A stretch of DNA of 64,000 bases from contig CAMAUL010000002.1 of the NCBI GenBank assembly GCA_945861405.1, positions 47,506 to 111,505 of the forward strand. Direction: 5' to 3'. Position numbers and translations under genes: made by a program. The notes under the pieces were generated by a model, which ran no database searches, was not told the origin of the DNA, and saw only the letters and a list, made by a program, of their open reading frames with translations. Each line of letters opens with the position of its first letter. The first letter of the stretch is position 1. This stretch comes from Candidatus Methylobacter oryzae. GTDB taxonomy: Bacteria; Pseudomonadota; Gammaproteobacteria; Methylococcales; Methylomonadaceae. Of the stretch, positions 1 through 64,000 are shown piece after piece.

Positions 1-248
1 TGCTCAACAAGTTGAAGCAGCGCAGAGGCAGGGCCATGCGGCTGTCGGTCACCACGCTCCCAATGACGCAATGTGTTTACACTAATATGGCAACGTGAAG
101 CAAACTGCTCCTGTGTCAGTCCAGTTTTTTGACGAATGGATTTTACATCAGGTTTAACAGGGGTATGAATCGATACGTCAATCGATGCACCTGATGCATG
201 GACAATTGCTTGTTCAAGGCCTTCACGGATTTGGTCGAATGCGCTCAT
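1..248 (-). CDS. XRE/HigA-type helix-turn-helix antitoxin (partial, runs off the window start)
   Basis: Reverse-strand translation MSAFDQIREGLEQAIVHASGASIDVSIHTPVKPDVKSIRQKTGLTQEQFASRCHISVNTLRHWERGDRQPHGPASALLQLVE; TLRHWERGxRxPxGPA is typical of HigA/NadS-type antitoxins; overlaps the end of the upstream toxin ORF. Confidence 0.8.
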   Translation of the reverse strand, partial: MSAFDQIREGLEQAIVHASGASIDVSIHTPVKPDVKSIRQKTGLTQEQFASRCHISVNTLRHWERGDRQPHGPASALLQLVE

Positions 249-588
249 ATATTTTCTCCAATGCTGTCACAACCAGTATATTAGCCAAAGAGGCAAGTGA
301 ACTTCTCTCTTCAACAGTTAAGTTATCTTGTTCGTTCTTTGCAAACACGGTAAGCAGGTAAAGAGGGATACGCTCATCGTGAAAGTAATAAATAACCCTA
401 ACGCCACCGCTTTTACCTCTATTCCCTTTGCCCCATCGTAATTTCCGTACACCACCTGTGCCACGCATCAAAGCTCCGGCTTTTGGATGTTCCGCCAGAT
501 AATCAATAATTGCTTTGCGCTCTTCTTCAGACAGATGTTTTTCTGCATAAGAACGGTAAGCAGGTAATTCGGCGATGGTAATTAGCAT
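223..588 (-). CDS. RelE/HigB-like toxin
   Basis: MLITIAELPAYRSYAEKHLSEEERKAIIDYLAEHPKAG...GGVRKLRWGKGNRGKSGGVRVIYYF is typical of this RelE-like family; ATG at 588 preferred over the annotated ORF start at 642. Confidence 0.85.
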   Translation of the reverse strand: MLITIAELPAYRSYAEKHLSEEERKAIIDYLAEHPKAGALMRGTGGVRKLRWGKGNRGKSGGVRVIYYFHDERIPLYLLTVFAKNEQDNLTVEERSSLASLANILVVTALEKIYERIRPNP

Positions 589-718
589 GGGTAGATTATA
601 GTCCAATGGATTAGTTAGGCAAGCCGCACCGCTATTTTTCAAAAAAAGTGGCGGTCTAAAATCTTTAAATCAGTCTTATAAGTTAGTGTCACAACAAAAC
701 AAACTTAAAGGAGAACTG

Positions 719-3169
719 ATGCGCACACTACCTAAACTGATAGCAACCTTGCCGCTGGCGATTTTTATGGGCTCTGCCGTAGCCGAAGAAAGCACTTTCA
801 ACCTCAATATCCCCGCGCAACCGCTAGCCGTAGCGATAGAGGTTATGAGCAAGCAAACCGGATTACAACCCTTTTATGCCGATGGCGCTTTAGCAGGCAA
901 ACAAAGCGCTACGCTGAAAGGAAGCTACAGTAAACGCGAGGCGGTGAAAAAACTGCTGGCAGATAGCGGACTGGAGTACAACTTCACCGGGGACAACACT
1001 GTGGCGGTCAAGGCGGCTGCCAAATCCGTCCAGAAAAATGAAAGCACAAAAAAGACAGAGGAGCCCGTGGTTTTGGATACGCTAACCATCAAAGCCCAAA
1101 AATCCAATATCGATCAGCCGTTCGGCACCTATCTTGACCATTCCAAAATAGCCCTGTCCAGAACGGCTACCAGCGATACCGCCCAAATGCTTAACGGTAC
1201 GCCCGGCGTAAGCTTCTCCGGCGGTGGCGGCATTTCCAGTCGACCCGTTATCCACGGCATGGCAGACGATCGGTTACGGATTCAAGTCGATGGTATGAAT
1301 TTGATTTCGGCTTGCGCTAATCACATGAATCCTGCGCTCTCTTATGTTGCCCCTTCCAGCGTACTGAGCGCTCAGGTGCTTGCAGGAATCACTCCGGTCA
1401 GCATAGGCGGCGACAGTATCGGCGGCACGATTCGCGTTAACTCGGCCGACCCCGAATTTGCCGAGGATGGCAAGACTCCGTTAATAAAAGCGCAGGCCTC
1501 AACCTTTTACCGCACTAACGGCGATGCACGGGGAGGCAACATTTCCACCTCGATAGCGAACGAACATGCCGAACTTAAATACACCGGTTCAACGGTTCAG
1601 TCCCGTAATTACAAAGCGGGTGGAAACTTCACTACTCGAAACACAAAAAACGGCAACGATGTCGTGGCTTCTTCAGCTTATAAATCCGAAAATCAATCGC
1701 TGTCGCTGGCTTTGCGCAACGACGATCATCTTGCTGTGATCAAGGTAGGACAGCAAAATATCCCTTATCAAGCCTTCCCTAACGTGCGCATGGACATGAC
1801 TGGCGATGACAGTTGGTTCGCCAACGTCTTCACCAAGAGCAAGTTCCAGTGGGGAAATATTGAAACTCGGGCTTATCACGAAGATGCCAAACACAAAATG
1901 AACTTCCTGGCGGATAAGTTGCCCGGCAACATGCCTATGGATACCTACGGCGTTAACCAAGGCCTATCGGTAAAAGCCAATATCGATATGACCGACAAGC
2001 ATTTGTTGACGGTGGGCAGTGAGTACCAGCGTTATCGTTTAGACGATTGGTGGGATCCGGTCGGCTCCAATCCTATGCTCATGATGCAAGGGCCGGGGCC
2101 GTTCTGGAATATCAATGCCGGAAAGCGCGACCGGATCGATCTTTTTACCGAATGGGAAGGGCGCTGGAATCAGCAATGGCTGACTCAACTCGGAGTTCGT
2201 GTCGGCGCTGTGGAAATGAATGCGGGCAATGTAATGGATTACGGCACAATCACGCCGGAAGCACGGACTGTTAACAGCCAAAATAAAAAACAAACCGACA
2301 TCAATGTCGATTGGACTGCATTGGCGCGCTACACCTTCAACGACATGCAGACTTACGAGCTGGGTGCGGCCAGAAAAACCCGATCGCCTAATCTTTACGA
2401 GCGTTTTGCCTGGTCCCGCGGACGTACCATGGGCATGATGACTATGCCTATGGCGATGTATATGAACAACTGGGTGGGCGACGCCAACGGCTATGTAGGC
2501 AATATCAATCTTAAGCCGGAAGTCGCGCACACCGTCAGCGCCACGGCCAATTGGCACGATGCCCAGCAGGAAAACTGGGAAACTAAAATTACGCCTTTTT
2601 ACACTCACGTCGAAAACTATATCGATGCGGGACTCTGCCAGACGGCCAATGGAGTACGTTGCCCCAGTCCGACCAGCAGCGGGTTTAATTTACTGCAACT
2701 GGGCAACTATGATGCGCATCTTTTTGGAGTGGATGTTTCCGGGTCTAAACGGCTATTGGAAAGCGTCAAATACGGCAACCTGACCGGGAAAACCGTCTTG
2801 AATTATGTCCGTGGGCAGAACAACGACACCGGCGGCAATCTGTACCAACAGATGCCGTTCAATGCGACGGTGGCGCTCGAACATAAACGCGGCGGCTGGT
2901 CTAACACCATCGAAACGCAACTGGTCGCGCCTAAGACCGATGTGCAAACCGTCCGGGTAGAACCTAAAACCGCAGGATATGCGCTGCTCAACCTGCGTAG
3001 CAGTTATACCTGGAAGCATTTACGCATTGATAGCGGCATAGATAATCTTCTCGATAAGAATTACGGCCTGCCTTTAGGCGGTACTTATATAGGGGAAAGA
3101 AGCACTCCGGGGACAGCGGTTCCCGGTATGGGGCGCTCGTTTAATGTCGGCATGACTGTAAACTACTAA
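719..3169 (+). CDS. TonB-dependent receptor with N-terminal STN domain, OprC-like copper receptor type
   Basis: Signal peptide, STN-like region (FNLNIPAQPLAVAIEVMSKQTGL), plug with VDGMNLISACANHMNPALSYV resembling copper receptors; RBS aaaggag precedes ATG 719. Confidence 0.8.
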   Translation: MRTLPKLIATLPLAIFMGSAVAEESTFNLNIPAQPLAVAIEVMSKQTGLQPFYADGALAGKQSATLKGSYSKREAVKKLLADSGLEYNFTGDNTVAVKAAAKSVQKNESTKKTEEPVVLDTLTIKAQKSNIDQPFGTYLDHSKIALSRTATSDTAQMLNGTPGVSFSGGGGISSRPVIHGMADDRLRIQVDGMNLISACANHMNPALSYVAPSSVLSAQVLAGITPVSIGGDSIGGTIRVNSADPEFAEDGKTPLIKAQASTFYRTNGDARGGNISTSIANEHAELKYTGSTVQSRNYKAGGNFTTRNTKNGNDVVASSAYKSENQSLSLALRNDDHLAVIKVGQQNIPYQAFPNVRMDMTGDDSWFANVFTKSKFQWGNIETRAYHEDAKHKMNFLADKLPGNMPMDTYGVNQGLSVKANIDMTDKHLLTVGSEYQRYRLDDWWDPVGSNPMLMMQGPGPFWNINAGKRDRIDLFTEWEGRWNQQWLTQLGVRVGAVEMNAGNVMDYGTITPEARTVNSQNKKQTDINVDWTALARYTFNDMQTYELGAARKTRSPNLYERFAWSRGRTMGMMTMPMAMYMNNWVGDANGYVGNINLKPEVAHTVSATANWHDAQQENWETKITPFYTHVENYIDAGLCQTANGVRCPSPTSSGFNLLQLGNYDAHLFGVDVSGSKRLLESVKYGNLTGKTVLNYVRGQNNDTGGNLYQQMPFNATVALEHKRGGWSNTIETQLVAPKTDVQTVRVEPKTAGYALLNLRSSYTWKHLRIDSGIDNLLDKNYGLPLGGTYIGERSTPGTAVPGMGRSFNVGMTVNY

Positions 3170-3186
3170 CCCAATAACTAACCTAG

Positions 3187-3219
3187 GTCGGGTTAGCGAT
3201 AACGTAACCCGACATTTTT
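3187..3219 (+). terminator. Hairpin with T run after the receptor gene
   Basis: GTCGGGTTA-gcgataacg-TAACCCGAC followed by ATTTTTA. Confidence 0.6.
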
Positions 3220-3256
3220 ACTAACATTGTAAAAGGATCACAAAGGGAATTAAATA

Positions 3257-3772
3257 ATGAAACGATTAATCGCATCTCTCTCAGCAGCTCTATTTATAGT
3301 GGTATCAGCCCAAGCAGTGGAAAAAGCAAGCGATGATCGACTTGATGAGGTTATGCAGCGCGGTTCGCAGGTGATGCCTTTCAATTTGGAGCAGACTACG
3401 CATGTTTTCTCAAAAACCGAGAAAGGCGGTTTGCAGCAGGTCATCGTCAAAGACAGTTCCAATGCCGAGCAAATCAAGTTAATACGTGAGCACCTGTCGA
3501 AGATTTCAAAGGAGTTCATGCAAGGCGACTTTTCCAATCCGGCTAAGATTCATGGCGAAGACATGCCCGGTTTAGCGGAATTGAAAGCGGCTAATCCGGG
3601 TCAGATCAAAATTGTCTACAAAGAATTGCCTAATGGAGCGGAGGTCGACTACTCAACCGATGTCCCGAAGTTGATTGAGGCCATCCATAAATGGTTCGAC
3701 GCTCAATTAAGCGATCACTCCCGTCATGCTATTCCCGGCCATCCACATCATTTAATGCACCACAAACCGTAA
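3257..3772 (+). CDS. Conserved periplasmic protein of unknown function (family often labelled aspartate carbamoyltransferase)
   Basis: Signal peptide; FNLEQTTHVFSKTEKGGLQQVIVKD...IREHLSKISKEFMQGDFSNPAKIHGEDMPGLAEL...DYSTDVPKLIEAIHKWFDAQLSDHSRHAIPGH. Confidence 0.65.
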   Translation: MKRLIASLSAALFIVVSAQAVEKASDDRLDEVMQRGSQVMPFNLEQTTHVFSKTEKGGLQQVIVKDSSNAEQIKLIREHLSKISKEFMQGDFSNPAKIHGEDMPGLAELKAANPGQIKIVYKELPNGAEVDYSTDVPKLIEAIHKWFDAQLSDHSRHAIPGHPHHLMHHKP

Positions 3773-3816
3773 AAAGCGGCTTGGTCGAGTTGCTCGCTTT
3801 TCGCAACCCGACATTT

Positions 3817-3873
3817 ACCGGTGTAATCCGTTGGCTGCAAAAACGACGGGCAAAACATACAAAACGAAGCTGA
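3817..3873 (+). pseudogene. 3' remnant of a PepSY transmembrane protein gene
   Basis: TGVIRWLQKRRAKHTKRS* matches the C-termini of the two intact PepSY proteins here (TGLIRWLQKRRAK/R...). Confidence 0.7.
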
Positions 3874-4125
3874 TGATTGTTATGGGTACAGCTCACCATT
3901 GAAAGTATTTAATAGTCAACGTGAGGATTCTTCATTGTTGAAACGTCTTATAATCGAGCGGGCAATGCTGTTCGTGCCTGCCAACCGTGTAAATGCAGAC
4001 TATGAGATAATCCGCTTCGCCTTAATCATTTTTTAATTTAATGCGTTTATCCTTATACAGGCTAACAAAACTTACCTGTTTTTTATCGCTATTTAATTTC
4101 ACTACCATCGGAGACCTGTTTAACA

Positions 4126-4626
4126 ATGAAACCGAAAATCGCCCTATTTTTAGGACTGCTGTTTATTACCAATGTGAGTTTTGCCGAGTTAAAGATCGGC
4201 TTTGTCAACATCCCTCTAGTCCTTGAAAAAGCCCCCCAAGCAGAAAAAGCCAAAAAACGTTTGGAACAAGAGTTTTCGCCGCGCGATAAGCAATTGGTTG
4301 CCCAACAAAAAGAAATCGAAAGTATTATGGCAAAAATATCCAAAGATGCTGCTGTAACGGGTAAGTCCGAGCAAGCTAAATTGGAAAAAGATATTTCAAA
4401 TAAGAAAAGGGATGCACAAAGAGCGCAACAGCAATTTAGCGAAGATTTTAATGTGCGTCGTAATGAAGAGCTGGGTAAATTGCAAAGCCATATCGTTGAA
4501 GTTGTTCGGGGCATAGCCAAAGATCAAAGCTTTGATTTATTACTCACCGATGGCGTTATTTATGCCGGTGAACAGATTGATGTCACAGCTCAAGTTCAAC
4601 AAAAGTTAGCAGCCCTGCCCAATTAA
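4126..4626 (+). CDS. OmpH/Skp family periplasmic chaperone
   Basis: Signal peptide; LKIGFVNIPLVLEKAPQAEKAKKRLEQEF...LLLTDGVIYAGEQIDVT typical of Skp/OmpH. Confidence 0.85.
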   Translation: MKPKIALFLGLLFITNVSFAELKIGFVNIPLVLEKAPQAEKAKKRLEQEFSPRDKQLVAQQKEIESIMAKISKDAAVTGKSEQAKLEKDISNKKRDAQRAQQQFSEDFNVRRNEELGKLQSHIVEVVRGIAKDQSFDLLLTDGVIYAGEQIDVTAQVQQKLAALPN

Positions 4627-4720
4627 TTGATTTTTACCGTCATTACAATGAACTGAGGTTATGCTTTCTGGATACCCCCTGTTCAATTTAAATCATCCGA
4701 AAATAACTTAAGGAGTGAAG

Positions 4721-5065
4721 ATGATAAAACAACTATTTTTTGCTGCGGCAATGATGCTCACCACCGTCTCCGCCACAGCGGGTACTATCACGAATGGAAC
4801 TTGGTTGCCGAGTGGTTGTGGTACTGAGCCCGTGGTTCCCGTTATTGAGCTGGATAACGTTGATGTTTACAACCAAAGCGTAAAGGCAATCAATGACTGG
4901 CAGCAAAAAGCCAATGCCTATAACGGGTGCCTGATTAAAGAGGCCAACGCCGATAACGCACTGATCGCTAATTCCGCAAATGACGAGCAAGCCCGATTGA
5001 AGGCAGCCATCGAAAAAATCCAGGCTGAAACTGCTGCTGCCAAAGCCAAGTTGGATAAAAAGTAA
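4721..5065 (+). CDS. Small secreted protein of unknown function
   Basis: Signal peptide MIKQLFFAAAMMLTTVSATA; AGGAG 6 nt upstream of ATG 4721. Confidence 0.6.
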   Translation: MIKQLFFAAAMMLTTVSATAGTITNGTWLPSGCGTEPVVPVIELDNVDVYNQSVKAINDWQQKANAYNGCLIKEANADNALIANSANDEQARLKAAIEKIQAETAAAKAKLDKK

Positions 5066-5077
5066 AATACGATATAT

Positions 5078-5109
5078 GGCATATCACACACTAAAATGTG
5101 TGATATGCC
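5078..5109. promoter_or_regulatory. Inverted repeat GGCATATCACACA-n6-TGTGTGATATGCC upstream of an ECF sigma gene
   Basis: Perfect 13-bp arms; same arms recur at 24172-24208. Confidence 0.55.
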
Positions 5110-5245
5110 TCGATTTTTCCCTTAACAAAATTTCTTATAAACTTCAAAAATAAGCTAAGACCTTGCTTTAATAAGCTGTTGCAATTACCGGCAAGGCAAT
5201 TGCTGTACACAGTGAGTTTTTAAATAAAAAGGGCTCATTTGTTTC

Positions 5246-5785
5246 ATGTACAAACTCACTCATTATTCTGCCGCAGAATTAATACAGGAGCACCGGGATG
5301 AATTACATGGTTATCTGGTTCGTCAAACCCGTTGCCCGGAAACTGCGTCCGATATTCTGCAGGACGCTTTTTTACGGTTAATACATGCAGATACCAAAAG
5401 CGCCATCAAAAATCCCCGTGCATTTTTGTATAAGATAGTCAGCAATCTTGCCATAGACCATCTTCGCAGCAGCAGTCGCCGGTTGGCGCGACATGCCGAC
5501 GAGTCTGAACTGGCCGACCAACCGGATCCGACGCCATCAATCGAGCACCAGCTTTACACTCAGGAGCAAATAGCGCACCTGCGGCTAGCGGTGTCCGAAC
5601 TGCCACCCCGGTGCCGGGAAGTTTTTATCATGCATAAGTTCAAACACCATCCCTATTCTGTAATAATGGACGAGCTTGGTATTTCCGAGAGCACTATTCT
5701 TAAGCATATTGTTAAAGCGATGGACCATTGTCGGCGCAGAATGAGGGAGCTTGATGCCCCGGCTGACCAGAATGTTGCGAAATAA
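5246..5785 (+). CDS. FecI-like ECF sigma factor
   Basis: DILQDAFLRLIHADTKSAIKNPRAFLYKIVSNLAIDHLR (sigma region 2) and LPPRCREVFIMHKFKHHPYSVIMDELGISESTILKHI (region 4). Confidence 0.92.
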   Translation: MYKLTHYSAAELIQEHRDELHGYLVRQTRCPETASDILQDAFLRLIHADTKSAIKNPRAFLYKIVSNLAIDHLRSSSRRLARHADESELADQPDPTPSIEHQLYTQEQIAHLRLAVSELPPRCREVFIMHKFKHHPYSVIMDELGISESTILKHIVKAMDHCRRRMRELDAPADQNVAK

Positions 5786-5852
5786 ACAGGACTCGCATAG
5801 ATAGTGTGACGCAGTTAAAACGTCTTACAGTAATAACCCTTTGAGTTTCACC

Positions 5853-6830
5853 ATGATCGAATCTAATCAACAAGACACAACGGCAACGCAAGCCACCTAT
5901 TGGCAGGCGCAGTTGAGTTCGGATCTGGTAACGAAACAGCACCGACGTGAGTTTGAACTCTGGCTGGAGGAACGGCCTGAAAACAAAATTGCCTGGCAGG
6001 AAGTCAACGCATTTTGGGCGGGGCTTGATGGGCTGACTGAGGCAGATATTACCGAGGTAAATAGCAGCCGGGTTATAGCCTTCAAAACACCCGGTCGCAT
6101 CAGGCCGAGTTCACGCTATACCCGCCCTGCCCTGGCTATGGCGGCCTCGCTGTTGCTGACGGTATCGTTGTTTTATACTCAGGGCGGATTTTATTTTGCC
6201 GACTACACAACGTTACCCGGTCAACAGCGTAATGTCATTCTGGCGGATGGCTCGGAAATAGTCATGAATACCGATACCGCCATTTCCGTGGATTATTCAG
6301 CGCAGCACCGACAAATCACCCTGCATGACGGCGAAGCCTATTTTGTGGTTGCCCCGGATGCCAATCGCCCCTTCGAGGTGCAAACCCATTCAGGCCAAGT
6401 CCGCGCGTTGGGTACTGAATTCAACATTAAAACCCGACAGAAAGACGTGACGGTCACTGTTTATCAACATGCCGTCAGAGTGACCGCAGAAAACGGAAAA
6501 GTCATAGAAAGTCTGCCTGAGGGGCAACAGGTGGCTTTTTCAGATGAAGACTTAAGCCCCGTTATATCGGCTAATTTACAACGCGGTCAGGCTTGGAGGA
6601 ATCAACGCATGATTTTTCAGGACAGGCCATTGGCTGACGTGATAGCAGAACTCAACCGCTACCGTTCCGGCAGAATTATTGTGATGAATAACGACATCAA
6701 AACGTTGCCGGTAACCGGCGTATTTGCGACCGACGATACTAATATCGCCCTACTTACCATCGAACAAAGCTTGCCGATTACCGTCACCAAAATTACCGAA
6801 AAACTGGTGCTGCTTACTGCAAAGAAATAA
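5853..6830 (+). CDS. FecR-family anti-sigma factor
   Basis: LPGQQRNVILADGSEIVMNTDTAISVDYSAQHRQITLHDGEAYFVVAPDANRPFEV; follows the sigma gene; ATG 5853 preferred over TTG 5841. Confidence 0.92.
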   Translation: MIESNQQDTTATQATYWQAQLSSDLVTKQHRREFELWLEERPENKIAWQEVNAFWAGLDGLTEADITEVNSSRVIAFKTPGRIRPSSRYTRPALAMAASLLLTVSLFYTQGGFYFADYTTLPGQQRNVILADGSEIVMNTDTAISVDYSAQHRQITLHDGEAYFVVAPDANRPFEVQTHSGQVRALGTEFNIKTRQKDVTVTVYQHAVRVTAENGKVIESLPEGQQVAFSDEDLSPVISANLQRGQAWRNQRMIFQDRPLADVIAELNRYRSGRIIVMNNDIKTLPVTGVFATDDTNIALLTIEQSLPITVTKITEKLVLLTAKK

Positions 6831-6918
6831 TAATTCAAAAAAAATCAAAACCAAATAGATACTCTTGTAGTGCTCTGTCGTCTTATAAAGACTTCAACAA
6901 CAACTAACAGGAGTATCG

Positions 6919-9321
6919 ATGAAATCAACAGGTATCCGCCGCTTTTTACTATTACTGGCAATCATGCAAGCACAATCTGCAAGCGCCGAAACCGGGCAGA
7001 AGCAGAATTTCAATATACCGGCCCAATCACTTTCTTCCGCATTACTGCAATTTTCTGAAAACACCGGCGTTAAAACTTTGTTTAGCACCGATATGGCGCG
7101 CGACATAAAAACATCGGGCTTATCGGGAAGCTATACGCCGCAGCAAGCATTGGATAAATTACTGGCAAACACCGGTATTGCTTACCGTTTTACCGATACT
7201 GAATCGGTGGCGCTTTCTGTAGCTCCCCAAAAAAACAGTGCAGAAACCACTACGTTGAAAGCGATGACCGTGACCGGGAATGCCAATAAAGGCGACGATC
7301 CAACGGCTTACAAAGTCACCAACGCCAGCTCGGCTACCAAAACGGATACGCCCATTATGGACACGCCGATGTCGATCCAAGTGATACCCAAACAGGTATT
7401 GAAAGATCAGCAGGCGCTTCGGATAAAGGATGCGCTGAAAAACATCAGTGGTGTTTTTTGGGCAACCGATCCTATGTATGAGGGCTTCCAGATGCGCGGC
7501 TTTGTCTCTGATGGTTCGACCACCGTCTATCGCAATGGTTTGCGTATCAGGCGCGCGCAGCACGAGGTGGCTAACTTGGAGCAGCTAGAAGTGATTAAAG
7601 GGCCGGCCGCTGCTATCTATGGACGTATTGAACCTGGCGGATTGATCAATGTCGTAACCAAAAAACCGTTGGATACCCCTTATTACTCGTTGGAGCAGCA
7701 GTTCGGTTCTTACGATCTGTATCGTACTACGGCGGATGCGACCGGCCCCATTAATAAAGACCGTTCGTTGCTCTACCGCCTTAATTTGGCCTATCAAAAT
7801 AATAATTTATTCATCGACACGATGGATCAGGAGCGGTTTTTTGTCGCTCCGTCACTGACCTGGAAGCCGAGTGACCGTACAGAACTCAATTTGAATTTTG
7901 AGTATCAGCATGACACGCGTGTCAATTACACCGGCCTTCCAGTCGTAGGCAATCGGCCTGCTAATATTCCCGTCAGCCGCTATCTGGGTTTTGGATCGGA
8001 TAATGAACGCGCTGTACACGATAAGCTAATCGTTGGCTTCGATTGGTCGCACCAATTCAACGATAACTGGAAAGTACAACATCGCTTTCATTATTACAAC
8101 CTTGATTACCAAGGTAATAATCAGTCGTTTTTCAACGGGCCGGTGAACCCGACAAATAATCGCACGGCTACCCGCAGCACGACTACTACACCGATTGACG
8201 ATACCGACACCTATGCGACTAATATAGACCTCATCGGTAAATTTAAATTCTTGGGCACACAGCATCAGGCTTTAGCGGGATTCGACTATTTTTGGGAAAA
8301 GCGTGATGGTGAAGGTTTCGCAAGCACTCCAGCGCCAGCAACCCATAGGCCTGTGGTTGATATTTTCAATCCGGTCTATGGCCAGGTTCCGTTACCAACG
8401 CCGAAAGATTTTAATAGTTTTAGTACGCTGACCCAATCCTGGTACGGCACTTACTTTCAGGATCAAATTACCCTCTTCGATAAGCTGCATATCATGGGCG
8501 GCGGACGTTATGATTGGGCAACACGAAGCAGCGGCTCCGCTTCGACTTCCATCGAAGCCGCGCGCAACAGGGAGACCGAAGTTCAAAACGATGCTTTCAG
8601 CCCACGCGTGGGACTGGTATACCAACCTTGGTCTTGGCTTGCCCTGTATGGCAATTATGTGGAATCGCTCGGCGGCGCGAATACCGCGTTGGCATCAAGC
8701 GGAAAACCGCTCGATGCTGAAACAGCGCAGCAACACGAGGTTGGCTTCAAAACGGAATTACTCGATAAAAAATTGCTGACAACGGTCGCTTTTTATGACT
8801 TAACCAAACAAAACGTCGCCACCGCCGATCCAACAAATCCCAGATTTTCCGTTCAAACCGGAGAAGCCCGCAGCCGGGGAATGGAAGTGGATGTTTCAGG
8901 TCAAGTCACGAACGGCCTAAATCTGATTGCAACCTATGCTTATACCGATACTGAAATTACCAAGGATAATCGAGGTGATCAAGGACACAGATTTTGGAAT
9001 GTCCCCAAAAACTCAGGCAGCTTCTGGGCTAAATATGCTGTTCAAGAGCCATCCCTGCGCGGCTTAAGTTTCGGAGCCGGAACGTATCTGATAGGGCAGC
9101 GTGAAGGCAATAATGCGAATACTTGGCAGATGCCGGGCTATGTACGCGTTGATGCGCTTCTCGGTTATGCCTGGAAAGTGGGGCATTCTACTGTTACCAC
9201 GCAACTTAATGTCAACAATCTGCTGGATAAAACTATTTATGAAACTTCCGCTTTTGGCGGCTTTTTGGCACAGCCGGGTGCGCCGCGTACTTTCATGGGG
9301 TCGATCCGTGTGGAGTTTTAA
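6919..9321 (+). CDS. TonB-dependent siderophore receptor with STN domain
   Basis: FNIPAQSLSSALLQFSENTGV; plug and barrel; C-terminus TFMGSIRVEF*. Confidence 0.93.
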   Translation: MKSTGIRRFLLLLAIMQAQSASAETGQKQNFNIPAQSLSSALLQFSENTGVKTLFSTDMARDIKTSGLSGSYTPQQALDKLLANTGIAYRFTDTESVALSVAPQKNSAETTTLKAMTVTGNANKGDDPTAYKVTNASSATKTDTPIMDTPMSIQVIPKQVLKDQQALRIKDALKNISGVFWATDPMYEGFQMRGFVSDGSTTVYRNGLRIRRAQHEVANLEQLEVIKGPAAAIYGRIEPGGLINVVTKKPLDTPYYSLEQQFGSYDLYRTTADATGPINKDRSLLYRLNLAYQNNNLFIDTMDQERFFVAPSLTWKPSDRTELNLNFEYQHDTRVNYTGLPVVGNRPANIPVSRYLGFGSDNERAVHDKLIVGFDWSHQFNDNWKVQHRFHYYNLDYQGNNQSFFNGPVNPTNNRTATRSTTTTPIDDTDTYATNIDLIGKFKFLGTQHQALAGFDYFWEKRDGEGFASTPAPATHRPVVDIFNPVYGQVPLPTPKDFNSFSTLTQSWYGTYFQDQITLFDKLHIMGGGRYDWATRSSGSASTSIEAARNRETEVQNDAFSPRVGLVYQPWSWLALYGNYVESLGGANTALASSGKPLDAETAQQHEVGFKTELLDKKLLTTVAFYDLTKQNVATADPTNPRFSVQTGEARSRGMEVDVSGQVTNGLNLIATYAYTDTEITKDNRGDQGHRFWNVPKNSGSFWAKYAVQEPSLRGLSFGAGTYLIGQREGNNANTWQMPGYVRVDALLGYAWKVGHSTVTTQLNVNNLLDKTIYETSAFGGFLAQPGAPRTFMGSIRVEF

Positions 9322-9352
9322 AGCTAAATAGAGTGAATGCTCTCTCCAGGCC

Positions 9353-9375
9353 GGACGGGATTTGCAACCCCGTCC
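9353..9375. repeat. Dispersed hairpin GGACGGGATTTGCAACCCCGTCC downstream of a TBDT
   Basis: Near-identical copies at 15901-15922 and 21348-21370. Confidence 0.7.
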
Positions 9376-9432
9376 AGCAAGCTGCGTACTTTCAGCAACC
9401 CGATATCGACATTCAATTCGACAAAATAAACG

Positions 9433-10662
9433 ATGACATCCAATGTAAATCATGCCGATTCGGTATCCAAACAACAATCACCAAACCCGCGACTATCACG
9501 CCTGAAAACCCGCCGTAAACACTGGCTGGCTGTGCATCTGTGGTTGGGCTTGAGTTTGGGATTATTGCTTTCAATCTACGGCATCACCGGCAGTATTCTG
9601 GTGTTTTATGAAGAAATCGATGAGTGGCTGAACAGCGAACTTTTAATCGTAAAGCCACCAGCAGATTCGGCGGATTACCAGACCTTGGCGGCCATATTCG
9701 AGGCCGGTCGCAAGGCCATGCCGACGCAGGCCAAACATACCTTCGCCACTTATCCGCGCAACGATAACGCTGCTTTCACGCTACGTTATTCGGTGGCTGC
9801 GGCGGGCGACATCAACGAAAACTGGCTGGTTGCAGTCGATCCCTATACCGCGCAAGTGCTTGGCAAGCGCTTGACAGATAACTCGGATAGCATTATCCCC
9901 AAAACCTTCATCGGCTTCATTTTTGAGCTGCATTACGCGCTGCTGATTAAGTCGCATGATGTCAGCACGGTGGCGGTAGGGCTGTCCGGGGCTTTATTAA
10001 TGATTTCGGTGCTGACCGGCTTGATCGTTTGGTGGCCGTTGACCGGGCGCTGGCGACAGGCCTTGAGCGTCAAGCCCAAGTCCGGCAGCGTCCGTTTCAA
10101 TTACGATCTACACAAAGTCTCCGGTTTTTATCCCGCACTGGTGCTGCTGCCGGTGTTGTTTTCCGGGGTTTACATGGTACTGCCGCATCAGATAGTGCCG
10201 GTGCTGGAACTTTTTTCGCCGGTGACTTACCGTTATTGGTTTTATTCCACGCCGCCGACCAACAATGCCCGAGTCATCGGTATGGATCAAGCGGTCGCAA
10301 TTGCCCTGCAACGTTATCCGACCGGCCGACCGCATGTTATTTATGGAGCCTCCGCGCCAACCAAAACCTATACGGTATGCCTAAACGGCATTGCTGCGCC
10401 CGGTAGCCTGTTGCAGCGGCGTTGCGTGGTGATGGATCGCTATAGCGGCAAAGTACTGGATGTGGACGACCCGACCACCGGCACGGCGAGTGAAGTGTTC
10501 ACCCATTGGCAATGGCCGCTGCACTCCGGGCAGGCGTTCGGCATGACTGGCCGTATCTTGGTGTTTTTATCCGGCCTTGCCTGTCCGCTGTTATTTGTTA
10601 CCGGCCTGATTCGCTGGCTGCAAAAGAGACGGGCAAGAAATCATATTAAAACGATAAGTTAA
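9433..10662 (+). CDS. PepSY-associated TM-helix protein (PiuB-like)
   Basis: RRKHWLAVHLWLGLSLGLLLSIYGITGSILVFYEEID...VNPYTAQVLG-type motifs...TGLIRWLQKRRAR. Confidence 0.88.
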   Translation: MTSNVNHADSVSKQQSPNPRLSRLKTRRKHWLAVHLWLGLSLGLLLSIYGITGSILVFYEEIDEWLNSELLIVKPPADSADYQTLAAIFEAGRKAMPTQAKHTFATYPRNDNAAFTLRYSVAAAGDINENWLVAVDPYTAQVLGKRLTDNSDSIIPKTFIGFIFELHYALLIKSHDVSTVAVGLSGALLMISVLTGLIVWWPLTGRWRQALSVKPKSGSVRFNYDLHKVSGFYPALVLLPVLFSGVYMVLPHQIVPVLELFSPVTYRYWFYSTPPTNNARVIGMDQAVAIALQRYPTGRPHVIYGASAPTKTYTVCLNGIAAPGSLLQRRCVVMDRYSGKVLDVDDPTTGTASEVFTHWQWPLHSGQAFGMTGRILVFLSGLACPLLFVTGLIRWLQKRRARNHIKTIS

Positions 10663-10809
10663 GGCCACGTTGGTTGGGTTGGAACAGCATTACCAACACT
10701 ACCATAGGTCAGGCATACTGTTTATACCCCGCATTCCCATGATCCAATCGCTAATCTTTTGCCAAGTTTCAATCCCCCTCCCTAAAACTACGTCATTTCA
10801 CACACCCAA

Positions 10810-10825
10810 TGCGGCATATGCCGCA
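10810..10825. promoter_or_regulatory. Perfect palindrome TGCGGCATATGCCGCA upstream of an ECF sigma gene
   Basis: 16-bp palindrome sharing the ATATGCCGCA core with sites at 18655, 24172 and 45441. Confidence 0.5.
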
Positions 10826-10949
10826 CTTTGGCAACCGCTAAGCAATAAGTTCCATTAAATATCAATATCATAAGTATTGGCTTGGTTATTGCTTTATTTA
10901 TTGAGCCTATCGGAAAGGCATATTCCAATCTGCCAGCAAAACTATCGCC

Positions 10950-11474
10950 ATGACCAGCCTTACTCTCAATATCAACGATTTATTTTTGAATCAACGGCAA
11001 TCGTTGATTCATACCATCTACCGCATCGTCGGCTGTCCGCAAACGGCGGAAGATTTGGCGCACGAGGCTTACTTAAAAATGCTGCATGCTTCAAAAAGCC
11101 AGGAAATCAGCTATCCACATCCTTTTCTTTACCAAATTGCCCGCAATCTGGCGCTGGATCATCTCCGCAAGGAAAAGATACGCCAACGTAGCAATAGCCA
11201 CCCAAAAGACGATGAAGACAACGATAATCTGCTGGAATGTATTCCTTCAACCGCACCCACACCGGAACAGCAAACTGCCGACCGGCAGCAGGTCGCACTC
11301 ATGCTTGACGCGCTGAATGGTTTGTCGGAACGTCGCCGCCAAATCTTGGTACTGCATAAATTTCATCACTGGACATACGAACGCATCGCCCAGCATTACG
11401 GCATTTCCCGCAGTGCGGTGGAAAAAAACGTGCATGTTGCTCTTGCTCACTTGCTGGATGCACAGGGCGAATAA
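10950..11474 (+). CDS. FecI-like ECF sigma factor
   Basis: TAEDLAHEAYLKMLHA...HPFLYQIARNLALDHLRKEK and LSERRRQILVLHKFHHWTYERIAQHYGISRSAVEKNV. Confidence 0.92.
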   Translation: MTSLTLNINDLFLNQRQSLIHTIYRIVGCPQTAEDLAHEAYLKMLHASKSQEISYPHPFLYQIARNLALDHLRKEKIRQRSNSHPKDDEDNDNLLECIPSTAPTPEQQTADRQQVALMLDALNGLSERRRQILVLHKFHHWTYERIAQHYGISRSAVEKNVHVALAHLLDAQGE

Positions 11475-11484
11475 CCGTTTTAAA

Positions 11485-11516
11485 GTGTGGATTTGTGTTT
11501 TACGCACGTCTAATAA
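11485..11516 (+). promoter_or_regulatory. ECF-type promoter-like sequence
   Basis: GTGTGGATTT-N12-CGTCTAATAA, 39 nt before ATG 11555. Confidence 0.35.
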
Positions 11517-11554
11517 TGATAGAATTTTGCAAAATCATCCAAGTTGTACACCCT

Positions 11555-12517
11555 ATGTCTTTACACGCCGAACCGAAATCGATTCCTTCCTTAAGCAAAA
11601 CGCAAGATCAGGCATTAGCTTGGTTCGCTCGTTTGCAGGACAGCAAAGCCAGTCAACGCGATCGGGCTGAATTTGCCGACTGGCTGGCGGCGAGTCCTGC
11701 GCATCAAGTCGCTTACGATAAAGTCGCGCAGTTGTGGCAGTCAACGGCGCTGAATGTTGCCTTGAGGCAATACTCGGCGATTCCACTGCCGCAAAGACAA
11801 CAAAAATTACGCCCGCAACGCTGGGCCGCCGCAGCCTGCATAGTATTAACCGGCAGCTGGCTGTTGCTGGCCTCGGGTTTGATCGAACGCTGGCAAGCCG
11901 ATGCGGTGACAGCCACCGGCGAGCAACGCCGAATCGTGCTGGCCGACGGTTCGGCGGTAACGTTGAACACCGATACCGCGCTGGCGTTTAACATTATCGG
12001 CGAACGACGCGGGGTAAAAATACTCAGCGGGGAAGCTTTCTTTGAAGTGCAGCCTGACAAAACCCGACCTTTCATCGTCGAGACAGAGCAAGGCACGGTG
12101 CGGGTAGTCGGCACCCGTTTTAGCGTCAAAACCGGCGACGCCACCCAGGTTGATGTCGAAAGCGGCATTGTCGTCTGCGCGGGACAGCAGGGCGATAGCC
12201 GCCAACTCACCGCAGGACAACACACCAGCATCGCCAGCCAGGGCGTTGCCGCAGTCACCGACATCGATGCTGGCCGAGCTTTCGTCTGGCTCAAAGGCCG
12301 GTTGATTTTTCAGGATCAACCGCTAGAAGAAGTGATCGCCGAACTCGACCGCTACCATCAAGGCGCTATAGTCATCACCGATGCCAAACTCGCCCAAACC
12401 CGCATTACCGGTAACTATAAACTGGAAGATACCGCCGCCATTATCCGCGCCTTGGCCGGTATTTCCGGAGCGCGGGTGATCAATTTGTCGCCGTATTTGA
12501 CGTTATTAAAATCCTAA
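11555..12517 (+). CDS. FecR-family anti-sigma factor
   Basis: GEQRRIVLADGSAVTLNTDTALAFNIIGERRGVKILSGEAFFEVQPDKTRPFIVET; start MSLHAEP at 11555 preferred. Confidence 0.92.
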   Translation: MSLHAEPKSIPSLSKTQDQALAWFARLQDSKASQRDRAEFADWLAASPAHQVAYDKVAQLWQSTALNVALRQYSAIPLPQRQQKLRPQRWAAAACIVLTGSWLLLASGLIERWQADAVTATGEQRRIVLADGSAVTLNTDTALAFNIIGERRGVKILSGEAFFEVQPDKTRPFIVETEQGTVRVVGTRFSVKTGDATQVDVESGIVVCAGQQGDSRQLTAGQHTSIASQGVAAVTDIDAGRAFVWLKGRLIFQDQPLEEVIAELDRYHQGAIVITDAKLAQTRITGNYKLEDTAAIIRALAGISGARVINLSPYLTLLKS

Positions 12518-12883
12518 ATCTTGCCCTTTCATTTCCTGAAAAAGCTTGCCAACCATGCTCTCAAGCATCGGTAAATCGCGCTCTATCGTCTTCCATACTA
12601 TTTCAAAATCGACTTTGAAATAGCCATGAGCCAGCGCATTTCGCATTTCATAAGCACTGGCAAAAGGCACATCGCTATGTTGTTCGGCAAACTCAGGATA
12701 ATGTTTATCGATATTACTACTCGCTTCGCCAATAATTTCCAGATTGCGAATGACCGCATCTTGAATCAGTTCGTCATTTAAAAACGCCACTTCATCCAGG
12801 TCTTCGATATAGCGCCCGATTCGGGCAATCGCCTCAAGAATATGTGCAAGGTAATCGAGTAGACGTTGCCGATCACGACTCAT
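12506..12883 (-). CDS. hepT: HepT-like toxin (DUF86)
   Basis: DYLAHILEAIARIGRYIEDLD...RNLEIIGEASSNI...YEMRNALAHGYFKVD; ATGA overlap with the nucleotidyltransferase gene. Confidence 0.88.
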   Translation of the reverse strand: MSRDRQRLLDYLAHILEAIARIGRYIEDLDEVAFLNDELIQDAVIRNLEIIGEASSNIDKHYPEFAEQHSDVPFASAYEMRNALAHGYFKVDFEIVWKTIERDLPMLESMVGKLFQEMKGQDLGF

Positions 12884-13170
12884 AGAGGAATCGCCTCTTG
12901 CAGTACTTGCTCGCGAAAAGAATCCGGCAAGGCTTTAGGCGTCATAACATCAACGCTGATGCCCAACAAAGCCTTTAATTCATGGCGAATGGCACCGATG
13001 TCCATTAACGAGGTTTCAGGCGTTGGATCAACCAACAAATCCAAATCGCTGTCCTCGGTGTCTTCATCCCGAAGCACGGAACCGAAAATACGGGCATTAC
13101 CGGCGTGGTGAGCCAACACAATGTTTCTGATTTGTTCACGGTAAATTTTTAACGCAACAGATGGGCGCAT
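12880..13170 (-). CDS. mntA: MntA-like nucleotidyltransferase antitoxin
   Basis: ARIFGSVLRDEDTEDSDLDLLVD: GSX10DXD minimal nucleotidyltransferase motif. Confidence 0.88.
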   Translation of the reverse strand: MRPSVALKIYREQIRNIVLAHHAGNARIFGSVLRDEDTEDSDLDLLVDPTPETSLMDIGAIRHELKALLGISVDVMTPKALPDSFREQVLQEAIPL

Positions 13171-13349
13171 GTTTAATCTTTGATAGGCAGTTAAATTTGT
13201 TAATACAGCTTAACGTCTATCCATAAGTAGTTCAATCAACATGAAAATAATTTTGTCTTCGCAAGTGTGTGTTAGCCATGCTGATACGTCTCGTTACATG
13301 TGCGCGTTGCAAGCACGCTAACTAACGACACTATTAAGTAGGAGTATTC

Positions 13350-15812
13350 ATGCATCAGGTTCACCCTAACGCGCCATGCACATTGCGCAAATTGACTATC
13401 GCCATTGCCTTGGCATTACCCACATTCGGTTCGCCGCTATCGGCTCTGGCTGCCGACACTGCGGCGCAAAATGCCGCAAATCCGCAAAGCGCGGCGCTGA
13501 GCTTTAACATTCCAGCCCAACCCTTAGCGGAAGCTCTCAACGCCTTTATCGCCGCCAGCGACTGGCAAGTCGGTTTTCCTGCCGGTATGGCGAAAGATGT
13601 ACGCTCCAGTGCCGTCAACGGCAACTACACCCCGCAGCAGGCTTTGCAGCAATTACTGGTAGGGAGCGGGCTAAATTATCGATTAACCGGAACCAATACC
13701 GTGACGCTTGAAAAAGCGCCGGCTTCTAAAACGGCAGGCTCTACAACCTTGTCCGGGGTAACGGTTAAAGGGCAACGGCAGTATGACCCTAACGATCCTT
13801 ACAATACCGATTATGCGGTACCGAATGCCAACAGCGCGACCAAGACCGATACTCCGATCATGGAAACGCCGGTTGCCGTACAAGTCGTACCCAGAGCGGT
13901 CATGCAAGACCAGCAAGCGGTCCAGGTCGGCGATGCGGTCAAGAACGTCAGCGGCGTGTTTCAAGGTTTCACTTGGGGAGGCTTTGCCGAAGAGTTCATG
14001 ATACGGGGATTCAATACCAGTTACGCCAATTACCTGGACGGATTCAGATGGCCGTCCAGTCGCCTTGCTACCGCCAACGCCGAGCGTATTGAAGTGGTCA
14101 AGGGCGCGGCGGCTAACCTTTACGGGCGCATCCAGCCCGGCGGCATGATCAATGTGGTGACCAAACGGCCGCAGGCAACGCCTTATTACGCATTGGAACA
14201 GCAATTCGGCTCTTATGATCTTTACCGAACCACTGCCGATGCCACGGGGGCCGTTAACAAGGACGGTTCGCTGATGTACAGGCTCAACCTGGAATATCTG
14301 AGCAGGAATTCTTTCCGCGATTTTGCCTACACCGATCGTGTGTTTGTGGCGCCTTCGCTGACCTGGAAAGTCAGCGACCGCACCCAACTCGACCTGGATT
14401 TCATACATTCGGATGAAAACACCCTGGAAGATCACGGGGTGGTTGCCAGCACGGTGACGCGCCGTCCGGTCGATATCCCGATTTCGCGTTTTTTGGGGGA
14501 GCCGTCCATGGACAAAGCCAATACCAAGCTGTACAACACGGCTGTGACGCTGAATCACGCCTTTTCCGACAATTGGAAGATGAACGCCCGGTTTAATTAT
14601 TTAAAACGCGACGTGGTGGATCTACAACATGCCGCGCCGGGGGCATTGAACCTGACTACAGGCACTTTGACCAGAAACTTTTACGGCGCGAATACCACGG
14701 CCGATTCCTATGGCGGCACTGTGAATGTCAATGGGAAGTTTTCCACCTGGGGCTTGAAACACGATGTTTTAGGCGGGTGGGATTTTTACAGCTTGGATAC
14801 GGCTAACGCTGTATGGCAACTGCCGCCCGCCAGCGTCGGCACTATCAACATCTACCAGCCGGTTTATGGCCGCTCCGGCGTGAACCTGGACACCACGCCA
14901 AAGAACTTTTTCCTAAGTCAGAGCATGTACTGGAACGGGGTCTATTTTCAGGATCAAATCACCTTGTTCGACAAGCTGCATATTTTGGGCGGCGGACGCT
15001 ATGACTGGGCCTATCAGGCCAGCGGCAACGCATCCGGCACCACGAAGTCTGTCGCCGATGCGGCGGCTAACCTGAGAGGCGTCGATAACCAGCAGTTTAG
15101 TCCGCGAGTCGGTTTGCTTTACCAACCCTGGGCGTGGCTGTCGCTTTACGGCAATTTTGTCGAGTCGCTGGGTTCCTCCAACACCGCTACCGGTGTCGGC
15201 GGCACTGTGCTCGGACCGGAAACCGCCGAGCAGTACGAGGCCGGTTTCAAGACCGAGTTTTTCGACAAACGCTTGATTTCCAGCGTGGCTTTCTATCAAC
15301 TGACCAAGAAAAATATGACGGTTCCAATTGCCGGTACAGCGTTTTCAGAAGCGGTTGGCGAAGCGCGCAGTCAGGGCGTGGAAATGGATGTCACAGGGAA
15401 AGTCACCGATGCTGTGAGCCTGATCGCAACCTATGCCTATACCGATGCCTCTATTCTGAAGGGAACCAATGAAGGTAAGCGGCTGTGGAACGTACCCAGA
15501 AATGCGGGTAGCTTTTGGGCCAAATATGACTTCCAACAGGCGGCTGTGCGGGGCTTGAGTGTGGGCACCGGCGTTTATTTCCAGAGTCAAAGAGAGGGCG
15601 ACGCCGCCAACACGTTTGAATTGCCGGGTTATGGCAGGTTAGACGCGTTGGTCAAATACAAGCTACCGATAGCGAAAGCAAAAACCACGCTGCAATTCAA
15701 TGTGGAGAACTTGTTGGATCACCAGTATTACGTGTCCACCAGTAACAGCAACACTTTCATAAACCCCGGTTCGCCGCGCACGTTCATGGGCTCGGTTAAG
15801 GTGGAGTTTTAA
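13350..15812 (+). CDS. TonB-dependent siderophore receptor with STN domain
   Basis: LSFNIPAQPLAEALNAFIAASDWQVGF; C-terminus TFMGSVKVEF*; RBS taggag. Confidence 0.93.
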   Translation: MHQVHPNAPCTLRKLTIAIALALPTFGSPLSALAADTAAQNAANPQSAALSFNIPAQPLAEALNAFIAASDWQVGFPAGMAKDVRSSAVNGNYTPQQALQQLLVGSGLNYRLTGTNTVTLEKAPASKTAGSTTLSGVTVKGQRQYDPNDPYNTDYAVPNANSATKTDTPIMETPVAVQVVPRAVMQDQQAVQVGDAVKNVSGVFQGFTWGGFAEEFMIRGFNTSYANYLDGFRWPSSRLATANAERIEVVKGAAANLYGRIQPGGMINVVTKRPQATPYYALEQQFGSYDLYRTTADATGAVNKDGSLMYRLNLEYLSRNSFRDFAYTDRVFVAPSLTWKVSDRTQLDLDFIHSDENTLEDHGVVASTVTRRPVDIPISRFLGEPSMDKANTKLYNTAVTLNHAFSDNWKMNARFNYLKRDVVDLQHAAPGALNLTTGTLTRNFYGANTTADSYGGTVNVNGKFSTWGLKHDVLGGWDFYSLDTANAVWQLPPASVGTINIYQPVYGRSGVNLDTTPKNFFLSQSMYWNGVYFQDQITLFDKLHILGGGRYDWAYQASGNASGTTKSVADAAANLRGVDNQQFSPRVGLLYQPWAWLSLYGNFVESLGSSNTATGVGGTVLGPETAEQYEAGFKTEFFDKRLISSVAFYQLTKKNMTVPIAGTAFSEAVGEARSQGVEMDVTGKVTDAVSLIATYAYTDASILKGTNEGKRLWNVPRNAGSFWAKYDFQQAAVRGLSVGTGVYFQSQREGDAANTFELPGYGRLDALVKYKLPIAKAKTTLQFNVENLLDHQYYVSTSNSNTFINPGSPRTFMGSVKVEF

Positions 15813-15900
15813 TTAGATCTGCGGTCGGGCATGCTTTTTATGTCCGACACTCCCGGTTTCTCAGAGGGTGAGAGATTTAAGATTTAACCACCGCCAAGCG

Positions 15901-15922
15901 GGACGGGATTGCAACTCCGTCC
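15901..15922. repeat. Dispersed hairpin GGACGGGATTGCAACTCCGTCC downstream of a TBDT
   Basis: See the copies at 9353 and 21348. Confidence 0.65.
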
Positions 15923-16086
15923 CTAACGTTTTTAAATGCAACTGCTTTGCTCATGCATCGTAAAAACGTTTCGGATGGGGCAACATGTAATGCTAACCCC
16001 ATACACATTTCCTCATGTATGTCACGGTCATGCTGATTGTAAAAAGCATAACACTACGCACATGCCGGATGCCATCTAGGGCTTAA

Positions 16087-16887
16087 TCACGACTGATTTT
16101 GATCTTGCAAGACAAAAATAATCGGCACTATGACCGAACTGGCTATAGGCGTTTCAGCGCGTTTGGCCGGTGTGAACCGCCATTGTTTGATGGCCTCAAT
16201 GGCCGATTCGTCAAGTATGTCATATCCACTGCTGCGTTCAATTTCGACCGCGTCGCTTAATCCTTCGTTGGATACTTGCACCCTTAGCATCACCTTACCT
16301 TGCCAGCCCATGCTTCTTGCTATAGAGGGATAGTCGGGTTTAGGGTTTTCTGCATAGTCGGCGTTAATATCGGCCTCGATAAACGGTGCGATTTTAGCGG
16401 TTGTTTCTTCGTTCGCCGCTGTAGCCATAACCTGCGCGTCTTGTACGGTGGGTTGCGCTTCAAGAACTTGCTTCGTTGGCGCAAAATAGGTCGGCTCCTG
16501 CACCACAGGCATTTTTTTAAGCGTTGGTTTGGGTTGCGTTTTTTTCGCGTGTAGTTTGGTTTTAGCAGGCGCTGGAGGAGGAGGAGGTGCGACCTTGGGC
16601 TTGGGTGCCGAGACAGGAATTATCGCCACTTCCATTACTATAGGACGGGCAGGCGTTATCTGTTCAGCAGAGAGCCGTAGCCATATCAAACCGATCCCAT
16701 GCAACAACAGCACCAAAATTGACACGGAGGCCATCATGTTGGCTGTTCGTTGCTTGGCAAACAGGCCAGCAAAAAACCGATTCGACCGCGAGCTATCGGA
16801 TTCCTTTATGTTGCCGCCGGGTGATGCCAGTTTGTTATCGGGCCAAATATCCCCAATCGCTGGTAAGTTGTTGTGCTGTTTTTTCAA
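16087..16887 (-). CDS. TonB-family energy transducer
   Basis: Single TM segment, Pro/Lys-rich spacer, C-terminal KPDYPSIARSMGWQGKVMLRVQVSNEGLSDAVEIERSSGYDILDESAIEAIKQWRFTPAKR. Confidence 0.9.
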   Translation of the reverse strand: MKKQHNNLPAIGDIWPDNKLASPGGNIKESDSSRSNRFFAGLFAKQRTANMMASVSILVLLLHGIGLIWLRLSAEQITPARPIVMEVAIIPVSAPKPKVAPPPPPAPAKTKLHAKKTQPKPTLKKMPVVQEPTYFAPTKQVLEAQPTVQDAQVMATAANEETTAKIAPFIEADINADYAENPKPDYPSIARSMGWQGKVMLRVQVSNEGLSDAVEIERSSGYDILDESAIEAIKQWRFTPAKRAETPIASSVIVPIIFVLQDQNQS

Positions 16888-16923
16888 GTTATTTGTGGCG
16901 GAAACGAGAGACTCTAAACAGTA

Positions 16924-17994
16924 TCAGGAATGTAATATAACCAACCAAGGGCCTAACTGCGTGGAGTGGATCGGAAATGCTTTCTGCAATGCGTCCAACA
17001 CCGCCGTGTCGTCAATCGGAAACACACCGCTAACGCGCAACTGTTCAATATCGCCGCCTTTCAGCACAATCCGCGCCTTGGAATAGCGGTTTAGCTCGGC
17101 AACGACCTCGGCCAGCGGCTGATCCCGAAAAATAAGCTTGCCGCGCTGCCATGCGTTGAGCTGGTTAAGATTGACCGGCTCGGCCCGGTTTAACTCGCCG
17201 TGCCCTGCATAATGTAGGCGCTCGCCTTCCTCAACCCGTATCGGTTCGGCCCCTGACTTGCCCGGCAAGCTCACGCCTACCGCATGTTCGCTGACTGTTA
17301 CATCGACCGCGCCGGACGCCTGTTCGAACACCTCAAACACAGTCCCCAACGCACGGATGGCCGTATTGCCCGCCACCACCTCGAACGGACGGTCGGCATC
17401 TTTGGCAACCGTAAATTCAGCTTGGCCTTTTAGCAATACAACCCGCCTCAGTCCTCTGGACAGATCCAGCGAAATGGCCGTATCGGTATTCAAAAACACC
17501 GAACTGCCGTCGGACAGCACAACCTCTTTTTGTTCGCCGACAATCGTCGAATAATCGCTCAGCATCCAATCGGCCAGTGACGACCACGTCATCCAAACAC
17601 CTAACAATAAGGACGCGGCCATTGCCAATCCCTGGTTCCATGCGTTTCGTCGGGCAGCCCTGTTTTTTCGCACAGCACTTAGCCGTTGCGGCGGTACGTT
17701 GACGGTCTGCGTTTCCTTAAGCACCTTGGCTGCCGAGCCCCACAAGGCTTCCGCTTCCGCAAATGCCGTTTGGTGGGTGCTGTCCTGTTGAAGCCAGTGA
17801 TCGAATTCGCGCCGCGTATCGGCGCTCACCGAGCCTGAGCGCAACAGCACCAGCCAATCGATAGCCTCATCGGCAAGCGTCTCACCTGAATGTTCGGGTT
17901 CGGTATTCATCAACAAGGATTCTTTAGCGGGAAGGAGCAATAAAGATAAACCAAGGCGGCGCGGAAAGAAACCATTTCCTGACTCAACGTTCAT
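16924..17994 (-). CDS. FecR-family anti-sigma factor (alternative start 17910)
   Basis: VGEQKEVVLSDGSSVFLNTDTAISLDLSRGLRRVVLLKGQAEFTVAKDADRPFEV; follows the sigma gene on the minus strand. Confidence 0.9.
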   Translation of the reverse strand: MNVESGNGFFPRRLGLSLLLLPAKESLLMNTEPEHSGETLADEAIDWLVLLRSGSVSADTRREFDHWLQQDSTHQTAFAEAEALWGSAAKVLKETQTVNVPPQRLSAVRKNRAARRNAWNQGLAMAASLLLGVWMTWSSLADWMLSDYSTIVGEQKEVVLSDGSSVFLNTDTAISLDLSRGLRRVVLLKGQAEFTVAKDADRPFEVVAGNTAIRALGTVFEVFEQASGAVDVTVSEHAVGVSLPGKSGAEPIRVEEGERLHYAGHGELNRAEPVNLNQLNAWQRGKLIFRDQPLAEVVAELNRYSKARIVLKGGDIEQLRVSGVFPIDDTAVLDALQKAFPIHSTQLGPWLVILHS

Positions 17995-18502
17995 CGCGGC
18001 GAGCCCGGCAATGCTTCAGCGTTTTTGCGATACGCTTGCCGATCATCCGTTCCGACACGCCCAAGCGTTCGCCAATCTGGGCATAGGTCAAGCCTTCGAC
18101 TGCGCTCAGATACAACGCGGCGCGGCAGTCTTCCGGCAATTCCTCCAGCGCCGCCTGCACCAATTCCAAATCCTGCCAAATCATCGTCCTCTGTTCAGAA
18201 TCGGGATCATTACAGGGAACAAGCTCCAGAAAATCGACCTCATCGCTCTGACTGGGCGCATAGTGGGCGCGGACGCGTTCCTTGCGGACATGATCGACCA
18301 CCAGATTCCCGGCAATAGAAAACGCCAGCGCCCGGCGGTTTTGGGTCGGCGCGCGCTGCTCAGAGGCATGGAGACGCAAATAAGTCTCCTGGGCCAAGTC
18401 GGCTGCGGTAGCAGGACAGTTCAACCGACGCAAAAAAAAGCGGGTCAAATCGTCTCGTGTTTCCAAAAAGAAATGACCGAATGTTTCAATGGTAGAAATC
18501 AT
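17984..18502 (-). CDS. FecI-like ECF sigma factor
   Basis: TAADLAQETYLRLHASEQRAPTQNRRALAFSIAGNLVVDHVRKER and LPEDCRAALYLSAVEGLTYAQIGERLGVSERMIGKRI. Confidence 0.92.
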   Translation of the reverse strand: MISTIETFGHFFLETRDDLTRFFLRRLNCPATAADLAQETYLRLHASEQRAPTQNRRALAFSIAGNLVVDHVRKERVRAHYAPSQSDEVDFLELVPCNDPDSEQRTMIWQDLELVQAALEELPEDCRAALYLSAVEGLTYAQIGERLGVSERMIGKRIAKTLKHCRARRDER

Positions 18503-18654
18503 ATTAATGTTTTGAGACAGGAACAGGTGTTAAACGACATAAAGCCAATAACGTTCCTGCTTATAGAGCAATTCTAATGCCACAATAAATACGCTAAAAA
18601 ACAATGACCTAAAAAAGCACAGCCAAAGAACTAGGTCATATAACCTATTTAGAT

Positions 18655-18669
18655 GCGTGATATGCCGCA
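18655..18669. promoter_or_regulatory. GCGTGATATGCCGCA motif between divergent sigma and TBDT genes
   Basis: Shares GTGATATGCCGCA with the 24172 and 45441 sites. Confidence 0.45.
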
Positions 18670-18818
18670 TTTTGCTATTTATGCTACAAATCGCAGTTAA
18701 GTATTCCAAATGGGTGGGCATAAAAAAACCGGTCGCCGGGTTCCTGATTTTTTGGCTGATACGTCTTCTGTTGTGTACGCCAAAAGTCGGCATCGTCATT
18801 CATCACTCAGGAGTTTTT

Positions 18819-21221
18819 GTGAAAAAAACAACCATACCCTATGCTTTAACGGCGCTGGCTTTCGCCCTCGCAAGCCATGCCGTCGCCGCAGAAAACCTGC
18901 AAGAGGCCGTCCATGCTTATGCAATACCGGCTGGAACATTGAACGAAGCACTGACTGAATTTGCCGATCAGTCCAATATCAAACTGGTGTTCAATGCCGA
19001 TTTAGCCAGAGGCATCAAAGCACCGGCGCTGAATGAAAAGCTGTCTGTCGACCAGGGGCTGAATAATCTATTGAAAAATTCCGGCCTGGTTTATCGTATT
19101 GTCGATAACAATACCGCCATCATTGAGTCCAAGCCTGTGCCGGAACAACTCAATAAGGCTGATCCGACCACGTTGAAACCGATGACGGTAAAAGGTAATA
19201 GGGATGTTGATCCAAATGATCCTTACAACAACGATTACAACCGTACCAATGCCAGCACCGCCACCAAGACCGATACACCGATCATGCAAACGCCAATGTC
19301 GATTAAGGTCGTGCCCAAAGCAGTGATGGATGATCAGCAAATCATTTTGTTTGATGATGCGGTTATTCGCAATGTGAGCGGTGTTCAGCGTAATTTCGGC
19401 TCCGGCGATTTATACCAGGGATTTATCGTCCGTGGATTTAGTTTGGGCCCCAATATCTATCGCGACGGCCTCCGGCAAAACACCGGATATTTCGAACCTG
19501 CCGGCATGGAGCGGGTTGAGGTATTAAAAGGCGCTGCGGCGATGCTGTATGGCCGCACTCAGCCGGGTGGCCTGGTCAATTACGTCACCAAGAAACCACT
19601 CGACCAAGCACACTATTCGCTTCAGCAACAATTCGGTTCTTACGATTTATATCGCACCACGGTTGATGCAACGGGTCCGATCACCAACGAAAAATCATTG
19701 TTGTACCGTTTAAATCTGGCATATTCGAGCAACAATTCGTTCCGCGATTACAATGAAAACGAGCGAATTTATGTCGCACCGTCGTTAACCTGGCGACTTT
19801 CGGATCAAACCGAAATGACCGTGCAGCTTGAACACCAGCATGATGATTATGTGATGGATTATGGTATTCCTGCGCTTGGCAACAGGTCGGCTCCGGTTCC
19901 CAAAGAGTTTTATGTCGGCGACGACCAAGTTAGAAATAGCTCGATGGATAGCAATCAGGTTGCCACGATTCTTTCGCACCGCTTCAATGACCAATGGAAA
20001 ATCGAACACAAATTTAATTGGCACCAGTGGACTCACGAATTTAACTCGATTTTCCCAGCAGGCAACTTAAATACCAACAACCGAACTATAAATCGGGCTT
20101 TGATGACGGGGCCGACAGACAGGGAAAGCTATGCGACCAATCTGGATATTTTGGGCGAGTTTGAGACGTTTGGCGTACAACACAAATTGTTGATAGGGGG
20201 CGATTACTTCAATCTTAAAACCGAATCAGATGACAACCGCTTTACTTATGGTGTCATACCCGCATTAGATATTTTTAATCCCAATAACCACTTGCTAAAT
20301 ATTAATACTGTCAACGCCATGCCAAACGATTTCTGGTGGAAGGATAAAGATGAATGGTATGGTATTTACGCTCAAGATCAAATCACTCTGTGGGATAAAT
20401 TACATCTGTTGATCGGCGCACGTTACGACATACTGACCTTTGGCACCGGCTGTTGCTCCGCGCCGGTTAGTATCGACGATAGAGAAGATAACAGATTGAA
20501 TCCTCGCTTTGGGATTGTTTATCAACCCTGGAAATGGCTATCTTTGTTCGGCAATTACGTGGAATCCATCGGTACAAATAATGGCTTAACACCTACTAAA
20601 ACGATCAATAAGCCGGAACTTGGCGTTCAATATGAGGCGGGATTTAAAACAGAGTTCTTTGACGGCCGTTTGTCTTCGAATGTCGCCTACTATCATTTGA
20701 CTAAGGAAAATATGTTGATTGGTGTACCGGGCTCGCTCTTTAAAACCCCCGTAGGTGAAGCGAGAAGCCAGGGAATAGAGGTTGATCTTACCGGAGAACT
20801 CACCGACTATTTGAGTTTGGTCGGCACCTATGCGTATACCGATGCTATTTTTACTAAAGACAATGAATTTCGGGGGAATCCATCTAAGCAAGGAAATCGT
20901 TTACCGAACGTCCCCGAACACTCCGGCAGTTTATGGCTGACTTTTCATCCGGACGAGCGTTTTAAGATCGGTGCCGGTATGTTTGCCCAAGGCCAGCGTG
21001 CAGGTGACAATAACAATACCTATGCTTTGCCCGGCTTTGTCCGCTTGGATACCATGGTATCTTATAATTGGAGGGTCGCTGGCTCGAAATTGACTACTCA
21101 GTTCAATGTTAACAATCTGTTGGATAAAGATTATTTTCGAGGCTCCTCATCGTCGGATAGATCTGGGGCATTCCCTGGAAATCCTATTACTTTTATCGGC
21201 TCTGTTCGTTTGGATTTCTAA
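18819..21221 (+). CDS. TonB-dependent siderophore receptor with STN domain
   Basis: GTG start at 18819 with caggag RBS gives MKKTTIPYALTALAFALASHAVAA signal peptide; STN, plug and barrel; C-terminus TFIGSVRLDF*. Confidence 0.92.
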   Translation: MKKTTIPYALTALAFALASHAVAAENLQEAVHAYAIPAGTLNEALTEFADQSNIKLVFNADLARGIKAPALNEKLSVDQGLNNLLKNSGLVYRIVDNNTAIIESKPVPEQLNKADPTTLKPMTVKGNRDVDPNDPYNNDYNRTNASTATKTDTPIMQTPMSIKVVPKAVMDDQQIILFDDAVIRNVSGVQRNFGSGDLYQGFIVRGFSLGPNIYRDGLRQNTGYFEPAGMERVEVLKGAAAMLYGRTQPGGLVNYVTKKPLDQAHYSLQQQFGSYDLYRTTVDATGPITNEKSLLYRLNLAYSSNNSFRDYNENERIYVAPSLTWRLSDQTEMTVQLEHQHDDYVMDYGIPALGNRSAPVPKEFYVGDDQVRNSSMDSNQVATILSHRFNDQWKIEHKFNWHQWTHEFNSIFPAGNLNTNNRTINRALMTGPTDRESYATNLDILGEFETFGVQHKLLIGGDYFNLKTESDDNRFTYGVIPALDIFNPNNHLLNINTVNAMPNDFWWKDKDEWYGIYAQDQITLWDKLHLLIGARYDILTFGTGCCSAPVSIDDREDNRLNPRFGIVYQPWKWLSLFGNYVESIGTNNGLTPTKTINKPELGVQYEAGFKTEFFDGRLSSNVAYYHLTKENMLIGVPGSLFKTPVGEARSQGIEVDLTGELTDYLSLVGTYAYTDAIFTKDNEFRGNPSKQGNRLPNVPEHSGSLWLTFHPDERFKIGAGMFAQGQRAGDNNNTYALPGFVRLDTMVSYNWRVAGSKLTTQFNVNNLLDKDYFRGSSSSDRSGAFPGNPITFIGSVRLDF

Positions 21222-21279
21222 ATCTGATCGGGGCGGGGTAACGTGTAATCCGTAGATGCTTAACGTTTTACGGCAACGG

Positions 21280-21334
21280 GTTTTACCGGCTGAGCCTTTA
21301 ACGGTCATGGGCTCGGTCCGAGCTGGAATTCTAA
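21280..21334 (+). pseudogene. 3' remnant of a TonB-dependent receptor gene (frameshifted)
   Basis: VLPAEPLTVMGSVR then +1 shift LEF*; resembles the PGSPRTFMGSVKVEF* tails of the intact receptors. Confidence 0.55.
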
Positions 21335-21347
21335 CGGTATTCAAGCG

Positions 21348-21370
21348 GGACGGGGTTTGCAACCCCGTCC
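21348..21370. repeat. Dispersed hairpin GGACGGGGTTTGCAACCCCGTCC
   Basis: Perfect palindromic arms; also at 9353 and 15901. Confidence 0.7.
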
Positions 21371-21506
21371 TTAACGTTTTCGCGATGTCTCTCGGCTGCG
21401 TTAATCAACGTGCAACTTGCGGACGAGGCAATATGCCCCGTTCGGCTCAGAAAGATCGTTCGCAACATTCTGAAAAATTTACTCTCGATTAGCGTTACCA
21501 ATCCTG

Positions 21507-21682
21507 CTCAGGTTAATTTCAACTTAAAGGTGCGGATTTCTACATCTTCAAACGTCTTATTAAGTGATGCTTGTTCGTTGTCGTAGCAACGAGTAGGAGC
21601 TTGATCCAATTTACGGGAAAAACATGAAACAATTTACGAGTGATTTACCATACGGTGAGGCATTTAACGGAGCAGTCATGTA
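21507..21682 (+). pseudogene. Truncated duplicate of the PepSY gene promoter and 5' end
   Basis: Direct repeat of 22703-22865: CTCAGGTTAATTTCAACTTAAAGGTGCGGATTT...; reads MKQFTSDLPYGEAFNGAVM* versus MKRFAIDLPCGETLTDADAG. Confidence 0.75.
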
Positions 21683-21800
21683 GGCCGGAATAAGCCGGTT
21701 CGAGCGACAGCAAGAACTGGCGTTTCCGGCAAACACCACCCGGATTCGCCGGAAACGCCACCTCGCGCTACGCGCATTGGATGGCCTTATTCCGGCCTAC
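21680..21800. repeat. Inverted repeat element GTAGGCCGGAATAAG...CTTATTCCGGCCTAC
   Basis: Perfect 15-bp terminal inverted repeats. Confidence 0.75.
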
Positions 21801-21959
21801 GCCTTCAAGCGGGACGGAGTTTGTTCGATGCCTCAACAAAGCGGTTACATTTAACCAACGCAAAACATTTCGGACGTAACAACAAGCCCCATCCGGCTCA
21901 AACGGTAAGGGTCGTAGGCTGGGTAGAGCAACGCGAAACCCAGCTTTGATGTAGCCTCG

Positions 21960-21987
21960 GTCGGGCAATATCTTTTCGTTGCCCGAC
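21960..21987. repeat. Hairpin GTCGGGCAA...TTGCCCGAC
   Basis: Perfect 9-bp arms. Confidence 0.55.
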
Positions 21988-22070
21988 ATTTTGATGCATG
22001 TGAATGTCGGGCATAAACAGCATGCTCGACCTACGGAACTACGGAACTACGGAACTAAATGGTTTATCCT

Positions 22071-22379
22071 TTATGCCGCATGTTCCTTAAGCCATTCCTT
22101 CAGAGCCTCATTCATGCGGGTTTGCCAACCTTTACCTTGGGCGCGGAACGCCTCAAGCACAGCTTTATCAACACGCAAAGCGATTTGTGTTTTTTCAGAA
22201 CCGCTTGGTCTGCCTCGTCGTGTATGGGTTAACTCAATGCCTTTGCGCAATTCATCCGCAGTCGCCGGACGATCATCTTCGTCAATACCATCCCAAACAA
22301 AAAATCCGCTGGTGGGCGGTGTTTGCATTGCTTCTAAAATTTTTTCCCGATCAGTCATCTTCTTTTGCAAGCCAGTCAT
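22071..22379 (-). CDS. brnA: BrnA-like antitoxin (start 22379 or 22358)
   Basis: TSGFFVWDGIDEDDRPATADELRKGIE...GRPSGSEKTQIALRVDKAVLEAFRAQGKGWQTRMNEALKEWL. Confidence 0.88.
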   Translation of the reverse strand: MTGLQKKMTDREKILEAMQTPPTSGFFVWDGIDEDDRPATADELRKGIELTHTRRGRPSGSEKTQIALRVDKAVLEAFRAQGKGWQTRMNEALKEWLKEHAA

Positions 22380-22644
22380 AATATGCCTCTGATTCCAGTT
22401 GGCTAGCAGGACGAAAGCTAATAATGCGCGTCGCGCCTTGCCGATCAAGATGTACCACTGTCAAGACTGCTAAGCGGTTCATCACGTATGAAAACGATTG
22501 CGTTCTGGCTTCATTGTTACGAACAATAGCAATATCCAGTCGATAGTGTGAATTGAGCACTTGACCCGCATCAGCAAAATCTAACCCGTGTTTACTAAGA
22601 TTGGATTGTCGTTTAGTTTTGTCCCAGGCAAGCTTCGTTTTCAT
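22351..22644 (-). CDS. brnT: BrnT-like toxin
   Basis: WDKTKRQSNLSKHGLDFADAGQVL...RIISFRPASQLESEAYYDWL; overlaps brnA. Confidence 0.88.
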   Translation of the reverse strand: MKTKLAWDKTKRQSNLSKHGLDFADAGQVLNSHYRLDIAIVRNNEARTQSFSYVMNRLAVLTVVHLDRQGATRIISFRPASQLESEAYYDWLAKEDD

Positions 22645-22648
22645 GCGG

Positions 22649-22668
22649 ATAATTGTATATGCAATTAT
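22649..22668. promoter_or_regulatory. Operator-like inverted repeat upstream of brnT
   Basis: ATAATTG-TATATG-CAATTAT immediately upstream of the brnT start. Confidence 0.5.
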
Positions 22669-22724
22669 TTAATGACTCAAGTTTTAACAGACACGTTCAT
22701 AACTCAGGTTAATTTCAACTTAAA

Positions 22725-22757
22725 GGTGCGGATTTTTACATCTTCAAACGTCTTATT
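22725..22757 (+). promoter_or_regulatory. ECF-type promoter-like sequence upstream of the PepSY gene
   Basis: GGTGCGGATTT-N13-CGTCTTATT; matches the other copies at the same spacing. Confidence 0.55.
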
Positions 22758-22797
22758 AGTAATGCTTGTTTATTGTAACGGACAGGGGCTTGATTTA

Positions 22798-24054
22798 ATG
22801 TACGGGAAAAGCATGAAACGATTTGCGATTGATTTACCATGCGGTGAGACGTTAACTGACGCAGATGCCGGACACCGGCGCCTGTTACACTTAAAAAAAC
22901 GCCGTAAACTTTGGCTAAGCGTGCATTTATGGCTGGGCTTGTTGCTAGGATTTTTCCTGGCGGTGTTTGGGCTCACCGGCAGTATTTTGGTATTTTACGA
23001 AGAAATCGATAATGTCTTGAATGCCGATTTAAGAATCGTACAAGCACCGGCGCAAGGCGAGACGGCTTTCCATGCTCTTGCAGAAATCCAGGCTATTGCT
23101 ATCGCGACCATGCCTCCACAGGCAAAATTGAGATTTGTCAATTATCCTGCCGATGCTACCTCTTCATATCGATTTGGCTTTATTATTCCTGCTGCTGTCG
23201 CGGATGAAAAAGACGAATGGCAGGTGCATGTTAATCCCTATACCGCGCAAGTGCTGGGTAAACATTTGATCAAGAAGGCTGAGGATATCTTCCCCAGCGC
23301 CTTTATTCCGTTTGTTTTCCGACTGCATTTTGCGTTGCTGGCCGGCGAAACAGGCGGAATTATCGTCGGCATCATGGGTGTCATTCTACTGTTTTCGGTG
23401 TTCACGGGCTTGATTGTGTGGTGGCCGTTAACGGGAAACTGGCGGCGTGTCTTGAGCATTAAACCCCGCGCCAGTGTTGAGCGCTTTAATCATGATTTGC
23501 ATCAGACCTCGGGGTTTTATACATTCCCGATTTTATTCGCAGTGCTGCTTTCAGGCGTTTACATGAATTTGCCCGACCAGTTTATGACGCTGGTCAAGCA
23601 GCTATCGCCCGGCACTCAGGGTTTTATGGATAACCCGCATTCGTTACCGGCGGTGGGTAAAAAACCGATTGATTTAACGCAGGCGTTAAATATTGTTCAA
23701 AGCCATTATCCTGAAGGTCGAGTGAATGGGCTGGGCGTTCCCGATGGCGAAACCGGCGTTTATCATATCGGCATCAGCGATGTACCGGGGCTTAGCCTGT
23801 TTTGGTCGGAGCGGCAAGTTATTGTCGACCAATACAATGGCACGATTTTGAAGGTACGAGATCCCAGCACCCGCAGTACCGCCGGACAAACCTTTATCGA
23901 ATGGCAATGGCCGTTACATAGCGGCAAGGCTTTCGGTTGGACGGGGCGGATTTTAGTGTTTTTGTCCGGCTTGGCTTGTCCGATATTATTTATTACCGGC
24001 CTGATTCGCTGGCTGCAAAAACGCCGGGCTAAATTGCATCACCATATAAATTAA
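22798..24054 (+). CDS. PepSY-associated TM-helix protein (PiuB-like); start 22798 or 22813
   Basis: KKRRKLWLSVHLWLGLLLGFFLAVFGLTGSILVFYEEID...TGLIRWLQKRRAK; ORF start 22588 is too far upstream, before the promoter-like motif. Confidence 0.87.
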   Translation: MYGKSMKRFAIDLPCGETLTDADAGHRRLLHLKKRRKLWLSVHLWLGLLLGFFLAVFGLTGSILVFYEEIDNVLNADLRIVQAPAQGETAFHALAEIQAIAIATMPPQAKLRFVNYPADATSSYRFGFIIPAAVADEKDEWQVHVNPYTAQVLGKHLIKKAEDIFPSAFIPFVFRLHFALLAGETGGIIVGIMGVILLFSVFTGLIVWWPLTGNWRRVLSIKPRASVERFNHDLHQTSGFYTFPILFAVLLSGVYMNLPDQFMTLVKQLSPGTQGFMDNPHSLPAVGKKPIDLTQALNIVQSHYPEGRVNGLGVPDGETGVYHIGISDVPGLSLFWSERQVIVDQYNGTILKVRDPSTRSTAGQTFIEWQWPLHSGKAFGWTGRILVFLSGLACPILFITGLIRWLQKRRAKLHHHIN

Positions 24055-24171
24055 GGCGCGCAGCTATGACGGGCGACCGGCCGGTCGCCCCTACAAGACT
24101 CTAAAAATCGCAGATACGGAGTTCAAAGCTTGCTTTGCCTACACGCGGACATGGAGCGCGGACACCAAAAC

Positions 24172-24208
24172 TGTGTGATATGCCGCAGTGGCTAAGGCAT
24201 ATCACACA
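24172..24208. promoter_or_regulatory. Inverted repeat TGTGTGATATGCC-n11-GGCATATCACACA upstream of an ECF sigma gene
   Basis: Perfect 13-bp arms, identical to those at 5078-5109 but in the opposite arrangement. Confidence 0.55.
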
Positions 24209-24333
24209 ATTATCTAGTTCTATATAAATTTGATAATTAGTCTCAAGCCTTGACAGAACTGCCTTCAGTGCTGCTGGCATCAAACTTGCTGTTATGTTTG
24301 ATTACAAAACGCCTAACTGCCTTCTTTTATGCT

Positions 24334-24840
24334 ATGAGCAATGTTGCTGCCATCACCCAACTTATCAAAATCTATGATCAGGAATTGCGCCGTGTGATGT
24401 ACAGGCGTTGCGGCTGCATTGAAACAGCTGCCGACATAGTTCAGGAAACCTATCAACGCATGATGGCTGGTAACCTTTGGCAACAAGCGGAAAATCCCCG
24501 CGCCCTGATGCACCGTATCGCCGCCAATTTGGCAACCGACTATGAGCGTCGCCACAAAGTCCGCAATCACTATGTCGATAATGTCGATTTCATTAATGAG
24601 GAACTACGGTCCAGCGACGGCATTGATCCTGAACAAACTATTGCTGCCCGTCAGCGTCTGGACAAGCTGGTCGAGGCGGTCAACCTGCTGCCGCCTAAAT
24701 GCCGGACGGTGTTTATGCTGCGTAAGTTTGAGGATCTGAGTCATGCCGAAATCGCCGCACGTCTGGACATATCCCGCAACATGGTGGAAAAACATTTGCG
24801 TAACGCCATACAGAAATTGCAGCAAATTGATGATTTATAG
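24334..24840 (+). CDS. FecI-like ECF sigma factor
   Basis: TAADIVQETYQRMMAGNLWQQAENPRALMHRIAANLATDYERRHK and LPPKCRTVFMLRKFEDLSHAEIAARLDISRNMVEKHL. Confidence 0.92.
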   Translation: MSNVAAITQLIKIYDQELRRVMYRRCGCIETAADIVQETYQRMMAGNLWQQAENPRALMHRIAANLATDYERRHKVRNHYVDNVDFINEELRSSDGIDPEQTIAARQRLDKLVEAVNLLPPKCRTVFMLRKFEDLSHAEIAARLDISRNMVEKHLRNAIQKLQQIDDL

Positions 24841-24912
24841 CCGAAAAAACTCCTGTTTTTACAGGGCCATGCGTCCTATAATGGCAAGCGCTTAAACCCT
24901 AAACTCGCTCAG

Positions 24913-25875
24913 ATGAAATCAACAACAAACGCTACCGATAACGCCGCGATCAAAACTGTTGCCAATACTTGGTGGGTCAGGCTGGATAGCGATACGGTCA
25001 GCGCCCAAGAGCGTGACGAGTTTGCACACTGGCTAGCCGCCAATCCGCAACACCGGCAGGCTTTCGATGCTGTTGGTGCATTGTGGGGTGAGTTGGATGC
25101 GGTCAAACATCGGGTCGCTAAACCTGAAACCATTACCCCAAAAACGCCGTGGATCCGTAGCTTATGGGCTGCGCCAACTTTAGCAATGTGCTGCCTTGCG
25201 TTGTGGCTATTCAGCCCGTTACCAATGTTGTTGCGGGCCGATTTCCATACCGGTTACGGAGAAATGCGCGACATTCGTTTGAGCGACGGTTCCGTCGCTC
25301 ATCTCAACAGCAATAGCGCGTTGGCGGTGCGCATCGACGGCAACCAACGGCAACTGACGCTGCTACAGGGCGAGGCCTGGTTCGAAGTCAGTCCCGACTC
25401 GTCCCGTCCATTTCAAGTACATGCCGAACACGGCACTGTCACCGCACTAGGTACCGCATTTAATATCCGGTTGCGCAATAGCCAAGCCGAAGTCAGCGTC
25501 ACCCAACACAGCGTTTCAATCGATGTTGAACAGGATTCCGGTCAAGCGCTGCATGAGGTGGTTAGCGAAGGCCAGCAGCTTGCTTACGATCAGCAAGCGG
25601 GAATGGGAAAGATTAAAGCTATCGATAGCCAGACTGTGACCGCTTGGCAGCGCGGTAAGCTGGTGTTTGAAAATCAACCGTTAGGCGAGGTGATGGCCGA
25701 ACTCAACCGCTACCATCGCGGCTACTTGCTGATCAGCGATGACAGCATCACCCAACGGCGCGTCAACGGCGTGTTCCGTACCGATCAGCCGCTGGTCGCT
25801 CTCAGTGCGCTGGAAAGTTCCCTGTCTGTGCATTCCACTAGAATCAACGATTATTTGATTTTGCTGCATCGTTAG
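24913..25875 (+). CDS. FecR-family anti-sigma factor
   Basis: GEMRDIRLSDGSVAHLNSNSALAVRIDGNQRQLTLLQGEAWFEVSPDSSRPFQVHAEHGTVTALGTAFNIR. Confidence 0.92.
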   Translation: MKSTTNATDNAAIKTVANTWWVRLDSDTVSAQERDEFAHWLAANPQHRQAFDAVGALWGELDAVKHRVAKPETITPKTPWIRSLWAAPTLAMCCLALWLFSPLPMLLRADFHTGYGEMRDIRLSDGSVAHLNSNSALAVRIDGNQRQLTLLQGEAWFEVSPDSSRPFQVHAEHGTVTALGTAFNIRLRNSQAEVSVTQHSVSIDVEQDSGQALHEVVSEGQQLAYDQQAGMGKIKAIDSQTVTAWQRGKLVFENQPLGEVMAELNRYHRGYLLISDDSITQRRVNGVFRTDQPLVALSALESSLSVHSTRINDYLILLHR

Positions 25876-25932
25876 ACATTTAGGAATAGACACGAAGATC
25901 ACTCGACCGCACGGTTGGCGTGGATTACAGAT

Positions 25933-26253
25933 TTAAATAATCGAGCTCAATTTGATCAGCAATGCCGTAATCAGTGCTGTTTGCAACAAGCCGACACTGA
26001 CAATCCAGCGAATGAGTTCGCTTTTGGTTTCGGCCAGTTTGACCTCGCTTTTTAATTCAGTCTCTCTAAGCCGATTATCAAGCGATTGGTTGGTGACCAG
26101 ATTATCAAGATCATAATCATGCCGCGCCTGCTCAAGTGTCGAAGCTACCGCTGCCTTTTGCAACTTGGTAAAGATTTCGGCCTGCTCTTCGCTAAACCCG
26201 GCACTTTTCAGCTCCTTGATAAACTCGTGCGTGTCGAATGTAATGATTGGCAT
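25933..26253 (-). CDS. DUF1640-like coiled-coil protein with C-terminal TM segment
   Basis: ITFDTHEFIKELKSAGFSEEQAEIFTKLQK...; paralogous to 30393-30638. Confidence 0.7.
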   Translation of the reverse strand: MPIITFDTHEFIKELKSAGFSEEQAEIFTKLQKAAVASTLEQARHDYDLDNLVTNQSLDNRLRETELKSEVKLAETKSELIRWIVSVGLLQTALITALLIKLSSII

Positions 26254-26409
26254 GGTTAATCCTCTGTTTTTTGGCTAGCTTAGCAGACATTGCCCACCGA
26301 ACAACAGTCTTACACCGCCGCAAAAAAACTTTCCCCCTCACCTCCTGTTTTGCACAGTCCATGCGTCACATTAACTGTTATTCACAAAACAACAGTATGA
26401 GGGACATTC

Positions 26410-28857
26410 ATGACATTGAGAAAAGCAACAGCATTGGGTAAGCGCAGCTTTGCCAACCACGCATCGGCGGCACTACTCGGCACTGTGTGTACGGTTTGCA
26501 TACCCGGCATCGCATTAGCCGATAACCAGCAATACAACATTCCCGCCGGATCGTTGGCAACTACGCTGAACAAGCTGGCGGAAACCGGCGGCCTGCAACT
26601 GGTTTACGACACGGCAATTGCCGGAGACTTGCAAAGTAAAGGCCTGAGCGGCAAATACAGCCCGGAAGCCGCACTGCAACAGTTGCTGGGCAGCAGCGGC
26701 TTGAGTTATCGGATGACCGGCAATAATACCGTTGTGATTGAAAAGCTGCCGCCTTCGTCGAAATTGGATCCGACTACTTTGAAACCGATGACGGTAAAAG
26801 GCAAAAGGGATTATGATCCAAATGATCCTTACAACCCCGATTACAACCGTACCAACGCTTCCACCGCCACCAAAACCGATACGCCGATCATGGAGACACC
26901 TTATTCGGTAACAGTGGTGCCGCAACAGGTATTAAAAGACAAGCAGGTGATTCGAATTGAGGATGCTGTCACCAGTGTGGCCGGGGTGTTGCCCAGCTGG
27001 ACAAATGGCGGATCAATAGATGTGTTTATGCTGCGAGGTTTTCAAAACATGAATACCTATCGGGATGGTTTTCTTCAACCTTCGTCATTGGGAGGTGGCA
27101 CGTCAAAGAGAGAAGTCGCTAATCTTGAGCAGATAGAAGTACTAAAAGGCGCAGGCTCTATGTTATATGGACGCAGCGAACCGGGCGGCGTTATCAATCT
27201 GGTCACTAAAAGACCGCAGGCAACCTCGTATAATTCTCTGCAACAACAATTCGGTTCTTACGGTTTCTACCGTACTACTGCGGATTCAACAGGTAAAATA
27301 ACTAAAGATGATAAATTACTTTATCGGGTCAATTTGTCGTATGAAAATGCCGATTCTTTCCGTGATTTTGTATCAACGGATAGTTTTTTCATTGCGCCCA
27401 GTCTCACCTGGAATGTTTCCGATAAAACCCAAGCCAACCTGGACATTGAGTATCAACATTTTAATAACACCCTTGACTCGGGTATCCCGCCGATGGGTAC
27501 TCGTCCTGCGCCCGTTCCCATTAATCGGCAAATCGGTGACCCCTTAAATAACAAAAACGTCGGTGATAGAACATATGTCGGTGCTAATTGGTCACATGCT
27601 TTCAATGACAAATGGAAACTTACCCATCGTTTCGGGGCGGAATTTTTGGACAAGAGGACGGATTTTACCTTCTTTTTCGGGCAACCAAATGCAGCGGGAA
27701 ATCTGGTTAACGTTAATGCTGATTTTAGCAATGGTAATCGTGGATTCAACAACTCTATAACGCATCAACAAAACTATTACACCACGCTTAATTTAAACGG
27801 CAAGTTTAATACCTCAGTGCTGGAGCATTCTACGCTTTGGGGATTTGACTATTTTGTGATTGATAACCAGGGGGCAGGCGCTTGTTGTGCAGCATATCCT
27901 ATGGATGCTAACTTTAATATCTTCAATCCTACTTATCAGACTTCAGTAAATCCTGGCGCTTCGGCTTTCACAACCAATCCCAAGTTCAATCAAGAGTGGT
28001 ATGGTTTGTATTTTCAAGACCAGATCAAGTTTCCGTTCAACGTCTATGGCAACGTAGGCGTGCGTTATGACAATGCCACCAGTACTCAATATGTAGATTC
28101 CGGTGTCACCACCAATGATCACCACGTCAGTCCTCGCGGCGGCTTGCTGTGGAAACCAGTAAATTGGTTATCCGTGTTCGGTAATTACAGTGAAAACTTC
28201 GGGGTTTCCAACAACCTCTTTAACAGTCCTAATCAACAAGTATTGCCGCCGCAGCTGGCAAATCAGTGGGAATTGGGTGCTAAAACCGAGTTCTTCAATG
28301 GGCGCTTAACCTCATCCTTTGCCTATTTTGATTTATCCAAAACCAATATGCCGGTTCCTGATCCGACCAATCCTAATCTGCAACTGGTCTCCGGCAAGCA
28401 GGAAAGTCGTGGTTATGAATTTGAAGTGGCGGGTGAAATTTTGCCGGGCTGGAGAACGGTTGCTGCTTATACTCTTTTGGATTTTGCCAAGATTGTTGAC
28501 GCTGGAACTGGCGGCAATACTGGGAACCGGATGTATAACACACCGCGCAATTATGGCAGCTTATGGAATACCTATGAATTCCAAAATGCCAGTTTACGTG
28601 GCTTGAAAGTAGGCGGCGGGGTGATTGCTGCCAGTCAAAGCCAAGGCACAAACGCGAACAACTTCCAATTGCCTGGTTATGCAACACTCAATCTGATGGC
28701 CAGTTACGGTATCAAAGTCGCCGGGTCAAAGGTGACCTTGCAGCTTAACGCCAACAATCTGCTCGATAAAACCTATTACTCAGGAACCAATACGGGCTCT
28801 ATGATTGGCGTTGCTGCGCCACGGATGTTCATGGGTTCAGTTAAGTTAGAGTTTTAG
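26410..28857 (+). CDS. TonB-dependent siderophore receptor with STN domain
   Basis: QYNIPAGSLATTLNKLAETGGLQLVYD; C-terminus MFMGSVKLEF*. Confidence 0.93.
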   Translation: MTLRKATALGKRSFANHASAALLGTVCTVCIPGIALADNQQYNIPAGSLATTLNKLAETGGLQLVYDTAIAGDLQSKGLSGKYSPEAALQQLLGSSGLSYRMTGNNTVVIEKLPPSSKLDPTTLKPMTVKGKRDYDPNDPYNPDYNRTNASTATKTDTPIMETPYSVTVVPQQVLKDKQVIRIEDAVTSVAGVLPSWTNGGSIDVFMLRGFQNMNTYRDGFLQPSSLGGGTSKREVANLEQIEVLKGAGSMLYGRSEPGGVINLVTKRPQATSYNSLQQQFGSYGFYRTTADSTGKITKDDKLLYRVNLSYENADSFRDFVSTDSFFIAPSLTWNVSDKTQANLDIEYQHFNNTLDSGIPPMGTRPAPVPINRQIGDPLNNKNVGDRTYVGANWSHAFNDKWKLTHRFGAEFLDKRTDFTFFFGQPNAAGNLVNVNADFSNGNRGFNNSITHQQNYYTTLNLNGKFNTSVLEHSTLWGFDYFVIDNQGAGACCAAYPMDANFNIFNPTYQTSVNPGASAFTTNPKFNQEWYGLYFQDQIKFPFNVYGNVGVRYDNATSTQYVDSGVTTNDHHVSPRGGLLWKPVNWLSVFGNYSENFGVSNNLFNSPNQQVLPPQLANQWELGAKTEFFNGRLTSSFAYFDLSKTNMPVPDPTNPNLQLVSGKQESRGYEFEVAGEILPGWRTVAAYTLLDFAKIVDAGTGGNTGNRMYNTPRNYGSLWNTYEFQNASLRGLKVGGGVIAASQSQGTNANNFQLPGYATLNLMASYGIKVAGSKVTLQLNANNLLDKTYYSGTNTGSMIGVAAPRMFMGSVKLEF

Positions 28858-28950
28858 CTACGTAGCAGAGTTGGGTTGCCGTCTTTTTGGGTAACCCAAC
28901 AACCAACCACTCACCCAGCTACTAACTTATTTAATTTTTTTTATCTTTTA

Positions 28951-28984
28951 GGTGAGGATTTCTTGTATCTGAAACGTCTTATAG
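28951..28984 (+). promoter_or_regulatory. ECF-type promoter-like repeat
   Basis: GGTGAGGATTTCTTGTATCTGAAACGTCTTATAG. Confidence 0.5.
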
Positions 28985-29091
28985 CATCGTAGGTTGGGTT
29001 GATGCTGTTTTCAACCCAACATTTACCTCGCCAATGCCAATGTGTTGGGTTGCGAAAAGATGCAGCCCAACCCACTTCCCCCTGTCAAGCA

Positions 29092-29394
29092 TCAAGCAGC
29101 CTCACGCGGCAAAACCTCCCGCTCAATGACAGACAAGACTTGTTGCTTTGCTAAACGCAAGTCATAAGCCGTTTGCAGGTTAAGCCAAAACTCGGCAGAC
29201 GCGCCGAAATAACGTGCCAAGCGTAGCGCCGTGTCGGGCGTAATAGCACGTTTCTCGCACACAATGTCATTGATGCGCGGTGCGGGAACCTTGAGTGCCA
29301 TCGCCAGCGCGTTTGCAGTCATGTTAAACGGTTGCAAAAATTCTTCGCGCAGAATTTCTCCTGGATGAATGGGTCGCATGTTGTTAGTCGTCAT
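29092..29394 (-). CDS. higA: HigA-type antitoxin
   Basis: IHPGEILREEFLQPFNMTANALAMALKVPAPRINDIVCEKRAITPDTALRLARYFGASAEFWLNLQTAYDL. Confidence 0.93.
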   Translation of the reverse strand: MTTNNMRPIHPGEILREEFLQPFNMTANALAMALKVPAPRINDIVCEKRAITPDTALRLARYFGASAEFWLNLQTAYDLRLAKQQVLSVIEREVLPREAA

Positions 29395-29406
29395 AATGAA
29401 AACTCC

Positions 29407-29685
29407 TCAGTGATAATCGATAATTTCAACATTCCAGGCATGACTATCGTGCCATTCAAAGCACACACGCCATTGCCCGTTTACTCGAATGCTCCACTGT
29501 CCTTCGCGGTCGCCAGTCAACTTCTCCAGCCTGTTACCGGGTGGATCGCGCAAATCTTCAAAGACGCGAGCCGCGTCAAGCATTTCCAGCTTACGTTGGG
29601 CTTGCGCTAGAAAAGCCCGAAACTGGCGGGGGCTGCCGCCTTCGTACAGGGCTTCGGTATGTTTACAGCGGAACGTTCGAATCAT
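29407..29685 (-). CDS. higB: HigB-type toxin
   Basis: MIRTFRCKHTEALYEGGSPRQFRAFLAQAQRKLEMLDAA...LRDPPGNRLEKLTGDREGQWSIRVNGQWRVCFEW. Confidence 0.93.
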   Translation of the reverse strand: MIRTFRCKHTEALYEGGSPRQFRAFLAQAQRKLEMLDAARVFEDLRDPPGNRLEKLTGDREGQWSIRVNGQWRVCFEWHDSHAWNVEIIDYH

Positions 29686-29698
29686 AATAATAATGATA

Positions 29699-29713
29699 TA
29701 ACGCGATGCGTTA
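29699..29713. promoter_or_regulatory. Operator-like palindrome upstream of higB
   Basis: TAACGC-GAT-GCGTTA. Confidence 0.4.
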
Positions 29714-29744
29714 AACATCAAGCAAGGCAAATCGGATTATTTAA

Positions 29745-29914
29745 AATTTTTTTATCTTTTAGGTGAGGATTTCTTGCATCTGAAACGTCTTATAGTAGAA
29801 GCTCGCAATTTGTTGTTTTTCCCTCAAAATTGGTTGTTAAGTTAAACACTGCAAGTTCTGAGCTTCTCTTGTCTTCCTCATTACTAACTTGTCAGGTATG
29901 ACGACCTTATTCCA
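29745..29914 (+). repeat. 170-nt direct repeat, copy 1, with ECF-type promoter-like head
   Basis: Nearly identical to 30951-31120 along its whole length. Confidence 0.9.
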
Positions 29915-30038
29915 AAGCTGTAAGGCGGATTCGCGCCAGCAATCCGCCATGATCGGAATGATCTAATTTGATTTTTGATCGGACTTTTTCAAGCGGAGTA
30001 ACGTAGGTTGCATCTTTTCGCAAGCCAACACATTCGTG

Positions 30039-30174
30039 ACGACCGTACGGCGGATGAATTGTACGACTGTACGACGGATGAAATGTAGAAATGTAGGGTG
30101 GTTCCGCTTTACGACCGTACGGCGGATGAATTGTACGACTGTACGACGGATGAAATGTAGGGTGGTTCCGCTTT
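30039..30174. repeat. Tandem repeat, two units of 72 and 64 nt
   Basis: ACGACCGTACGGCGGATGAATTGTACGACTGTACGACGGATGAAATGTAG...GGTGGTTCCGCTTT repeated; unit 1 has an extra 8 nt. Confidence 0.85.
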
Positions 30175-30322
30175 AGCGAACCACCATGAACGAAGCGCCG
30201 TAGGTTGGGTTGATGCTGTTTCCAACCCAACATTTACCTCGCCAATGTGTTGGGTTGCGAAAAGATGCAACCCAACCTACGACTACCCCCTCCCGACTTA
30301 ATTTATAATTTTTTATCTTTTA

Positions 30323-30356
30323 GTTGAGGATTTCTTGCCGCTGAAACGTCTTATAG
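30323..30356 (+). promoter_or_regulatory. ECF-type promoter-like repeat
   Basis: GTTGAGGATTTCTTGCCGCTGAAACGTCTTATAG. Confidence 0.45.
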
Positions 30357-30392
30357 CACCCGACTCATTCTACGAACGGCATCCCCTATTGA

Positions 30393-30638
30393 TTACAAAA
30401 ATTGTTTTACAAAATTTGTAATTGCTAACGCTAAGATAGCGCCCAACATCCACTTCACTAGATTAAGTTCACCTGTTAATCGAAGTTCAAGTTTATCTAA
30501 ATCGTTTTTTGTAACTAACTCTGCCTCGCCACTCGCGTCTTTAAAGGCTTCCGCCATTGCCGAGGCTTGCTCACGACTCACACCGGCTTTTTCCAGTTTT
30601 TCAACGAATTTCAACGTATCAAACGTAATCGTCGCCAT
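30393..30638 (-). CDS. DUF1640-like coiled-coil protein with C-terminal TM segment
   Basis: MATITFDTLKFVEKLEKAGVSREQASAMAEAFKDA...LVKWMLGAILALAITNFVKQF. Confidence 0.75.
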   Translation of the reverse strand: MATITFDTLKFVEKLEKAGVSREQASAMAEAFKDASGEAELVTKNDLDKLELRLTGELNLVKWMLGAILALAITNFVKQFL

Positions 30639-30820
30639 TTCATTTCTCCCGACTCGCAAAAAACATAAGCAAAGTATATCACAACAAAAATCACCACCAG
30701 TAAGTTAAAATAAACTGCAATAAACAGCGTAGACTGAACCGGGTTGCTATTTTTGTACCCAAAGTAGACGCTTTAGGCGACCCAACATTTATGGCCGCCA
30801 GGGATGGCGGAAGTGTCGTA

Positions 30821-30886
30821 TCAAGCCGCCTCGCGCGGCAAAACCTCCCGTTCAATGACGGACAAGACTTGTTGCTTTGCCAAGCG
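30821..30886 (-). pseudogene. 3' fragment of a second higA copy
   Basis: 66 nt aligned without gaps to 29092-29157 of higA (6 mismatches counted by eye); no ORF extends from it. Confidence 0.75.
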
Positions 30887-30950
30887 TTTTAGATTGATGC
30901 TGTTTTCAACCCAACATTTAACCCAACGACTACCTCCTCGACTTATTTAT

Positions 30951-31120
30951 AATTTTTTTATTTTTTAGGTGAGGATTTCTTGCATCTGAAACGTCTTATA
31001 GTAGAAGCTCGCAATTTGTTGTTTTTCCCTAGAAATTGGTTGTTAAGTTAAACACTGCAAGTTCTGAGCTTCCCTTGTCTTCCTCATTACTAACTTGTCA
31101 GGTATGACGACCTTATTCCA
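30951..31120 (+). repeat. 170-nt direct repeat, copy 2, with ECF-type promoter-like head
   Basis: See 29745-29914. Confidence 0.9.
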
Positions 31121-31181
31121 GGGATGGTTTTTTTAACGTGATCATGATGATTGAAGACTTTGTTTATGTATGGAAGAGTCC

Positions 31182-31215
31182 AGGTGAGGACTTATGCTGC
31201 TTATTTTGTCTTTAT
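31182..31215 (+). promoter_or_regulatory. ECF-type promoter-like sequence upstream of the tonB-exbBD operon
   Basis: AGGTGAGGACTT-N13-TGTCTTTAT; same spacing as the other copies. Confidence 0.4.
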
Positions 31216-31266
31216 CACCAGAGTAAAGACTGATGCAAAATAAACTAACGAAATAAGGACGGAGAT

Positions 31267-31533
31267 ATGAAAGCATTAAAACTGGTACAAAAATCTAAGA
31301 CTGAAAAGATCCCGGCAAAGCTGTCTAAAGATCGCAGTATTAAAGACAATGACGATTTAATCGATTTATTTCCGTTACCCCGCTATTTTCAGGTGCACTT
31401 TCAGCATGTCCATGAAAACATCCATGACCTTCAGGGCGAACTGGCTCAACTTAAAGATTACGTGGCTAAAGTCGATGACAAACTTGAACGTATGATGGCG
31501 CTGTTAAGCCGTCTGCCCGAACATGCGCTTTAA
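31267..31533 (+). CDS. Small hypothetical coiled-coil protein at the head of the tonB operon
   Basis: 88 aa ORF with GGACGGAGAT before ATG; LQGELAQLKDYVAKVDDKLERMMALLSRL. Confidence 0.65.
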   Translation: MKALKLVQKSKTEKIPAKLSKDRSIKDNDDLIDLFPLPRYFQVHFQHVHENIHDLQGELAQLKDYVAKVDDKLERMMALLSRLPEHAL

Positions 31534-31553
31534 CTAGGAAGACGATATTCCCT

Positions 31554-32342
31554 ATGTATTTATTCAAAAACTCCAAAGGCGGCCTGATTGTTCAGGCGTT
31601 AACGCCTTTGGCTGGCGCAGCAATGCCGACTGCGCAAAAAATGCGCTCATTATATAAAGCCTTAACCGGTCAAGAAAAGCCGTACTCAATGCGCGGTTTG
31701 TTATTGACTTTAGCGCTGTCATTGCATCTATGGGCGGTTATCTGGATGCAGCAACCTGCCGAAGCCTTTACCAAAGCAGAACCGATGATCATGGAAGTGT
31801 CGCTGGTTGCTGCTCCGAGCCAACAAGCGGCAGCTGCGCCGGTTATACAACCTAAACCGGTGGAGCCGAAAAAAGAGCCTCTAAAAAAACCGGTCAAGAA
31901 GAAGCCGGTTACCCACAAACAAATAGAGCTGCCAAAACCACTGGCTATGGCCGATGAACTGTTGCCTGCGCCATCAAAAGCCGAATCCGTCCCTACTCCG
32001 GTAGCGGCTAGCGCTGCCGCAAAGGTCGCAAGCAAAACGACAGCGGATACCGCATCTTTTACCGAAGCGAATTTTAACGCCAATTACGGTTCCAACCCCA
32101 AACCGAAGTACCCCGGCATTGCCACCAGCCGAGGTTGGGAAGGCACTGTTCGACTGCTGGTGAGAGTGTCTATTGACGGCTATAGCGAGGAAGTCACCGT
32201 ACAACGCAGCAGCGGCTATGACGTGCTCGACGAAGCGGCTATCGAAGCAGTCGAGAAATGGAAATTCATTCCCGCCAAACGGGGTGACACGCCGGTGTCC
32301 AGTTCGGTGATCGTACCTATTAATTTTGTTTTGAATAACTAA
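31554..32342 (+). CDS. tonB: TonB energy transducer
   Basis: TM segment, Pro-rich KPVEPKKEPLKKPVKKKPV, C-terminal PKYPGIATSRGWEGTVRLLVRVSIDGYSEEVTVQRSSGYDVLDEAAIEAVEKWKFIPAKRGDTPVSSSVIVPINFVL. Confidence 0.93.
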   Translation: MYLFKNSKGGLIVQALTPLAGAAMPTAQKMRSLYKALTGQEKPYSMRGLLLTLALSLHLWAVIWMQQPAEAFTKAEPMIMEVSLVAAPSQQAAAAPVIQPKPVEPKKEPLKKPVKKKPVTHKQIELPKPLAMADELLPAPSKAESVPTPVAASAAAKVASKTTADTASFTEANFNANYGSNPKPKYPGIATSRGWEGTVRLLVRVSIDGYSEEVTVQRSSGYDVLDEAAIEAVEKWKFIPAKRGDTPVSSSVIVPINFVLNN

Positions 32343-32355
32343 AAAGGAGACTTTA

Positions 32356-33012
32356 ATGCCCTACCATATTGAACCGAGAACCATTATCGACGGTACCTTA
32401 TACGCCCTGCTGATTTTCTCGGTAGCCACCTGGACGGTGATTTTTTTCAAAATCTGGGAGTTCGCAAATAACAGTTATCGTAACCGGAATTTTAACGCTG
32501 CGTTCTGGGATGCAGCCGATCTGGCCCAAGCAGAATCATTGCCCGCAGACACCGCAATAGGGCCGCAGGCTCGAATCGCACAACAGGGTTTTGCCTGGCA
32601 GAATGAAAGCCAAAACTCTGACGGCAGGCACCTTAAATATATCGGCACTCCGGCTGAATTGCTGGAACACTCGCTGCTGGTGCAAATGCAAAAGGAGCAA
32701 CACCTGATGGAAAGCGGCCTGACCATGCTCGCTAGTATCGGCAGCACTTCGCCGTTCGTTGGCCTGTTTGGTACGGTATTGGGCATTATGCATGCGATGC
32801 ATGAGATTACTGCCAGCGGCTCGACCAGTCTGGATGTGGTCGCAGGCCCCATCGGCGATGCGCTGGTTGCCACCGCTATCGGTATCGCCGTCGCCGTACC
32901 CGCCGTGTTGGCATATAACTTTTTCCTACGCCTAGTCAAACAGCAACGTGCCGGTTTGGAAAACTTTGTCGCCAGCTTTTTGCATATCGCCTTAAGTACG
33001 GACAAGGTATAA
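32356..33012 (+). CDS. exbB: ExbB/MotA/TolQ-family proton channel
   Basis: LTMLASIGSTSPFVGLFGTVLGIMHAMHEITASGSTSLDVVAGPIGDALVATAIGIAVAVPAVLAYNFF. Confidence 0.95.
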   Translation: MPYHIEPRTIIDGTLYALLIFSVATWTVIFFKIWEFANNSYRNRNFNAAFWDAADLAQAESLPADTAIGPQARIAQQGFAWQNESQNSDGRHLKYIGTPAELLEHSLLVQMQKEQHLMESGLTMLASIGSTSPFVGLFGTVLGIMHAMHEITASGSTSLDVVAGPIGDALVATAIGIAVAVPAVLAYNFFLRLVKQQRAGLENFVASFLHIALSTDKV

Positions 33013-33014
33013 AC

Positions 33015-33425
33015 ATGGCTTTTAAACCGCAATCGGAAAGCGATGAAGCAATGAGCGAAATTAACGTCACGCCGCTGGTCGATGTGATGTTGGTACTGGT
33101 GATTATCTTATTAGTAACCGCACCGCTGCTCACCCAATCGGTGCATGTGACCTTGCCAAAAACCGCTACGACCACGGCTGATATTAAGGAACAACCGTTG
33201 CAACTTGGTATCGATGCGCAAGGGGTTATAACGTTGAACAAACGTCCCATGGACGATCTGGCTGCGCTGGAAACGAGCTTGAAGGATGAGCTTTTGCGAA
33301 ATCCCGAAATCGGCCTGCATTTATATGCCGATCAGGACGTTGTTTACGCCAAGGTTGCCGAAGTGATGGCGACAGTGCAACACGCAGGGATTGCCAAGAT
33401 AGCCTTTGTGACTGTTGAGCAGTAA
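33015..33425 (+). CDS. exbD: ExbD/TolR-family protein
   Basis: SEINVTPLVDVMLVLVIILLVTAPLLTQSVHVTLPKT. Confidence 0.95.
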   Translation: MAFKPQSESDEAMSEINVTPLVDVMLVLVIILLVTAPLLTQSVHVTLPKTATTTADIKEQPLQLGIDAQGVITLNKRPMDDLAALETSLKDELLRNPEIGLHLYADQDVVYAKVAEVMATVQHAGIAKIAFVTVEQ

Positions 33426-33451
33426 TTTGTCAGGTCGGATTATACGCAACT

Positions 33452-33636
33452 CGTCATCCCGGCAGGGATTGCCGGGATCCAGAAGCCATGGATGGCAAAT
33501 GGCAAATTGGGCCACAAGGGTTAGCGTAGTTCAACTAACCGTTTTTAGTCGAACTAGACTCTTTGTTGAGTGGTTCTTCTATGCGTACTCTCACATCCCT
33601 GTGCTCTGGATTCCGGCAATCCCTGCCGGAATGACG
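33452..33636. repeat. Pair of inverted palindromic repeats (MITE-like) between exbD and the outer-membrane factor gene
   Basis: TCGTCATCCCGGCAGGGATTGCCGGGATCCAG ... CTGGATTCCGGCAATCCCTGCCGGAATGACG. Confidence 0.75.
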
Positions 33637-35037
33637 GCGAAATGTCATCGGTATGACTTGTGTAGATACATATGCGTTATAACGGCAGCGACCTTACGCA
33701 CCCTAAGCTGCACCGCCGTATTGGTCACCGCAAGCTGCGCGACAGCACCGGAGCGTGATGCGATCAGTATGACGAAGTCGCCCCTTCAGTGGACAACAGA
33801 TCATCCTTCCAACAACCCGATCACGACACAATGGCTAAGTTCTTTTGTCGACCCGGAGCTAAGCGCATTGGTACAGGATGCACTGAACAATAACTATGAT
33901 CTGAAAGCCGCCGCCGCACGGGTCGATTCGGCGCGGGAGCAAGCGCGTATCGATGGCGCTCCGCGTTGGCCGCAGCTGTCTTTTGCACCGGGATACCGGC
34001 GCGCCTCCGTAATGGCTGGCGAGACAGGCGCGTTTGAAGCGCTGTTTACAATGAGCTGGGAAATCGATGTCTGGGGACGTATCAGGGCTACCCAACAAGC
34101 GGCCGGGCAGGAAGCGGAAGCCGTAGCTGCCGATTATTACGGCGCCAGATTGTCCTTGGCGGCGCGCACTGCGCAAAGCTATTTTGAGTTGATCGAGGCC
34201 AATCTTCAGGCCGAGGTCGCCGAACAATCGATCAAGGATCGCCGGACTATAGTCGAACTGGTACGCGGCCGGTTTGCCCGTGGCCTGACTCGCGGCCTGG
34301 ATTTGCGTCTGGTGCTCACCGATCTGGCAAATGCCGAAGCGCAACTTGCCGACGCACGTAATCGGGTGCAAATTGTCACACGTAGGCTGGAAGTTTTACT
34401 GGGCCGCTATCCGGGCAATAATTTAAAAAAGCATGCAGTCTTGCCGACACCGCCGAACGTTTTAGCTGCCGGATTACCCTCGGAACTGCTGGCGCGGCGG
34501 CCCGACCTGATCGCCGCCTTGTCGCGACTGCAAGCCTCGGATTCCCGCGTGGAAAGCGCTAGAAAAACCCTGTTGCCCCGGATTACCCTGACTGCCGTCG
34601 GCGGCACAAGCAGCCCGGCATTAACAGAACTGATCGATCCCAGAGCCGTCGCCTGGAATTTAGCCATGGGGCTGGTACAACCCATTTTTACCGGCGGCCG
34701 CCTGAAAGCCGGAATACGCTTGAATGAGGCGCGCACCGAAGAAGCTTTCAATCAATATCAAAGCATTGCGCTTAACGCCTTTCGCGAAGTGGAACAAACG
34801 CTGGCAGCCGAACAATGGCTTAGGGAACAAGAGCAGGCGCTCAAGGAAGCCGTGGAGCAAACTCAAGCCAGCCGCAAGCTCGCGGTATATTCATATCGTC
34901 AGGGCCTGATCGAAATTCTCACTCTGCTGGACAGCTACCGCAGCACCCTGAATGCCCAAAGCGCACATCTTTCCGTGCAACGGCAGTTGCTCAGTAATCG
35001 GATTGATCTTTATCTGGCCTTGGGGGGCGGGGTTTGA
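33631..35037 (+). CDS. RND efflux outer-membrane lipoprotein (NodT/OprM family)
   Basis: Lipoprotein-like leader ...AVLVTASCATAP; LPSELLARRPDLIAALSRLQASDSRVESARKTLLPRITL typical of NodT. Start uncertain: ATG 33631 lies inside a repeat. Confidence 0.9.
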   Translation: MTAKCHRYDLCRYICVITAATLRTLSCTAVLVTASCATAPERDAISMTKSPLQWTTDHPSNNPITTQWLSSFVDPELSALVQDALNNNYDLKAAAARVDSAREQARIDGAPRWPQLSFAPGYRRASVMAGETGAFEALFTMSWEIDVWGRIRATQQAAGQEAEAVAADYYGARLSLAARTAQSYFELIEANLQAEVAEQSIKDRRTIVELVRGRFARGLTRGLDLRLVLTDLANAEAQLADARNRVQIVTRRLEVLLGRYPGNNLKKHAVLPTPPNVLAAGLPSELLARRPDLIAALSRLQASDSRVESARKTLLPRITLTAVGGTSSPALTELIDPRAVAWNLAMGLVQPIFTGGRLKAGIRLNEARTEEAFNQYQSIALNAFREVEQTLAAEQWLREQEQALKEAVEQTQASRKLAVYSYRQGLIEILTLLDSYRSTLNAQSAHLSVQRQLLSNRIDLYLALGGGV

Positions 35038-36203
35038 TGCTTGAAAAAAACCGATTGAAAATTTTCTTGCCCGTTGCACTGTTGCTGACCGGCATTGCCT
35101 GCGCCTGGGTGGTTATTGCCACGCGTCCGCAAATGGTGCAGCAAACGCCGAACGCCGAAGTGCCGCTGGTTACCGTGATCCAGGTCGAGCCGCAAACGCT
35201 CCGGCTGAATGTTCATTCTCAAGGCATCGTCACGCCGCGTAATGAAATCGATTTGATACCGGAAGTCTCAGGCAAAATCACCCAGCTTCATCCTGATTTT
35301 GTCGTAGGTGGTTTTTTTGCACGCAACGACTTGTTGGTGTCCATCGATCCGCGCGATTATGACTACGCAATCGCCCAAGCCCAGGCACAAATCGCCGAAG
35401 CCAAACGTCAACTGGCGATGGAAGAAGCCCAGGCCGGCCAGGCGCACAATGAATGGCAAGCCTTGGGCGAAGGCACCGCCACGTCGCTGGCGATGCGTGA
35501 GCCGCAACTGGCTGAAGCCCGCGCCAAACTCAAAGCCGCCGAAGCTAGTCTGCTGCAAGCTCAAATCAAACGCAGTCGCTGCGAATTGCGTGCGCCTTTT
35601 ACCGGACGATTTCAAACCAAGCTTGTGGGCTTGGGTCAAACCATCCAATCCGGCGAAAAGCTCGCACATATCTATTCCACCGATCTTGCCGAAATCAGAT
35701 TGCCGTTACCGACCGACCAGCTGGCCTATCTCGATTTGCCGCTGGGAGCGGGAGGAGCGCAGTGTGGTGCGGCATCTCTACCCTGTCCCAAAGTCACACT
35801 CACTGCCGACTTCGCAGGAGCCTTGCAAACCTGGGAAGGCCGCATCGTGCGTAGCGAAGGAAAACTGGATGACACCACCGGCGTCCTTTATGCCGTCGCC
35901 GAAGTAATCAACCCCTACACGCAAAAAGACGGTCATCCGCCACTGCTGGCCGGACTGTTTGTGCAGGCACTGGTACAGGGCAAAGAGCTGCAAAACTTGT
36001 TTGTGCTACCCCAAAATGCAATCAATGCCTCCCAGCAGGCGTTGGTGGTCGATGCCGACCTGCAGCTGCGTATTCGCCATCTTGAAGTGTTGCGCAACGA
36101 GCCGGATCGTATTCTGGTGAAAGGTGGTCTGAGCGCTGGAGACCGGATTGTGACTTCGGGTATTCAAGTGCCGGTGGAAGGCATGAAAGTCAGGGTTGAA
36201 TAG
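35037..36203 (+). CDS. RND efflux periplasmic adaptor (MFP/HlyD family)
   Basis: NEIDLIPEVSGKITQLHPDFVVGGFFARNDLLVSIDPRDYDYAIAQAQAQIAEAKRQL; TGATG overlap with the previous gene. Confidence 0.93.
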   Translation: MLEKNRLKIFLPVALLLTGIACAWVVIATRPQMVQQTPNAEVPLVTVIQVEPQTLRLNVHSQGIVTPRNEIDLIPEVSGKITQLHPDFVVGGFFARNDLLVSIDPRDYDYAIAQAQAQIAEAKRQLAMEEAQAGQAHNEWQALGEGTATSLAMREPQLAEARAKLKAAEASLLQAQIKRSRCELRAPFTGRFQTKLVGLGQTIQSGEKLAHIYSTDLAEIRLPLPTDQLAYLDLPLGAGGAQCGAASLPCPKVTLTADFAGALQTWEGRIVRSEGKLDDTTGVLYAVAEVINPYTQKDGHPPLLAGLFVQALVQGKELQNLFVLPQNAINASQQALVVDADLQLRIRHLEVLRNEPDRILVKGGLSAGDRIVTSGIQVPVEGMKVRVE

Positions 36204-36229
36204 CTGTTACAAGGCTCAGTCCACGAAAG

Positions 36230-36280
36230 TTGGAGTGCAGGCTTCGCCTGCCTGGCAAGCAAAGCTTGCACTCCAGGACA
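36230..36280. repeat. Inverted repeat TTGGAGTGCAGGC...GCTTGCACTCCA
   Basis: Arms ggagtgca / tgcactcc in the intergenic region. Confidence 0.55.
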
Positions 36281-36386
36281 AGGTATTTACTCCGTTGTGC
36301 GTAAACTCCGTCCCACGCTATTCAACATGACTGCCTTTCGCCTTGAACCTTTGTATTCTATTTTCCTAACAGCTGAGTAAGTTCCG

Positions 36387-39300
36387 ATGAATTCATCACA
36401 ATATCGCCCCACCGGCCTGCTGGCTTGGTTTGCCTCCAATCCGGTGGCTGCCAATCTGTTGATGATACTGATCATTATCGGGGGCATCGTCGGTTTTAAG
36501 GTGATGGACAAAGAGGTGTTTCCACGCTTTAACCCGCAGCAGATCGATGTTACGGCGGCCTATCCGGGAGCCGGGCCCCTGGAAATTGAGGAATCGGTGT
36601 GCGTACGCATCGAAGAGGCAATCAGCGATATGCCGGGGGTCAAGCGGCTGAACAGCGCAATTCAGGAAGGCATATGCACCGTCAAGGTGTCGGTATTACC
36701 AGATTACGATCAGGATCAGATTATCAATTCCCTGCGCGGACGCATTCAAAACATTCCCCGGCTGCCGAAAAACCTGGAAAAAATAGACGTACAACCGGCC
36801 ATTCGCGATGTCGATGACGGCGTTATCTGGGTGGCCTTGCACGGCCCCACCGATCCGCTTACTTTGCAACATTTCGGCGAACACATTCGCACAGACCTTG
36901 AACAGATTCCCGGCGTGCTTCGGGTGCGCAATTACGGTGAAATTCCTTATGAAATTGTTATCGAGGTTGCTTCCGCCAAACTGAATCAATATCACTTATC
37001 CTTGCACGATGTCACCGAAGCCGTGCGTCGGGCCTCGCTGGATCAGTCGGGTGGACTGGTAAAAACACCTTCGGGCGAATTGCAGCTTAGAGTCAAGGGC
37101 AAAGCTCAGGACGCGCTCAGTATCGGCGATCTGGTGCTGCGTACCCATGCCGATGGTACGCGACTGCTCCTCGGTGAAGTCGCCGTGATCCGCGATGGCC
37201 TGGAAGAGCGGCTGTCGGAATGGCATCATAACGGCGAGACCGCCCAAGGCTGGGAAATCCATACCAAATACAGCTCTGTCGAAGTGGCGCGTCGCGTGAA
37301 AGACTATGTCGCTAAAATGCAGCCGCAACTGCCGGAAGGCTTGGCGATGACCACCTGGTGGGATGATTCGCAGGCTTACGACGAACGGGTGCAGACGCTG
37401 GTGGAAGACGGCCTCGGCGGCTTTATGCTGGTGTGTCTGGTGTTGACCCTGTTTTTGCGGTTGCGCGTGGCAGTCTGGGCCGGTGTGGGCATATTCACCT
37501 CCGTGCTCGGCGCGTTGTGGCTGATGCCGGTGCTGGATGTCTCCCTCAACATGCTGTCGTTGTTCGGCTTTCTTTTGGCGATGGGCATTTTGGTGGATGA
37601 CGCGATTATTATCGGCGAAAGCGTGTATTCGCATCAGCAAGACGGGCAAGATGCCGAGGCCAGTCTTGCCGGGGCGATTAACGGCGTACAGGCGGTGGCC
37701 TTGCCGGTGATTTTATCGGTGCTGGTGGCTCTGGTGGCGTTCTTGCCGGGGTTGTTCCTGCCCGGATGGGCGGGGCAGATGATGAAGCCGATCTGTCTGG
37801 TGATGATTTTGACCCTGGTGTTTTCGCTGATTGAGGCGCTGCTGATTCTGCCCTCACATTTGGCCGCGCCTTATAAGCGTAGGGTGGGCAGCGCTTTTCT
37901 GCCCACCTTGCACTCAAAAGATGCGTGGGCAGAAAAGCGCTGCCCACCCTACACATTGGAACGCTTACGGACAACGCTTAACCGTGGCCTGGAGCGATTT
38001 GTCGACCGCTACTACCGCCCTTTTTTGCAACGCGCCCTGGACTGGCGTTACCTGACCGTCACCGGTTTTATCGTATTGCTACTGCTGTGCGGCGCATGGC
38101 TGGACAGCGGGCGACTGCGCATGTCCCTGCAAGCGGATGTCATCAAGGACAGTTTCTGGGTTTCCCTTGCCTCGCCGCAGGATGCGCCTTACAGCGAAGT
38201 GCGCGACCGGGCGCAGCAGGTGGAACAGGCGTTTTTTGCGCTACGCAACGAACTGGACGGCGTAGGCAACGCAAACCACGATCCCAATAAACCCAGTATC
38301 GTGGTCGGACTGGAAACCATGATCTGGGAGCATGGCGCCGGTTTCTGGACCGAGTTTTCAGCGGAAGGGCGGCAACGGATCGTCGTCGAAGATTTTATCA
38401 ATGAGTGGCGCAAACGAGTCGGCAACTTGGGCCGCACCAAGATCGATTTTCTGTACAAGGAAGGCGATGTGCCTTACGACATCGAGTTCGATCTTGGCGC
38501 CGCCGACTCCGAACTGCTGCCCAAAGCTGCGGCTGAACTGGGGCGCACGCTGGAAGGCTATCCGGGCGTTTACGATGTGGTCGATTCCAGCGAACCGGGT
38601 AAACCGGAAATCCGCCTGACCTTAAAGCCGGAAGCCGAACGCTTAGGGCTGCGTCTTGAAGACTTGTCTGAGCAAGTCCGCCACGGCTACTACGGCGATG
38701 AAGTGCAGCGCTTGCAGCGCGGGCGCAATGAAGTCAAAGTGATGGTGCGTTATCCGCGCGAGGAACGCCAGTCGCTGGACAGCTTGGCTGCATTGCCGGT
38801 GCAACTGCCGGACGGCCAACACGTGCCGCTGGGCACACTGGCTAAAGTGACCTTAACCCCCGGCGTCGCCAAACTGATCCGGCAGGATCGTCGCCGGGTG
38901 CTGAAAGTACAGGCGCGGGTTGATCCGCAAAAAGCCGATGTCAACGCCATTTATGCCGGGCTGGAAACCGGGGAATTGAAAAACCTGCGCTTAAATTATC
39001 CCGGCTTGAGCATCACCATCGGTCAAGAACGCCAGGAACAGCAGGCCATGACTGAAGCCTTGGGGCAATACACCCTGATCTCGCTGATGGTAATCTACGT
39101 ACTGATTGCGGTGCCGTTCCGCTCCTATCTAAAACCGCTGATTTTCCTGCTGGCGGCGCCAGTCGCCTGGTGCGGGGCGGTCATCGCGCACGGGCTGGCA
39201 GGTTTGCCGTTGTCGATGGAATCGTTGGTCGGGATGATCGCAGCCAGCGGCGTGGTCGTCAACGACAGTCTGGTGCTGCTGGATTATATGAAAGAACACG

Positions 39301-39539
39301 CAGACCTGCAAAAGCCGGTTACGGAACTGATTTGCGAAGCCTGCGCCTCACGGTTTCGACCGATCTTTTTGGCCTTTCTGACCAATTTTGCCGGATTTTT
39401 ACCGGCGCTGTTGGAAACCAGCCCGCAAGCGCAATTTCTGATCCCGATGACCTTGTCCCTATCGGCAGGCCTATTACTGGGCATGGCTGCCAGCCTGATA
39501 TTAACGCCGGTTTGTTATTCTATTTTAGGCAAGGCTTGA
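36387..39539 (+). CDS. RND efflux permease (AcrB/AcrF-like)
   Basis: ATG 36387; FGFLLAMGILVDDAIIIGESVY, SLMVIYVLIAVPFRSYLKPLIFLLAAPVAWCGA; contains an in-frame palindromic insert at 37879-37952. Confidence 0.95.
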   Translation: MNSSQYRPTGLLAWFASNPVAANLLMILIIIGGIVGFKVMDKEVFPRFNPQQIDVTAAYPGAGPLEIEESVCVRIEEAISDMPGVKRLNSAIQEGICTVKVSVLPDYDQDQIINSLRGRIQNIPRLPKNLEKIDVQPAIRDVDDGVIWVALHGPTDPLTLQHFGEHIRTDLEQIPGVLRVRNYGEIPYEIVIEVASAKLNQYHLSLHDVTEAVRRASLDQSGGLVKTPSGELQLRVKGKAQDALSIGDLVLRTHADGTRLLLGEVAVIRDGLEERLSEWHHNGETAQGWEIHTKYSSVEVARRVKDYVAKMQPQLPEGLAMTTWWDDSQAYDERVQTLVEDGLGGFMLVCLVLTLFLRLRVAVWAGVGIFTSVLGALWLMPVLDVSLNMLSLFGFLLAMGILVDDAIIIGESVYSHQQDGQDAEASLAGAINGVQAVALPVILSVLVALVAFLPGLFLPGWAGQMMKPICLVMILTLVFSLIEALLILPSHLAAPYKRRVGSAFLPTLHSKDAWAEKRCPPYTLERLRTTLNRGLERFVDRYYRPFLQRALDWRYLTVTGFIVLLLLCGAWLDSGRLRMSLQADVIKDSFWVSLASPQDAPYSEVRDRAQQVEQAFFALRNELDGVGNANHDPNKPSIVVGLETMIWEHGAGFWTEFSAEGRQRIVVEDFINEWRKRVGNLGRTKIDFLYKEGDVPYDIEFDLGAADSELLPKAAAELGRTLEGYPGVYDVVDSSEPGKPEIRLTLKPEAERLGLRLEDLSEQVRHGYYGDEVQRLQRGRNEVKVMVRYPREERQSLDSLAALPVQLPDGQHVPLGTLAKVTLTPGVAKLIRQDRRRVLKVQARVDPQKADVNAIYAGLETGELKNLRLNYPGLSITIGQERQEQQAMTEALGQYTLISLMVIYVLIAVPFRSYLKPLIFLLAAPVAWCGAVIAHGLAGLPLSMESLVGMIAASGVVVNDSLVLLDYMKEHADLQKPVTELICEACASRFRPIFLAFLTNFAGFLPALLETSPQAQFLIPMTLSLSAGLLLGMAASLILTPVCYSILGKA
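37879..37952. repeat. Perfect 28-bp inverted repeat with nested hairpins, inside the RND permease ORF
   Basis: GTAGGGTGGGCAGCGCTTTTCTGCCCAC-n18-GTGGGCAGAAAAGCGCTGCCCACCCTAC. Confidence 0.95.
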
Positions 39540-39613
39540 GGTACTCAAAGAATTGGCATAATCAGTTGGCAAGCAAAAAGACGCTTGCCAACCTTACTCG
39601 ACTAACACTTAAT

Positions 39614-40288
39614 TTATGGTGTCTTGCTTTCATCCAGTACGGCAATCGCTTCCTCACAGCTGATTATATTTTCCTTGTTTTTTAGAATATAGTCGGACAG
39701 ACGTTCAATGGCCTTCCAATGAGTCGGTGAACTGATGAACTGAAAGGCTTTGTCAAACAGCTCAGCTACTTTTCCTTTGTGCCTGCTTCGATCCGCAATA
39801 AAAATATTCAGATATTCATAAACCTTGTTAAGGTCGGATGTGCCGCCGTAATTATGCAGGGCATTAATATTAACCAGTTTGGCATTAAACTGCTCGTCAT
39901 CACGAAGGGCTACATGTTTTGCTTCCGCCAGAGGCCCTACCAGTAAATTGATCATATCTGCTTCAAAAGCGGTCTGATAGGCGTCTTGTTCTGTGGATGA
40001 GAAATAATGAGCGCTCTCAATCAATGCAACCGGCAGGCTATGGATCAGGCGTCCCCCTTCTACGACTGCGGCATAGTGATCATGGGCTAATGAGCAGGTA
40101 TTTAAAGGGCTGTTTATTTGGCGATCCAAGGCCTTGATGGTGATTTGAAAGTATACCGGCGGCAGTTGTTTTTGTTTGTTGTAAAGATAAATGGCGGCAG
40201 CATGACCGGCCTCATGGAAAGCGATTTGTTTGATCAAATCTTGATCTGTAATGGAGTAGGATGCATCAGTTTGGTAATTCCGTTTCAT
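39614..40288 (-). CDS. Stand-alone M41 (FtsH)-like zinc metallopeptidase domain protein
   Basis: IAFHEAGHAAAIYL (HEXXH) and NYGGTSDLNKVYEY resembling the third-ligand region of FtsH; no AAA+ domain. Confidence 0.65.
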   Translation of the reverse strand: MKRNYQTDASYSITDQDLIKQIAFHEAGHAAAIYLYNKQKQLPPVYFQITIKALDRQINSPLNTCSLAHDHYAAVVEGGRLIHSLPVALIESAHYFSSTEQDAYQTAFEADMINLLVGPLAEAKHVALRDDEQFNAKLVNINALHNYGGTSDLNKVYEYLNIFIADRSRHKGKVAELFDKAFQFISSPTHWKAIERLSDYILKNKENIISCEEAIAVLDESKTP

Positions 40289-40655
40289 GATTTCACCCGC
40301 AGGCTAAACTAAAAAGATGCGGCCAGGGCTGCTGACCGCACATAGAGAGGAAGGATAGCTAAACTCTAATCCTTTTAGGTAAAGGAGCGATCTCAAGAGT
40401 TGGACATAGTTTAATGGCTAAAATCAGCCTTGAAAATGTGACCGATTGCCGCGCGACAATTAGCCGCGCAAAATGGCACAGTATCTGCTTTATATTTAAG
40501 TTTGCGCCGTGAAAATGCTTCAAAGCCGCATAGTGTCTGGGCTTAAACAAATCATTGTATGAACTACCTAGGCATTTCACATAGCAGAATAAGGCATATG
40601 ACACACAGTCCTGCTTGGCTGCTTGAATGGCTTTTAATCTAACACGGGAGATAGC

Positions 40656-40967
40656 ATGATTAAATCTGAACTCATTGACGCATTGGCGAAAAAACAGCCC
40701 CATTTGGAACGAAAAGATGTGGAATTGGCGGTAGCCTGTATGCTTGAACAGATGAGCAAGGCGCTGACGACTAACGATAGAATAGAAATCCGGGGCTTTG
40801 GCAGTTTCTCCCTGCATTACCGCCCGCCTTATATTGGTCGAAATCCTAGGTCGGGAGCGGAATTAAAATTGCCTGCCAAATATTTTATCCATTTCAAACC
40901 GGGCAAAGAATTACGGCAGCGGGTTGATGTGTTAAAGGCGGCTTGCCGGATTAAACAGAAGGCCTAG
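40656..40967 (+). CDS. HU/IHF-family DNA-binding protein (IHF beta-like)
   Basis: [26 protein letters not shown]...[50 protein letters not shown]. Confidence 0.92.
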
Positions 40968-41029
40968 TTTTAAATAAAAAAGCGGTGACCAAGAAAGTCC
41001 TCAGCCACCGCTTAACAATACCGGCTTTT

Positions 41030-41374
41030 TTATTGACCGATAGATTGACGCATATGGGTCATTGCTTCTTCGGTATGCTTGGTACCCTCAGCTGCATGGC
41101 CTTTTTTAGCGTGATCTATGGCTTCTTTTAAATGTTTAACCGCATCTGTCATGTGCACATGCGCTTCGGCATGTTCTTTTTCAGCTTCTTCAGCATGCTT
41201 TAAACCTTCTTCCGCATGTTTAAGTAGCTGGTCGGCATGCCCGTCCTGTCCATGGGCCGTAGCCATAGCCGAATGCTCCAGCGCTTGCGCTGTATGATGC
41301 TCGGTGGCATTAGCTTGAGCGCTTAAGCCAAGAGCGAGAGTAGCCATTAATACGACAATATATTTTAATTTCAT
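41030..41374 (-). CDS. Small His-rich metal-binding protein (SmbP-like)
   Basis: Signal peptide, then repeated H/A/E/K heptad-like units (LKHAEEGLKHAEEAEKEHAEAHVHMTDAVKHLKEAIDHAKKGH). Confidence 0.8.
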   Translation of the reverse strand: MKLKYIVVLMATLALGLSAQANATEHHTAQALEHSAMATAHGQDGHADQLLKHAEEGLKHAEEAEKEHAEAHVHMTDAVKHLKEAIDHAKKGHAAEGTKHTEEAMTHMRQSIGQ

Positions 41375-41509
41375 GAGAATTTCCTTAAATGATGAGTCGG
41401 TTTTACAGCACCGTATCACCCGCAGTCAAAGAAGACGTTTGGGCATTACGGTTGACGTTAGTATAGCGTATTCCAGCTGCTGTGTAAGTTAAGGCATTGT
41501 TACACTCCT

Positions 41510-42709
41510 TTAGAAATTGTTGAGGATAATTTTTCCGCCCGACAGCACAAGATCGGGGTATTCCAGTGTTTTTAGATCATGGGTAGGGTCGCCTTTGACG
41601 GCAATCATATCAGCCGGTGCTCCGGGTTGCAGGGTGCCCAGCAGCGGGATATTCAAATACCGGCCTGACTTCGATGTCGCGCTACGCAACACCTCAAGCG
41701 GCTGCATGTTTGCTGCATGCATCATGGCGATAAGCTCCTGCGCATCGATGCCCCAGGGAATGTCCGGGTGCGCTATTTCAGCTCCGTACAACAATTCCCC
41801 GCCCAACGCCGCAAAGACACCGGCATTATGGGCAACAGCCGGACACTTCGATAAGGTATCCAACGTGGTGACTATTGTTACCTTTTGCGCCACCGCTTTT
41901 TTTAGCAAGGCAGCTGGAATAATGTCGCATGGCATATGCGCCCATTCATCAACGCCCGCATCAATCGCAAGCTTTGCGCCGTTTGCCTCCCCTATATGCG
42001 CCGTTACTTTGCGGCCCTGTTTATGCGCTTCATCGACTATCGCCTTGACGATATTTTCCGGCAATAGCGGCCATGCTTTTTTCGACGGGGAAGCCCCGTG
42101 ATGCTTTACACCGGGGTGATGATGCCCGGCCCAAGGCGCGCCCGGTTCGCCGCCAGGTTCCAGCGCGACCTTAATTATGACCGAACCGCCGCTAACAAGG
42201 CTGCGCACGATTTCCCGCGCTTGCTGTTCCGTGGCAACGGCTATGGCGATATTTTCAGCTCCCAATTCTGGAATCGGATAACCGCCGGGCGCAGTAATAA
42301 TCGGCCCGGAAGTCAATACGCGCAAGTTGCCGTCGCCGCCGTAAGGCTGGAGCAAAGGCCCGCCCACATCCCGTAGCGTGGTGATGCCATGCCTTAAAAC
42401 AGTATCAGCCGGAATATGATGAAAGCCCAGATGGGCATGCAGTTCGATAAAACCGGGCAACAAGGTTGCATCGCCCAAATCGATGACTTTCGCGTCAGTG
42501 GATTTGAATGCTTCGCGGGTGTCAATTTGGGCGACAACTCCGCCTCTCACTAATACCGAAGTATCCGTTCTGATGGCATTGCCGTCAAATAAGCGCGCGG
42601 CATGAATAAGAACGGAAGTTTGCTCCGTTGCTTGGGCGATAACCGGGAATAAAGAAAAGGCTGTTAAGGCTAAAAACAATACGAGTTCGATTGGGGAATG
42701 TATTTTCAT
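41510..42709 (-). CDS. Secreted amidohydrolase-family protein
   Basis: Signal peptide; DATLLPGFIELHAHLGFHH, VTAHIGEANGAKLAIDAGVDEWAHM, GTLQPGAPADMIAVKGDPTHDL. Confidence 0.9.
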   Translation of the reverse strand: MKIHSPIELVLFLALTAFSLFPVIAQATEQTSVLIHAARLFDGNAIRTDTSVLVRGGVVAQIDTREAFKSTDAKVIDLGDATLLPGFIELHAHLGFHHIPADTVLRHGITTLRDVGGPLLQPYGGDGNLRVLTSGPIITAPGGYPIPELGAENIAIAVATEQQAREIVRSLVSGGSVIIKVALEPGGEPGAPWAGHHHPGVKHHGASPSKKAWPLLPENIVKAIVDEAHKQGRKVTAHIGEANGAKLAIDAGVDEWAHMPCDIIPAALLKKAVAQKVTIVTTLDTLSKCPAVAHNAGVFAALGGELLYGAEIAHPDIPWGIDAQELIAMMHAANMQPLEVLRSATSKSGRYLNIPLLGTLQPGAPADMIAVKGDPTHDLKTLEYPDLVLSGGKIILNNF

Positions 42710-42953
42710 TATCACGCGATTTGGCATTTCATGTCCTTTTAAACCGAGCGTGCGCTATTCAATCAATAAAGGTGTTAGGAATGTTCAAAGCCAGCTTTGA
42801 ACTCCAGCGTTAAAGGAGTCCAAAGCTGGCTTTGGATAGATTTGAAAAGGCTGATGCTTGGCGCATTGTCAGCAACTCAGCGTTCGCGGCGCAGCGCGTG
42901 GGAATGAAGCAAAGTTACCGTCCCCTTCGACTGCACTCAGGACAGGCATGGCA

Positions 42954-42985
42954 CTGGATACCGGCAATCCCTGCCGGGATGACGA
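42954..42985. repeat. Dispersed palindromic repeat CTGGATACCGGCAATCCCTGCCGGGATGACGA
   Basis: Same family as 33452, 33606 and 48372. Confidence 0.75.
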
Positions 42986-42998
42986 CATTCCCAACAAA

Positions 42999-45230
42999 TT
43001 AATAAGTGATTTCTATACCGCCATAGAAAGACAACGGCGCCCCGGCATTTAACATCGCACTTGTTGCTGTTGCGGTGTTCATAATATTGGTATTAGCAAC
43101 GTATTTGGTATCCAGCAAGTTCCGGCCTTCGAGAAACACCTTGTAATGCTTATCAGACCAGCCGGTACGCATGCCCAGCAGGCCGTAAGAATCAATCTTA
43201 TAGGTATTCGCGTAATCCCCCCAACGCTTACCCACCACATCGAAAGTAGGCCCCATAAAGAAACCGTTCGCATGGTGATAGAGAGCCTCGCCTTTTAAGA
43301 AATATTTGGGCGCTGCCGGTAAAGCATTGTTAGCGTAAGTGCGGTCATTATCAAAGTTGAAATGATTGATAGTGTAGGTCAGCACAGGTTTGATGGTATG
43401 CGTACCCTTGCCATCCAGGGCAAAGCTGCCTCCAACCAAACCTTCAACACCCGCGTGAATGGTATTGTTAAAGTTCGATGCAATAGCAGATCCGCCTGCC
43501 GGGGTAGTGGATAGAATTTCGTTATTAAGCCATGAATAATACAGCGATAAATCCCAGTTCACAGCGTTTAAATTGCCGACTTTTTGATTGCCGCGCGTAC
43601 CTATTTCGACAGCTGTGCCTTCCATTGCCTTTAGATTGGTGGTGCTTGAGCCAGCGGTAATGTTATCCGATATATTATAGTTAGTCGGTGGCGCGTATAA
43701 CCGGCTGACGTTGCCATACAGGCTGGAATTCTTGGTCAGGTTATACATCAAGCCTAAACTCGGATTAATGCCGGAATAGTCATTGCTGGGGTTGCCGCCT
43801 CGAGCATAAACATTGAAGTTGGCGTCCTGGGGAATAGCTAATCTTGCATTATTGACTTCACGGTGTGCAAACACGCCTTGCAAGGCGGGTGTCAACGTCC
43901 ATTTATCAGTAAGATGCCAATGATCCTGGGCAAAAATTTCGACATTATCGGCTTCCTTGGTGATTTGATTGGTCATAGGCCCGCGATTGCCGCCGACATT
44001 CGTGTAGTTGCCGCCTTTATCCGAATTGGTGCCGTAATTTACGCCCAGCAATAATTCGTGGCTGTCCAAACGCAGGTTGTAGCGCGCGGACGTACCCCAG
44101 TCCTGCTGGACAGAATCGACCAGCAGACTAAATCTGTCCGCCGTATCGCCAGGGAAAAAATGCACCGTATCCACTATCGGATGATAAAGGTGCTGGTTTT
44201 CAAAAGAAAAACCGACATCGAGAGAGCTTTTGTCATCAATAGTCCAGGTTGTTTTGTTGGCGACACGCTCGGTCTCGGTATTAAGCTGGTAATTACCGCC
44301 GATAGCCTGGGTGCTGGCCTGATAGGGGTTGGCGTCGAATTGCGTCCGAGTCAACTGCCCCGGCAACTGTTGGTCATTTTTAACGTAGCTCACAAACGTA
44401 CGGTTAACGATGGAGTTGGTGATTTGCCAGCCGAAGTTGCTGTAAAGGCCAAAGCGATCCTGCTTGTTATGGTCACGATAGCCGTCCCATTCTTTTCCTT
44501 CTAGCGTCAACAAGCCGTCAAAGCTGTCATTGAAAACCTTGCTGACCGTTCCGCGACCGAGAAATTGACCGAAACTGCCGCCGCTGAGCGAGAGCCTTGC
44601 GGTAGGACTGTCATGAGCAGTGGGCGATGTAAAATCGACAGCACCTCCCATTGAACTTGCTCCATACTTAAACGCATTGCCACCTCGCGCAACGGTCGCA
44701 AAACTGGAGGCCAGCGGATCGATCATGCGGTTGTGGTTGTTACCGTCAGCGGCAGTGACCGGCATACCATCTTGCAGATATTTAACTCCACTCCCAGCAA
44801 AATTATTGGCATCCAGATTCGAACCGCGACTGGAAATAAACACTTCGTCATTACCGCTTTGGCTAGTCGCCCAAACGCCGGGCACATAGCGGAAAAAATC
44901 CGCTACGCTGGATACGTTACGATCATGCAGTCCATTTATATCGACCAAGCTGACGCCTCCTGGCGAAAGAGCAACTTCTGCACTTGCTGCGGCAAGTTTC
45001 TGATCGCTTTTTTCGGTCACCTCCATCGTTTTAAGTACGAAAGGTTTTTCGGCTTCGGCGGCTTTAGCGGGTTTGGATTTGGTTTTTTTACCCGCCGCCT
45101 TTGCAGATTCAGCGGCAGTCTTCGGCTGGTCTTGCGCCATCACGACGGTGCTGGATAGTAAAAAGGAAATAAACAGGGGGCTGCTTAACTGTAAAAGTCT
45201 GGCAGATCGATTGGAGCGTATGAATTTCAT
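42999..45230 (-). CDS. TonB-dependent receptor (FecA-like, no STN domain)
   Basis: Signal peptide; FVLKTMEVTEK, plug SSVADFFRYVPGVWATSQSGNDEVFISSRGSNLD; C-terminus SFYGGIEITY*. Confidence 0.9.
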   Translation of the reverse strand: MKFIRSNRSARLLQLSSPLFISFLLSSTVVMAQDQPKTAAESAKAAGKKTKSKPAKAAEAEKPFVLKTMEVTEKSDQKLAAASAEVALSPGGVSLVDINGLHDRNVSSVADFFRYVPGVWATSQSGNDEVFISSRGSNLDANNFAGSGVKYLQDGMPVTAADGNNHNRMIDPLASSFATVARGGNAFKYGASSMGGAVDFTSPTAHDSPTARLSLSGGSFGQFLGRGTVSKVFNDSFDGLLTLEGKEWDGYRDHNKQDRFGLYSNFGWQITNSIVNRTFVSYVKNDQQLPGQLTRTQFDANPYQASTQAIGGNYQLNTETERVANKTTWTIDDKSSLDVGFSFENQHLYHPIVDTVHFFPGDTADRFSLLVDSVQQDWGTSARYNLRLDSHELLLGVNYGTNSDKGGNYTNVGGNRGPMTNQITKEADNVEIFAQDHWHLTDKWTLTPALQGVFAHREVNNARLAIPQDANFNVYARGGNPSNDYSGINPSLGLMYNLTKNSSLYGNVSRLYAPPTNYNISDNITAGSSTTNLKAMEGTAVEIGTRGNQKVGNLNAVNWDLSLYYSWLNNEILSTTPAGGSAIASNFNNTIHAGVEGLVGGSFALDGKGTHTIKPVLTYTINHFNFDNDRTYANNALPAAPKYFLKGEALYHHANGFFMGPTFDVVGKRWGDYANTYKIDSYGLLGMRTGWSDKHYKVFLEGRNLLDTKYVANTNIMNTATATSAMLNAGAPLSFYGGIEITY

Positions 45231-45409
45231 GATAATTCCAACGTAGTAGGGAAACACGCCTCAGTATTGGCTGAGAATTTGTCTATTCGATGCCCAATCA
45301 ATATTTGGACTCGGCTCGAATACAGTGGGCAGATACTACCCAATAACAGCAGTGGTTTCCTTGCGCATTCGTATGGCAAACAGAGTATTTCTTATGCCAA
45401 AAGTAGGAT

Positions 45410-45453
45410 TGTGTGATATGCCATAGTTTTTCTGTTTTAGTGTGTGATATGCC
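45410..45453. promoter_or_regulatory. Two direct copies of TGTGTGATATGCC between divergent TBDT and AraC genes
   Basis: 45410-45422 and 45441-45453, 31 nt start to start; the second continues GCA. Confidence 0.55.
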
Positions 45454-45581
45454 GCACTTTTGCTAAGAGAGGCCTTGCATTGAACGCCGAAAACAATCAT
45501 TAAATCCATGAAAATATATCGATAACAGCTCAAGGCCTGATTCGTGCTTTATAAATAGGATAGTTCTAAGAGGCTGCAATC

Positions 45582-46538
45582 ATGGAAACAAAACCAACGA
45601 CAACAAGACGGTGGAGCATCACCAGCGACGAGCTGCAAGTGCACCGGAAGAATGACTGCCTGCATCAGTCCTTGCCGGAAGATTTGGGGGTGGGACACTC
45701 TGCCATATTTCAGCTCGATCAGGATTTGAGCTATATAGAAACCCGCTACACGACATCGAAAGACTTGGCTGTCTTGAGCCGGATAGACTATCAGGAGCCG
45801 CGCCTGATGGTTACGCTGGGTTTAAAAGGACAATCCCGCTTTACCGGCAATCACGGCGATGAGCTTGTTTTCCGCGAAGGCTATACGGCTATCACAACCA
45901 TCCAATCCAGCATAGGCGAGCGCCAATACCAAGCCCATAAACCCACGATGCAGCTCCGGTTCGCACTGAGCAAAAATTGGCTGAACCGGTATTTTGGCGA
46001 AAGCAAGGCGGCGCAGTTGCTTGGCAAAAGCGACACTCAACTATTAAACTGTCAGCCCATCTCTCCACAGGCAATGTGCGCCGCGCATCAGCTACTGAAT
46101 TGCAGCGCATCAACAGAAACAAGCCGGATATTCATGCATGGTCAAGCCATGTCGCTGCTGGCTGTTGAATTAATCCCTCTTTCTGACGACAAACGCCGCA
46201 ATTTGACAAGATTGGATCAAAAAGACGCCGCCATAGCAAAGTCGGCACGGGATATTTTGTTGCGCGAATTTAGGAATCCACCGTCAGTTGAAGATCTGTC
46301 AAAACGGGTGGGAACCAACCAATTCAAATTAAAGCAGTTATTCCACCATTTTTTCACCAACACGCCTTATGGGTTATTGCTGGAAATCAGAATGAATAAC
46401 GCCTATCAGTTGCTGGAATCGACGCAGTGTCAAGTGAGTATTGCCGCAGATTTGGTCGGCTACAGCCATGCCAGTAATTTCAGCGCTGCATTCATAAAAC
46501 ATTTTGGAATTTCACCCAAGGCTCTCCAAAAACACTAA
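45582..46538 (+). CDS. AraC-family transcriptional regulator (PchR-like)
   Basis: C-terminal PPSVEDLSKRVGTNQFKLKQLFHHFFTNTPYGLLLEIRMNNAYQLLESTQCQVSIAADLVGYSHASNFSAAFIKHFGISPKAL. Confidence 0.9.
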   Translation: METKPTTTRRWSITSDELQVHRKNDCLHQSLPEDLGVGHSAIFQLDQDLSYIETRYTTSKDLAVLSRIDYQEPRLMVTLGLKGQSRFTGNHGDELVFREGYTAITTIQSSIGERQYQAHKPTMQLRFALSKNWLNRYFGESKAAQLLGKSDTQLLNCQPISPQAMCAAHQLLNCSASTETSRIFMHGQAMSLLAVELIPLSDDKRRNLTRLDQKDAAIAKSARDILLREFRNPPSVEDLSKRVGTNQFKLKQLFHHFFTNTPYGLLLEIRMNNAYQLLESTQCQVSIAADLVGYSHASNFSAAFIKHFGISPKALQKH

Positions 46539-47116
46539 GGAATATGCACGAAACAAGATCACCAAGAAACATCTAAATCACCCTTTATTAACCGTCGAGT
46601 TGCATCAAAAAACCAGGAAAACCCTCAACCCTTTGTGCATAAGTCAGCCGCAAAGCTACACGCCGTTAATTAACCCTCACCAGCCGCCCCCCCCATTTCT
46701 TCTCATTCCCATACGAAAGAGACTGTGAAAGCATCCGTTTAAAAAAATTAAAGAATAACCTCGAAGTTTAACGTCTTGAAATTATTAACAATCCTGACAG
46801 AATCCACATAATGGGTATTTTTTATACCTATAAAACACCCTTATATACCCATATAAATTAATGATTTTTTTGATTAAAATGAGTAATACTGCTCGGTTGC
46901 AACAATAGATTGTTTCAATAGGCCACTTAAAACTAACATTACTTGGATAACTTGCCAATCAATCTAACTGGGATAAGCAGGCTTATATGTTAGATAAGCC
47001 ATTTGTGGGTTCATGGCTCATCCATTTTTGAACCTTCATCGGTATTTATTGCAACAATAGAATGCTTTAATAGCCAACATTACTTGGATAGTTTGTCAAT
47101 CAATCTAACGAGGATA

Positions 47117-48040
47117 ATGAACATTATGTATTCAATTGAAGCTTTTCCATGGAATAAAAATTTCGAAAGTGGCGTTCCTTTGATTGATGAACAACACAAG
47201 CGACTGGTGGAGTTGTTAAATGCATTGGCCGGTCATTTGGATTATCAAGCTGATATGCCAACTTTTAGCCAGATGTTCAATGAATGGGTTCAATATACCG
47301 GTTACCATTTTTCGGTTGAGGAAGGTATTTGGCATGAGTTCTTTCCTGAGGATGACTGGGAAATAAATCATCAGGCTGATCACAGTAGATTTCTGGATAA
47401 AGTAAGCACATTAATGAGTGAAGAAAATACCAATCCTTCGGATCAGATGATTAGTGAAATTATCAAGTTTTTGACTCAATGGCTGACCTTTCACATTCTG
47501 GATGTCGATATGCGCATGGCCAAAGTCGCGTTGGATGTAAAATTAGGTAAACCGTTAGAGCAAGCTAAACATGAGGCGATAGCCTTGCCGTTGCAACTGG
47601 CAGAATGCAAGAAAGAATCTAAAGAGCTCAATATTGCGTTCAATGTTCTGCTTAAAAACCAGCAAACGGATAAGCAAGAGTTCCAATGCGCGATCTCAGA
47701 CATGACAAATATGACTGTCTTTCCTTTCCTGAAAAAGTTGCAACATCTGAGTGCCAATAGGCATCAAGCCGACTTGCTCAACATACTTGAAGCCAATCTG
47801 GAGCATCTGATTAAGACTTACGGGCGTGCAAACACGCTATCTTCCGCCTACCTGCGATTAACCCCCGTTGAGATACAGGTGGCATCGATGATCAAACAAG
47901 GGCAATCCACAAAAACAATCGGGAGGACTTTGAACATCGCATCGAGTACCGTTAGCACTCACCGAAAGCATATCCGCAAAAAACTCAACTTAGACGGAAC
48001 AACCAACCTTTACAGTTATTTGATGTCATTGACTGATTAA
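47117..48040 (+). CDS. Bacteriohemerythrin domain fused to a LuxR-type HTH
   Basis: FPWNKNFESGVPLIDEQHKRLVELLNALAGHL...HFSVEEGIWHEFFPED...; C-terminal LRLTPVEIQVASMIKQGQSTKTIGRTLNIASSTVSTHRKHIRKKL. Confidence 0.85.
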   Translation: MNIMYSIEAFPWNKNFESGVPLIDEQHKRLVELLNALAGHLDYQADMPTFSQMFNEWVQYTGYHFSVEEGIWHEFFPEDDWEINHQADHSRFLDKVSTLMSEENTNPSDQMISEIIKFLTQWLTFHILDVDMRMAKVALDVKLGKPLEQAKHEAIALPLQLAECKKESKELNIAFNVLLKNQQTDKQEFQCAISDMTNMTVFPFLKKLQHLSANRHQADLLNILEANLEHLIKTYGRANTLSSAYLRLTPVEIQVASMIKQGQSTKTIGRTLNIASSTVSTHRKHIRKKLNLDGTTNLYSYLMSLTD

Positions 48041-48329
48041 CACAACTCGGGGAGTCGCTATTTTTGCGAAAGCTTTTATGAGCATCCCTGCCCAACAAGC
48101 GGCAAAAAACACATAACCGCCAATGCCTGCGGCTGCCCCAGCCGTCCCTGCTTCATTCGTTGGATACCCAACAAGGGGTATCCAACTTCATTCTCGCAAT
48201 GACTCGACGCGACTTCGGAAAGCTTGCATTTTCACTACGCAAAAAGACGCTTTGTGAAAACACATGCTCTATCGCTTCTGGGGACTACTCGACTCCTGTT
48301 TCGCAATGACAGCAGACAATCCCCCTAGT

Positions 48330-48500
48330 CTAGTTCTACTTTGTCAGATTCAATGAACGCACAATTCAGACTCGTCATTCCGGCAGGGATTGCCGGAATC
48401 CAGGCTCCATGGATGGATTTTAGCTTACCGTCCCTGGCACTGGATCCCCGCTCCCGGCGGGGATGACGATCTTGTGTGTAATCTGACAAAGTAGAACTAG
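48330..48500. mobile_element. MITE-like element with 21-bp perfect terminal inverted repeats
   Basis: CTAGTTCTACTTTGTCAGATT ... AATCTGACAAAGTAGAACTAG; contains a copy of the GTCATTCCGGCAGGGATTGCCGGAATCCAG palindrome. Confidence 0.8.
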
Positions 48501-48689
48501 GCAGTTTTCACATAATGGGTATTTTTTATACCCATATAACACCTATTATTTCATTACATAACATACTGATTTTATTGATTAAAAATTATAGATGTCATTT
48601 TGTTGCAACAATAGAATGTTTTAATAAACCCACAAAATTAACATGCTTGGATAACTCGCCAATCAATCTAACGGGCTGTATTAAACATT

Positions 48690-51374
48690 ATGTATTCAAT
48701 TGAAGTTTTTCCATGGAATAAAAATTTCGAAGTTGGTGTTCCTTTGATTGATGAACAGCACAAACGACTGGTGGAACTGTTAAATGCATTGGCCGGTCAC
48801 TTGGCTTATCAATCCGATATGCCAACTTTGAGCCACGTGTTCAATGAGTTGGTTCAATATACCGTTTACCATTTTTCGACAGAGGAAGATATTTGGCATA
48901 AGTACTTCCCTGAAGATGCCTGGGAAATAAATCATCAGGGTGATCACAGTAGATTTCTGGATAGAGTAAGCACATTAATGGGCGAAGAAAATACCAATCC
49001 TTCGGATCAGATGATTGATGAAGTTATCAATTTTTTGACCCAATGGCTGGCCTTTCACATTCTGGATACCGATATGCGCATGGCTAAAGTTGTGTTGGCC
49101 CTGCAATCAGGTAGTCCATTAGAGCAAGCTAAGCTACAAGCCGACAATGAAATGAGCGGCGCGACAAAAATAATTATTGAAAGTATGCTTTCCATGCACA
49201 ACGCACTTTCTTCACGCACCTTACAGCTGGCAAAAGCCGAACAAGAAAGTCAGGCTGCTCTGGATCGCCTTCAAAAAATTGCCAGCCAGGTACCTGGGAT
49301 GGTCTTTCAGTTCCAACTATTTCCAGATGGTAGTTCTTGCCTTCCTTACGTTAATGAAGCCATTCGCACTATCTATCGGATAACCCCGGATGAAGTCAGC
49401 AAAAATGCGGCCAAGATGTTTTCAGCCTTACATCCAGAGGATCAGGAAAGAATTAGAGCTTCCTTTAGGACATCTGCGCAAGACTTAACGCCATGGTGTC
49501 AGGAATTTCGCTTGAAGTTCGATGACGCCCCAATATGCTGGTTATTTGGAAATGCATTGCCTCAGCAGCAGGCAGATGACTCCGTGCTTTGGCATGGTTT
49601 CATTACTGACATCACCCAGCAAAAGCAGGATGAGGCAAACCTTCGCATTGCCGCCACCGCCTTTGAATTACAGGATGCTATGTTAGTTACCGATGCCAAC
49701 AGGGTCATCCTCAACGTCAATCAGGCATTCACCAAAATCACTGGTTACAGTGCCAAAGAAGCGATTGGTAAAACCCCTCAAATACTCAGTTCAGGACGGC
49801 ATGATAGAGATTTTTATGCGGCAATGTGGGAGAGCATTAATAGTACGGATGCATGGCAGGGTGAAATATGGAACCGACGTAAAAACGGTGAAGTGTATCC
49901 TCAATGGCTTATTATCACGGCGGTGAAGGAACCTTATGACATAAGCCGACAGGTCAACAATTATGTTGCATCGTTTTCCGATATTTCTTCACGAAAAGCG
50001 GCAGAGGAGGAAATTAAACAACTGGCTTTTTATGATCCGCTTACTCAACTCCCTAATCGCCGACTGTTGCAGGAGCAATTGAAACACAGTATCGAAATTG
50101 AACGGCGCGATGGCAAGAAACTGGCATTATTGATGCTTGATTTGGATCGTTTTAAACAGGTCAATGATAATTTTGGACATTTGACAGGGGACGAGTTACT
50201 GCATCAGGTTGGTGTTCGCATGTTGGCGAGAATACGTGACGTAGATCTGGTGGCACGCCTTGGTGGGGATGAATTTGTTGTAGTCTTAGAAGACATTGTA
50301 CGTCCAGAAGATGCTGCACGGGTGGCTAATGAAATCATTTCCGTCTTAAGTAAACCTTTTTACTTAGCATCGGGTACTGATGTAAATATTGGTGTCAGCA
50401 TCGGTATCAGCTTGTATCCAGAACACGGTGACAACTATGGAGCGCTCATGAGTGCCGCTGATGCTGCGTTGTATCAAGCAAAGGATCAAGGGCGCGGCTG
50501 TTATTCCTATTTTTCCGAAGAATTGACGCTCGTAGCCCGTGAGCGCATTGCATTGGAAGCGCGTTTGCGTAGAGCGATAGAGCATAGGGAATTACGTGTT
50601 TTCTACCAACCGCAGGTGGATATTGCCAGTGGCTTCATAGTCGGAGCAGAGGCTTTGGTGCGCTGGCAAGACCCTGTAGAAGGGTTGATTCAGCCGCTAC
50701 GATTTATTCCCATCGCTGAAGAAACAGGGCTGATTTTGCAAGTTGGCGAATGGGTGTTACGAGAAACCTGTAGGCAAGGCAGGCAATGGCTAGATGAGGG
50801 GTTGCAGCCAATCACCTTGGCAGTCAACGTTTCCCCTCAGCAATTTTGTCGCGGCGATCTTAGTAATTTGGTTGCCACTTGCTTAAGTGAAACAGGATTC
50901 CCAGCCGAATACCTGGAATTAGAAATGACTGAAAGCGGATTGATGGAAAAAAAGGATGATGTTTTAGCGCTCCTGAACGAATTACGCTCTCATGGCGTCC
51001 GTCTTGCTATTGACGATTTCGGCACAGGCTTTTCATCGTTGGCTTATCTCAAGCACTTTCCGCTGGACGTGCTAAAAATCGACAAAAGTTTTATCGATGA
51101 TATTCCCTATTTAAAAGAAGATATGGAAATTGCCGCCACTATTATTTCCATGGGGCATATTCTGGGTTTTAAAGTTCTGGCGGAAGGCGTTGAAACGCCA
51201 GAACAACTGACGTTTTTGCAAGAAAAAAAGTGTGATAGCTATCAAGGTTACATTAAAAGTCCGGCCGTACCTGCGGAAGCATTTGTTGAGCTGTTACGGG
51301 AACAAGAAATTAATTATATTCCATCTGATATAAAAAAAACCTTGGATATTGAGATTACTCGTCAAGAGGTATGA
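48690..51374 (+). CDS. Hemerythrin-PAS-PAS-GGDEF-EAL signalling protein
   Basis: Hemerythrin region paralogous to 47117; RLGGDEFVVVLED, GAEALVRWQDP, LAIDDFGTGFSSL, LAEGVETPEQL. Confidence 0.93.
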   Translation: MYSIEVFPWNKNFEVGVPLIDEQHKRLVELLNALAGHLAYQSDMPTLSHVFNELVQYTVYHFSTEEDIWHKYFPEDAWEINHQGDHSRFLDRVSTLMGEENTNPSDQMIDEVINFLTQWLAFHILDTDMRMAKVVLALQSGSPLEQAKLQADNEMSGATKIIIESMLSMHNALSSRTLQLAKAEQESQAALDRLQKIASQVPGMVFQFQLFPDGSSCLPYVNEAIRTIYRITPDEVSKNAAKMFSALHPEDQERIRASFRTSAQDLTPWCQEFRLKFDDAPICWLFGNALPQQQADDSVLWHGFITDITQQKQDEANLRIAATAFELQDAMLVTDANRVILNVNQAFTKITGYSAKEAIGKTPQILSSGRHDRDFYAAMWESINSTDAWQGEIWNRRKNGEVYPQWLIITAVKEPYDISRQVNNYVASFSDISSRKAAEEEIKQLAFYDPLTQLPNRRLLQEQLKHSIEIERRDGKKLALLMLDLDRFKQVNDNFGHLTGDELLHQVGVRMLARIRDVDLVARLGGDEFVVVLEDIVRPEDAARVANEIISVLSKPFYLASGTDVNIGVSIGISLYPEHGDNYGALMSAADAALYQAKDQGRGCYSYFSEELTLVARERIALEARLRRAIEHRELRVFYQPQVDIASGFIVGAEALVRWQDPVEGLIQPLRFIPIAEETGLILQVGEWVLRETCRQGRQWLDEGLQPITLAVNVSPQQFCRGDLSNLVATCLSETGFPAEYLELEMTESGLMEKKDDVLALLNELRSHGVRLAIDDFGTGFSSLAYLKHFPLDVLKIDKSFIDDIPYLKEDMEIAATIISMGHILGFKVLAEGVETPEQLTFLQEKKCDSYQGYIKSPAVPAEAFVELLREQEINYIPSDIKKTLDIEITRQEV

Positions 51375-51475
51375 ATTTTATTATTCACCAATTATTCATG
51401 AAATTACAAGAGGAATAATTATATGTTTAGTCATGATTTGCTTTGCTTCATTTCCAATCTTATTCACTAATATTT

Positions 51476-51674
51476 GTAACTATTCACCGTAAAAAGAAAT
51501 AGAACACGGATAGGACAGATTTACACGGATTTTTTAATATATTCTGGGCTTTTAATCAGTGATTATCCGTTTAATCAGTGTCATCCGTCGACTGCATGGA
51601 TGCAGGAGGTAGAGCAATGCAGGAGCAATTGCCGAGTTCCATTAATCATTTTTAGCATACGCTGAATAGTTACT
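51476..51674. repeat. Element bounded by GTAACTATTCA...TGAATAGTTAC inverted repeats
   Basis: 11-bp perfect terminal inverted repeats; second copy at 59791-59954. Confidence 0.6.
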
Positions 51675-51710
51675 AATATTTAATGATTATGCAACCATTT
51701 TAATTACATT

Positions 51711-51944
51711 ATGAAACTGAATATTAATGAAAATAAATGTACCCGATGCGGCTCTTGTGAACCCGAGTGTCCAAATGAAGCTATTTTTCAGACTGATGAT
51801 GTGTATGTAATTGACACTAAGTTATGTGACGGATGTGTGCGTTACGGAACCCCTTTATGTAAATTATTATGCTCTAGCAACGCCATCCACGAAATCAAAG
51901 ACAGCGTGTATAAGAAGTATTTAGGTTTACGTATATTTAATTAA
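51711..51944 (+). CDS. 2[4Fe-4S] ferredoxin-like protein
   Basis: CTRCGSCEPECPNEAI and CDGCVRYGTPLCKLLCSSNAI. Confidence 0.9.
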   Translation: MKLNINENKCTRCGSCEPECPNEAIFQTDDVYVIDTKLCDGCVRYGTPLCKLLCSSNAIHEIKDSVYKKYLGLRIFN

Positions 51945-52020
51945 TTAATTATTATTATTAATTAAAGCCCCCTATATTCAATTTCTATTTACAATCGATA
52001 ATTAACTGGAAAAATAACTC

Positions 52021-54903
52021 ATGCAAATTAATATGCCGGTAACCAACGTGGAATGCACCGTTCTGGAAAGTGATTCCATTGTTTCAAAGACCGATTTAAA
52101 AGGAATAATCACCTTCATCAATGAAGACTTTATTCGGATCAGCGGATTTAGCGAAGAGGAACTGCTTGGCGCACCGCATAGCATAGTACGCCATCCTGAT
52201 ATGCCGCCAGAAGCTTTCGATGACTTGTGGAAAGCATTGAAAGCAGGCCGCCCATGGACAGGGGTGGTCAAAAACCGCTGCAAAAATGGCGATTATTATT
52301 GGGTGTTGGCCAATGCCGCGCCTATCTACGAAAACAATCAACTTGTCGGCTATATGTCTGTCCGTAGCAAACCCAGTTATGAACAAGTCACCGCGTCAAT
52401 CTCAGCTTACAAATTATTCCGCGAAGGCAAGGCCGACAATTTAAAAATACAGGATGGAAAAGTCGTTAAATCAACGTTATTAACAAAACTTGACCTGTTT
52501 AAGAATCTTAACGTCCAATCCCGTTTAACAACAGTTATTGCAATCGCATCGATTTTGTTATTGGTCGTTGGCGGCATAGGGCTTTTTGGCATGAGCAAGA
52601 CCCATGACGGATTGCGAACAGTGTATGAGAATCGCACTCTTCCCATAATGCAAATTTCAGCTATCCAAAAACTGCTCCTGACGAACCGGCTGCGCATCAC
52701 CGCCAGCCTGATGACGCCAACTCCTGATGTTATTCAGAAAAACACAGCCGAAGTGGAACAAAACATCGCTGAAATCACCAAAATATGGGATGCATATACA
52801 GCTAGCGCACTCAGCCCGGAAGAAAAAAACCTGGCTGACAAATTTGCCGAAAATAGGAGACACCTCGTTCTGGAAGGCCTAAAGCCGGCTATCACAGCTT
52901 TGCGTGCTAGTGACTTCCCACTGGTAAATAACATTATTACGGATAAGATTCGACCTCTCTATGAATCAGTGGACGAGGGAGTTCAAAACCTCATGCAAAT
53001 GCAGGCTAAAATCGCCAAGCAGGAATATGAGGCATCAGGACTACGTTATAACAACATTCAGTACACCGCTATTAGCTTAATAGTAGTTGGTATTACGATG
53101 ATCCTGTGGATAGGCATCGTTTTAATCCGCTCAATTGTGTACCCTCTTAGAACGGCAGTTGAACATTTCGGTCAACTGGCTCAAGGTAATTATTGCAACA
53201 CCATTGAAATTGAACGTCAGGATGAAATTGGCAAAGTAATGGACTCGCTTAAAGCGATGCAGACAAAGCTCGGTTTTGATGTTGATGAAATCAAACGTTT
53301 CTCTGATGAGAATTTGCGCGTCAAAATTGCATTGGACAGTATCTGCACCGGAGTAATGATTGTCGACAATGACCGTAACGTCGTTTATTCCAATAAACCG
53401 GCAATCGATATTCTTGACAAGAGTGAAGCTGATATACGTGTACTGGCACCTGGATTTTCAGTTGCCAATTTCGTAGGCACTAATATTGATGATTTTCACA
53501 ATAAACCAGCGCATCAGGCCCAGTTACTGTCATCTTTGACGGAAACCTATAAAGCCAGCTTGATGCTGGGTGATCGCACCATGGTGGTGACAGCCAGTCC
53601 GATGTTTGATGCGCAAGGCCAACGACTGGGTACGGTCGCCGAATGGCTGGATCGAACTGCTGAAGTCGTTATGGAAAAAGAGGTGTCCGATTTTGTGATT
53701 GCCGCAATTATGGGCAATTTTTCCAAACGTTTCGATTTACAGGGTAAAACAGGCTTTTTGCGCGAGCTGGGCGAAAGCCTCAACCAGCTTTTACAAGCCA
53801 GTGAAACCGGTCTCAATGAAGTAGTGCGCGTACTGGGCGCTTTATCCCGCGGCGATCTGACTGAAACTATAACCAATGATTATTCCGGCATCTTTGGGCA
53901 GCTCAAGAATGACTCCAATACCACGGTAGAAAACCTCAAAGACATTATTAGCCAAATCAAGGAGGCTACAGACAGCATTAACACAGCGTCTAAAGAAATT
54001 GCCGCAGGCAACAATGATTTGTCCCATCGCACGGAGGAGCAAGCCGCAAGTTTGGAGCAAACTGCCGCCAGCATGGAAGAATTAACTTCTACAGTGCAGG
54101 CCAATAGTCAAAATGCCAAGCACGCTAACCAGCTTGCTGTTGATGCATCCAATATAGCAGGCAAAGGTGTCACAGTAGTCGGCCAAGTCGTTACAACCAT
54201 GGAAGACATCAATGAAGCCTCACGTAAAATTGTCGAAATTATCTCAGTGATCGATGATATTGCTTTTCAGACCAACATTCTTGCTCTCAACGCCGCAGTA
54301 GAAGCGGCTCGTGCAGGGGATCAAGGCAAAGGTTTTGCTGTTGTCGCAGTAGAAGTCCGCAACCTGGCGCAACGTGCGGCATCGGCTGCCGGAGAAATTA
54401 AAAAGCTGATTGGTGACTCGGTGGAAAAGGTTGAGGACGGCACTAAACTAGTCAATCAAGCAGGAAAAACCATGGAAGAAATCGTTAACTCCATTCGGGG
54501 CGTGACTACCATCATGTCAGAAATTAGCGCCGCTTCAATGGAACAAACGTCTGGCATTGAACAGGTCAATCAGGCTATTGGCCAAATGGATGATGTAACC
54601 CAGCAGAATGCGGCCTTGGTGGAACAAGCAGCCGCGTCAGCAATGTCACTGGAAGATCAAACTCAAAACTTATCAGTCACGGTAAGTAGCTTTAAAGTGG
54701 ATGATCGGTCAAACAGTATTCTTGATGCCTTTGTAAATAGAGATGGTTCCCAAATAAATACCGGCGTTACTCACCTCCCAGTTCAGCGAAGACAATCTGA
54801 GCAGGCAACCCTGAATACAAGAAATAGCCCAAACAATCTTGCCCAAAAGAAAACCGTAGCTTTAACATCACAGTCGAATAGTGACGAATGGGAGGAATTT
54901 TAA
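52021..54903 (+). CDS. Methyl-accepting chemotaxis protein with N-terminal Aer-like PAS
   Basis: [39 protein letters not shown]; canonical tip [38 protein letters not shown]-terminus EWEEF. Confidence 0.95.
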
Positions 54904-55194
54904 ATGACAAAGACTGAACAACTTGAACGGGAATTAAACCAAAAAACATTGGAGTTAACCGAAATCTTAGAATCCCAATGTTTGTTGCGGAACACACTGA
55001 GAAATAACACTAAAACCATGGAAGGCATTAGAAGTCTGCTTCAACAAGTAAACGCCAAATTAAAACATTCACATGAATATATTTCCACGTTAGAACAGGA
55101 AAATTTTTGTCTTAAATTATCATGCGATGAATGGATGAAACGAGCCATAGAATTTCAATTTAAGGCTTTAAGCGATAGTGATACGACAAAATAA
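54904..55194 (+). CDS. Small coiled-coil protein
   Basis: 96 aa ORF starting directly after the chemoreceptor stop codon. Confidence 0.6.
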   Translation: MTKTEQLERELNQKTLELTEILESQCLLRNTLRNNTKTMEGIRSLLQQVNAKLKHSHEYISTLEQENFCLKLSCDEWMKRAIEFQFKALSDSDTTK

Positions 55195-55457
55195 ATTAAC
55201 TGTGGTTACCAGAAATTGAATTGAGCGAAGGTGTCCCTAATTCTGACCTTGCCCAAGGCCTGCCCAAAAGACATAGAGGTAACTTACAACAAATAAAATT
55301 CCGCAAAAAAACCTAATTTATATACATTTCAACAAACTGCATCATTCACCTCTTTTTTTTATCATGTGCAGAAATATTCATGTCATCATGAAGAAATATC
55401 CACGTCATAAAAGCCGCCTATTCTAACGTCAACCTCAAAATTCTCAGGTGGACTCAG

Positions 55458-57269
55458 ATGTCGGATCTACGCAAAGAAATAATCAATATCCTTGACGGCA
55501 AGCTATTAACGCCACATTTTCAGCCCATTGTTTCATTGACCCAGAAAAGAATCCTGGGCTACGAAGCGCTGATCCGTGGCCCATCCGATAGTGCGCTGCA
55601 TAGCCCGTTTAATTTATTCACCACGGCCGAGCAATTTAATTTAAGCACCCGCCTTGAATTCCTCTGCCGGGAGATAACCATACAACGCTACGCCGATCTG
55701 GGCATTAAAGAAAAGCTGTTTATTAATGCCAGCCCTTTGGTGCTGCTGCAACCGGAATTTAAAAAGGGCGAAACACTCAGATTGCTAGACCAATACGGCG
55801 TTAATCCCCGTTCTGTAATCATTGAATTAACCGAGCACAAGCCCGCCGATAACTACGAAATCATGCGCGCTTCGGCCAAACATTACCGAAGCATGGGCTT
55901 TGAAATCGCCCTCGACGATTTGGGCGCAGGTTATTCCGGGTTAAGGCTATGGGCGGAACTGCTGCCTGAATACGTAAAAATAGACAAGCACTTTATCCAC
56001 GCTCTCCATGACGACCCGGTCAAGCTTAATTTTGTCCGCTCGATCCAAAGTATGGCGGTCTCTCTTAATTGCAACGTCATTGCCGAAGGCATCGAAACCG
56101 AAGAAGAATTTAAAGCCATCGAAAAACTCGGCATTGCCCATGCCCAAGGCTATTATTTTGCCCGGCCAACGGCTATTCCCTTAGAAAAAATAGATAGCTC
56201 GCTGTTTACTATCAACTACGCGAACGATAGCAAAACCGTCCCGTTTAATAACGCCACCACGGCTATCGATATTATCAGAGACATCACGCCTATTTCCGCA
56301 AAAACCATCATCAGCGACGTAATGAACCTGTTCCATCATAACGGCGAACTCACCATGCTGCCGCTGGTTGACGACAATATGGCTTCCGGCATTATTTTTC
56401 GCGACAAGTTCCTTACCAAGCTGTTCTCCAGCCGGTACGGCATCGACCTGCACGGGAAAAACCCGATCAAAACCTTTATCGAAAATACCCCGTTATGCAT
56501 CGATAAGAACATGCCTATCGATTTGGTCAGTAAACAGCTGACCTCACTGATGACCAATGACCCGGCTTTCATCATCACCAGTAACGGCGAATATATGGGC
56601 GTAGGCACCTTGCTGGACTTGCTCGCCGAATTCACCCGCCAGCAAATTGACAGCGCCAAACACGCCAATCCCCTTACCTTATTGCCGGGCAGCGTTCCGA
56701 TCAATAACCAAGTCAACCAACTGCTGGCCAACAAGATACCGTTCAGTTTCGGCTACTTCGATCTGGACAACTTCAAGCCCTTTAACGATGTTTACAGCTA
56801 CGATGCGGGCGACGACATCATCAAGGCCGTTGCCAATACGCTGAGCAATCACATCCCCGCAGAGAGCGGCGTGGTAGGCCATATCGGCGGCGATGATTTT
56901 ATCGTGATTTTTACCTGCGACGACTGGTTAATCCGCTGCGAGAATATACTGGAAACCTTTAAAAATACCGTCCCGGCCTATTACAGCGACAAGGATATTA
57001 AAGCCGGCGGCATTCATACTGAAAACAGGACGGGAGAAAAATGCTTTTTTCCTTTGGTCAGCCTGTCCATCGGCCTAGTGGATTCGGAATCAACCAATCT
57101 ATGCCAGTCTCATGTCGATATAGCCGATTTAGCCTCCGAGGCGAAAAAAATGGCTAAAAAAATCAGCGGCAACAGCCTGTTTATTAACCAACGTATGAGC
57201 GCAAAAAACTCAGAAACATTTCAATCCGCAGTACGAAGTCCAGCTGCCAAACTGCATGCTGTTAATTAA
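55458..57269 (+). CDS. EAL-CBS-GGDEF protein
   Basis: LGYEALIRGP, IALDDLGAGYSGL, VIAEGIETEEEF; CBS-like middle region; C-terminal HIGGDDFIVIF. Confidence 0.88.
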   Translation: MSDLRKEIINILDGKLLTPHFQPIVSLTQKRILGYEALIRGPSDSALHSPFNLFTTAEQFNLSTRLEFLCREITIQRYADLGIKEKLFINASPLVLLQPEFKKGETLRLLDQYGVNPRSVIIELTEHKPADNYEIMRASAKHYRSMGFEIALDDLGAGYSGLRLWAELLPEYVKIDKHFIHALHDDPVKLNFVRSIQSMAVSLNCNVIAEGIETEEEFKAIEKLGIAHAQGYYFARPTAIPLEKIDSSLFTINYANDSKTVPFNNATTAIDIIRDITPISAKTIISDVMNLFHHNGELTMLPLVDDNMASGIIFRDKFLTKLFSSRYGIDLHGKNPIKTFIENTPLCIDKNMPIDLVSKQLTSLMTNDPAFIITSNGEYMGVGTLLDLLAEFTRQQIDSAKHANPLTLLPGSVPINNQVNQLLANKIPFSFGYFDLDNFKPFNDVYSYDAGDDIIKAVANTLSNHIPAESGVVGHIGGDDFIVIFTCDDWLIRCENILETFKNTVPAYYSDKDIKAGGIHTENRTGEKCFFPLVSLSIGLVDSESTNLCQSHVDIADLASEAKKMAKKISGNSLFINQRMSAKNSETFQSAVRSPAAKLHAVN

Positions 57270-57308
57270 GCGTAACTTTAAATTAAACCCCACCTAAAGA
57301 GGTTCATC

Positions 57309-59771
57309 ATGCTTAAAACTATCAGCTTTAAAGCCCGCATACTGCTCGGTTTTCTTTCCATCATTAGCTTGATGATGGTCATTTCCGCATCGAGTTTAAT
57401 TAACTTATCCAACACCGACCGCGACCTGACCGAAATCAACAATACCCTGTTGCCCAATGCCCTGCTGATGGGACAAATGGCGCGCGATATTGTGCTGGTG
57501 CATCAGTTTTTATCCGACGTCTCGGCCTCCCATTCTGCTGCCGGATATGGCGATGCAGAAAAATCCGTTCAAGACTTTAAACAGGGTTTATCGCAGTTCC
57601 GAGAGCATATCGTCGGCAATACCGCAAAGATCAAGGAAGTAGACATACTTGAGGCAAACTTCGACCGGTTTTACCAGGACGGCAAGCGCATGGCCTTAGC
57701 CTATACCGACGAAGGCCTGGAAGCCGGCAATGCAATCATGCAGGACTTCGATCACGAGTCATACAAGCTGTCCTCGCAAATGATCAAGCTCAGGAATGCC
57801 GAGGTCAACGCCGCCAAATTTCACGTCAACAGCATTACCGAAACCACGCATCAGGTATCAGCCGTGTTGTGGACGATGTCGCTGGCAATTATCACCCTGG
57901 CATTGGGCATCGCTTTCTTTTTAACCCGCCATCTGAGCAAACAAATCGGCATCGATCCCCTCTATGCCAAAGGCATCGCCAAGGAAATTGCCGCAGGCGA
58001 TTTGTCCCGGTCTATCCAACTGGATGAGGGCGACAAAGACAGCCTGCTGCATGCGATAAAAAACATGCAACAAAAACTGCTGGCCCGCAGGACGGCGGAA
58101 CATAAAGCGGCGGAAGAAATCCTGCGCATAAAAATGGCCCTGGACAACACCAGCATCGGCATCATGATTGCGGACAACGACCGCAACATCATCTACGTCA
58201 ACAAATCGGTGGTGAACGCATTCGGGAAAATAGAGACAGAAATCCGCAAGCAAATCCCCTCTTTCTCGACTACAGCCCTGGTCGGCAGCAATATGGACGA
58301 CTTTTACCAGAATCCCGAACAAAGAGCGGAATTGCTTGCCGACTTGACTGGTACACACAGTGAAGACCTGCCGCTGGGCGGCCGCACCATGACGATCGTT
58401 GCCAACCCGGTTATCAATCAGCAAGATCAGCGTATCGGCACCGTCACCGAATGGCATGACCGCACCGCCGAAGTCGCCGTGGAAAAAGAAGTGTCCACTA
58501 TCGTGGTTGCGGCCAGTATGGGCGACTTTTCCAAACGCTTTGACATACACGACAAAACCGGCTTTCTGCGTGAACTGGGCGAAGGCCTGAACCAGATGCT
58601 CTACACCAGCGAAACAGGCATTAATGATGTGGTTCGCGTACTTGGTTCGCTATCCCGTGGCGACCTGACCGAAACCATTACCAATTATTATGAAGGCACG
58701 TTCGGGCAACTTAAGGAGAACGCCAACACCACGGTGGCAAAACTAGAAAATATCATCCACCAAATCAAGGACGCCACCGACTGCATCAACAACGGTGCAA
58801 AAGAAATCTCCTCCGGCAACCATGATTTGTCGCGCCGTACCGAATTGCAGGCAGCAAGCCTGGAGGAAACCGCCGCCAGCATCCATCAGCTGACCTCCAC
58901 CGTACAAGCCAATACCGAGAACGCCAAACGGGCCAACCAGCTCAGCATAGACGCTGCCGATATTGCCAGCCAAGGCGGCGTGGTGGTCGGTCAAGTCGTC
59001 AGCACCATGAATGCGATAAAAGCATCTTCGCAAAAAATCGAGGAGATCGTTACAGTGATCGACGACATCGCCTTCCAAACCAACATCCTCGCCTTCAACG
59101 CCTCCATAGAAGCTGCTCACGCCGGAGTGCTGGGACAAGGCTTCGCAGTCGTAGCTGGCGAAGTGCGGAACCTTGCGCAACGCGCCGCAGCATCGGCCGA
59201 AGAAATCAAAACCCTGATTGAAGACTCGGTAGAAAAAATCGACGATGGCAGCAAACTGGCCGCCCAGGCGGGTAAGACCATGGAAGAAATCCTCAACGCC
59301 ATCCATGGCGTCACCGGCATGATGGCGGAAATAACCGCCGCCTCGGTAGAACAAAGCGCCGGCATCGGGCAGGTCAATCTAGCCATCAGCCAAATGGATG
59401 ATATGACCCAACAGAACGCCGCCTTAGTAGAACAAGCCGCTGCCACGGCAGAGTCACTGGAACAGCAAGCGCAAAATCTGGTCGTTACGGTAAGCGGTTT
59501 TAAGATAGATAAAAGCGCTGCCGTAGCCCAGACAATAAGCGGTTTTATCCTAGATGACAAACCGACCCCTGTTTATACAATTGAAGACGCGACCGCCGCA
59601 GCGCCGGAACTCCAACGATTGCGCGATCACCGGGAACACAAAGAACACATCATCTGGGACACCAGCAGCGATGCCCTGTACAGCCTTGAAAATGCTGCAA
59701 CGGCCCAATCGAAGCCTCAACAGATGGCATTTGCTGTTGCTAACGGCGATTGGAATTGGGATGAATTTTAA
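57309..59771 (+). CDS. Methyl-accepting chemotaxis protein
   Basis: N-terminal TM and sensor region, PAS-like segment, MCP domain [38 protein letters not shown]-terminus NWDEF. Confidence 0.94.
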   Translation: MLKTISFKARILLGFLSIISLMMVISASSLINLSNTDRDLTEINNTLLPNALLMGQMARDIVLVHQFLSDVSASHSAAGYGDAEKSVQDFKQGLSQFREHIVGNTAKIKEVDILEANFDRFYQDGKRMALAYTDEGLEAGNAIMQDFDHESYKLSSQMIKLRNAEVNAAKFHVNSITETTHQVSAVLWTMSLAIITLALGIAFFLTRHLSKQIGIDPLYAKGIAKEIAAGDLSRSIQLDEGDKDSLLHAIKNMQQKLLARRTAEHKAAEEILRIKMALDNTSIGIMIADNDRNIIYVNKSVVNAFGKIETEIRKQIPSFSTTALVGSNMDDFYQNPEQRAELLADLTGTHSEDLPLGGRTMTIVANPVINQQDQRIGTVTEWHDRTAEVAVEKEVSTIVVAASMGDFSKRFDIHDKTGFLRELGEGLNQMLYTSETGINDVVRVLGSLSRGDLTETITNYYEGTFGQLKENANTTVAKLENIIHQIKDATDCINNGAKEISSGNHDLSRRTELQAASLEETAASIHQLTSTVQANTENAKRANQLSIDAADIASQGGVVVGQVVSTMNAIKASSQKIEEIVTVIDDIAFQTNILAFNASIEAAHAGVLGQGFAVVAGEVRNLAQRAAASAEEIKTLIEDSVEKIDDGSKLAAQAGKTMEEILNAIHGVTGMMAEITAASVEQSAGIGQVNLAISQMDDMTQQNAALVEQAAATAESLEQQAQNLVVTVSGFKIDKSAAVAQTISGFILDDKPTPVYTIEDATAAAPELQRLRDHREHKEHIIWDTSSDALYSLENAATAQSKPQQMAFAVANGDWNWDEF

Positions 59772-59790
59772 TCATGAAACTAAAAAAATC

Positions 59791-59954
59791 GTAACTATTC
59801 AGCCATCAAACATAATAGAACGCAGATGACGCTGATAATTAAGATCAAATAAGATTTTTCTTGAATTATCTGTGTTCATCATATTCATCTGCGTCGCCTA
59901 GAGGCGCCTACTTTTGGCATCTGCGTTCCATTTTTCTAACTACTGAATAGTTAC
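59791..59954. repeat. Element bounded by GTAACTATTCA...TGAATAGTTAC inverted repeats
   Basis: 11-bp perfect inverted repeats, as at 51476-51674. Confidence 0.6.
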
Positions 59955-59987
59955 CAATTAACCAGCAATTCAACCGGTAAACAACCC

Positions 59988-62876
59988 ATGAAAATGAATA
60001 AGCAAGTAACCGATGTGGAACACCTTCTTACCGACAGTGACTCCATCGTTTCCAACACCAATCTAAAAGGCGTGATCACTTACGTCAACGATGCTTTTAT
60101 TCGTATCAGCGGATATTCCAGGGAAGAACTGATCGGCGTATCGCACAATATAGTGCGCCACCCCGACATGCCGCCCGAAGCCTTTGCGGATTTGTGGCGC
60201 TCGATGAAAGCGGGTCGTCCGTGGACAGGCATCGTCAAGAACCGCTGCAAGAACGGCGATTATTACTGGGTGTTGGCCAATGCCACGCCTATCCATGAAA
60301 ACGATAAGCTGGTCGGTTACATGTCTGTCCGCAGTAAACCTGAGCGCGAACAAATCAAAGCCGCAGATGCGGCTTACCAATTATTCCGCACCGGCAAGGC
60401 CGGCAACCTAAAAATACAAGACGGCAAAGTCGTTAAATCCACCCTGTTTGGGTCATTCAGATTACTCAAGGATTTCAACATCAAATCCCGCCTGATTGCA
60501 ATTATCGGCCTACTCTCGGTATTGTTATTGGTTATCGGCGGCATAGGATTGCTCGGCATGAGCAAGGCCAAAGAAGGCCTGCGTACCGTCTATGAAGACC
60601 GCACCCTGCCGATCAGCCAAATCGCCTCGATTCAAAAACTGCTGCTGACCAATCGGCTGGCTATTACTGCCAGCCTCAACAACCCCACGCCTGACGTGAT
60701 CCAGAAAAATACCGCCGACGTGGAACAGAACATCGGCAAAATCACCCGGCTTTGGGAAGACTATATGTCCACGCAATTAACCGATGTGGAAAAAGTGCTG
60801 GCCGAGCAATTTGCCGAGAACCGTAAATATTTCGTAACGGATGGATTAAAACCGGCTATCGCGGCATTAAAGGCTAATGACCTGATACAGGCCGGTATTG
60901 CAGCAGATAAAGTCAACCGCCTTTACCAGCCGGTCGGCGAGAATATCCAGCAGTTGATGCAATTGCAGCTGGATGTCGCCAAGCAGGAGTATGGTGTCAC
61001 CCAAGCACGGCATGAAACCATCCGCGCCGTTTCCATTGGCTTGATCGCGGCAGGCATTACATTGGTTCTGTGGCTTGGCTTTACGCTGATTCGCATCATC
61101 ATCCGTCCGCTGGAAGCATCCATCGCCCACTTCGGCCAAATTGCCCAAGGCAATTACCATAATGTCATCGAAATAGAACGCCACAATGAAGTCGGCAAAG
61201 TCATGGAAGCCATCAAGTCGATGCAGACCAAACTGGGCTTTGACGTCGCTGAAACCAAACGCGTCTCCGATGAGAGCCTGCGCGTCAAGATTGCGCTGGA
61301 TAACGTCAGCACCGGCGTCATGATTGCGGACAACGACGGCAAGATTATTTATGTCAACAAATCGGTCAGCGACATACTAGGCAAAGCCGAAAAAGGCATC
61401 CGTAAAGATTTGCCGAATTTTTCCGCCGACAAACTGGTCGGCAGCAAGATTGACGGCTTTCATAAAGACCCCGCGCATCAGACAAAATTACTCGCATCCC
61501 TAGCTGGTACCTATACCGCCAGCATGGAACTAGGCGGTCGTTCCATGGTGGTAACGGCCAGCCCGGTCATCAATGAACTAGGGCAGCGTTTGGGTTCGGT
61601 AGCCGAATGGCAGGATCGCACCGCCGAAGTCGCCGTGGAAAAAGAGGTGTCCACCATTGTGGCTGCCGCGATTATCGGCGACTTTAGCAAACGCTTCGCG
61701 TTACAAGGCAAAGAGGGATTCTTGCGCGAACTGGGCGAAGGTCTAAACCAAATGTTAAGCACCAGCGAAACCAGCCTCAATGACGTGGTGCGCGTCCTCG
61801 GTGCCCTCGCCCGGGGCGACCTGACCGAGACCATCACCAATGATTATCAAGGCACTTTCGGTTTACTCAAAGACAGCTCCAATACCACGGTGGAAAAACT
61901 CAAAAACATCATCCATCAAATCAAAGATGCGACCGACTGTATCAACACCGGAGCCAAAGAAATCGCTTCCGGCAACAATGATTTGTCGTACCGCACCGAA
62001 GAGCAAGCCGCCAGTTTGGAAGAAACTGCCGCCAGCATGGAAGAGCTTACCTCTACCGTGCAGCATAATACCGAAAACGCCAAACAGGCCAACCAGCTTG
62101 CTATTGGCGCTGCCGAAATAGCCAGCCAAGGCGGAGTCGTGGTCGGTCAAGTCGTCACCACCATGAATGCAATAAAAGCATCTTCGCATAAAATCGAGGA
62201 GATCATTACGGTGATCGACGACATCGCTTTCCAGACCAATATCCTAGCCTTCAATGCCTCCATACAAGCTGCTCATGCCGGCATACACGGGCAAGGTTTT
62301 GCGGTCGTCGCCAGTGAAGTGCGCAATCTTGCGCAACGCGCTGCCGCATCCGCCGAGGAAATCAAAAGCCTGATTGAAGATTCGGTAGCAAAGATCGATG
62401 ACGGCAGTCAACTGGCCGCTCAGGCAGGCATCACCATGAAAGAAATCCTCGCCGCCATCCATGGCGTCACCGGTATGATGTCGGAAATAACCGCCGCCTC
62501 AGTCGAACAAAGCGCCGGTATCGGGCAGGTCAATCAAGCCATCAGTCAGATGGACGATGTGACCCAGCAAAATGCAGCGCTAGTGGAACAAGCCGCCGCT
62601 GCCGCCGAATCGTTGGAAGAACAAGCGCAAAATCTTGCCGTCACGGTAAGCGGATTTAAAATAGACGATAAACCGGCTAGTCTCGGTACACTTGAAAACT
62701 CCGTCATAGCGCTGCCGGAATTTCACCCGTCGCATCATCATCGGGTACATAAAGAACATGTCATCTGGGACAGCCGAAGAATTAACAACAGCAATGCCTT
62801 GCATAATCATGGCAACGCAGCATCAGACCAACCGCAACTGCTGGCTGTTGCTAATGGCGATTGGGAGGAGTTTTAA
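59988..62876 (+). CDS. Methyl-accepting chemotaxis protein with N-terminal Aer-like PAS
   Basis: Paralogue of 52021-54903; tip [38 protein letters not shown]-terminus DWEEF. Confidence 0.95.
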   Translation: MKMNKQVTDVEHLLTDSDSIVSNTNLKGVITYVNDAFIRISGYSREELIGVSHNIVRHPDMPPEAFADLWRSMKAGRPWTGIVKNRCKNGDYYWVLANATPIHENDKLVGYMSVRSKPEREQIKAADAAYQLFRTGKAGNLKIQDGKVVKSTLFGSFRLLKDFNIKSRLIAIIGLLSVLLLVIGGIGLLGMSKAKEGLRTVYEDRTLPISQIASIQKLLLTNRLAITASLNNPTPDVIQKNTADVEQNIGKITRLWEDYMSTQLTDVEKVLAEQFAENRKYFVTDGLKPAIAALKANDLIQAGIAADKVNRLYQPVGENIQQLMQLQLDVAKQEYGVTQARHETIRAVSIGLIAAGITLVLWLGFTLIRIIIRPLEASIAHFGQIAQGNYHNVIEIERHNEVGKVMEAIKSMQTKLGFDVAETKRVSDESLRVKIALDNVSTGVMIADNDGKIIYVNKSVSDILGKAEKGIRKDLPNFSADKLVGSKIDGFHKDPAHQTKLLASLAGTYTASMELGGRSMVVTASPVINELGQRLGSVAEWQDRTAEVAVEKEVSTIVAAAIIGDFSKRFALQGKEGFLRELGEGLNQMLSTSETSLNDVVRVLGALARGDLTETITNDYQGTFGLLKDSSNTTVEKLKNIIHQIKDATDCINTGAKEIASGNNDLSYRTEEQAASLEETAASMEELTSTVQHNTENAKQANQLAIGAAEIASQGGVVVGQVVTTMNAIKASSHKIEEIITVIDDIAFQTNILAFNASIQAAHAGIHGQGFAVVASEVRNLAQRAAASAEEIKSLIEDSVAKIDDGSQLAAQAGITMKEILAAIHGVTGMMSEITAASVEQSAGIGQVNQAISQMDDVTQQNAALVEQAAAAAESLEEQAQNLAVTVSGFKIDDKPASLGTLENSVIALPEFHPSHHHRVHKEHVIWDSRRINNSNALHNHGNAASDQPQLLAVANGDWEEF

Positions 62877-62878
62877 TC

Positions 62879-64000
62879 ATGAATACTTTATATGCCGATC
62901 AAACTACCGATAACAACCTTATTCCACACGAAAGAGTTATGACAAAAAAACTAAAAAAAACCGTCTCGCACGTCAGGAAAAACCAAAATACCTTAACTAA
63001 AAAGCACAGCAAGACGCTGCAAATATTGCACAAAAATACGGATAAGCTACATATTTTTAACACCCAACTTACCCAGCTGATCAATGCGATTCCAGACACC
63101 ATTCTGCTCAAGGACAGAGAAGGACGCAAACTGATCACCAACAAGCTGACCAAGCGACTTTTTAAACTGCACGATCTGGATTGGTACGGCAAGGCAATCC
63201 CGGCACCTGGAGAAATAGGCCACCAACAAGAACATGGCCTGCTGTCGTTGGAGCAAGGATTACACTTCGCCTTAGAAAAACATCAGCTCAAGCTTCACTA
63301 CCAAATCCAAGTAGACGCAGACCGCCAAGTACTCGGTGCCGAAGCCCTGCTGCGCTGGGAACATCCTCAACACGGGCTGATATTCGCGGATCAATTCATC
63401 TCCCTGGCGGAGCAAACCAACCTGATTCTGCCGATAGGCGCATGGGTGCTAAAAATCGCCTGTAAACAGCTCAAGCTATGGCAGAGCGACCCGCTTAAAA
63501 AGAATTTATCGCTCGCCGTCAACATCAGCCCACGACAATTTAACCAGCCGAACTTCGTAGACCAGCTGCGCCAAGTGCTGGAAAAAACCGGCATCAACGC
63601 CGCGCTGCTTAAACTGGAATTGACCGAAAGCCTGATGTTGCACGACATCGCCAACACCATCGAAAAAATGGAGCAGCTAAAACAGCTCGGCATCCGGTTT
63701 TCAATGGATAATTTCGGCACGGGTTATTCGTCGTTGAGCCATCTAAAGAAACTGCCTATCGACCAGTTAAAGATCGACCAATTTTTGATGCGCGACATCG
63801 CCATCGACAGCAGCGACGCGATGATCGTAAAAACCATCATCGACATGACCCATAAACTGGGCGTCGATGTGGTTGCAGGCGGCGTGGAAACCGAGCAACA
63901 ATTTTCTTGTTTAAAGCAGCTTGGTTGTTCCGCCTATCAAGGTTATTTGTTCGGCAATCCGATGCCGTTGGATGAGTTTGAAAATTTGATTAGCGTAGGT
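62879..64000 (+). CDS. PAS fragment-EAL protein (partial, runs off the window end)
   Basis: Open from ATG 62879 to the window end: INAIPDTILLKDREGRKLITNKLT...GAEALLRWEHP...SMDNFGTGYSSL...VVAGGVETEQQF; not listed as a single ORF in the supplied track. Confidence 0.8.
   Translation, partial: MNTLYADQTTDNNLIPHERVMTKKLKKTVSHVRKNQNTLTKKHSKTLQILHKNTDKLHIFNTQLTQLINAIPDTILLKDREGRKLITNKLTKRLFKLHDLDWYGKAIPAPGEIGHQQEHGLLSLEQGLHFALEKHQLKLHYQIQVDADRQVLGAEALLRWEHPQHGLIFADQFISLAEQTNLILPIGAWVLKIACKQLKLWQSDPLKKNLSLAVNISPRQFNQPNFVDQLRQVLEKTGINAALLKLELTESLMLHDIANTIEKMEQLKQLGIRFSMDNFGTGYSSLSHLKKLPIDQLKIDQFLMRDIAIDSSDAMIVKTIIDMTHKLGVDVVAGGVETEQQFSCLKQLGCSAYQGYLFGNPMPLDEFENLISVG

Follow-up and report, generated by a model that had tools for sequence, protein, structure and literature searches.

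A GTAG REP doublet read in frame within an RND efflux permease gene of Candidatus Methylobacter oryzae

The window, a stretch of 64,000 nucleotides from the 154-contig draft assembly of the methane-oxidizing bacterium Candidatus Methylobacter oryzae (GCA_945861405.1, here G000), contains an RND efflux permease gene. Its product has the full-length match expected of an RND permease, with the ACR_tran domain (PF00873) spanning residues 14-1047, and its AlphaFold2 model, which is of only moderate confidence (mean pLDDT 67), is matched by OqxB and AcrB in Foldseek. Beside the permease gene are genes of the same efflux type for an adaptor (35034-36203) and an outer-membrane factor (33415-35037). 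In the outer-membrane factor gene, the open frame begins with ~100 aa (window 33415-33720) upstream of the family match, and these contain LWIPAIPAGMTAK, which resembles a translated dispersed repeat; the true start of this gene is probably downstream.

Within the permease gene lies an inverted repeat (37879-37906 and 37925-37952) with 28-bp arms that are 100% complementary (Table 1). Among the other inverted repeats of the 64-kb window with spacers of at most 40 nt, perfect arms do not exceed 14 bp, and the expectation of 28-bp perfect arms by chance is negligible. Each arm consists of GTAG followed by a hairpin, GTGGGCAG-n7-CTGCCCAC. A single strand of 80 nt folds into one long hairpin; the folding of the element is -41 kcal/mol (z -11.4) as single-stranded DNA and -65.4 (z -12.3) as RNA. 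The original prediction had described a nested perfect palindrome, with an 18-nt spacer and a hairpin within each 28-bp arm, that is read in frame as RVGSAFLPTLHSKDAWAEKRCPPY, and this is what was found, the peptide occupying codons 498-522. Among the three frames of the sense strand of the element, one meets TAG at once and the one that is used is open; the gene is in frame on both sides, with ~89% nucleotide identity to orthologues, and VGSAFLPTLHSK is an example of a tryptic peptide predicted from the insert. Two copies of GTAG with a palindrome, in inverted orientation, define a REPIN or BIME. By this definition the 74-bp element is a REPIN (a BIME-like doublet of REPs), which is a miniature transposable element of the non-autonomous type.

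Table 1. Coordinates of the permease gene and of the parts of the palindromic element, as positions in the window.
Feature	Position	Strand	Evidence
RND efflux permease gene (ACR_tran), host of the element, 1050 aa	36387..39539	+	ORF; Pfam PF00873, E 1.5e-145
Variable linker after TM6 and before the following helix, target of the insertion, modelled as disordered	37871..37955	+	alignments; AlphaFold2
REPIN, two inverted GTAG REPs, 74 bp, in frame, codons 498-522	37879..37952	.	inverted repeat; REP identity to other copies
Left REP, GTAG and hairpin GGTGGGCAG-n7-CTGCCCACC	37879..37907	+	29/30 identity to REPs C8:43444 and C17:3542 of the same genome
18-nt spacer separating the REP arms	37907..37924	.	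arm positions
Right REP, inverted, GTAG and hairpin GTGGGCAG-n7-CTGCCCAC	37925..37952	-	29/30 identity to two RAYT-side REPs, C1:32485 and C1:32974

A search of the same genome for GTGGGCA-n3..20-TGCCCAC found 17 hairpins, spread over many contigs, and 0 for the reversed pattern used as a control. The sequence GTAGGGTGGGCA has 19 exact copies, four of them around a gene for a Y1 transposase (C1:31701-32252); these copy numbers are counts of exact-stem patterns in a draft genome of 154 contigs, and are lower bounds. The product of the transposase gene is a REP-associated tyrosine transposase (RAYT) by its match to NCBIfam NF047646 (REP_Tyr_transpos), which scores 195 bits where the cut-off is 80, and there are REPs on both sides of the gene. 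In a sample of 30 RAYT loci, comprising this one and those of relatives, the same REP was found within ~1.5 kb of 7/7 loci with at least 55% identity (55-80%, plus the own locus) and of 2/23 more distant RAYTs. The 74-bp element is assigned to the REP family of the RAYT on contig C1 because of this association and because its arms are 29/30 identical to RAYT-side REPs and other copies. The earlier placement among REP/MITE-type elements was right in outline, the element being a dispersed GTAG REP doublet with a cognate RAYT.

The search of the genome for further copies, which the original prediction had proposed, yielded two doublets in genes, that of the permease and one in kdpA; the other REP doublets of this genome are outside long conserved ORFs. 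The same is true of 29/30 REPIN doublets of relatives, the sole exception being a REPIN in the permease linker. Long open frames beside the REPs on C127 and C143 were rejected as intragenic cases because these REPs are upstream of matches to DUF2333 and PepSY and are probably 5' extragenic, and the long open frames across REPINs of relatives L180, L184, L191, L195 and L197 are N-terminal overhangs or short, and probably spurious. Two REP copies are at contig ends (C127, C140). An intergenic site just past a gene end (L056:1913-1989, which is G000:C3:16912-16988; L260-L273) is a hotspot of REP turnover, in which relatives have differing hairpins (GTAGGGTGGGCA type or GTAGGAGCGG type) or a longer palindromic element. 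It was rejected as a clean empty site, several relatives holding another GTAG-type hairpin or element there, and C8:43444 was rejected as an empty-site test, being confounded by a second repeat element. A different repeat of ~150 bp, centred on CCAAAGCCAGCTTTGG, is present at G000:C8:43557-43703 (L058 ~2058-2204) and has dozens of copies in G000 and in relatives such as G007.

The insert is in the permease linker that follows TM6 (helix 460-492) and precedes another long helix (522-552); we take this linker to be cytoplasmic from the known topology of RND pumps. This linker varies in length among aligned permease orthologues, and residues 495-522 have pLDDT <50 and are the lowest blocks (31-34) of the AlphaFold2 model, in agreement with the expectation that the insert follows a TM helix and is probably in a loop. 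The insert is absent from all aligned permease orthologues of the same genus (Methylobacter) and from a paralogue with 91% identity in the same genome (G000:C47:11170-14229, L055), and in a tree built without the linker the window permease falls within the insert-free Methylobacter group. The linker of orthologues is ~29 nt between conserved GCGCC and TGGAACG; in the window gene it is 8 + 74 + 4 nt. The alignment of homologues by which the boundaries were to be defined confirmed the absence of the insert from same-genus orthologues, but the net gain is 57 nt (19 codons), with ~17 nt of native linker replaced, rather than a clean 74 nt. No target duplication is visible at the permease insertion site. 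The ~17 nt missing from the target (~18 nt in kdpA) are not predicted by simple insertion, and the linker could have differed before the insertion. Close-relative orthologues do not all carry the same peptide without the palindrome. Two outcomes had been named as contrary to the original prediction, the same peptide in distant genera and an element unique to this site, and neither was found: the element is dispersed, and in another genus this linker contains a peptide derived from a different REPIN.

The latter is encoded by the orthologues L081, L088 and L108, which form a separate, well-supported clade of a related genus. Their REPIN is ~8 nt off that of the window on each side, and differs from it in REP subtype, spacer and frame; the simplest reading of these sequences is an independent insertion. 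The frame of the insert is open in this clade, the left REP retains single mismatches in its stem, and non-synonymous divergence is 0.09-0.14 in the insert versus 0.02-0.04 in the flanks, which suggests a frame that has been kept and a peptide sequence that is weakly constrained. The claim that the element became a protein segment stands at the level of the ORF; a benefit at the protein level is hypothetical. In L083, a Methylococcales bacterium of the sister clade, the same linker has a non-palindromic insert of ~22 aa with a peptide that resembles the REPIN-derived one of L081 (VNWLCTFFHRFYKKN vs VGWAGFFAHRFWYKN); none of 2000 shuffles was as good, the match being post hoc and weak at the DNA level. 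The insert of L083 is perhaps a fully decayed REPIN.

The second in-frame REPIN of the genome (G000:C64:19472-19549; L061:1973-2050, L201) is within the potassium-pump gene kdpA (PF03814, 2.8e-243), directly before the TQTLALGPAASQ segment. Three relatives, G012, G021 and G006, share it, and the others lack it, among them G009, the sister of G000; the four insert-bearing sequences do not form one clade in the kdpA tree, which has poor support. The net gain at this site is 60 nt, with ~18 nt of linker missing. The kdpA REPIN is older than the permease copy. In the left hairpin of G021 and G006, two pairs have changed on both sides (GGTGGGCA/TGCCCACC to GGCGGGCA/TGCCCGCC to GGCGGACA/TGTCCGCC). 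These changes, T-A to C-G and G-C to A-T, are non-synonymous in 4/4 cases, and 100% of stem cells are paired in the four sequences, among which the covariation score was reached by 19/500 shuffles. If real, the paired changes would reflect selection on the hairpin or template-switch correction rather than selection on the peptide, and they are suggestive only.

The account that fits the observed anatomy, dispersal, RAYT association, empty orthologues and paralogue, kept frame and low-confidence loop, and in which we have high confidence, is that a REPIN, very probably mobilized by a RAYT, was inserted into the RND permease and tolerated in a disordered cytoplasmic linker. The RAYT, of the Y1/HUH type and encoded elsewhere in this Methylobacter genome, is very probably the mobilizing enzyme, as judged from its association with the REPs. 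Insertion into the permease coding sequence would have replaced ~17 nt of the variable segment that follows TM6, with preservation of the frame by a net gain of 57 nt or 19 codons. Tolerance is the simplest account of the insert because the site is a low-confidence, length-variable cytoplasmic linker; a disordered cytoplasmic loop would make the insert nearly neutral, and this may be why it survived. The permease presumably still works with the insert. The dN/dS of the gene outside the insert versus relatives is ~0.08-0.12, the same constraint as in relatives, a value for which the insert is too young to make it a test of function after insertion. Persistence of the insert does not prove that the permease protein works, because the paralogous permease means that loss of function would also be tolerated.

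That the draft assembly was joined chimerically at a repeat is extremely improbable: two other REP copies do lie at contig ends, but this element is just 74 bp long, and the reading frame is intact to its left and right, where the gene has ~89% nucleotide identity to orthologues. A single ancestral insertion in the linker, inherited by the window gene and by L081, L088 and L108 and then repeatedly lost or transferred by recombination, would explain why the same linker is occupied in both, and it accords with the possibly decayed insert of L083 and with the patchy distribution of the kdpA REPIN, which is in G000 and not in its sister G009. However, the ~8 nt offset of the insertion point on each side and the differences in frame, REP subtype and spacer argue against common descent, and many losses would be required to empty all of the same-genus orthologues and the paralogue, so that such an ancestral insertion is improbable. 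Selection of the REPIN peptide as a useful segment, for example as a longer linker between TM6 and the next helix that tunes the pump, is quite improbable. It could account for the occupation of one linker in two lineages, for the frame of L081, L088 and L108 that stayed open while the insert diverged by 12-13%, and for the peptide of L083, as if the palindrome had decayed and the segment had stayed. Nevertheless, most orthologues have no insert at all, the window copy is of too recent origin for a test, the match of L083 is post hoc and weak in the DNA, and the non-synonymous divergence between the inserts of L081 and L088 (7/65.8 = 0.11) is ~5 times that of the upstream flank (0.02) with similar synonymous divergence.

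A further explanation concerns maintenance after insertion, and is compatible with insertion of a REPIN: the hairpin and not the peptide may have been kept, either by selection on RNA or DNA structure or by template-switch (quasi-palindrome) correction that matches the arms. The perfect 28-bp arms of the window copy, the very stable folding of the element, and the two stem pairs of kdpA that changed non-synonymously on both sides with all stem pairs retained are consistent with it, but the kdpA evidence comprises just four sequences with a score that 19/500 shuffles reached, the left REP of L081, L088 and L108 has kept single mismatches in the stem, and the window copy may simply be young; maintenance of the hairpin is possible, though doubtful. 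Equally tentative is a broader proposal that intragenic REPINs of Methylobacter and its relatives persist as hairpins, the palindrome correcting itself within a coding gene as the paired non-synonymous changes of kdpA might indicate, and that REPINs land repeatedly in one RND linker and later decay there into ordinary protein linkers. Insertion of a REPIN into a tolerant linker is the preferred explanation of the permease copy, which shows cleanly, and at a young stage, how a mobile palindrome becomes coding sequence. Together with those of the other clade and of kdpA, it provides a time series with which to ask whether such inserts are simply tolerated, are retained for their hairpin, or come to serve as protein.

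ERIC and other MITEs, to our knowledge, have no GTAG REP doublet or RAYT, and their ends are different. Their intragenic copies (PMC10969869) nonetheless resemble the 74-bp element in being small and in having joined the ORF of a host gene in frame. The palindromic elements of Rickettsia (RPEs), which are ~150 bp long, comprise ten families and encode a conserved peptide (PMC10969869), are likewise palindromes read in frame within protein genes, but the kinship with them that had been suggested was rejected: the element of Methylobacter, an unrelated bacterium, is a 74-bp GTAG REP doublet of a RAYT system, its REP-derived peptides differ between copies, and the likeness is that of an in-frame palindrome alone. 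REPINs or BIMEs of GTAG-REPs with RAYT (TnpAREP) have been described (Bertels and Rainey 2011, PMC3116915; RAYT biochemistry, PMC8266576), and the 74-bp element is like those of PMC3116915 in its GTAG palindromes, inverted doublet with a short spacer, dispersal in the genome, and cognate RAYT flanked by the same REPs. Unlike those REPINs, which are mostly extragenic (a typical but not absolute trait), it has a low copy number (17 perfect-stem hairpins) and lies within a coding sequence; its membership stands despite this location because intragenic REPs are a published variant (PMC3733652). GTAG REP dimers wholly within ORFs, encoding 20-30 aa, were reported by Di Nocera et al. 2013 (PMC3733652), with REPs at approximately the same recB site in two Xanthomonas species, and the present case resembles them both in being a REP dimer inside an ORF and in the use of nearly one site by orthologues of related organisms, which some of those published cases show. 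Many of the host genes in that study are for replication and repair, whereas the hosts here are two membrane transporters; the string "Methylo" does not occur in its text, and a literature search for Methylobacter REPs returned nothing relevant. In-gene GTAG REPs had thus been described, and the REPIN of the Methylobacter permease adds another case. Its value lies in how unusually fully it can be compared locally, with orthologues and a paralogue that are empty, a linker that holds a different REPIN in another clade, and a decaying copy of greater age in kdpA.
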